Virus record (IMG/VR): IMGVR_UViG_3300036715_002626
Span: 1-24,728 of that record
DNA: 24,728 bases
Direction: 5' to 3' (one strand)
Source of the DNA: a virus
Shown: positions 1 to 24,728 of the stretch, one piece after another
Numbering within the stretch: the stretch's first letter is position 1
Layout of the letters: each line of letters opens with the position of its first letter
Program-made: the position numbers and the translations under genes
Notes under the pieces: generated by a model
Told to the model about the DNA's origin: nothing
What the model saw: only the letters and a program-made list of their open reading frames with translations
The model's database searches: none

Positions 1-2181
1 GGTTTCGGTGGTCTTTTGCGCGACCTTGGCGGCGCTGGCCGCCGCATCGACGGTCTGCTCCTGCTGGATGAAACCGAGCTTGAGCGCCAGCATCCGTGCC
101 TGCATGGCGATCCACTGCTGGAACGGCTGGATCACGATTTGCTGCAGGAAGGCGTCGGCCACCTGCTGAAAGATGCTCGCCAAGGCACTGCGCCAGGTCT
201 GCGCGCCGGTGATCATCCCGTTGAGCGCACCGCCGAAGCTCTCACCGATGCGGTTCCACAGCGGTGCCATTTCATCGACGGTGAGCTTGGTGCGATCCAG
301 CTCGTTGCACCACGCCTGCACGCGAATCACCGCATCGGGCCCAATGGCCTGCGCGGCTTGCTGCATGGCCGGCAACAAGCGCTCCATCTCTGTGGCCGAT
401 TGCTGTTGCAAGGCCACGATCTGCTGGCGAGCCTGTGCCTCGGTCAGCAATCCAGCCTGCTGCTGGGTCTGGATAGCTTCCTGCGCATTACGCAGACGCT
501 CGGTGACCTGCCGCCATTGGGCTTCCAAGGCTGCCAGATTGGCCTGCGCGGCCTTCACGTTGATCAGCCGGTCAACGAGCGACACGCCGTCGGCATCGGC
601 CTCGAGAGCCAGTCGCGCCCGCAGGTCGCGGTAGCTGCGCTCGATGGCAGCCTGCCGGTCGGCATCTGTGGCTGTGCCGGTGATCTGTGCCAGTTCCTCA
701 CGCGCTGCTGCCCGCGCATCAGCCAGTTCCCGCTCGGCTTGCGCCGCCTTGCGCGCATTGGCCTGCTCGATGTCTGTGCGCCGGTTGTTGAGTGTGATGA
801 GGTCGGCTTCCGCTTTGGCGACCTCGGCCTTGGCGCGCAGGCGGTCGTTTTCCGATTTGCCGGTGGTGGCGACTTGCTGACTGCGGGCCAATTCCTGCTG
901 CTTGCGGGCAATCTCGGCATCGACCTCCCGCTGCTCTATGGCCGTTTTCTGCTTGTAGTAGTCGCGCACCGAAACCAGACGGTCTTCGAGCGCAGCGTCC
1001 AGCGCAGTTTGCTGCCGCGCCAGTCCGTCCTTGAGCAGGGCAAACTCGGCGTCCAGCTGTGCTTTCATCAGCGTGGTCTGCGCGCCGGTCGTGTCCTGCG
1101 CTGGCTTGACGGCCTTGGGTTTGGTCAGGCGCTGCAGTAGTTCCGGATCGGCCTGGATCTTGGGTGCCTTGACCTCGATGGGCTTGGGGTCGAACAGGCT
1201 GTCACGGAAGGACGCCAGTTCATCCAGCCGTTTGACCAGATTGCCTTTGATGTCGGCAATGATGGCCTTCGCTCCGTCGGTGTTGCCCTTGAGCGCTTCG
1301 ACCGCCGCCGCGACACCAGCACCGATGGCCTCGCCCAAGGCGACAAAGGCCTTGCCAACCGTGGCGGCACCGAGCGCCAGGGTCTTGAGCACCAGCACCA
1401 CGCCATCCAGGATCGCGCGCAATGTGCCGCCTTGCTTTGCAGACTCGACCATGCCACCGGCCATGTCGTTCAGGGCAGGCAGCAAGGAGGCGATGATCTG
1501 GTTGCCGATGCTGGTGGTGGCCAGCTTCAGCTTGTCGAGCGCATCGTTGAAGTTGCCCGCCTGCGCTGCAGTCTCACTACTCATCTGCACGCCGAGCGCC
1601 TGCATCTCGGCAGCCAGCTCGTTGATGCCGTCGCGCCCCTGATTCAGAAACGGGATCAGCTCCGCGCCCGACTTGCCGAACAGTTGTACGGCCAGCGCAG
1701 TCTTCTCCGCGCCATCGGGCATGGCCTTGAAGCGCTCGGCCAGATCCAGTAGCACCTGATCGGTGGCACGCAGGGTGCCGTCCTGGTTCTTGAACTCGAC
1801 GCCCACCGCAGAAAATCCGCGAGCGGCATCTTCCGACCCGGTCGCGGCTTCCAGCATCGTGGTGGACAGCTTGCGCAGGCCCTTCTCGAAGGACTCGCCG
1901 GAGACGCCTGACTGCTCGGCTGCCGGTTTCCATACCGACAGGGTCTCGACGCTGACACCGACACGTTGCGACATCTCATCCAGCGCGTCGCCAGTGTCGA
2001 TGGCCGATTTCACCATCGCGGTCAGGCCCGCCACCGACACTGCCACGCCGAGATTGGCCAGCACGCCATTGACGCTCTTGGCGGTATCCGTCAGGCCACC
2101 CAAACCCCGCTTGATCGAGTCGAAGGCGGTCTTGGTCTGGTCGACGGCGCTGATCAGGATTTGGGCACGATTGCTTGCCAT
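1..2181 (-). CDS. phage tail tape measure protein (partial, C-terminus cut by window edge)
   Basis: The frame is open from an ATG at 2181 to base 1: 727 codons without a stop. The ATG overlaps the stop of the upstream gene in TGATG. The protein sets tail length during assembly and helps with DNA ejection. The N-terminus (MASNRAQILISAVDQTK) and LFGKSGAELIPFLN near residues 167-180 are typical of siphovirus tape measures. Hydrophobic stretches lie near residues 39-57 and 258-294. A long charged, Gln/Ala/Glu-rich coiled-coil region spans about 370-570. Its place after the tail tube and G/GT genes matches lambda gene H. The large plus-strand frame over it (16-1140) is antisense. Family assignment is confident; total length is unknown. 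Confidence 0.93.
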   Translation of the reverse strand, partial: MASNRAQILISAVDQTKTAFDSIKRGLGGLTDTAKSVNGVLANLGVAVSVAGLTAMVKSAIDTGDALDEMSQRVGVSVETLSVWKPAAEQSGVSGESFEKGLRKLSTTMLEAATGSEDAARGFSAVGVEFKNQDGTLRATDQVLLDLAERFKAMPDGAEKTALAVQLFGKSGAELIPFLNQGRDGINELAAEMQALGVQMSSETAAQAGNFNDALDKLKLATTSIGNQIIASLLPALNDMAGGMVESAKQGGTLRAILDGVVLVLKTLALGAATVGKAFVALGEAIGAGVAAAVEALKGNTDGAKAIIADIKGNLVKRLDELASFRDSLFDPKPIEVKAPKIQADPELLQRLTKPKAVKPAQDTTGAQTTLMKAQLDAEFALLKDGLARQQTALDAALEDRLVSVRDYYKQKTAIEQREVDAEIARKQQELARSQQVATTGKSENDRLRAKAEVAKAEADLITLNNRRTDIEQANARKAAQAERELADARAAAREELAQITGTATDADRQAAIERSYRDLRARLALEADADGVSLVDRLINVKAAQANLAALEAQWRQVTERLRNAQEAIQTQQQAGLLTEAQARQQIVALQQQSATEMERLLPAMQQAAQAIGPDAVIRVQAWCNELDRTKLTVDEMAPLWNRIGESFGGALNGMITGAQTWRSALASIFQQVADAFLQQIVIQPFQQWIAMQARMLALKLGFIQQEQTVDAAASAAKVAQKTTET

Positions 2182-2822
2182 CAGACTTTGTCCAGTTCTT
2201 GTTGAATCGCTCGCGCCAAGGCAGGTAGTGCGCGTTGCACGCCACCCGCCAGATTCAGTCGTCGTTTGAGATCGACGCGGCGGACCAACGTTGCGATGGG
2301 AATTTCCTGGCCACGCTTGATCTGCTTTGCACCAGTCCGGGCACGCTCGGCACGCTTGAAGCGGTTGAGCTGCCCGGCGTTCTCTTTGATGTTCTCGGCC
2401 ATCAGCAGCACGCGACCGTTCTTCTCGATGAAGAAGGCATTGCCCGTGCGCATCAGGCCGTCAACGACCGCCTTGAAGCGCTTGGGGCCGATGCGCCCGG
2501 GCAGCAGCGGTATCAGCAGGTTGCCGCTCACCGTGCCGCCTTTTTCGTGCAGGCCGAGCCACGGAATCTTGCTGCCCACCAGCAAGGCGGGCAGTTGCTC
2601 CGACTTCTTGTCGAATACCTTCACGCCCATCGAGGAGATGAAGCTGTTGCGTTTGACGGTGAAGGCGCTGCGCATCTCGGATCGCGCGGCGTCACGCACT
2701 TCACGCCCGCCCGATTGCATGCCCTTGGCGACGGCCGCGTGGATGGCACGACGCCGCTCCGCACCCCACGCCGCCAGCTGGCGCGGGTCCAGCAGGCCGG
2801 TGGTGGTGAGCGAGAGACGCAT
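2181..2822 (-). CDS. DUF6441-type phage tail-region protein
   Basis: This 213-residue protein starts at an ATG three bases after the stop of the GT frame, behind AAGGA. It is basic overall, with a Lys/Arg-rich C-terminal half and no signal peptide or membrane segment. It resembles phage proteins grouped as DUF6441, which lie just before the tape measure gene; that family name is from memory. The mid-region with Leu-His-Glu-Lys-Gly-Gly near residues 90-96 recalls minor tail or head-tail proteins of the HK97 gp10 / lambda Z type, but this is weak. A structural role in the tail tip or tail completion is inferred from position. The last base of its stop is shared with the tape measure ATG. Confidence 0.8.
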   Translation of the reverse strand: MRLSLTTTGLLDPRQLAAWGAERRRAIHAAVAKGMQSGGREVRDAARSEMRSAFTVKRNSFISSMGVKVFDKKSEQLPALLVGSKIPWLGLHEKGGTVSGNLLIPLLPGRIGPKRFKAVVDGLMRTGNAFFIEKNGRVLLMAENIKENAGQLNRFKRAERARTGAKQIKRGQEIPIATLVRRVDLKRRLNLAGGVQRALPALARAIQQELDKV

Positions 2823-2825
2823 GGC

Positions 2826-3113
2826 TCATTCCTTCAGAAGATCGCGTTGCAGTTGTTCGATGCCACGTTTCTCGCCCTGCGCTGCCACGGCATGAATGCC
2901 GAGCAGCTGGGCCAGTTGCTGCCGCTCGATCTGTCCGTCGGTGTCCAGAAAGGCTTGCGCCTGTGTGAGCGTGTAGCCCATCACGTCGCCAAGTCGGTGA
3001 CCGGCGCGGATCAAGCGGGCGACGGCAGCGTCCCACCCGTGTTCGTCAGTGAGCGCAGCGTCGGCGCGAGTCGCTGGGCCGCGCCCTGAATGCTCGGCAC
3101 GACGTGCGCCACA
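2826..3113 (-). CDS. tail assembly chaperone, GT extension (reached by -1 frameshift)
   Basis: This is the -1 frame downstream of the slippery run in the G-like gene. Joining codons of 3412-3113 to 3113-2826 predicts a GT fusion of about 195 residues. In lambda and many siphoviruses the G and GT proteins coat the tape measure and recruit tail tube subunits. The extension contains HGWDAAVARLIRAGHRLGDV, then a charged helix ending in QRDLLKE at the stop. It has no convincing independent start with a ribosome binding site near the domain boundary, although an internal ATG (MGYTLTQ) exists. The residues just after the shift look unconstrained, so the exact fusion point is less certain than the existence of the extension. 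Confidence 0.72.
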   Translation of the reverse strand, partial: CGARRAEHSGRGPATRADAALTDEHGWDAAVARLIRAGHRLGDVMGYTLTQAQAFLDTDGQIERQQLAQLLGIHAVAAQGEKRGIEQLQRDLLKE

Positions 3114-3412
3114 AAAAAATCCGCGTTGACCTCGAACACGGCGGCGGCCAGTTGCACGGCGTCCGCAAGCTGAAGGTCGTTGATCCACGCGCGTTCACGC
3201 CGGGTGGTGATCGCCAGCAGGTCGAGCACGGCATCGCCGTGCCGCCCCAGCAGCGCCATCCAGTCCGGATCGCTGGTGATTTCCTCGGCCAGCGGGCGCA
3301 CCACGGCCAGCAGCCGTGGCAACTCACCCAGCCGGATCGGCGTCAGTTCCAGCGCGGTGCCGGACAGCGTCACGACCACAGGCTCAGGGGGGAAGGTCTT
3401 GAAGCCGTCCAT
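3011..3412 (-). CDS. tail assembly chaperone, G-like
   Basis: This 133-residue protein begins MDGFKTFPPEPVVVTLSG. The chosen ATG at 3412 overlaps the tail tube stop in TGATG; an in-frame GTG one codon upstream is the alternative. The role is inferred from position (between tail tube and tape measure), size close to lambda gpG (140 residues), and the overlapping downstream -1 frame. The protein is mostly helical and acidic, with Leu-rich segments at about residues 25-75. Its 0-frame tail is Ser/Thr/Gly/Pro-rich, as in other G proteins. The T-TTT-TTT run at codons 98-100 is a credible frameshift site. It lies about 100 bases before the G stop, which is further upstream than in lambda. Confidence 0.82.
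   Translation of the reverse strand: MDGFKTFPPEPVVVTLSGTALELTPIRLGELPRLLAVVRPLAEEITSDPDWMALLGRHGDAVLDLLAITTRRERAWINDLQLADAVQLAAAVFEVNADFFVAHVVPSIQGAAQRLAPTLRSLTNTGGTLPSPA
3113..3119 (-). promoter_or_regulatory. predicted -1 ribosomal frameshift site (T TTT TTT)
   Basis: Seven consecutive T residues on the minus strand fall as GAT-TTT-TTT-GTG in the G frame, a perfect X-XXY-YYZ heptamer. Slipping back one base moves ribosomes into the open GT frame, which continues to 2826. No other canonical heptamer was seen in the G/GT overlap (3011-3113). Confidence 0.65.
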
Positions 3413-4164
3413 CACAGCAGCACCAGACGGCCGAACTGACCGAGATCACCACCGACCGGCTTGGTCAGATCCGCCAGTACTTGGCCCGACAGCTCGAACT
3501 TGAGCAATTCGTCCGTGATGATCGAGAGCTCCTTGGCCGGGTTGATGGCCACGCGGTAGAGGTCGATCACCACCTCGCGGTTGCCGTCGGCGGTGTTGAG
3601 CCCCTCGAAGCGAATCCAGCGCTCGGGCAGCGGCTGGGTGAACATCGCCGTGCTCTGCGCCGCGCCATAGGCGTAGTCGACGGTGAACGGCTCGGTGTAC
3701 GGGCCGCCCGACGTGGCATCGAGCACCACCAGCGAACCGTGCTTGGCATTGACGCTGTATTGGCTGGCCGGGAGCGTCTTGGGCGTGGCATCCGAGTCCT
3801 GGATCTGCACGGCCGATACGTTCTGCATGGTCAGCGGGTACAGACTGCCCGGCGTGACCGGGAGGGGCAATGCTTCGCCAGTCACCGTACCAGGGGTGAT
3901 CGTGGTCGTGGTGCCGTAGAGCGCGAGCGCCAGGTTGGTGGCGATCAGTTCCTCCAGCGTGCAGGCGAACTCGCCTTTCTTGGTCTTGATGAGTTGCAGG
4001 TCGGTCAGGCGCTGACCCGACTGTGCTTCCTGGTGCTCGATGGTGTCCATCGACAGCGACACCTTCAGCTCGGGCACGTTGCCGACGAAGGTCAGCCCGG
4101 CCGGGTTGCCGAGTTCATCACGTGCGCCGATATAGACGCGTCCTTGTCCGGAAAAGTAAGCCAT
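3412..4164 (-). CDS. phage tail tube (major tail) protein
   Basis: This 250-residue protein is close in size to lambda gpV (246). It begins MAYFSGQGRVYIGARD behind AAGGAG, with the upstream gene's stop lying between that site and the ATG. The N-terminal half is beta-rich and contains LKVSLSMDTIEHQEAQSGQR, the type of segment found in tail tube proteins of this superfamily. The central part (about residues 95-190) is Thr/Pro/Gly-rich and could be an added Ig-like or decoration domain. The protein would polymerise into the tube through which DNA is ejected. Its order, after the terminator-like gene and before G/GT, supports the call. Confidence 0.88.
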   Translation of the reverse strand: MAYFSGQGRVYIGARDELGNPAGLTFVGNVPELKVSLSMDTIEHQEAQSGQRLTDLQLIKTKKGEFACTLEELIATNLALALYGTTTTITPGTVTGEALPLPVTPGSLYPLTMQNVSAVQIQDSDATPKTLPASQYSVNAKHGSLVVLDATSGGPYTEPFTVDYAYGAAQSTAMFTQPLPERWIRFEGLNTADGNREVVIDLYRVAINPAKELSIITDELLKFELSGQVLADLTKPVGGDLGQFGRLVLL

Positions 4165-4166
4165 GT

Positions 4167-4379
4167 TCAGTCTCCTTGGGTGGCTGCAGTTGTGGAAACA
4201 CCGGACGTGGCATCACGGCGGGTGGGTTTGGAATCGGTGGCGGGGATGGCCGCTTTGGCCGTGCCTTGCGTGATCAGCCAACGAGCGCTCGCGTCATTCA
4301 GATCAAGGCGATCACCCACGGCGAGCCGCTTGCCTGCGTGGGTGTGGGGTTTCAGTAGTTCGATGGAGAGGGTTTGCAT
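4167..4379 (-). CDS. small phage protein, DUF7210-like
   Basis: This 70-residue protein starts MQTLSIELLKPHTHAG. The N-terminal half, with LKPHTHAGKRLAVGDRL and a following hydrophobic segment ending in WLITQGTA, matches a small phage domain I recall as DUF7210, found next to tail or head-tail genes. The C-terminal 25 residues are Thr/Ser/Ala-rich and probably disordered. It lies seven bases after the putative tail terminator gene and two bases before the tail tube, inside the late operon. Function is unknown. A longer in-frame extension upstream is rejected because it would overlap most of the preceding gene. Confidence 0.72.
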   Translation of the reverse strand: MQTLSIELLKPHTHAGKRLAVGDRLDLNDASARWLITQGTAKAAIPATDSKPTRRDATSGVSTTAATQGD

Positions 4380-4386
4380 AAGGCGT

Positions 4387-4812
4387 TCATCCTGTTTGGG
4401 TGAGGTCGATGGCGTGGGTGCGGTAGCGGATCTCGTAGCGGGCAGGCAGCGCGACGGCCCCGGCATCGGCGTCGTCGAACTCCCATTCGCAGTCGATCTC
4501 GCGCACGGCGATGGCCAGCCCGCCCAGATTCGGGTCGGCGAGCATTGCCGCGTGGGCCGAGACCAGCGCCTGGTCGGCCACGTCGAAGGCATCCGCGCCG
4601 CGTGCCACCACGGCAAGCCGGACGATCAACAGCCGGTCGACGAGGTGGTTGGCGTGGGCGGTGATGCTGTCGCCATCGACGAAGAGCAGCAGCGACGGAC
4701 TGGCCTCGCGGGTGACCGGCACGGCTGGCATGCGCAGCACCGGCGTCGGGGCAATCGCGGATGCCAGGCGCGTGACGATCTCCTGCAAGACGCGCTCGCG
4801 GATGGAGTTCAT
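4387..4812 (-). CDS. putative tail terminator / minor tail protein
   Basis: This 141-residue protein starts MNSIRERVLQEIVTRLASA behind GAGGAA. The N-terminal helix followed by a beta-rich body with LLLFVDGDSIT, HLVDRLLIVRLAVVARG and YEIRYRTH near the C-terminus has the general form of siphovirus tail terminator proteins (lambda gpU / DUF3168-like). These cap the tail tube and join it to the head. No diagnostic motif makes the assignment certain. Its position between the head-tail attachment gene and the tail tube corresponds to lambda Z-U. The alternative is a generic minor tail protein. Confidence 0.75.
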   Translation of the reverse strand: MNSIRERVLQEIVTRLASAIAPTPVLRMPAVPVTREASPSLLLFVDGDSITAHANHLVDRLLIVRLAVVARGADAFDVADQALVSAHAAMLADPNLGGLAIAVREIDCEWEFDDADAGAVALPARYEIRYRTHAIDLTQTG

Positions 4813-4822
4813 GGGGCGTTCC

Positions 4823-5101
4823 TCAGAGTTGGGAGAGCGAGGCGCGACGCTCGGTGCCGTCGCCGATGGCACGTACGTCGCGCACCTGATAGGTGTTGCC
4901 TGCCACCTCGACCGTGTCCCCGGCAACCAGCGTCAACCAGGACGCCGGGTAGTCGATCTGGTAGTCCCGCGACAGCGCGAAACCATCCAGTACGGTTTCG
5001 TCCGGAGCGCGGAAGGCGCAAGGCACCGTTCCGCCCGCAACCGTGACCGGCGTCAGCAGCCCGGCGTTGCGGGCGGCTTCGTAGAGCGTCGTGACATCCA
5101 T
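4823..5101 (-). CDS. head-tail attachment protein (FII-like)
   Basis: This 92-residue protein begins MDVTTLYEAARNAG. Its ATG is the overlapping codon of the TGATG at the end of the capsid gene. The sequence is beta-rich, with VPCAFRAPDE, a Tyr-Gln-Ile-Asp-Tyr segment, then a VAGDTVEVAGNTYQVRDV hairpin near residues 59-76. This resembles the lambda FII / phage head-tail joining family, which binds the filled head and forms the tail docking surface. It is a little shorter than lambda FII (117). The order capsid - this gene - terminator-like gene - tube agrees with lambda E-F-Z-U-V. Confidence 0.78.
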   Translation of the reverse strand: MDVTTLYEAARNAGLLTPVTVAGGTVPCAFRAPDETVLDGFALSRDYQIDYPASWLTLVAGDTVEVAGNTYQVRDVRAIGDGTERRASLSQL

Positions 5102-6123
5102 CAGGCAGAGATCAGCTTGATCAGCACGCCTGGGCGGTGGCACATCGGCAGCGGGTTCGATTGCGTGTGCAGATCAGTGCCCCGGTCGAATTTGCGCGGC
5201 TCCTGCTTGGCATACAGCGGCTGACCGATGGTGTTCACGGTCTCGTTGAAGTCCGCTGGCGCGAAGTAGGTGGCGAAGGTGTCCACCGTGCCGACCGGGA
5301 ATGCATGGGCTTCACCAGCGGCGATGAACCGGCGCGACCCCAGCGTGCCGTCGGCCTGCACAAAGGACGCCTGACCCCGGTATTCCTCGAAGGTGATGCC
5401 GCTGTAGCTGAAGCCCGAGCGCATGTCGTTGATCAGTACCGCACCCTGTTGCCAGTTCTGGTAAGCAGTCTTGACCTCCTTGTGGGTGGTCAGCGCCCGG
5501 AAGAACTCGGTCGAGCACAACACATGCACGCCGGTCGAGAACTCGCCCGTGAGCCCATCCTCCATGAGTCCAAGCAGCTCCAGGCAGGCACTCTTGATTT
5601 GCCCGTTGTCGGCCGCCGTCGAAAACTCGAAGGACACCGATTGCGCCGTGATGTCGAACTCATCGAACAGATCTACCAGTTCGCTGCCGTCGGCATCGAG
5701 GATCTTGCCCTTGAGCGCACCCATGCGCAGATGCTCCAGGGTGATCGCATGCTTGTTGCGCATGGTCTCCAGATGGCGGGCCATGACGCCGCCGATGGCT
5801 TCCATCTCGGTTTCGGAGCCAAAGGCGCGCAGCCCTTGCACTTCTTCCGGCAGCACCACGTCGTCGTGTGGGATGTGCGGGATCACGAAGGAACGCAGGT
5901 TGCGCTTGCCACGTTCACCAACGGTGCCGGGCGAACCGGGCGCGCGGGTGGGCAGCAGGTTCAGACGACCGGCGTACTCCTCGACGATGATCTGCCGGGT
6001 GCGCACCGGCTTGGCCGGGAACAGGTTGAGTTGCTCCAGCCGCCCGTAGCGGTTGGGCAGGAGGTTGATGGCGGCCGTCAGGCTGGCCATCGAGAAGCCG
6101 GTATTTTCAAAGGGGTTCTGCAT
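5101..6123 (-). CDS. major capsid protein, lambda gpE family
   Basis: This 340-residue protein matches lambda gpE (341) in length. It opens with MQNPFENTGFSMASLTAAIN, continues with NRYGRLEQLNLFP, and ends in LPMCHRPGVLIKLISA, all characteristic of this HK97-fold family. It forms the icosahedral shell. It is preceded by the decoration protein and protease/scaffold genes, in the lambda order C-D-E. The ATG has GGAG about eight bases upstream. A terminator-like hairpin lies directly upstream of that ribosome site (6144-6166). The large plus-strand frame across it is antisense. Confidence 0.96.
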   Translation of the reverse strand: MQNPFENTGFSMASLTAAINLLPNRYGRLEQLNLFPAKPVRTRQIIVEEYAGRLNLLPTRAPGSPGTVGERGKRNLRSFVIPHIPHDDVVLPEEVQGLRAFGSETEMEAIGGVMARHLETMRNKHAITLEHLRMGALKGKILDADGSELVDLFDEFDITAQSVSFEFSTAADNGQIKSACLELLGLMEDGLTGEFSTGVHVLCSTEFFRALTTHKEVKTAYQNWQQGAVLINDMRSGFSYSGITFEEYRGQASFVQADGTLGSRRFIAAGEAHAFPVGTVDTFATYFAPADFNETVNTIGQPLYAKQEPRKFDRGTDLHTQSNPLPMCHRPGVLIKLISA

Positions 6124-6143
6124 TTGGGATCTCCAGAAATGAC

Positions 6144-6166
6144 GAAACCCGCCAGTGGCGGGTTTT
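6144..6166 (-). terminator. terminator-like hairpin upstream of the capsid gene
   Basis: AAACCCGCC at 6145-6153 pairs perfectly with GGCGGGTTT at 6157-6165 around a 3-base loop; a G-T pair can extend it. T runs follow on both strands (four on plus, three on minus). It sits between the decoration and capsid genes. On the minus strand it could partially terminate transcription, or act as an mRNA processing or stability element for the capsid message. Which of these applies cannot be told from sequence. Confidence 0.6.
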
Positions 6167-6197
6167 CGGGGGAGTGAGATGGATCGTCGGGACGGGA

Positions 6198-6575
6198 TCA
6201 GGCGCTATCGCGCACCAGCACCCCAAGGGCGGTGAGTTGGGCAACGGCAGTTGCCTTCTGCGCAACCGTGAGACCGGTCGGCCAGACCAATGCGCCGCGC
6301 GCAACGATGGCGTGGCGGGCGATCAAGATCGCGTCCTCGCGGTCGATCAGCGTCGCATCGACGTCATTGCCAAGCACGCCAACAGCGAATTCCGTACCGT
6401 CCGTGGCGCTCGGGTCGATTGCCTTGAGCTTGGCAGTGGCTGTTTCGCGGCCCACCACGGTGCCCAGCGACAGGTTCTGCGCGGCAGCGACGGTGTCCTG
6501 GTCGCGCGAGTAGAGGTTCGGCGCTTCGTACTTCAGCAGGTCGCCGAGGTTCTTGGGTTGAGATACAGTGGGCAT
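6198..6575 (-). CDS. head decoration protein, lambda gpD family
   Basis: This 125-residue protein (lambda gpD is 110) has an N-terminus containing LKYEAPNLYSRD, then a segment with NLSLGTVVGRETATAKLKA and LGNDVDAT. This is the pattern of the phage head decoration family. Trimers bind on the expanded capsid and stabilise it after DNA packaging. It lies three bases after the protease/scaffold gene and before the capsid gene, as in lambda. The C-terminal VARGALVWPTGLT and the closing Ala/Leu-rich helix are also family-like. Confidence 0.93.
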   Translation of the reverse strand: MPTVSQPKNLGDLLKYEAPNLYSRDQDTVAAAQNLSLGTVVGRETATAKLKAIDPSATDGTEFAVGVLGNDVDATLIDREDAILIARHAIVARGALVWPTGLTVAQKATAVAQLTALGVLVRDSA

Positions 6576-6578
6576 GGC

Positions 6579-6953
6579 TTACTCCTTGGCGGTGAGTTTC
6601 TTGACGGCAGCGACCACTGGACTGTTTTCCGGGCGCTGGCTGGTACCGGCATCGGCGGTGATGCGCGAAGCGATTTCGGGCTGGTCGGCACGGGCATCGA
6701 GCAAGGCGCGGCGCACCTGCGCTTCGGAGAATCCCGCAGCCAGAAACTCCGCTGTGCGTTGCGACTGGCCTGCGATCAGGCACATCTCTGCAATGGCCTG
6801 CGCTTGGCCGCGCCCGCTGGCAAAGGACTGCGCCAGCGCCGCATGGGCCGCAGGCGTCGGTTGCGGATCGCCGTCAGTCTGTGGCGGGTCGCCCTGCGGA
6901 TCGGTGTCGGCCGGATCGCTCGGGTTGTCGTGGTCGTCTTTGGGGTCGGTCAT
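6579..6953 (-). CDS. nested in-frame scaffold protein (lambda Nu3-like)
   Basis: Codon 312 of the protease gene is an ATG (MTDPKDDHDNPSD) preceded by GGAG at correct spacing, giving an in-frame product of 124 residues. It starts exactly at the change from the protease linker to the acidic scaffold sequence. In lambda, gene C contains the scaffold Nu3 in the same way, as an internal in-frame start. The product has an acidic disordered N-terminus (about residues 1-45) and a helical, Ala/Gln-rich C-terminus ending VKKLTAKE. The internal start is inferred from the ribosome site and the family precedent. Confidence 0.72.
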   Translation of the reverse strand: MTDPKDDHDNPSDPADTDPQGDPPQTDGDPQPTPAAHAALAQSFASGRGQAQAIAEMCLIAGQSQRTAEFLAAGFSEAQVRRALLDARADQPEIASRITADAGTSQRPENSPVVAAVKKLTAKE

Positions 6954-7886
6954 GGTGTTCTCCAGGGTGAAAGGTTTGCTTCGGGGCGGGGTTGAGATGG
7001 GCTGCGCAGACAAACTTCGCGGCGAGGCGCGGGCCACGCAGGGCTGTGCCAGCCGCTGCTTGGCCGCCAACGCGTCGGTGAACTCGGTCATCACCTGCTC
7101 AAGCGGCATCACGGCGTCGGCGAGGCCCACTGCCACCGCCTGCTCGCCGTAAAACAGACCCGCCTCGGTGGCTCGCACGGCGTCCGGGTCGAGGCCGCGC
7201 ATCTGCCCGACCTGATTCACGAAGATGTCGTAGAGGCGATCCACTTCGGTCTGCAACGCCGTGGTGGCCTGCGGGGTGAGTGGCTCGTGCGAGGAGAAGT
7301 CGTTCTTGTGGCTGCCCGCGAAGACGGCGGTGTAATTCAGGCCGTCCTTGGCATCCTTCACCGACTGGTCGACGTGCAGCGCGATCACGCCAATCGAGCC
7401 GACACCGGCGGTCTGCGACAGCGTCAGGCGCTGGCAGGCCGCCGCGATGGCAAAGGCTGCCGAGTACGCGGCATCGTTGGCGTGCGCCCAGATCGGCTTG
7501 ATGCTGCTGGCGGCGCGGATGCGCTCGGCCAGTTCGAACACGCCCGAGGCCTCGCCGCCGGGTGAATCCAGATCGAGCAGGATGCCCGCCACCTGAGGGT
7601 CGGCCAATGCAGCGTCCATGCGGGCTTCGATCTCGCCGTAGGACATCAGGCCAGATGCGGCTTCTATGCCCATCGAACGTCTGACCAGCGTGCCGACCAC
7701 CGGGATGACGGCAATGCCCGCCTGATCCGATGTGGCGCTCTGGCGCGGCGCGGGAAGCGGCATGGCCATGTCCAGATCGGGCAAGCCGATGCGGGAACCC
7801 AGCACGGAGAGGATCAGATCGAGTTTGGGACGCGCAATGAGGAGCGGCGTCCCGTAGAGGCGGGACGCCAGATGAATGAGTTGCAT
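6579..7886 (-). CDS. S49-family phage head maturation protease (lambda gpC-like), scaffold in the C-terminus
   Basis: This 435-residue protein starts at an ATG just after the portal stop. The SppA/S49 fold is evident from VIPVVGTLV (residues 61-68) and the LDLDSPGGE segment (104-112). The predicted catalytic serine is Ser142 in AYSAAFAIA and the catalytic lysine is Lys194 in SHKNDF, forming the Ser-Lys dyad used by S49 proteases. The protease domain ends around residue 285. A Pro/Ser-rich linker then leads into a highly acidic, Asp/Pro-rich region and a helical C-terminus that make up the scaffold. It cleaves scaffold and portal during prohead maturation. The gene is followed closely by the decoration protein. 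Confidence 0.93.
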   Translation of the reverse strand: MQLIHLASRLYGTPLLIARPKLDLILSVLGSRIGLPDLDMAMPLPAPRQSATSDQAGIAVIPVVGTLVRRSMGIEAASGLMSYGEIEARMDAALADPQVAGILLDLDSPGGEASGVFELAERIRAASSIKPIWAHANDAAYSAAFAIAAACQRLTLSQTAGVGSIGVIALHVDQSVKDAKDGLNYTAVFAGSHKNDFSSHEPLTPQATTALQTEVDRLYDIFVNQVGQMRGLDPDAVRATEAGLFYGEQAVAVGLADAVMPLEQVMTEFTDALAAKQRLAQPCVARASPRSLSAQPISTPPRSKPFTLENTMTDPKDDHDNPSDPADTDPQGDPPQTDGDPQPTPAAHAALAQSFASGRGQAQAIAEMCLIAGQSQRTAEFLAAGFSEAQVRRALLDARADQPEIASRITADAGTSQRPENSPVVAAVKKLTAKE

Positions 7887-7887
7887 G

Positions 7888-9420
7888 TCAGTTGTCCTGT
7901 GGGTCTTGCGGCACGGCCACCGTGGCGGCCGCATTCATGGGAGCGCCCAATGTCGAGGGTTGGGGAGCCTTGTCATGGCGCGGGTCGGAGTCGAAGACCA
8001 GACCAAGCTCATCGGCACGCTGGTTGTCGGCGGCGATCTCGCGGTCGATGTCCTCGGCGTCGTAGCCAAAGGCCGAGATGGCTTCCGAGCGAGACAGCAA
8101 CCCGGCGCGAATGGCGGTCAGCATCGCGTCGAACTCCTTCTTGGGATCGACCCACTGCCAGCCTTGTGGAATCCATTTGGCAGCGAAGTAGTCGCGTTTC
8201 TTTTCAGTGAACTGTGGCAGCGCCAGCGCGCCTTCAAGCAGTGCCTGCTCCATCCAGGCACGCCAGATCGGGCGGCACAGCTGGTGGACGATCACGCCGT
8301 GCTGGATGGCTTCACAGCGGCGGCGAAACTCCAGCAGTCCGGCCCGGATCGACGAGTAGTTCACTTGCGTCAGGTCGCCGGTCAGCATCTCGTAGGTGAT
8401 GCCCATCGCCGCTGCCACCGCCCGAAACTGCATGCGCAGGAATTCGGCGTAGCTCGCGCCGACATCGGCAGGCTGACTGAACTTCACGTCCTCGCCAGGC
8501 TCCAGGATTTGCATCGTGCCCGGCTCCAGCCCGGCCATCGCCGCGCCATTGGCATCCGGCAGTCCTTCACCCATCAGGTTGTCCTCAGGTGACATGCGCG
8601 TGATGAAGCCCGCGAACATCGCAGCGGTTTTCTTGCGCACGAGCTCGGCGTCGTCGTACTGGTCGAGTTCGTTGAGCTTGACCAGCGCGCGCGCCAGCCA
8701 CGGTTCGCCCCGGATCTGTCCGGGCCGCAAGGGACGAAACAGATGGATGATTTCGCTCGCCGGGGCACGCACAGTGTCGAGGCCGCCCACCACGCCACCG
8801 GTGCCCGACATCGGAGCCAGAGAGCCATCGCCCGGGTGCGAGCGATACAGGTGGTAAGCCACCCGCCTTCCGAGCTTGTCGAATTCGATGCCCGCACGGA
8901 TCACATTTCCGGAAGCCAATTCCTGATTCAGCGTGGCTGGCAGGTGTTCGGGTTCGAGCAACTGCAGTTGCAGGCCCACCGGCAGGCCATCCTCTGGGCG
9001 GCGGTAGCGCAGCCGGACCAGGCATTCCCCGCCTTCGAGCATGGCGCGGCAAGCCAGAGCCTGCAGGCCGTAGAAATCGGTCAGTCCAGCAGCATCGGCC
9101 TCCTCACACCAATCCCACCACAGGCTGTGGATCGCTTCACGTTGAGCCTGATCGGTCAACATGCTCTGGGGTTTGATGCCGGTGCCGATGGCATTGGAAA
9201 CGAAGGCCTCGACGCCTGCCGCTGCCCAGGCATTGCGGCGTACCAGATCGCGGCTCTTGGCGCGCAATTTGTTCTGGGTGAACGCCAGCGCTGCAACCGC
9301 ACCGGGATTGCCGACCTGCCACGCCAAGGCGCGACGGCCACCACCGATGCCGTCATAGAACGGCGTGCCGCCAAGCAGGCTCATGCCAACGCGTCTACGC
9401 ATTCGGTCAAACCATTGCAT
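7888..9420 (-). CDS. portal protein, lambda gpB family
   Basis: This 510-residue protein (lambda gpB is 533) begins MQWFDRMRRRVG, two bases after the stop of the head-tail joining gene. Family features include NAWAAAGVEAFVSNAIGTGI near residues 65-84, LWWDWCEEADAAG, and the GITYEMLTGDLTQVNYSS segment at about 350-370, which is characteristic of lambda-type portals. It forms the dodecameric ring at one vertex through which DNA is packaged and released. The C-terminus is Ala/Pro-rich and may be trimmed by the neighbouring protease, as in lambda. A frame extended upstream to 9474 is rejected because it would overlap most of the adjacent gene. Confidence 0.95.
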   Translation of the reverse strand: MQWFDRMRRRVGMSLLGGTPFYDGIGGGRRALAWQVGNPGAVAALAFTQNKLRAKSRDLVRRNAWAAAGVEAFVSNAIGTGIKPQSMLTDQAQREAIHSLWWDWCEEADAAGLTDFYGLQALACRAMLEGGECLVRLRYRRPEDGLPVGLQLQLLEPEHLPATLNQELASGNVIRAGIEFDKLGRRVAYHLYRSHPGDGSLAPMSGTGGVVGGLDTVRAPASEIIHLFRPLRPGQIRGEPWLARALVKLNELDQYDDAELVRKKTAAMFAGFITRMSPEDNLMGEGLPDANGAAMAGLEPGTMQILEPGEDVKFSQPADVGASYAEFLRMQFRAVAAAMGITYEMLTGDLTQVNYSSIRAGLLEFRRRCEAIQHGVIVHQLCRPIWRAWMEQALLEGALALPQFTEKKRDYFAAKWIPQGWQWVDPKKEFDAMLTAIRAGLLSRSEAISAFGYDAEDIDREIAADNQRADELGLVFDSDPRHDKAPQPSTLGAPMNAAATVAVPQDPQDN

Positions 9421-9422
9421 GT

Positions 9423-9644
9423 TCAGAACCCTTTGCCGGTGGTGACTCGGATCTGGCGTGGCGCACCGGGCCACAGTCCGGTGTCCACGGCCTGCTCGAA
9501 GAGGTCGCGCTTGACCGCCGCAATGGCGGCCTGGAGTTCATCGACGCTGCGGTACTCGACGGTCTTGTCGCCGAAGGTCACGCGCTTTTCGCCCTTGACC
9601 AGCGCCGCTTCCAACGCGTCGAGGTGTGCTTGTGTGTAGGCCAT
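9423..9644 (-). CDS. head-tail joining protein, gpW-like
   Basis: This 73-residue protein (lambda gpW is 68) begins MAYTQAHLDALEAALVKGE, followed by RVTFGDKTVEYRSVDEL. This is the helix / beta-hairpin / helix layout of the gpW family. It binds below the portal after packaging and seals the head for tail attachment. The ATG overlaps the stop of the upstream gene in TGATG. Its place directly before the portal gene is the same as W-B in lambda. Confidence 0.92.
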   Translation of the reverse strand: MAYTQAHLDALEAALVKGEKRVTFGDKTVEYRSVDELQAAIAAVKRDLFEQAVDTGLWPGAPRQIRVTTGKGF

Positions 9645-10036
9645 CAGCGGAACACCGTAAGGTTGATTTCAGAGGAGTCGTCGAACGATGCGGACGTGGT
9701 GGCGCAACTGATGTCGACGAACTGGGCGGTCTTCTGGTCGGTGGTGGATCGCACAATCGCAATGCGCTGCGTGCCGCTGTTGGTGCTGCTGCGGGCTAGT
9801 GCCGTCCAGCAGTAGTTGGCATCGGGCATGGCAGCGGCAAAGGTCACGCGGTAGCGTCCTACCGCCGTCCGGGTCACGCTGGCCACGTTGTGCGACGAGC
9901 GCACGATGATCTGGCTGCCGACGTAGCCGAAGCAGACCCACGCCCGGGCCAGACCGGGGTGGGTTGCGTCGATCTTTGTCTTGACCTCGAGCCCGACACG
10001 ACTGGCCAGCGCACTGATGCGCGATGCGAGGCTCAT
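9644..10036 (-). CDS. uncharacterised late protein with MSLASRI N-terminus
   Basis: This 130-residue protein lies between the large terminase and gpW-like genes, coupled on both sides by TGATG overlaps. It opens MSLASRISALASRVG, close to the start of the next gene upstream (MSLATRIESLVIRVA). The rest is beta-rich: ARAWVCFGYVG, RYRVTFAAAMPDANYCW, and a Ser/Thr-rich C-terminus ending INLTVFR. This arrangement resembles C-terminal beta-sandwich domains of phage fibres or head-attached adhesins. A surface or head-fibre role is a guess from this form and the position. No enzyme motif is seen. Confidence 0.8.
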   Translation of the reverse strand: MSLASRISALASRVGLEVKTKIDATHPGLARAWVCFGYVGSQIIVRSSHNVASVTRTAVGRYRVTFAAAMPDANYCWTALARSSTNSGTQRIAIVRSTTDQKTAQFVDISCATTSASFDDSSEINLTVFR

Positions 10037-10527
10037 CAGACCAGCGCACCCACAAAGACCGCGACGAAGTCGGTGTCGGTGTTGCCGACATCGGTGGCGG
10101 CGACAGCGCCAATGTTGCTGCGTGCCTGAAGTTGTTCGGCGACGGTCAGCGACTGAGCGGCGTCGAAGCGCACGCGGTTGTTGACGGCGGTGAGCAGCGC
10201 ATCCAGACCACTGGTGCCGTTCTGCAGCAGTTGCTGGATTTCCACCAGCGTGTCGTAGGCAGCATCGGCACCGCCCAAGATCTCGGTCTTGAGCGCATCA
10301 AGCAGCGAGACGATCTTGTTGGACGAGTACGTGGTCGTGGCCGCGATGTGCGCATCGTCGATCACCGCCGAGGACACCACGGCGGCCTTCAGTTCGTTGA
10401 TGGCCGCGACCAGATTCGACTTGTCGGTGGTGGTGAGGTTGGCCAGGTTGCCTGCCTTGGCGCGGACATCGTTGAATTCCTGCGCGACGCGGATGACCAG
10501 GCTTTCGATACGGGTAGCAAGACTCAT
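10036..10527 (-). CDS. uncharacterised late protein, coiled-coil / fibre-like
   Basis: This 163-residue protein starts behind AAGGAG, 17 bases after the large terminase stop. It has a helical N-terminus (MSLATRIESLVIRVAQEFNDVRAK) and a region with heptad-like hydrophobic spacing. It then contains LTTTDKSNLVAAINELKAAV and SLTVAEQLQARSNIG, both typical of the stalk of phage tail or head fibres. It shares its N-terminal motif with the next gene, suggesting that the two proteins attach through the same site. A fibre-like structural role is inferred; no receptor-binding domain can be recognised. Confidence 0.8.
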   Translation of the reverse strand: MSLATRIESLVIRVAQEFNDVRAKAGNLANLTTTDKSNLVAAINELKAAVVSSAVIDDAHIAATTTYSSNKIVSLLDALKTEILGGADAAYDTLVEIQQLLQNGTSGLDALLTAVNNRVRFDAAQSLTVAEQLQARSNIGAVAATDVGNTDTDFVAVFVGALV

Positions 10528-10544
10528 GTTTTCTCCTTGGGATG

Positions 10545-12515
10545 TCAGGACAGCCAGCGGCTTTTGATCACGCGCCGACCAGTGTTACGGTTGCCAGAAA
10601 CAGCGAGGCCACCGCGTTGGGTGGCCTCGTTGATCGATTCAGTATGTGTTTCAAGGGCTAGCGGACTGGCCAGCCCCAGTTGTCGCTCCAGTTCCCGCCA
10701 GTGACGTTCCTCGAAGCGATCCAGACCCGCCGCCGATGCAGCCGCGCGGGCGTAGACGTAGCAGTCGAGCGCTTCATTGCGCTCGCGCATCTTTTGCCAC
10801 TCACGCACCGGGAAGCCGTTGCGGTCGCGGCGGGTGATCAGTTGCTCCGCGCAGAGTTGCTGGATGAACTCGGCGTCGATCTTGGGCAGATGGACAAATC
10901 CGGCTGGAAACACTGTGGTCAAACCGTCCTCGCCCACATCAGCGCTCTTGCGCAGGTTGTTGTAGAACTCCAGCTTGGCGATGCTGACCGCCACCGTGTA
11001 CACCTTGATGCCACGGCGCAGCTTCTTGCCGCCCTGCGAGACATCGATGGCGGTCGGCGTGCCGATCAAGGCTGCGCCGCGAGGCACACCTTTGACTGCC
11101 ATCACACGCGGATCGCGGCAGGCCCGCACAAAGGCATAGGCCTCCTGCGTCGCAAAGCCGGTATCCAAGGCAAAGCGCGCCAGCGGCATCGCCGCGCCGG
11201 AGGCGTGTGTCCAGGTCTCGGCCAGCATTTCAGCAAGGCGTTTCCACACCGTGTCGCGGGCGCCGGTTTCATGTACTGGACCCATCAGCACGCGATGCTC
11301 GATGAGCCACGACTCCTTCCCGCGCCCGAATGCCCAAACCGATGCCTCGATGCGATCCTTCTGTACATCGGCCGCGCCCACCAGCAGCAGACCGCCTTGC
11401 GGCACGCTACCGACACGGTAGTCCTCTCGGCGCTCGACCAGTCGTTGCCAATCAGGCGCTTCGCCTTCCTCGACCCAGGTTTCACCCAGCTCGGTGTTCT
11501 TGAAGGTCTTGATGGCGGCTGCTGATCCCGATTCCTTGCTGACGGCGGCTTCCCAGGCAGCGGCAATCTCCCGCCAACTGCGCCAGCCCACCGGGCTGTA
11601 CAACGACGACAGGTGGAAGCCTGCCGTCTTGCCCGCGCCATCGGTGATCATCGCGCGCCACTCGCCGTGCTCCAGCATCCACGTCTTGTGATGCTCGGCA
11701 ATCGCGGTGTCACACGACTCGCAGATGTAGGCGGCGGTTTCAGGCTGGCCCTTATCCCAGCGTAGTTGCTCAAAGCGCAGCCACTGCCGGTGCGAGCAAT
11801 GCGGACACGGCACAAAGTAGCGGCGTTGGTCACTGGCCTCGTACTCGCGCTCGATAGCAGACGCCCCTGAGATCGTCGGCGTCGAAACGATGAAGATCTT
11901 GCGCCGAGCAAAGGTGCGTGTGCGGGCTTCGGCCAGCGAGATCGCATCGCCTTCGCCCTCGACGTCCAACGGATAGCCGTCGACCTCGTCGAGGAACAGA
12001 TACCGCACCGGCATTGAGCGCAGCCCGACCGCGCTGTTGGCCCCGGTCATCACCAGCACGCCACCCCGGAACTCCTTGGCCAGGATAGTGTTGCCGGAAT
12101 CCCGACTGCGCGCCGGTGCAATCAGTTCAGCCAGTGCGGACGACTCCTCGATCAGCGGATCGATCCGCTGCTTGGAGTTGCGCTTGGCCATCTCCACCGT
12201 CGGCCACACAGCCATCATTGGCCCGGGCGCGTGGTGGATGACATAGCCGATCCAGTTCGATCCCATCTCTGTCGCGCCAAGCTGCGCCGCCTTCATGAAC
12301 ACCACGCGCTCGACCGCTGAGGTCGGCGACAGGCAATCCATGATTGCTTTCAAGTACGGCGTGCGGCTGGTGCGCCAGCGCCCCGGCTCGGCAGACGCCT
12401 TGCTGGAGAGCATCCGGTGGCGATCCGACCATTCGGACACGGTGAGCAGCGGGTCAGGGGTAAGCCCGTCGCGCCACGCCCGTTCGATCTCAACAGCGCC
12501 TTCGTAATCGTCCAT
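10545..12515 (-). CDS. terminase large subunit, lambda gpA family
   Basis: This 656-residue protein (lambda gpA is 641) carries the deviant Walker A of gpA terminases, KAAQLGATE, at residues 75-83, and a Walker B LFLDEVD at about 173-179. A CPHC (237-240) / CESC (265-268) pair forms a probable zinc site. The nuclease half includes ALDTGFATQEAYAF. It cuts the concatemer at cos and drives DNA into the prohead. The ATG at 12515 is preferred; a TTG two codons upstream (12521) overlaps the small subunit stop and is possible. The following genes are in lambda-like order. Confidence 0.95.
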   Translation of the reverse strand: MDDYEGAVEIERAWRDGLTPDPLLTVSEWSDRHRMLSSKASAEPGRWRTSRTPYLKAIMDCLSPTSAVERVVFMKAAQLGATEMGSNWIGYVIHHAPGPMMAVWPTVEMAKRNSKQRIDPLIEESSALAELIAPARSRDSGNTILAKEFRGGVLVMTGANSAVGLRSMPVRYLFLDEVDGYPLDVEGEGDAISLAEARTRTFARRKIFIVSTPTISGASAIEREYEASDQRRYFVPCPHCSHRQWLRFEQLRWDKGQPETAAYICESCDTAIAEHHKTWMLEHGEWRAMITDGAGKTAGFHLSSLYSPVGWRSWREIAAAWEAAVSKESGSAAAIKTFKNTELGETWVEEGEAPDWQRLVERREDYRVGSVPQGGLLLVGAADVQKDRIEASVWAFGRGKESWLIEHRVLMGPVHETGARDTVWKRLAEMLAETWTHASGAAMPLARFALDTGFATQEAYAFVRACRDPRVMAVKGVPRGAALIGTPTAIDVSQGGKKLRRGIKVYTVAVSIAKLEFYNNLRKSADVGEDGLTTVFPAGFVHLPKIDAEFIQQLCAEQLITRRDRNGFPVREWQKMRERNEALDCYVYARAAASAAGLDRFEERHWRELERQLGLASPLALETHTESINEATQRGGLAVSGNRNTGRRVIKSRWLS

Positions 12516-12517
12516 CG

Positions 12518-13090
12518 TCAATCCACGCGCGGGCGCAGTTCGCCCAGTTCGATCAGGTGCTCGCGAACGGCGGCTTCCAGCGTGACGTGCATCGTGTGCG
12601 TGTCAACGCCAAGCGCGGAGGCCATCTGCCCCGAGATGCGCGCGGGCCAGTTCAACCACGCGTCGCGCTCGATGCGCGCGAGCTTGAAAACGTGGGCCAC
12701 GGCCTGCGCACGATCCACCAGTTCCTTCTTGCGGTGTGCCAGCTCCAGGTTGTTGAGCTTGGCCTTGAGCACCTCGTTGACCGTGCGCGCCTGCAAGAGC
12801 GAGGTACCGCCCGCCGACATCGGCGCTGTGCTGGCGTCGGCGACATCGCGCTGCGGTGTTGCTTCGGCGGTCGCTGTTGCGGGCGCGGGTCGCGCCTTTG
12901 TGGTGCTGACCTTCTCCTGCGCAGCGGCGCGGCGCGGCTGCAATGTGTTTTGTGCCCACTGCGCGTCGGCGGTATCCGGATCAATCGTGCCGTCTGGCAG
13001 CGGTGTGATCCGCCCGGTGTCGATGGCCTTCTTCACGGCCACGTGCGACACGCCACGGTGGCGCGCGTAGGCGCGAATCGAGAGTCCCAT
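12518..13090 (-). CDS. terminase small subunit-like DNA-packaging protein
   Basis: This 190-residue protein opens with an HTH domain (MGLSIRAYARHRGVSHVAVKKAID) followed by the ITPLPDGTIDPDTADAQW segment common to phage terminase small subunits. An Ala/Thr/Pro-rich linker (about residues 52-95) leads to a helical C-terminal part with LNNLELAHRKKELVDRAQA, the self-association and large-subunit contact region in this family. It recognises the packaging site and delivers DNA to the large subunit. The ATG at 13090, behind AAGGTG, is chosen over an in-frame TTG five codons earlier. This is the first gene of the late operon; the packaging site itself was not recognised. Confidence 0.88.
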   Translation of the reverse strand: MGLSIRAYARHRGVSHVAVKKAIDTGRITPLPDGTIDPDTADAQWAQNTLQPRRAAAQEKVSTTKARPAPATATAEATPQRDVADASTAPMSAGGTSLLQARTVNEVLKAKLNNLELAHRKKELVDRAQAVAHVFKLARIERDAWLNWPARISGQMASALGVDTHTMHVTLEAAVREHLIELGELRPRVD

Positions 13091-13133
13091 CGTCACCTTC
13101 TTCAATCATTTGTTCGTCATTTCTGCGGATTGA

Positions 13134-13200
13134 GCTTGGCTTCCATCGGGAACAGCGCGTTCATCACGTCACGCCAACCACACCCCGAAAGGAACACGCC
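13134..13200 (+). repeat. conserved leader repeat, copy 1 (before the DUF6900-like gene)
   Basis: This 67-base leader ends at the ATG of the first island gene. It holds GCTTGGCTTC, a 6-base spacer, GAACAGCGCGTTCATCAC, then CCCGAAAGGAA as ribosome site region. The two blocks have the same spacing in all three copies. A TTGGCT-17-GTTCAT arrangement also fits a weak promoter. Unlike copies 2 and 3, no hairpin arm precedes it. Confidence 0.8.
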
Positions 13201-13407
13201 ATGAGCCAGATCGACACCATCCTCACCCTGATCGCCCAGAAGCATCTGGGCATCGACACCCTGCAAACCCGCCACGCTGACAGCCTGGACTTCCACGACA
13301 CGGCGGTGTGGTGCCTCAAGGACGCGCTTGAAGCGGCCTTCAAGGCGGGCGTCGAACTCGGCGCGTCGAGCCCGAAGGCCACGGAAGCGGAGATCGCCAA
13401 GGACTGA
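13201..13407 (+). CDS. small DUF6900-like protein
   Basis: This 68-residue protein (MSQIDTILTLIAQKHLGIDTLQTR) is the first of three plus-strand genes inside a minus-strand phage genome. It appears to be a single helical domain: an N-terminal helix, then DSLDFHDTAVWCLKDALEAAFKAGVELG, followed by a short charged tail. It matches a small family I recall as DUF6900, found on mobile elements and plasmids next to DUF3489 proteins. Its biochemical role is unknown. AAAGGAA lies upstream of the ATG, inside leader copy 1. The gene is divergent from the terminase small subunit. Confidence 0.82.
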   Translation: MSQIDTILTLIAQKHLGIDTLQTRHADSLDFHDTAVWCLKDALEAAFKAGVELGASSPKATEAEIAKD

Positions 13408-13423
13408 TCGGAAACCCACGAAA

Positions 13424-13455
13424 CCAAGCGCCAGAACCGATCAAAAGGCGCTTGG
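13424..13455 (+). other. hairpin at the start of leader copy 2
   Basis: CCAAGCGCC (13424-13432) pairs perfectly with GGCGCTTGG (13447-13455) across a 14-base loop. The right arm is the first block of leader copy 2. No T run follows, so it is not a standard terminator. Confidence 0.6.
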
Positions 13456-13515
13456 CTTCACTCCCGAACAGCGCGTTCATCACATCGTCATCTACCAACC
13501 CCGAAGGAGCAGCCC
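13450..13515 (+). repeat. conserved leader repeat, copy 2 (before the DUF3489 gene)
   Basis: This 66-base leader has the same plan as copy 1. GCTTGGCTTC, six bases, and GAACAGCGCGTTCATCAC (all 18 bases identical to copy 1) are followed by CCCGAAGGAG and the ATG. The variable bases between the blocks differ, so it is not a recent duplication of the whole region. Confidence 0.82.
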
Positions 13516-14097
13516 ATGACCACCACCAACCTGACCCCGGCCCAGCACGCCATCCTCGCCAAGGCCATCAACACCAGCGGCGGCAAGATCGACTGGTTCC
13601 CCGACAACATCAAAGGCGGCGCGCGCAAAAAGGTGCTCGACGGCCTGTTCAACCGCGCTCTGATCACGCCCGATGGCGAGGGCTGGTGCGTCGCCGCCGA
13701 GGGCTACGACGCCTTGGGCATGAAGCGCCCCCACGTCAACGCCAAGCACGTCTCCAAGTTCGAGGCCAAACTCGACGCAATCATTGCCAACGCCGAAGCG
13801 GCGCAGGACGACACCGCAGACGCTGACGCGGAACTCGAAGCCGCCGTTGCCCAAGCCGAGGCATCCTTCAAAACGCCCGTCAAAGCGCCTCGTACCCGCG
13901 ACAACAGCAAGCAAGCCGAAGTGATCCGGATGCTGCAACGCCCCGAGGGCGCAACCATCGGCCAGATCTGCACCGCCACCGGCTGGCAGGCGCACACGGT
14001 GCGCGGCACCTTCGCCGGGGCGTTCAAGAAGAAGCTGGGCCTGACCATCGTGTCGGACAAGCCGCAGGGCGGCGAGCGGGTGTACCGCATCGCCTGA
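13516..14097 (+). CDS. DUF3489 domain protein, two winged-helix-like parts
   Basis: This 193-residue protein has an N-terminal domain (about residues 6-75) with LTPAQHAILAKAINTSGGKI and LDGLFNRALITPDGEGW, a winged-helix pattern. An acidic Ala/Asp/Glu linker follows (84-117). The C-terminal domain (about 128-193) carries DNSKQAEVIRMLQRPEGATI, then TGWQAHTVRGTFAG, and ends with GGERVYRIA; this is the DUF3489 signature. DNA binding is likely but not shown. DUF3489 genes are often seen beside recombinases on mobile elements (recollection). AAGGAG precedes the ATG. It is the middle gene of the three-gene island. Confidence 0.9.
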   Translation: MTTTNLTPAQHAILAKAINTSGGKIDWFPDNIKGGARKKVLDGLFNRALITPDGEGWCVAAEGYDALGMKRPHVNAKHVSKFEAKLDAIIANAEAAQDDTADADAELEAAVAQAEASFKTPVKAPRTRDNSKQAEVIRMLQRPEGATIGQICTATGWQAHTVRGTFAGAFKKKLGLTIVSDKPQGGERVYRIA

Positions 14098-14117
14098 TCA
14101 GAAAGATCGAGAAAGAG

Positions 14118-14134
14118 GCCAAGTGGCGCTTGGC
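14118..14134 (+). other. hairpin at the start of leader copy 3
   Basis: GCCAAG (14118-14123) pairs with CTTGGC (14129-14134) around a 5-base loop. As in copy 2, the right arm belongs to the conserved CTTGGCTTC block. It lies about 20 bases after the DUF3489 stop and lacks a T run. Confidence 0.5.
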
Positions 14135-14194
14135 TTCTCAATCGAACAGCGCGTTACTACGGGTGTCGCAACGATCAACCCGAAGGAGCCAGAG
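14128..14194 (+). repeat. conserved leader repeat, copy 3 (before the third island gene)
   Basis: This 67-base leader has GCTTGGCTTC, a 6-base spacer and GAACAGCGCGTT, then a diverged middle, then CCCGAAGGAG and the ATG. Block spacing is identical to copies 1 and 2, and distance to the start codon differs by at most one base. Confidence 0.8.
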
Positions 14195-14563
14195 ATGAAC
14201 ACCACCACGCAGATCCCCGCCACCCAAAACGATGCCTGGGGCTTTTGGGGCACGATGAACGAACACGCCAGCGCCGCATGGCCCCTGGCGATGGCCGCCA
14301 TCTCGGACGCCACCGGCCAGCCCTTCGAATCGGTACGGGTCTTCCTCGACAGCCGCCACGGACGCTACTTTGCGGACGACGTCCAGAACGGTCTCTATCA
14401 GGGCCAGTCCCTGGCGAACGCGATCAACGCCGCCACGGAGCGCTGGATGGGCTGGACGATTGGCCGCCAGACCAGCAAGCAGTACGGCATCCCACGCGGC
14501 CTGCCTTACCTGACGGGCTTCGTGATTCACTGCGAGATCCTCGACGAGTCGCTCGCTGCCTGA
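14195..14563 (+). CDS. conserved hypothetical protein of the plus-strand island
   Basis: This 122-residue protein begins MNTTTQIPATQNDAWGFWGT behind AAGGAG. It is rich in aromatic residues and contains AWPLAMAAISDATG, VRVFLDSRHGRYFADDV, ERWMGWTIGRQTSK and GLPYLTGFVIHCEI. I recall similar proteins on plasmids and integrative elements, without known function. There is no signal peptide, membrane segment or catalytic motif. Its 3' end overlaps the convergent methyltransferase gene by 37 bases. A longer frame starting at 14123 would swallow the leader repeat and is rejected. Confidence 0.82.
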   Translation: MNTTTQIPATQNDAWGFWGTMNEHASAAWPLAMAAISDATGQPFESVRVFLDSRHGRYFADDVQNGLYQGQSLANAINAATERWMGWTIGRQTSKQYGIPRGLPYLTGFVIHCEILDESLAA

Positions 14564-15789
14564 TCGAGCGCCGCGCCATCCGCCTCGCGGGTGGCCTGCT
14601 TGCCGGTGAACTCCTCCCACCGGCGCACGATCACGTCGACGTACTTGGGGTCGAGTTCGATCAGCCGCGCAACGCGGCCTGATTTCTCTGCGGCGATCAA
14701 GGTCGTGCCCGAGCCACCGAAGGGGTCGAGCACCACGTTGCCGGGTCGGCTGGAATTGCGGATCGCGCGCTCGACCAACTCCACCGGCTTCATCGTCGGG
14801 TGCAGGTCGTTCTTCTGCGGCTTCTTGATGGCCCAGACGTCGCCCTGGTCGCGGTCGCCACACCAGTGGCGTGTCTCCCCCTCGGGCCATCCGTAGAGGA
14901 TCGGCTCGTACTGGCGCTGGTAGTCGGCGCGGCCCAGCGTGAAGGTGTTCTTGGCCCAGATGATGAAGGTCGACCACTTGCCACCGGCTGCGCGGAAGGC
15001 GGCCTGCAGCACATCCAGTTCGCTCGACGACATCGCCACGTACATCCCGCCCCGGCAATGCGCAACGGTGGGCGTCAGTGCGGCCAGCAGAAAATCGTAG
15101 AACCCGTCGCCCAAGTTGTCGTTCAGGATCGCGCGATCCTTGCCACGCATCTTGTCCTTCGCGCTGTTGGCGTAGTTCACGTTGTAGGGCGGGTCTGTGA
15201 AGACCATGTCGACCGGCTCGCCTTGCAGCAAGGCCTCGTAGCTTGCATCCACGGTGGCATCGCCGCACAGTAGGCGGTGTGGGCCCAGCACCCAGACATC
15301 GCCCGGGCGCGAGATCGGCGTCTCGCCAATCTCCGGCACCGCATCCTCATCGGTCTGCCCCTCGTTGTCAGGCTCGTCGCCCGCGATCAGTTCGTCCAGC
15401 GCGTCGGCGTCGAAGCCGGTGATGTCGATGTCGAAGCCGTCCAGCTGCAAGGCTTCCAGTTCGATGCGCAACATCGCGTCGTCCCAACCCGCGTTCTCGG
15501 CGATGCGGTTGTCCGCGATGACCAAGGCGCGGCGCTGGGTCGGGCTCAGGTGATCGAGTACGACCACGGGCACGATCTGCAGCCCGAGCTTCTGCGCAGC
15601 CGCCAAGCGCCCATGCCCGGCAACGATCACGCCGTCACTGCCTGCAAGGATCGGATTCGTGAAGCCAAACTCGGCAATCGATGCAGCGATCTGGGCCACC
15701 TGATCATCCGAGTGCGTCCGCGCATTGCGTGCATAGGGCCGCAGTTTGGCGGTTGGCCACTGTTCGATCTTGTCTGCCAACCAGTTCAT
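14527..15789 (-). CDS. ParB-like domain / DNA methyltransferase fusion (DPPY type)
   Basis: This 420-residue protein has a ParB/sulfiredoxin-like domain (about residues 10-135) with ARNARTH and AGHGRLAAA. An acidic linker follows, then a methyltransferase with TDPPYNVNY (198-206), HPTMKPVEL (330-338) and the SAM-binding DPFGGSGTT (355-363). Having the catalytic motif before the SAM motif makes it a beta-class amino-methyltransferase; DPPY favours N6-adenine. It probably modifies phage DNA against host restriction. The ATG overlaps the upstream paralogue's stop by four bases. No restriction endonuclease is nearby. Target sequence is unknown. Confidence 0.93.
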   Translation of the reverse strand: MNWLADKIEQWPTAKLRPYARNARTHSDDQVAQIAASIAEFGFTNPILAGSDGVIVAGHGRLAAAQKLGLQIVPVVVLDHLSPTQRRALVIADNRIAENAGWDDAMLRIELEALQLDGFDIDITGFDADALDELIAGDEPDNEGQTDEDAVPEIGETPISRPGDVWVLGPHRLLCGDATVDASYEALLQGEPVDMVFTDPPYNVNYANSAKDKMRGKDRAILNDNLGDGFYDFLLAALTPTVAHCRGGMYVAMSSSELDVLQAAFRAAGGKWSTFIIWAKNTFTLGRADYQRQYEPILYGWPEGETRHWCGDRDQGDVWAIKKPQKNDLHPTMKPVELVERAIRNSSRPGNVVLDPFGGSGTTLIAAEKSGRVARLIELDPKYVDVIVRRWEEFTGKQATREADGAALDQAASDSSRISQ

Positions 15790-17201
15790 GCCAGCACCTC
15801 ATCATCAACGGTGGTGGCGCGCTCGGCGGCAACCTGTTCGAACGATTGACCTGTTGCCAGCAGCGTGACCGGCACGCCAGGGTGGTTCTGCTGAAAGCGC
15901 TTGATGGCCACGTCCACGTACTGCGGTGCGATCTCCATGCTGCGGCAGAGGCGGCCAGTGCGCTGCGCAGCCAGCATCGTGGTACCGCTTCCACCGAAGG
16001 GCTCGAACACAATGTCTCCGGCTTCGGTGTAAGCCTCGATGGCAAACTCCGGCAACGCCACCGGGAACACAGCCGGGTGATCGATGTCCTGCCCGATCTT
16101 GCCCTTGTGGCGCATCACGCGGATCACCGAGTCGGGGATGCGAGTGTCCTGCGTCGGCTGACCCTTGTGTGTCCAGCCGCCGACCTCGCCATCCTTGCCG
16201 CGCATCGCCGTGGACGTCCCGTCAGCGCGCAGGTGCGATTCCTGCCCAGCGTGCTTGCAGGGCACGATCTTGTTCGGCTTGCGGCTTTCGCGGTTGAAGT
16301 GGAAGACGAACTCGAAGCTCGGGGCCAGTCGGCCCTGCCAGTCGCCAGGCATCCCCGGCCCCTGATCCCAGACGTACCACGCAAAGCGCCGCCAGCCCTG
16401 CTGGCGCATCCAAGATAGCCAACCGTCCCAATACGGGATCACTTCGTTGTCGCGGTGGATGAGGCCAAGGTTGACCAGCACCTGACCATCGGTCGCCATC
16501 GGCAGGTGTGCAAACACGCCGCGCATCAGGCCATCCCAATCGGTGATGCCGCCCGAGGTGTAATCGCGCTGGTTGCCGTAGGGCGGCGAGGTGAAGCACA
16601 GGCGAGAGACTTCACCCTTCATCAGCGCAGCGACCACGTCCCGGTCGGTGGCGTCGCCACAAATCAGGCGGTGCGACCCGATGGCCCAGACATCGCCGGG
16701 GCGCGACACCGCCACGACCGGCGCATCCGGCACGTCGTCCGCTGCGTCCGGCTCGTCGGTATCCGGCTCCGGGTCGGTACCGTCGTCGGTCACATCACCC
16801 GTGAGCAGCGCTTCAATCTCGGCATCCTCGAAACCGGTCAGGGCAAGGTCGTACCCGGCCTCGGACAAATCGGCCAGCTCCAGGGCCAGCATCTCTTCGT
16901 CCCAGCCCGCATCAAGCGCCAGCCGGTTGTCGGCGATCACCAGCGCCCGTTTCTGCGCGACGGTCAGATGGGCCAGTTCGATCACCGGCACCTGATCCAG
17001 GCCGAGCTTGCGGGCAGCGGCCAGACGCCCATGCCCGGCGATGATGCCGTTGTCGCCATCGACCAGGATCGGGTTCGTCCAGCCGTACTCGACGATGCTG
17101 GCCGCTATCTTGGCGATCTGGCCATCGGCGTGTGTGCGCGGATTGCGGGCGTAGGGAATCAGCGCCTCGACCTTGCGGTACTCGACGTTGAGCGTGTTCA
17201 A
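15786..17201 (-). CDS. ParB-like domain / DNA methyltransferase fusion (SPPY type)
   Basis: This 471-residue paralogue of the next gene has the same order: ParB-like domain (about 5-135) with ARNPRTHADGQ and AGHGRLAAA, a long Asp/Pro-rich linker (136-160), then the methyltransferase. The catalytic motif is TSPPYGNQ (204-211) and the SAM motif FEPFGGSGTT (399-408). An SPPY motif is common in N4-cytosine enzymes, so it may modify a different base from its DPPY neighbour; this is inference. The only start found is TTG at 17201, with GGGAAG upstream and a terminator-like hairpin just before it. Low expression or tight control is possible. Confidence 0.92.
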   Translation of the reverse strand: MNTLNVEYRKVEALIPYARNPRTHADGQIAKIAASIVEYGWTNPILVDGDNGIIAGHGRLAAARKLGLDQVPVIELAHLTVAQKRALVIADNRLALDAGWDEEMLALELADLSEAGYDLALTGFEDAEIEALLTGDVTDDGTDPEPDTDEPDAADDVPDAPVVAVSRPGDVWAIGSHRLICGDATDRDVVAALMKGEVSRLCFTSPPYGNQRDYTSGGITDWDGLMRGVFAHLPMATDGQVLVNLGLIHRDNEVIPYWDGWLSWMRQQGWRRFAWYVWDQGPGMPGDWQGRLAPSFEFVFHFNRESRKPNKIVPCKHAGQESHLRADGTSTAMRGKDGEVGGWTHKGQPTQDTRIPDSVIRVMRHKGKIGQDIDHPAVFPVALPEFAIEAYTEAGDIVFEPFGGSGTTMLAAQRTGRLCRSMEIAPQYVDVAIKRFQQNHPGVPVTLLATGQSFEQVAAERATTVDDEVLA

Positions 17202-17210
17202 AGTGGACTT

Positions 17211-17251
17211 CCCAAAAGCAAAACCCGCCGAGCGTTGCCGCCGGGCGGGTT
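17211..17251 (-). terminator. terminator-like hairpin before the SPPY methyltransferase gene
   Basis: AACCCGCC (17222-17229) pairs with GGCGGGTT (17244-17251) across a 14-base GC-rich loop. On the minus strand the stem is followed by TTTTGCTTTT, the form of a rho-independent terminator. It ends only about ten bases before the TTG start, so it more likely attenuates than ends an operon. Its stem matches that of the hairpin before the capsid gene. Confidence 0.65.
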
Positions 17252-17276
17252 GGGTGAATGAAGATTCTGGTGGGGT

Positions 17277-17331
17277 GGTAACTGCGCCTGGGGGTGGTAA
17301 CCGGGGCCGGTAACCTGGCCGACTGGTAACC
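17277..17331. repeat. four GGTAAC repeats (candidate operator or iterons)
   Basis: GGTAAC begins at 17277, 17296, 17309 and 17325. The last three are GGTAACC, a 7-base interrupted palindrome, and the first two share the longer GGGGTGGTAAC. Spacings are 19, 13 and 16 bases, so they are not in perfect helical phase. They lie about 75-130 bases upstream of the methyltransferase start. Confidence 0.6.
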
Positions 17332-17545
17332 TTGCCCGCGCCCTGACGCTAAAAAAGCGCCGCGCTCGCGCCCCCCGCATGGGATTTTGGACAGGAAGGA
17401 CCCGTCGAATTTTCTGACCGGAAGCGATGTAGGCGTCACACCCACACCGCTCGCCAGATCATAGCTGTCATCCTATCAAAATCCGGCCTTTGTGTTGCAT
17501 GCCAGTTTCATCCAAAAATGCCCAGAAGCCTTAAACCAAAGACAT

Positions 17546-17983
17546 TCACGGTATGTATTGCTCTACTTGCCTCTCCAGTTTGGAAGAGTGACCGACGGCT
17601 GCGGTCTGGCGACCGTTCAGATGATCGGCCACGATCTGCAATGCCTTCTGCCACCGCCGCCAGGCAGTCGTGCGGTCACGCCCGAGGCGGCGGCAGATGA
17701 ACTTCCACTCGTAGTGCTTGGCGCGCATCCAAACCAAATGCCGCTGCTCCACCTCCAGCCACTGCATCCAGCGCATCGTCTCCAGCATCCGTTCGATGGC
17801 CTCGGGAGTTGGGGGAAGTGGCCGGTATTCGTAGTCCTTGTCGTCGAAGCCTTCCCACCCATCGCGCACGAAGGCTGGCCACACGTTGAAGTAGCCTTGA
17901 ACCCTGACCCGTGGCAGTCGCCGTCCCGTCTCGGCCGCCTCGGCAAACCGGGTCGCCACGTCGTCGATCGTCCACTCAGCCAT
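17546..17983 (-). CDS. DUF6362 family phage protein (HTH-like)
   Basis: This 145-residue protein begins MAEWTIDDVATRFAEAAETG and overlaps the end of the upstream gene by eight bases, behind GGAGG. It contains LPRVRVQGYFNVWP (residues 23-36), a Trp-rich helical centre, and a C-terminal segment KFICRRLGRDRTTAWRRWQKAL that reads like a helix-turn-helix with a basic recognition helix. It matches the family I recall as DUF6362, common in proteobacterial prophages near replication or packaging genes. DNA binding and regulation of the adjacent gap are plausible but unproven. It is the last gene of the early minus-strand run. Confidence 0.88.
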   Translation of the reverse strand: MAEWTIDDVATRFAEAAETGRRLPRVRVQGYFNVWPAFVRDGWEGFDDKDYEYRPLPPTPEAIERMLETMRWMQWLEVEQRHLVWMRAKHYEWKFICRRLGRDRTTAWRRWQKALQIVADHLNGRQTAAVGHSSKLERQVEQYIP

Positions 17984-18176
17984 GGCGTTTCCCTCCGTAC
18001 AGGCGTTCTCCAAGTCGTCGCACGAACTCGCGCTCGACGAAATCCAACCGCTTGTCCTCCTCGGATACCACGAGGATGTGCTGGTCGCGCCAACCCTGGC
18101 GTTTGATGCTCTCCGGATCCTCGCGGGAAGAACTGCGATCGAGCGGGCAGCGGTATTGCTGTGCCGGGATCTTCAC
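17976..18176 (-). CDS. small conserved phage protein
   Basis: This 66-residue protein starts with GTG (MKIPAQQYRCPLDR), placed one base after the stop of the resolvase gene with GGAGG ahead. It is strongly charged, with SREDPESIKRQGWRDQHILV and EDKRLDFVEREFVRRLGERLYG. I recall such proteins in other proteobacterial prophages next to a RuvC-like gene, without known function. It overlaps the DUF6362 gene by eight bases, so the resolvase, this gene and DUF6362 are probably translated together. Confidence 0.82.
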   Translation of the reverse strand: MKIPAQQYRCPLDRSSSREDPESIKRQGWRDQHILVVSEEDKRLDFVEREFVRRLGERLYGGKRHG

Positions 18177-18177
18177 G

Positions 18178-18642
18178 TCAGACCTCCTGCGTCTCGATGG
18201 CCCAGTGCAGCAGTGCCAGGGCATCGGCTTCGTTGTCATCAACCGGAGCGTGGCCACGCGCACGAACGGCTGTGATCACGTCCTCCTTGCCTGCATTACC
18301 TTTGCCGGTCGCGTGCTTCTTGATCGTGCCGACTGGCACGCCCTGGTACGGGATCTGGTGGTGCTCGCACCACGCCGTGAGCGTGGCCAGGAATCCGCCG
18401 TAGGCGTGCGCGGCATCGGTCGAGACGTGGCGGCGCACTTCCTCGAAGTAGAGGCAATCGATGCCGTCGCCGGATTGCTTGATCTCCGTGAGCCAGCGCT
18501 TGAAACGCAGGAAGCGCATGCCACCCCCTTCGAAGCGTTGTGGGCGGAAGCTCTCGGAGCCACTCGTGATGTGGCCGTCGTTACCGTGCAGCGCCCAGCC
18601 GGTGGTGGTGCCCAGATCGAGGGCGAGGATGGTCGTGGTCAT
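18178..18642 (-). CDS. RuvC-like Holliday junction resolvase
   Basis: This 154-residue protein begins MTTTILALDLGTTTGWAL. The RNase H-fold acidic residues are Asp9 in LALDLG, Glu67 or Glu68 in LYFEEVRRH, and Asp136/Asp140 in DDNEADALALL. The TIKKHATGKGNAGK segment (107-120) is typical of RuvC-family substrate-binding loops. Length and motifs fit phage RuvC-type resolvases, which cut branched DNA before packaging. The ATG at 18642, behind AAGGA, is chosen; a longer frame would run through the inverted repeat. It is the first gene after that repeat, and the primase-helicase lies beyond it. Confidence 0.92.
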   Translation of the reverse strand: MTTTILALDLGTTTGWALHGNDGHITSGSESFRPQRFEGGGMRFLRFKRWLTEIKQSGDGIDCLYFEEVRRHVSTDAAHAYGGFLATLTAWCEHHQIPYQGVPVGTIKKHATGKGNAGKEDVITAVRARGHAPVDDNEADALALLHWAIETQEV

Positions 18643-18666
18643 GGTGTCAGTCCTTGTTTGGGAACA

Positions 18667-18767
18667 GGTCTGACGCTTCCGACGGATCATGTCGTAACTC
18701 TCCGTGACGCGCGCACGCGCACGCGCGTATAGAGAGTTACGATGTAGAGCGTCGGAAGCGTCAGGCC
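18667..18767. repeat. large nested inverted repeat / potential cruciform
   Basis: Three nested dyads share one centre. The outer arms are 18667-18683 and 18751-18767 (17 bases, one mismatch, core CTGACGCTTCCGAC). The middle arms are 18692-18702 and 18732-18742 (11 bases, perfect). The inner arms are 18707-18713 and 18722-18728 (ACGCGCG/CGCGCGT). The outer and middle stems are separated by symmetrical 8-base internal loops. It fills most of the 143-base gap between primase-helicase and resolvase. It lacks a T run, so an origin-like or structural role is more likely than termination. Confidence 0.85.
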
Positions 18768-18785
18768 GGTGTGTCGTCATCGGGT

Positions 18786-21068
18786 TCAGTTGTCGGCATA
18801 AGGGGTGTAGGCCGGCTTGGGCGGATTCTTGAGACCCACGCCCCGAAAGCCGCGCACACCCACACTGTTGCGCCACTTCTCCAGCCCGCGCGTGATCAAG
18901 AGATCGGAGAAGCGCCGCTGCGAGCCGACAAACTCACCGGCACTGTCGGCCCACTGCTTCCAGTCATTGAAAAGTTCGGCGGTCAACGACTTGGCGTTGG
19001 CTTCGCGCACGCAGCGCTCGTCGAGCCAGCGGCCTAGCGCGTCCTCAGCTTCGAAATACTCCTCGGTGGCTTCCACCACACGCCGGGGCGGATCGAGTCG
19101 TCCATGGCGCTGCCAGTCCAGACACCCTTGAACCGCCCAGGCCAGAATGCCGTCACGCTCGGCCAGCAATTTCTGCTGCAGGTGCTTGTCGCGGCGCTCA
19201 GGCGGCACGGTAATCGTGAAGGGGATCAGGTGCAGTCGACGCTTCATCGCCTCGTCGATGTTGCGAATGGCCGGCTTGTGGTTGCCAGCGACAAAGAGCT
19301 TGAACTGCGGGAAGAACTCGAAGAAGTCCTGGCGCATGAAGCGCGCGGAGATCTTGTCGCCACCGGTCAGGTTCTTGAGCTTCGATTCCGCCCAGCGTCG
19401 CCCCTGCTCGGTTTCGATCGCCGCGACGAAACGTGCACCGCGCAGGCCTGCCATATCGGTCGGGTGCCGATCAGTCCGCGTCTCCATGAAGGTGTCCATA
19501 GGCGCGTTTGTCGCGTAGTCCCCGAGGATGGTGGCCAGGGTGTTCACGAACACCGACTTGCCGTTCGCGCCAGTGCCATACAGGAAGAACAGTGCATGCT
19601 CCTGCGTCGAGCCGGTCAGCGCATAGCCCACCATTCGTTGCAGATAGGACTGCAATTCCACGTCACCACCCGTAACTTCATCGAGGAACCTTCGCCAGGT
19701 CGGGCAGTCACCTCCAGGTGTGGCCGTGGTGATCTTGGTCATCCGGTCGGCACGGTCATGTGGTCGCTGACGTCCAGTCTTGAGGTCGACAACGCCGCCT
19801 GGGGTGTTGAGCAGCCACGGATCAGAATCCCACTCCTCGGTGGTGGCGGCATGTCGACGATCTGCCCTGGCCAGCCGTTCCACACCGCCGACCGTGCTCG
19901 AACTGGCAAGCTTGGCCGCCACCTTGGGATTGTCTGCGCGCACAGCGGCGTGCCGGCAAACGCAGCGGATCAGATCGGTTGCGGCCAGCGTGTCCTCGGT
20001 TCGCCAACGATTGCCGTCCCACACCAGCCAGCGCCCCCAGCCTGCGACGTAACGCCAGTCACGGTGATAGCGCCGGGTAAAGGCCAGCGCCAGCGCGTCC
20101 TCCGTACCCCACACCGATTCGTCGCTACTGACGACGGGTTCGGCATCCTCTGTCACGTCGTGCATCTGCAATCGCGGGCCATGGGCGAGGAAAGCGGCGA
20201 CGTCAAAACCCTCGGCAATGGCATCGGCCGCATCCCAGCCGTCCGCCGCCTCCTCGGGCGGGTACAGGATGAAGCACGACTTCGCACCCGCCGACAGGAT
20301 GGCTTGTGCCGCCTGTGTCGCGTACTCCCAGCCCGGCTTATCACGGTCGGGCCAGATCAGCACGGATTTGCCTGCCAACGGCGACCAGTCGGTCTTCTCG
20401 ACCGGGGCGTTCGCGCCGTGCATCGCGGTGGTCGCCACGATGCCGGCATCGATCAAGGCCTGCGCGCACTTCTCGCCCTCGACCAGAACGACTTGGGCAG
20501 CATCCTTCATCCCCGGCTGGTTGTAGAGCGGGCGCGGGTCGGGCGGTGCCATCTTGCGCCGCTTCGCATCCCACGGCCGGAACTGCTTCTTTTGCCCTGG
20601 TGGGTCGTAGCGGTAGACCACCGCTACCAGGTGCCCACTGGCATCCAGGTAGTCCCACTTGGCCGTGGCCGGGCCCAGATCATCGACCGGGGCTTCCTTC
20701 CTGGCTTTGCGTGACGGCGCTAACCTGGCCCGTCCAAGCAGGTCGGCGGATTGCTCCAGCACCCGAGGGAAGTCGGCGTGGACATCGATGCCGAAATGCC
20801 CGCCGATCAGTGTGAAGATGTCGCCGCCGTCACCGGTAGCGCGATCCGTCCATAGCCCCGCCTTCTCGCCATCGAGTACCACCTCGAGGCTGTCGCCCGG
20901 ACTGCCCAGTGCGTCGCCGATGAGGAATTTGCCATTGCGCTTTTTTCCAGCAGGGAACATCGTGGTCAGCACCGACTCCAGGCGTACGAGCAGTTCTGCT
21001 CGAATCTCGTCGCGATCTGATTCCCGGCTGTGCTCCTCAGTTTGAGTCGTGTTGTTGAAGTCGATCAT
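18786..21068 (-). CDS. primase-helicase, P4 alpha / D5 type
   Basis: This 760-residue replication protein has a degenerate primase N-terminus (about residues 20-110). A TOPRIM-like part follows with VEGEK (196-200) and WPDRDKPG (239-246). A D5_N-like linker spans about 340-480. The SF3 helicase shows Walker A GTGANGKS (498-505), an acidic strand FVAAIETEQG (547-556), and sensor and arginine-finger-like FVAGNHKP and MKRRLHLIPF (592-617). It would prime and unwind phage DNA. The ATG (MIDFNN) overlaps the HTH gene stop in ATGA. A large plus-strand frame across 19104-20714 is antisense. Confidence 0.95.
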   Translation of the reverse strand: MIDFNNTTQTEEHSRESDRDEIRAELLVRLESVLTTMFPAGKKRNGKFLIGDALGSPGDSLEVVLDGEKAGLWTDRATGDGGDIFTLIGGHFGIDVHADFPRVLEQSADLLGRARLAPSRKARKEAPVDDLGPATAKWDYLDASGHLVAVVYRYDPPGQKKQFRPWDAKRRKMAPPDPRPLYNQPGMKDAAQVVLVEGEKCAQALIDAGIVATTAMHGANAPVEKTDWSPLAGKSVLIWPDRDKPGWEYATQAAQAILSAGAKSCFILYPPEEAADGWDAADAIAEGFDVAAFLAHGPRLQMHDVTEDAEPVVSSDESVWGTEDALALAFTRRYHRDWRYVAGWGRWLVWDGNRWRTEDTLAATDLIRCVCRHAAVRADNPKVAAKLASSSTVGGVERLARADRRHAATTEEWDSDPWLLNTPGGVVDLKTGRQRPHDRADRMTKITTATPGGDCPTWRRFLDEVTGGDVELQSYLQRMVGYALTGSTQEHALFFLYGTGANGKSVFVNTLATILGDYATNAPMDTFMETRTDRHPTDMAGLRGARFVAAIETEQGRRWAESKLKNLTGGDKISARFMRQDFFEFFPQFKLFVAGNHKPAIRNIDEAMKRRLHLIPFTITVPPERRDKHLQQKLLAERDGILAWAVQGCLDWQRHGRLDPPRRVVEATEEYFEAEDALGRWLDERCVREANAKSLTAELFNDWKQWADSAGEFVGSQRRFSDLLITRGLEKWRNSVGVRGFRGVGLKNPPKPAYTPYADN

Positions 21069-21319
21069 TCGGCCTCCTCGACGGGTGCGGCAGAATCCTG
21101 GGTATCCCGATCTTGGACGGCTGCGCTGCGCGCGGCCCAAGCGGAGAGTTCGGACAGGCGATAGCGCACGAGGCCGCCCATCAAATAGTGCGGAATCCGA
21201 TACTTGGTGCGCATCGCATGGTCGGAGAACCAGTAGTACGGCAGGCGTAGTGCGGCGGCCGCCTGCTTGGCATCGATCATCGGCTCGATGCCTTTCTCGG
21301 ATGTATTGTTGTCAGTCAT
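21065..21319 (-). CDS. small helix-turn-helix protein
   Basis: This 84-residue protein starts MTDNNTSEKGIEPMIDAKQA with GGAGG upstream and an ATGA overlap with the nuclease stop. The middle, IDAKQAAAALRLPYYWFSD followed by a basic stretch and GGLVRYRLSELSAWAA, has the layout of excisionase / AlpA-type winged HTH domains (about residues 14-62). The C-terminus is acidic. It could help the primase-helicase bind its origin or regulate this operon; neither can be decided. It also overlaps the primase start by four bases, so the two products are probably made in a fixed ratio. Confidence 0.82.
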   Translation of the reverse strand: MTDNNTSEKGIEPMIDAKQAAAALRLPYYWFSDHAMRTKYRIPHYLMGGLVRYRLSELSAWAARSAAVQDRDTQDSAAPVEEAE

Positions 21320-22053
21320 GATTGCATCCTCCAGCAGCGGTCCTGCCATGCGCACATTCGGCATTCGAAATGGGTCGGGTCATTGAAAGCGCGCGGCAGG
21401 AGTTCTCCTGCCTCAGTTGCCGTGATGACCTTCACCGCCCGATCCGACATGCGCTGGGCCAGGGCTGCGTCAAAGGGCACGAGCTCGGTGTAGATCTCCA
21501 TCGTGTCGGCGTTGAGGGCCGTGAAGATCGCAGGGTGCTCGTGCAGTTCGAGATAGGCTTGATAGATCGCCACTTGCGCGGCGTAGATGGGTTTGGCAAC
21601 GGCAAGACCGTGCTTCTCCAACTCGCGCCAGGACTTGTTACCCATGCACTTGCATTCCCAGAGCGCGGGATAGGCGAAGCCCTCGGGGCCACCGACGATG
21701 ACGCCGTCGATGTGCCCCTGCAGACGGTCGTCAGCCACCGAGAAACCGAACTGCTCGCCCTCGGCCTTGCGGGTGCGCAGGTCGAAGCCGGCATCACGCA
21801 GCCACGTCACCATGCAGTCCTCCATGACGTGGCCGCGCTCGAAGATGCGAAGCATCCGCCCGGGGATATCACGCCCATGGTCGACGGGTGCCTTGGCGTA
21901 TTCGAACTGCAGCGCGCGCTCGCAGGCCACACCGAGACGCGAGGCCCCAAGGTACTGGCGTTCGGACTGGCGGGCGCGGGCCTGCTGCATCCCAGCGTCG
22001 ACCAGGGCGGTGATCTGACCGGAGATGCTCGATGAGGAGTTGAAGTCGATCAT
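21316..22053 (-). CDS. Cas4-like PD-(D/E)XK nuclease with predicted Fe-S cluster
   Basis: This 245-residue protein shows the RecB-type nuclease residues: His75 in ERGHVME, Asp116 in GHIDGV, Glu133-Cys-Lys135 in LWECKCM, and Gln160 in AAQVAIYQAY. Cys44 together with Cys231, Cys234 and Cys240 (Cx2Cx5C) gives the four-cysteine pattern that holds a 4Fe-4S cluster in Cas4 and AddB. It is probably an exonuclease that makes single strands for recombination. The ATG (MIDFNS) overlaps the previous stop in ATGA, behind GGGAG. There is no CRISPR array or other cas gene, so this is a phage replication or recombination enzyme. Confidence 0.9.
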   Translation of the reverse strand: MIDFNSSSSISGQITALVDAGMQQARARQSERQYLGASRLGVACERALQFEYAKAPVDHGRDIPGRMLRIFERGHVMEDCMVTWLRDAGFDLRTRKAEGEQFGFSVADDRLQGHIDGVIVGGPEGFAYPALWECKCMGNKSWRELEKHGLAVAKPIYAAQVAIYQAYLELHEHPAIFTALNADTMEIYTELVPFDAALAQRMSDRAVKVITATEAGELLPRAFNDPTHFECRMCAWQDRCWRMQS

Positions 22054-22526
22054 GGCTTCGTCTCCCAAGGCAGGTCGTCCTCCAGGTCGGCGAAGGGGCT
22101 GGCCATCGGATCGGGGGTCGGAGCGATGCCACGCACCGGCGGGAACTTGGTTTCCTCGTGGTGTTCGACCATCGCCTCGGTGTAACAGGTGACGATGGCA
22201 TCGATCACCCGCAGCGCCTCAACTTCCGAATAGGCCCCGAGTGGCTTGTCGAAGCCGATCTCGCCTCCCGCGTCGCCGAATGACCGGAGGCATTTCTTCA
22301 TCGCTGCCAGTTCGACATCAGATGGATCGATCATGGCGACCTCCTTGCGGTCGACGTGACCTTCCTTGACCCGCAGCCAGTTGCCGTACAGCGCGTGAAA
22401 CGCGTCCTGGCAGCGGCGCGAGCAGAACACCCAGTCGATGGGGTAGCGCCGTGGGTCGCCGGTTTTGTGACGACCGTCGTTGTGCCCGAATCCACGGGCC
22501 TGTCGTTTGCAGACCCAGCATTTCAC
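22050..22526 (-). CDS. DUF6511 domain protein with N-terminal zinc-ribbon cysteines
   Basis: This 158-residue protein starts with GTG in a GTGA overlap with the previous stop, behind GGGAGG; longer frames upstream would cover the preceding gene. The N-terminus has CWVC (Cys3, Cys6) and CSRRC (Cys35, Cys39), probably binding zinc. The central DPSDVELAAMKKCLRSFGDA and LGAYSEVEALRVIDAIVTCY segments match the phage domain I recall as DUF6511. The C-terminus is acidic and Pro-rich, ending LEDDLPWETKP; acidic, aromatic tails of this kind can serve as protein-binding peptides. A role beside the recombination enzymes is inferred from position only. Confidence 0.87.
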   Translation of the reverse strand: MKCWVCKRQARGFGHNDGRHKTGDPRRYPIDWVFCSRRCQDAFHALYGNWLRVKEGHVDRKEVAMIDPSDVELAAMKKCLRSFGDAGGEIGFDKPLGAYSEVEALRVIDAIVTCYTEAMVEHHEETKFPPVRGIAPTPDPMASPFADLEDDLPWETKP

Positions 22527-22792
22527 GCCACCTCCCTCTTGCGATTGGGAAGGCGGCATCCCGGGCGCACACCATCCAGGAAGCCATCGGCGGTTACGTG
22601 AAACGTCGTGCCGGGATAAGCACAGCGACGCTGGCGGATCATGTCGCTCTGGTACTCGGTGGTGCAGTCCGCGCAGTACTTGCTGTCGCCCGGCTTGACC
22701 CGTTGGGCTGACGCTTTCCAGATGCGGTATTGCGCAGCGCTGGAAAAGCATAGCGGGAATCCGCCTCTACGCATAAGCAAAACGGTATCCAT
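22523..22792 (-). CDS. small cysteine-rich phage protein
   Basis: This 89-residue protein begins MDTVLLMRRGGFPLCFSSAA with a strong GGAGG ahead of the ATG. Cys40, Cys43 and Cys57 (CADC ... RRC), with Cys15 and Cys79 as further candidates, suggest a zinc-binding fold. The sequence RIWKASAQRVKPGDSKYCAD recalls small DNA- or RNA-binding zinc fingers of phage early regions. Function is unknown. It overlaps the DUF6511 gene by four bases, so these two zinc-type proteins are translated together, between the ssDNA-binding protein and the nuclease. Confidence 0.8.
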   Translation of the reverse strand: MDTVLLMRRGGFPLCFSSAAQYRIWKASAQRVKPGDSKYCADCTTEYQSDMIRQRRCAYPGTTFHVTADGFLDGVRPGCRLPNRKREVA

Positions 22793-22802
22793 GGTCGCCT
22801 CC

Positions 22803-23435
22803 TCACTGCGCCCACGACGGTTTGCCCGTCACGGGTGCGCGCTGCTGAGCCGGTGCCTGATACGCTGGTGCGGCCACTTGCGCTGGAGCGCCGGAATTTC
22901 CGCCGCCCGAGGCCTTGGGAGGCACGCCCATCAACTTCGCGTAGTCGGGATGGTCGGGTTCGACCGCGACCTTGACCACGTTGCGATCCTGACCCTTGGA
23001 GTCCTTCTCGACATCGACGCGAGCGAGAAACTTGATGCCGTCAAGCTCATTGAAACCCTGGATACGGCGGGCAGCGCTGGCCTGCGGGCTGTTGTCCTGG
23101 GGGTGGACGTTGCGGGCACTGTTGAGCGCGGCGCGGATGAAGCTGCGGCCCATCTGACCCCAGGTCGGCCCCTTCTTGGAGTGCAGTCCAATGTTGCTCC
23201 ACATCTTGCGCTTGGCGTGGTCACCGCCAGTGACCACGAATTCGGCGGCGAGATAGATAGAGCCGGTGTCGAAGGACTCGGTGGCATAGCCGCCGCCCCA
23301 ACCTTGCGCGGGGTCGTCATAACCACCCGGTTTGATGGTCATACGCACCGGGACGATGGTGCCCTTGGGGATCAGATCGAAGCCGGATTGTTGCGATTCA
23401 GCGTCGTTGAAGTCGTTCCAGTTATTGGTGGTCAT
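22803..23435 (-). CDS. probable single-stranded DNA-binding protein
   Basis: This 210-residue protein begins MTTNNWNDFNDAESQQSG behind AAGGAG. The N-terminal 150 residues form a beta-rich domain: FDLIPKGTIVPVRMTIKPGG, IYLAAEFVVTGGDHAKRKMW, then FLARVDVEKDSKGQDRNVV. This agrees with an OB-fold SSB-like phage protein. The C-terminal 45 residues are Gly/Ala/Pro/Gln-rich and disordered, like SSB tails, but end in GKPSWAQ and lack the acidic DDDIPF-type tip. The gene follows the RecA-fold ATPase, a usual pairing of annealing or recombinase protein with its SSB. The call rests on architecture and neighbourhood, not on a diagnostic motif. Confidence 0.78.
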   Translation of the reverse strand: MTTNNWNDFNDAESQQSGFDLIPKGTIVPVRMTIKPGGYDDPAQGWGGGYATESFDTGSIYLAAEFVVTGGDHAKRKMWSNIGLHSKKGPTWGQMGRSFIRAALNSARNVHPQDNSPQASAARRIQGFNELDGIKFLARVDVEKDSKGQDRNVVKVAVEPDHPDYAKLMGVPPKASGGGNSGAPAQVAAPAYQAPAQQRAPVTGKPSWAQ

Positions 23436-23439
23436 GTGA

Positions 23440-24333
23440 TTACTCCTTGGATTCGGTGGTGTTCTGGGTAATAGGGGTGGCAGTGCCTGCGCACTTGGCG
23501 ATCAGCGCGCCGAGATGCGGCGGCTCCAGCAGGTCGAGGCGACCGCTGCGGTCTTTGGCCGGGAAGCCGTAGGGATTGACGGTGTGCGTAACGAACGCGC
23601 GGTAGGTGCTACCGTCGTCGGCCTTGATCTCGGCCAGTGTCACGACCTCATCGACGATGCCGGGCAGTTCCAGGCTGGTTTTGCTGCCTTCGATCTGCGG
23701 CACGAATACCTTGCGGTTGTAGTCATCGAGGCGTTCGTCGAGGATGGCCACGAACACCACGTTCTTGCCCCGGGCATGCTGCAGGTGGGTCAAGGCACTG
23801 ATCATTTCCTGGCCGAGCAACCCGTAGGCGGCCCGCAGATCAGGCTTGCCGGAACGGTCGCTGGTTGCGCCGGGCTGCGTCTTGCACCACGCAAAGCACT
23901 GGCGCGATAGCTGGGTGATCGAGTCGAGGAAGAATGTCTGGTAACGGTCGAGCTGCGTCGGGTCGCCAAATTTCTCGACAACGTGGTCGTAGTGCGCCTG
24001 CGAGAACACGCTTTCTGCCGGCAACGACTTGTCCGGGCCCGCGAGGAACGCGATGAAGTCACGCGACTCTGGCCACGATGCGGGGCGGATGGTGTCGCCC
24101 GGCCAGTCGGTCACGGCCAGGTCGCCCGCCTCGATGTCGATGAACAGCGTGGTGGCCGGGTCGAGGTCTTTGAGCCGAGTGGTCTTGCCGATGCCGGATT
24201 TGCCGAGCATCAGCAACTTCACGCCTTTGCGCTCGGCCATCCGCTCGATGGCAGATACGATGGGCAGCATTTTGCCGGGGGCTTCGCCCCCTTTCGCCTG
24301 CGGCTCACGAAACTGCGCTGCGCTTGTTTTCAT
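23440..24333 (-). CDS. RecA-fold P-loop ATPase (phage AAA_24 / Sak4-like)
   Basis: This 297-residue protein has Walker A GKSGIGKTT at residues 44-52, a following TTLFIDIEAGD strand, and Walker B TFFLDSITQLS near 133-143. The layout fits phage nucleotide-binding proteins of the AAA_24 group, related to the Sak4 single-strand annealing proteins. It is a little longer than typical Sak4. With the SSB-like and Cas4-like neighbours it makes a plausible recombination set. The ATG overlaps the upstream gene stop in ATGA. A DNA-packaging or clamp-loader role is less likely, since no AAA+ sensor 2 is evident. Confidence 0.88.
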   Translation of the reverse strand: MKTSAAQFREPQAKGGEAPGKMLPIVSAIERMAERKGVKLLMLGKSGIGKTTRLKDLDPATTLFIDIEAGDLAVTDWPGDTIRPASWPESRDFIAFLAGPDKSLPAESVFSQAHYDHVVEKFGDPTQLDRYQTFFLDSITQLSRQCFAWCKTQPGATSDRSGKPDLRAAYGLLGQEMISALTHLQHARGKNVVFVAILDERLDDYNRKVFVPQIEGSKTSLELPGIVDEVVTLAEIKADDGSTYRAFVTHTVNPYGFPAKDRSGRLDLLEPPHLGALIAKCAGTATPITQNTTESKE

Positions 24334-24728
24334 GCGTCACCCCCATCGATGCTCAAGGTGAAGGACGGCTTGCCGGCATCCACGGTGCGGGCAGTGGCGA
24401 ACTGCTGCTGCAGGGCCGGAGGCCAGTTCGTGTAGCGGGACTCAGAGACGGACAACTTGATGTCGAGGTAGCCCTCGACCTTCTCGCCCGAGGTCACGAT
24501 GCGCTCGGCGATTTCGGCCAGTTGCTTCTGATCCCAACTGACCTTCTTAGGCAGCTCGAACTTTAGGTGCAGCGGGCCGTCGCTGATGTGGGCGGTGCCG
24601 AAGTCGCGGCCGGATTCACGCAGCGCGGCGCGTGCCTGTTCGCCGTAGCACTGATCCAGCGCCGCATCGAACTTGGTCCGGGCCTTTTTGAGCCAATCGA
24701 TGGCGGCATCGAGGTTCTTGTCGATCTC
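24330..24728 (-). CDS. uncharacterised early phage protein (partial, N-terminus outside window)
   Basis: An open frame enters from the right edge and ends with TGA at 24330-24332, overlapping the ATG of the ATPase gene. 132 residues are visible, from EIDKNLDAAIDWLKKARTKF to SFTLSIDGGDA. The segment is charged and helical at first, with FDAALDQCYGEQARAALRE, then beta-like with LHLKFELPKKVSWDQKQLAE and VEGYLDIKLSVSESRYTNWP. I do not recognise the family with confidence. The coupling to the ATPase gene suggests a partner in the recombination module. Confidence 0.82.
   Translation of the reverse strand, partial: EIDKNLDAAIDWLKKARTKFDAALDQCYGEQARAALRESGRDFGTAHISDGPLHLKFELPKKVSWDQKQLAEIAERIVTSGEKVEGYLDIKLSVSESRYTNWPPALQQQFATARTVDAGKPSFTLSIDGGDA

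Follow-up and report, generated by a model that had tools for sequence, protein, structure and literature searches.

A single phage that carries two ParB-headed DNA methyltransferases side by side raises the question of what the second one adds. Fusions of this kind are frequent in phages and prophages, as two reports describe (PMC12704722, PMC6536676). The window analyzed here, a stretch of 24,728 nucleotides from a viral record, holds two of them in tandem on the minus strand, one with the catalytic motif TSPPY (S) and one with TDPPY (D). An earlier note on this DNA had described both genes, and both open reading frames are present as it stated. We examined the proteins, their relatives, and the surrounding sequence (Table 1).

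Table 1. Features of the S/D locus and its neighborhood, in window positions. The structure alignments omit the D proteins of L406 and L220, both long, and the S protein of L437.
Feature	Position	Strand	Remark
Terminase large subunit, GpA type	10545..12521	-	
Terminase small subunit (TerS)	12518..13105	-	V22, K25 and D29 accompany the GTTACC word
DUF3489 protein, inverted	13516..14097	+	adjoins the pair in both gene-order groups
phrog_8020 protein, inverted	14123..14563	+	ends of this gene and D overlap
D gene: ParB-fold head plus TDPPY amino-methyltransferase, 420 aa	14527..15789	-	predicted N6-adenine enzyme
D motif IV TDPPY, residues 198-202	15184..15198	-	D199-Y202 invariant in an alignment of 34
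D ParB-fold head, about residues 1-160	15310..15789	-	Noc 7ng0, Z 15.0 over 91 residues
4-base ATGA overlap between the S stop and the D start	15786..15789	-	candidate translational coupling
S gene: ParB-fold head plus TSPPY amino-methyltransferase, 471 aa, TTG start	15786..17201	-	predicted N4-cytosine enzyme
S motif IV TSPPY, residues 204-208	16578..16592	-	invariant in an alignment of 39
S ParB-fold head, about residues 1-166	16704..17201	-	Noc 7ng0, Z 15.4 over 131 residues
Terminator-like hairpin directly ahead of S start	17222..17251	-	seen by eye; absent from the hairpin scan list
Iteron 4, GTTACC	17277..17282	-	
Iteron 3, GTTACC	17296..17301	-	
Iteron 2, GTTACC	17309..17314	-	
Iteron 1, GTTACC	17325..17330	-	predicted TerS site
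Conserved core GGTCCTTCC-N12-ATGCGGGGGGCGCGAGCGCG-hairpin	17342..17402	-	read as the cosN-like part of a terminase site
DUF6362 protein, upstream neighbor	17546..18013	-	

Both proteins match PF01555 (94.7 and 84.1 bits; cut-off 26.7), and in both the (D/S)PPY motif IV precedes the AdoMet motif I FxGxG, which is the layout of beta-class DNA amino-methyltransferases. The ParB_N family PF02195 is matched by D at 26.7 bits (cut-off 26.3) and by S at 24.2 bits, slightly below the cut-off; both heads match ParB-like PHROGs strongly and, in structure comparison, ParB/Noc folds. Aligned end to end, S and D are 36% identical, with 54% identity in the heads and 36% in the bodies.

The catalytic bodies are, by sequence, two old, separate methyltransferase groups. 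Among distinct ParB-headed relatives, TSPPY occurs in 302 of 302 S-type and xDPPY in 297 of 297 D-type proteins, so that the motif difference is not due to chance, with the types set by whole-body HMMs whose seeds already carried these motifs. A second signature reads HPAVFP in 290 of the 302 S proteins and HPTMKP in 207 of the 297 D proteins, the HPTMKP expression giving no match in 77 of the latter. On the body tree, a quick one, the type switches once (SH-aLRT 99). Purifying selection acts on all four parts of the pair (median dN/dS 0.13-0.22).

Profile comparison with solved enzymes separates the two bodies by predicted mark. The S profile scores higher against the N4-cytosine enzymes PvuII (55.8 bits) and rotifer N4CMT (52.7) than against the N6-adenine enzymes M.BceJIV (45.3), MboIIA (39.4), M1.HpyAVI (38.7; it appears as DpnA in the PDB listing for S), CcrM (37.6) and RsrI (32.9). 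The D profile lies nearest to N6-adenine enzymes, namely M1.HpyAVI (78.5), M.BceJIV (77.2), CcrM (75.0) and MboIIA (63.3), and scores 52.8 against N4CMT and 28.4 against PvuII; the exception is RsrI, which at 47.1 falls under N4CMT. The best S match is TTHA0409 (84.3 bits, against 68.0 for D), described as a putative beta-class N4-cytosine enzyme (PMC5173035), and SPPY is shared by most bacterial N4-cytosine enzymes and is a motif whose mutation abolished N4-methylcytosine in N4CMT (PMC8885841). Fold comparison of S gave a tie, with MboIIA, M.BceJIV, PvuII, TTHA0409 and N4CMT all within Z 19.9-20.5 for a model of moderate quality (mean pLDDT 75, pTM 0.57; residues 270-380 largely low). A literature search for M.BceJIV found nothing. 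N4-cytosine and N6-adenine enzymes are capable of cross-reaction, and the motif class is therefore no proof of the base. At the level of sequence class, then, S falls nearer to N4-cytosine enzymes and D nearer to N6-adenine enzymes, and the body tree and profile scores bear out, as a prediction, the suggestion that this phage may place two kinds of mark.

Within the window's phage group the S+D pair is retained almost everywhere. The order is S-then-D in 139 of the 154 loci from viruses and in 78 of the 80 from genomes, and all 17 single copies lie at a contig edge where the partner would not fit; some contigs occur twice in these sets, and 259 of 331 clean pairs are distinct over all of them. 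In a class-wide draw of 369 genomes, D adjoins each of the 9 full-length S copies, which come from eight genomes including one chosen center. The 4-base ATGA spacing was found in 126 of 218 S-then-D pairs and a 2-base gap in 84, with gene starts read from BLAST alignments. Alphaproteobacterial relatives have the reverse order, 69 of 80 loci being clean D-then-S pairs. The pair is not universal, because D-type enzymes are frequently solitary and distant ParB-headed S proteins stand without D at five loci (L415, L419, L420, L422, L427), each flanked on both sides by 1.7 kb of sequence or more. A rule that S never occurs alone was accordingly rejected, as it holds only near the window's phage group.

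The heads have a different history from the bodies. Trees point to ParB heads that have been swapped repeatedly between S and D body types: the head tree requires 14 type changes, at least 5 of them forced by starred branches, with unsettled bootstrap and some long branches, and a single origin of S heads was rejected (AU p 9.8e-24). The underlying set comprises 331 adjacent pairs, after 17 of 348 were dropped for unclean head or body limits. Within the window's phage group the heads of S and those of D fall into two distinct clades, so we do not propose a recent swap in the window itself. Simple tandem duplication of the bodies was also rejected, given the single switch on their tree. The description of the genes as tandem paralogues is thus only partly correct; they are neighbors with the same domain order, but their bodies come from two groups and their heads have been exchanged.

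Both heads combine the ParB-CTPase fold with the P-motif arginine, the GHGR motif being present in 291 of the 302 S proteins and in 281 of the 297 D proteins. NTP binding by assayed ParB-fold proteins required this arginine, and 17 of 28 purified ParB-fold proteins showed no such binding (PMC12704722). Unlike ParB/Noc CTPases, the S and D heads are fused to a methyltransferase, and besides the head a Pfam scan found no HTH and no further ParB domain in either protein.

A conserved element lies directly upstream of the pair and consists of the core and three to four iterons, the word being GTTACC, GTTCGC or GTTTGC among relatives; the core starts a median of 186 nt from the S start. The word follows TerS and three residues (22, 25, 29) of its predicted recognition helix. 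On trees it changes 2-3 times for TerS, compared to 10-13 times for the S head, 8-11 for the D head and 9-14 for the bodies, and the ParB heads contain no three-way diagnostic residue for it, so the heads were rejected as readers of the iterons. These counts derive from 143 and 116 loci (109 and 88 once identical ones were removed) that have each needed gene, L001 being left out of the iteron set; the loci are mutually related and the three words were chosen after viewing the sequences. A nearest-neighbor test below 90% identity does not favor TerS over the S head, which predicts the word in 66 of 88 and 81 of 109 cases, against 61 and 79 for TerS. We chose to give more weight to tree counts and to diagnostic residues, since TerS proteins of the same type have a mean identity of 0.86-0.87 and many of them exceed the 90% cut. 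As in a cos/cosB site, the repeats covary with the phage's own TerS, and the element is read as a terminase-recognition (cos-like) site with a putative cut. Contig ends, judged by eye, fall around it at no single position, and an attempt to derive the exact cut from them was dropped for that lack of sharpness. Alphaproteobacterial phages have a similar core with different iterons ahead of their D-then-S pair. The window's element has no DNA similarity to named phages, and the alphaproteobacterial one has a match of only about 37 bases, in three records. It had been suggested that the ParB domains direct the enzymes along DNA; they may do so, but the sole iterated site found beside the genes follows TerS and not the heads.

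The pair lies between replication genes and terminase, and it is replication and packaging genes that are kept as neighbors across the group. No sigma-70-like promoter was found in 12500-18900. A temperate lifestyle is likely for the window's phage because near relatives are embedded in bacterial contigs. The earlier note assumed a lysogen; the window itself comes from a viral record that contains no host DNA.

Earlier publications describe ParB-methylase fusions near terminase. Both genes have the domain order and family of phrog_498, the phage ParB_N-N6_N4_Mtase fusions (553 and 388 bits), and the match spans residues 3-466 of 471 in S and 2-414 of 420 in D. In the portions of the literature available, these fusions are treated as one kind, N6-adenine and N4-cytosine together; here two body classes occur as a pair and heads have moved between them. 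The closest named counterpart is gp24/gp25 of Acidithiobacillus phage AcaML1, which likewise stand in tandem with S first, share 62.6% and 78.5% identity with the window's S and D, and have the same 4-base overlap and the same position between replication genes and terminase, upstream of the latter. Its S head, 64% identical to its D head, differs from the window's S-head type, grouping with D heads in a first tree and forming a separate S-head group in a fuller one. The two genes are annotated as DNA modification methylase only. The met1/met2 adenine methyltransferase of Wolbachia phage WO is a D-type relative (46-48% identical to D), present as a single DPPY gene with no S partner within its 4.2-kb locus; a ParB-like head has been predicted for it (PMC3089641). 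The ParB-Tls locus of Paracoccus prophages has ParB-headed N6-adenine/N4-cytosine enzymes upstream of terminase in 36 examples, and the available part of that account describes neither a split by catalytic type nor a TerS-linked element (PMC6536676). Three TerS-binding repeats (R3, R2, R1) adjoin the cut site in lambda cosB (PMC6092414). Here, unlike in cosB, a 3-4-copy iteron whose word varies with TerS precedes two methylase genes. Lambda has cosB directly ahead of terminase. No two-type pair, head exchange or TerS-iteron code was found in the literature.

We hold, with about as much confidence as doubt, that S and D form a co-translated N6-methyladenine and N4-methylcytosine cassette that marks phage DNA after replication and ahead of packaging, chiefly as protection from host nucleases. 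The cassette would belong to a tailed, probably temperate phage, with D predicted to add N6-methyladenine and S N4-methylcytosine. Nucleotide binding by the exchangeable heads is probable, as is a role in holding or loading each enzyme on DNA. Encoded immediately behind the terminase-recognition element, in the interval from the replication module to terminase, the enzymes would act on replicated DNA prior to packaging, and marked progeny DNA may then resist host nucleases whose recognition depends on adenine or cytosine contexts. The leading rival, which we consider unlikely, is that marks close to the terminase site would gate cutting and packaging or set their timing, and that the ParB heads would load the enzymes there. 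Adenine methylation is reported to have such a role at the pac site of phage P1. The location of the pair directly behind predicted TerS-binding iterons that covary with TerS is consistent with packaging control, as are the similar core ahead of the alphaproteobacterial pair and an earlier proposal in which ParB-like proteins of phages guide the modification machinery while DNA is packaged (PMC6536676). Against it, the iteron word does not track the heads, and AcaML1 has the pair with no iteron core found in the 38.2 kb scanned of its 59.4-kb genome.

Somewhat less probable still is epigenetic regulation, in which the pair would mark prophage or host DNA and set expression or lysogeny in the manner of orphan Dam or CcrM; the pair has an orphan layout, with no restriction partner among the 19 scanned window proteins, and is retained in many bacterial contigs, but it adjoins packaging genes, and that of AcaML1 is distant from annotated recombinase and regulator genes. 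We doubt more strongly that one or both enzymes modify DNA almost independently of sequence, making the S/D difference of small consequence. M1.HpyAVI, the closest solved relative of D by profile score, combines a disordered recognition region with relaxed specificity (PMC5173035), and the stretch from motif IV to motif I is only 158 residues long in D; in S, however, it is longer (197 residues) and conserved, and the two types are retained together. A Type II restriction-modification system with a cognate endonuclease is very improbable. PADLOC model PDLC03229, a Type II methyltransferase, covers almost all of D (746 bits), and the pair on a Roseicitreum plasmid has two genes upstream, one of DUF262 and one for type ISP restriction/modification, the latter about 1.9 kb away. 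Type ISP enzymes bear their own methyltransferase. No restriction endonuclease matched among 19 scanned proteins of the window, a 24.7-kb partial record, and the neighbors conserved across the group are replication and packaging genes; the claim that no restriction enzyme is present thus stands for these 19 proteins and is qualified by the type ISP gene of one relative.

Returning to the protective cassette, we regard as rather speculative a further proposal, that a two-letter N6-adenine/N4-cytosine mark, laid down by swappable ParB clamps, labels DNA around the terminase site so that terminase or host nucleases discriminate finished phage DNA. If true, such DNA would be distinguishable from host or immature DNA, and an exchanged head would give the marks a new target or new regulation with catalysis unchanged. 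ParB-methylase fusions are common and unexplained phage modification genes, and this set is a natural experiment in which similar bodies carry different heads and both predicted marks are adjacent. The neighboring terminase site is readable as well, its repeat word accompanying three TerS residues, and laboratory lysogens therefore allow direct tests of what the ParB head does and of a link between modification and packaging.

The window is a virus record of 24,728 bases. Its two neighbouring genes S and D encode proteins of the same domain order, a ParB-like N-terminal head followed by a beta-class amino-methyltransferase body, and ORFs, domain matches and motifs confirm the earlier note's contrast between TDPPY in one and TSPPY in the other. 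The ORFs overlap through ATGA, both proteins have phrog_498 as best match, and they are 36% identical overall, 54% in their heads and 36% in their bodies. Upstream of S lie genes for DUF6362, a RuvC-like protein and a primase; downstream of D, two inverted small genes (phrog_8020 and DUF3489) precede those for the small and large terminase subunits, TerS and TerL. The order primase, RuvC, DUF6362, intergenic element, S, D, inverted phrog_8020 and DUF3489, TerS, TerL is that of the window's group, and Acidithiobacillus phage AcaML1 has a similar one.

Features of the methylase region in the window
Feature	Position	Strand	Description
DUF3489 and phrog_8020 genes	13516-14563	+	between methylases and terminase, against operon direction
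D gene	14527-15789	minus	420 aa, TDPPY
S gene	15786-17201	minus	471 aa, TTG start, TSPPY
Element	17202-17545		344 bases between DUF6362 and S; core, repeats, hairpin

The pair is conserved. In 139 of the 154 viral loci retrieved with S or D, and in 78 of 80 bacterial genome loci, S is followed by D; all 17 singles lie at a contig edge where the partner would not fit. Some contigs were fetched twice, and the 331 clean pairs over all sets represent 259 distinct ones. Of the 218 S-then-D pairs whose spacing was measured, 126 share the ATGA overlap and 84 have a 2-base gap. Because these loci had been selected by similarity, a separate draw of 369 genomes of one class was made, with at most four candidates scored per genome; eight genomes were positive, one of them the centre, and D adjoins S in 9/9 full-length S copies, while D-like enzymes are present also without S. 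AcaML1 carries the pair as well. An alphaproteobacterial group has it reversed, in two copies on plasmids and as a clean D-then-S order in 69/80 loci; gene matches to the window's surroundings were found there on the terminase side only (DUF3489, TerS, TerL). DUF3489 occupies the position between methylases and terminase in both gene-order groups. On the Roseicitreum antarcticum plasmid pRA03 (682-5574 of locus L239), about 1.9 kb separates the end of a type ISP restriction/modification gene from the D-then-S pair that follows it, and a DUF262 gene too sits upstream of the pair. The pairing rule ends further from the window's group: for more distant S-type ParB fusions, no D was found within at least 1.7 kb on either side in five loci. 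Purifying selection acts on all four parts, heads and bodies of S and D, with median dN/dS values of 0.13-0.22.

The bodies are of two kinds. Motif IV is TSPPY in 302/302 distinct S proteins and xDPPY in 297/297 distinct D proteins; HPAVFP occurs in 290 of the former and HPTMKP in 207 of the latter. The type changes once on a quick body tree of 77 rows (SH-aLRT 99), and an earlier tree grouped all 31 S bodies with eight ParB-less TSPPY enzymes (support 1.0). Against solved enzymes, the S profile scored PvuII (55.8 bits) and N4CMT (52.7), both m4C, above M.BceJIV (45.3) and the remaining m6A enzymes (32.6-39.4), and the D profile scored M1.HpyAVI, M.BceJIV, CcrM and MboIIA (63.3-78.5) above N4CMT (52.8), the m6A enzyme RsrI (47.1) and PvuII (28.4). 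S matches TTHA0409 best (84.3 bits, vs 68.0 for D), a protein classed as a putative N4-cytosine enzyme of the beta class (PMC5173035). Most m4C enzymes of bacteria are reported to have SPPY in common, and mutating it in a rotifer enzyme to have abolished m4C (PMC8885841). Comparison of the predicted folds (mean pLDDT 75 and 81 for S and D, respectively) placed CcrM first for D (Z 22.6; N4CMT 21.0, PvuII 19.9); for S, a tie at Z 19.9-20.5 among several enzymes of both the m6A and the m4C kind does not separate the chemistries. D is predicted with high confidence to be an m6A enzyme, and S is probably an m4C enzyme.

On a head tree of 77 rows, built from 24 pair representatives and 29 single enzymes, the body label switches 14 times, at least five of them forced by starred branches, and 13/77 heads, vs 0/77 bodies, have their best match in a protein of the other body type. 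These patterns indicate that heads have been exchanged between S and D bodies. A tree constrained to keep all S heads together was rejected (lnL 247 worse, AU p 9.8e-24). Alphaproteobacterial D and S heads cluster together (100/99). The AcaML1 S head, which shares 64% identity with the D head of the same phage, falls outside the window's S-head clade in both head trees, among D heads in the first and in an S-head group of its own in the fuller one. In the window's own group, S and D heads form separate starred clades. In structure comparison both heads resemble Noc and ParB (Z about 15), and the P-motif GHGR is present in 291/302 S and 281/297 D proteins. A 2025 survey reports that 11 of 28 purified ParB-fold proteins bound CTP, ATP or GTP, bacterial SAM-methyltransferase fusions being among the ATP binders, and that N6_N4 methyltransferase fusions are commoner in phages than in bacteria (PMC12704722).

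Other ParB-methylases occur in other settings. In Streptococcus phage Javan105, a ParB-DPPY methylase gene overlaps by 8 bases an annotated DNA-cytosine methyltransferase gene that follows it, perhaps another route to pairing two marks. Gardnerella phage vB_Gva_AB1 has an annotated S-adenosylmethionine synthetase gene immediately ahead of its ParB-DPPY methylase, which suggests supply of the methyl donor. Aeromonas phage ST4 carries two DPPY-type methylases side by side, the upstream one partial in the locus with an incomplete head. DNA methylase AmM1_67 of Aurantimonas phage AmM-1, a ParB fusion of the D type, shares 42% identity with D; GANTC is reported as the target of a group that includes an AmM-1 methyltransferase, which may or may not be AmM1_67 (PMC6536676).

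The element in front of S begins with a conserved cos-like core, GGTCCTTCC-N12-ATGCGGGGGGCGCGAGCGCG with a small hairpin; GTTACC follows in four repeats, and after these comes a hairpin resembling a terminator. Related loci have 3-4 iterons of one word or another. About 12 bases between GGTCCTTCC and ATGCGGGGGG differ from phage to phage, the rest of the core being rigid. A core regex matched 218 sequences, and S is the next methylase in 216. In every one of the 217 typed loci, one of three words is present at least twice (GTTTGC 84, GTTACC 78, GTTCGC 55). Across 88 distinct loci the word changes twice on the TerS tree, the minimum, vs 10 times for TerL, 30 for DUF6362, 10 and 12 for S head and body, and 8 and 9 for D head and body; with 109 loci the counts are 3 for TerS and 11-14 for the methylase parts. 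Three TerS positions (V/A/T, K/R/H, D/A/R), spaced i, i+3, i+7 in an N-terminal part taken for a helix-turn-helix, tell the three words apart in 98-100% of rows; the other six alignments contain no column that does so at the 95% level. The window's TerS, absent from this set though close relatives are present, has V22, K25 and D29 with GTTACC, as expected. A counter-result is that nearest neighbours below 90% identity predicted the word in 66/88 cases for the S head and 61/88 for TerS. Loci of the AcaML1 group (L157 16234-16791; L371, L391, L400) encode a TerS-like protein directly upstream of S, and AcaML1 has an annotated TerS further downstream in addition. In the alphaproteobacterial group, 44/82 loci have a similar core, 39 of these 44 with GGAAGCC or GGAATCC repeats; in the loci inspected, the repeats lie 200-300 bases before D, there the first gene. 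Because of the covariation of TerS with the word and the likeness to lambda cosB, reported to comprise three TerS sites (PMC6092414), we read the element, whose repeats are likewise predicted TerS sites, as a putative terminase-recognition site, cut position aside. The word and the three TerS residues may constitute a protein-DNA recognition code for terminase.

ParB-methylase fusions near terminase, the AcaML1 pair (in the public record) and a PADLOC full-length model for D's family are already known; a search of mostly non-subscription literature turned up no report of the two-type pair, the head exchange or the TerS-iteron code. Two readings fit the data, packaging control and protection of packaged DNA. 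Control of packaging by the pair would suit the position of the methylase genes beside the putative terminase site, and according to PMC6536676 a packaging role has already been proposed at ParB-Tls loci. Most likely, co-translated S and D would modify phage DNA after replication, with m4C and m6A respectively. In this modification the ParB head would clamp each enzyme onto DNA, possibly in an NTP-dependent manner, and the packaged DNA would thereby be shielded against host nucleases.

What the first reader, a model, noticed from the sequence alone, without database searches (positions are those of the whole stretch)
18667..18767. Triple-nested inverted repeat between primase-helicase and resolvase
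Three dyads with one centre give a possible cruciform of about 100 bases, with symmetrical 8-base internal loops. It lies in the only large gap of the replication module. It could be the replication origin used by the P4-type helicase, a preferred resolvase target, or a small non-autonomous palindromic element. The symmetry is too extensive for a simple terminator and no T run follows.
Basis: partly seen in the sequence, partly recalled or inferred. Interest (0 to 1): 0.7.

Follow-up and report, generated by a model that had tools for sequence, protein, structure and literature searches.

The report
Prophage replication origin beside its helicase
The nested palindrome is almost certainly the DNA site where this prophage's own helicase-primase starts copying the phage genome: two facing pairs of 9-base-spaced binding sites around a GC-rich zig-zag core, a layout that turns out to be widespread behind this helicase family.

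Summary
The palindrome is real (18667-18767; outer 15/15 bp, middle 11/11, inner about 8) and is the longest inverted repeat in the window; fold z = -6.7. It lies in the 143-nt gap between a TIGR01613 (P4-family, SF3/D5_N) primase-helicase and a RuvC-like gene. Nearly all relatives carry the same three-part element there, and all 20 hits in 15 host genomes lie there. Its arms covary strongly. Each outer arm is a pair of TGAC-type iterons, usually 9 bp apart; the pairs face each other across an alternating purine-pyrimidine core. Iteron sequence follows the last ~70 residues of the helicase (partial r 0.56), not the helicase core (0.11) or RuvC (-0.07); C-terminal domain swaps carry their iterons. 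Relatives without RuvC keep such an element; where the SF3 half is replaced but RuvC stays, the element is replaced. P4 crr and the annotated Sfi21 ori share the layout; PICI and pRN1 origins are literature precedents. Best reading: replication origin. Not a resolvase target, terminator or mobile repeat. New variant of a known kind: GC-rich and perfectly dyadic, and a layout described as PICI-only shown in prophages and plasmids. No experiment was possible.

The parts
18667..18767 (-). whole element: predicted replication origin (nested palindrome), read on the strand of the replication genes
18750..18767 (-). first iteron pair GGCCTGACGCTTCCGACG (TGAC N5 CGAC, 9-bp register) on the gene strand
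18667..18684 (+). second iteron pair, facing the first (GGTCTGACGCTTCCGACG)
18732..18742 (-). inner dyad arm TCGTAACTCTC (conserved TCGTAAC motif)
18692..18702 (-). inner dyad arm GAGAGTTACGA (gene strand), partner of the above
18707..18731 (.). 25-nt uninterrupted alternating purine-pyrimidine core (CG/CA/TA steps), GC-rich, potentially Z-DNA or cruciform forming
18786..21140 (-). P4-family primase-helicase (D5_N, DUF5906, TIGR01613/PRK07078); proposed initiator; residues about 706-773 are the proposed iteron-binding domain
18178..18642 (-). RuvC-like Holliday-junction resolvase gene; neighbour, not part of the origin

Best explanation
The element is the replication origin of the prophage. 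Shown: a conserved, covarying element made of two iteron pairs (usually 9-bp period) in opposite orientation around an alternating purine-pyrimidine core, placed right after the gene of a P4-family SF3 primase-helicase, with arm sequences that co-vary with the C-terminal domain of that helicase. Inferred: the C-terminal domain binds the TGAC iterons, each pair helps seed one helicase ring, the two rings face each other as in other SF3 initiators, the supercoil-sensitive core (cruciform or Z-DNA extrusion, easily unstacked pyrimidine-purine steps) opens in place of an AT-rich melting site, and the primase half starts bidirectional synthesis. RuvC acts later, on recombination or replication intermediates.
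For: Conserved at the same place in nearly all relatives: gap 114-151 nt, outer dyad mostly 14-18 of 18, and in the primase-anchored loci where enough sequence follows. Pair covariation: 22 of 37 pairs with double changes, 0/500 shuffles as high; slid controls 5-8. Iteron distance correlates with the helicase C-terminal domain (r 0.68; partial 0.55-0.56, permutation p 0.001), hardly with the core (0.11) or the RuvC N-terminus (-0.07), although the RuvC start is about as close to the element. Natural swaps: C-terminal cluster 5 on three helicase cores always with GAGTGACGGATTTGAC; cluster 2 on two cores always with GGTGACCGAA.GTGACC. With RuvC and neighbours kept but the SF3 half replaced by another ATPase domain, the TGAC element is replaced by TTGCCAAC repeats plus another palindrome. 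RuvC-free relatives and plasmids have the same plan. Precedents: P4 crr and annotated Sfi21 ori, PICI (PMC6092414), pRN1 100-nt stem-loop needed in cis for replication (PMC4234260). Survey: 34/57 family loci have a significant dyad within 400 nt 3' of the gene against 1/28 in the 5' flank; 13/25 arms repeat with period 9 against 0.5 expected.
Against: No replication data. The core is 65% GC, not AT-rich as in PICI origins. Arm covariation could come from concerted change of four binding sites rather than from base pairing. Part of the iteron-domain link may be short-range linkage. The structure model of the C-terminal part is poor (pLDDT 53), so its DNA-binding fold is only suggested by the helix-helix-helix-strand-strand pattern. 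GC skew is uninformative. Some family members show no such dyad.
Confidence: 0.87

Rival explanations
1. The palindrome acts as RNA: a structured intercistronic hairpin (processing, stabilising or attenuating signal) between primase and RuvC in one transcript.
For: Same-strand flanking genes; very stable hairpin; pair covariation; in the RNAalifold-chosen pairs G-U exceeds A-C.
Against: No strand bias in foldability: RNA energies favour the coding strand in 24 of 41, p 0.21; G-T against A-C mismatches 51:40 in outer arms. The 8.4-kb plasmid relative has facing GTGAAC repeats upstream of its primase gene. Arm sequence tracks a protein domain. No Rfam match, no T run.
Confidence: 0.06
2. Only an operator: the four TGAC boxes bind a repressor or the primase itself to control downstream genes, without origin function.
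For: Iterons often double as operators; position ahead of RuvC and the methylase genes.
Against: Same plan in cis-acting replication regions of P4, PICI and Sfi21; in a small plasmid it lies upstream of the primase.
Confidence: 0.04
3. Preferred target or loading site of the RuvC-like resolvase (cruciform cleavage).
For: Adjacent RuvC-like gene; a cruciform resembles a Holliday junction.
Against: Iterons do not track RuvC (partial r -0.07). Similar elements without the RuvC gene next to them in L240, phi105, P4 and Sfi21. Similar RuvC coexists with a different element when the helicase half differs.
Confidence: 0.03

Closest known systems
PICI/SaPI replication origins (PMC6092414)
   Same: Immediately 3' of the rep gene; two sets of iterons flanking a core; P4-like initiator helicase
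   Different: Core here is GC-rich alternating purine-pyrimidine, not AT-rich; arms form near-perfect nested dyads; carried by a prophage with its own structural genes
Phage P4 crr/ori1 (NC_001609)
   Same: Primase-helicase of the same family; type 1 repeats with 9-bp register in facing sets, crr just 3' of alpha
   Different: P4 has two crr copies plus a distant ori; repeat sequence TGTTCACC; core AT-rich
Streptococcus phage Sfi21 ori (NC_000872)
   Same: Annotated origin right after the primase; CTTTAGTTACTTAGTTAC, a tandem pair, and its perfect inverted copy
   Different: 8-bp period, AT-rich core
pRN1 plasmid stem-loop origin (PMC4234260)
   Same: About 100-nt stem-loop 3' of an SF3 replication gene; conserved in structure rather than sequence
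   Different: Archaeal; prim-pol primase; described as lacking iterons

Membership tests
TIGR01613 P4-family primase-helicase (initiator gene) | Score above curated cut-off 108.7 bits | tested here: met
   381 bits; D5_N 136 bits
PICI/SaPI-type origin | Lies immediately 3' of the rep gene | tested here: met
   element starts 18 nt after the stop codon
PICI/SaPI-type origin | Two sets of iterons on either side of a core | tested here: met
   (in opposite orientation here)
PICI/SaPI-type origin | AT-rich region between the iteron sets | tested here: not met
   core 65% GC, alternating CG/CA/TA
PICI/SaPI-type origin | rep plus ori drives autonomous replication | not testable with these tools
   needs a replication assay
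pRN1-type stem-loop origin | About 100-nt stem-loop downstream of the replication gene | tested here: met
pRN1-type stem-loop origin | Archaeo-eukaryotic prim-pol domain in the initiator | tested here: inconclusive
   N-terminal part matched no Pfam domain; EGEKC/WPDRD motifs look Toprim-like by eye
Intrinsic terminator | T run after the stem | tested here: not met
REP/MITE-like mobile palindrome | Several copies at unrelated places | tested here: not met
   single in window; 20 of 20 hits in host genomes between primase and RuvC
RuvC target site | Presence and sequence follow the resolvase | tested here: not met

The most novel reading that the evidence does not exclude
A general rule for a large replicon class: P4-family SF3 primase-helicases in phages, satellites and plasmids start at two facing iteron pairs with 9-bp register, specified by a swappable C-terminal domain; in GC-rich hosts the usual AT-rich melting site is replaced by an alternating CG/TG core that opens by Z-DNA or cruciform extrusion, so origin opening would be by structure rather than by low melting energy.
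Probability: 0.35. Interest if true: 0.75.

Novelty: new variant of a known kind. Interest (0 to 1): 0.55.

Why it matters
It gives a precise, testable origin for a large group of uncharacterised prophages of beta- and gammaproteobacteria and links origin sequence to a swappable helicase domain. It extends to ordinary prophages and plasmids an origin layout that a 2018 paper described as shared by PICIs and 'no other known bacterial replicon', so that layout cannot alone diagnose PICIs. It also poses a clean question: how an SF3 initiator melts a GC-rich core.

Tried and rejected
Rfam scan (no match). GC skew in the window and in AcaML1 (minimum at 9.8 kb, element at 13.7 kb; confounded by gene direction). 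AlphaFold of the C-terminal part (pLDDT 53; not used for a fold search). Strand-bias tests for an RNA role: no significant bias, though centre T exceeds A on the gene strand (214:62), unexplained. RuvC target, mobile repeat and terminator readings rejected as above. Pfam Pox_D5 matches the C-terminal half in only 2 of 19 members, weakly. Literature searches for a description of this origin in such prophages found none in the held library.

Full report
Observation. The element is present as described. Outer arms 18670-18684/18750-18764 are 15/15 complementary, middle arms 18692-18702/18732-18742 are 11/11, and an inner CG-rich dyad 18708-18727 shares their centre at 18717. Internal loops are 7+7 and 5+4 nt, not 8+8. 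It is the longest inverted repeat in the window, and its fold is 6.7 standard deviations below shuffles. It lies in the 143-nt gap between the stop codon of a primase-helicase (18786-21140, minus strand; D5_N, DUF5906, TIGR01613 381 bits) and the start of a RuvC-like gene (18178-18642, minus strand).

Conservation. Searching with the RuvC protein gave 160 loci in viral contigs and bacterial genomes, plus phage AcaML1. In nearly all of them a related primase-helicase lies upstream (162 of 164 records, window and its two sub-loci included). Where the full SF3 helicase is present, the gap, about 114-151 nt, carries the same three-part element. Loci found with the helicase C-terminal half carry it as well. 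In 35 representative elements 87% of pair cells are standard, 22 of 37 pairs have double changes, and 85 cells are double-changed against 36.8 in shuffles; shifting the partners by 1-3 columns drops pairing to 26-45%. TGAC at the arm tip is nearly invariant, while the spacer bases between the two boxes change in concert (for example C-G 41 / G-C 24 and T-A 36 / G-C 17 / A-T 8).

Anatomy. Each outer arm is a tandem pair of boxes (TGAC N5 xGAC, 9-bp register; AcaML1 has three on one side), and the two pairs face each other. Between them lie TCGTAAC...GTTWCGA and an alternating purine-pyrimidine core averaging 20.8 nt, against 8.9 in shuffles; in the window it is 25 nt, 18707-18731, and GC-rich. 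Neither strand folds consistently better than the other, which favours a DNA rather than an RNA role.

What it belongs to. Distances between outer arms follow the last ~70 residues of the helicase (r 0.68), and this holds after removing the helicase core and RuvC (partial 0.56), while RuvC, whose start is about as close on the other side, gives nothing (-0.07). Domain swaps show it directly: one C-terminal domain type occurs on three different helicase cores and always with GAGTGACGGATTTGAC boxes; another on two cores and always with GGTGACCGAA.GTGACC. In about 15 loci RuvC is kept but the SF3 helicase half is missing (the match ends near residue 323); in L138, read in full, it is replaced by a different ATPase domain while the neighbouring nuclease and methylase genes are kept. 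The gap there is about 300 nt and holds, in most of these loci, TTGCCAAC repeats plus another palindrome. In relatives without a RuvC gene next to it the plan persists: Eleftheria terrae plasmid, Methylobacterium pMNOD03, Planctomyces pPL62-4, phage phi105, and a Thermaerobacter 8.4-kb plasmid, where it is upstream of the gene. A covariance model found 20 places in 15 host genomes, all between primase and RuvC; one genome gave none.

Known relatives. P4 crr, just 3' of the alpha gene, has type 1 repeats with 9-bp register in facing sets. The annotated Sfi21 origin, just after its primase, has CTTTAGTTACTTAGTTAC and its perfect inverted copy. PICI origins lie immediately 3' of rep with two iteron sets around an AT-rich region, and a rep-ori clone replicates (PMC6092414). 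In pRN1 a 100-nt stem-loop 3' of an SF3 replication gene is required in cis, works when moved, and needs an intact stem; its authors predicted the same for a Bordetella phage (PMC4234260).

Family survey. In TIGR01613 loci from two samples of 150 genomes and the plasmid/phage relatives, 34 of 57 have a significant long dyad within 400 nt after the gene, against 1 of 28 in the 5' flank. This set includes close relatives of the window. In 25 mostly divergent arms, 13 repeat with a 9-bp register against 0.5 expected (arms were picked and the known origins, so this is a description rather than a blind test). [quoted passage not shown] the survey does not support that restriction.

Mechanism. Best supported: the element is the origin. 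The helicase C-terminal domain recognises the iterons; two facing pairs seed two rings; the alternating core opens; the primase part starts synthesis. Binding, ring loading, core opening and bidirectionality are inferred from knowledge of P4 alpha, PICI Rep and other SF3 initiators. Since an AT-rich core, a stated feature of PICI origins, is absent, I do not file it as a PICI-type origin but as a variant that works like one.

Limits. All evidence is comparative. Linkage may inflate the iteron-domain association, the structure prediction was poor, and skew was uninformative.

Noticed in passing
L250 (phage WOVitB) 412-600; L138 3681-3992: TTGCCAACT-type repeats lie 3' of RepA in Wolbachia phage WOVitB and in the RepA-like version of this module in Pseudomonas and Cupriavidus prophages; a candidate origin for phage WO.
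   Followed up: partly
window 13134-13170, 13450-13486, 14128-14164: Three copies (65-100%) of a 37-nt sequence GCTTGGCTTC...GAACAGCGCGTTCATCAC ahead of small plus-strand genes; two share a further leader/start repeat. Possible shared regulatory leader.
   Followed up: no
window 14527-17201, minus strand: Two tandem DNA methyltransferase genes, at least one with a ParB-like N-terminal part, next to the replication module; AcaML1 also has two methylase genes there.
   Followed up: no
Caldimonas genome G009, contigs C6, C60, C22, C13, C68: Five primase-element-RuvC loci in one genome, four with GGTGACCGAAGGTG-type iterons.
   Followed up: partly
element cores, gene strand: T exceeds A (214:62) in core interiors, a strand asymmetry that pairing alone does not explain.
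   Followed up: no
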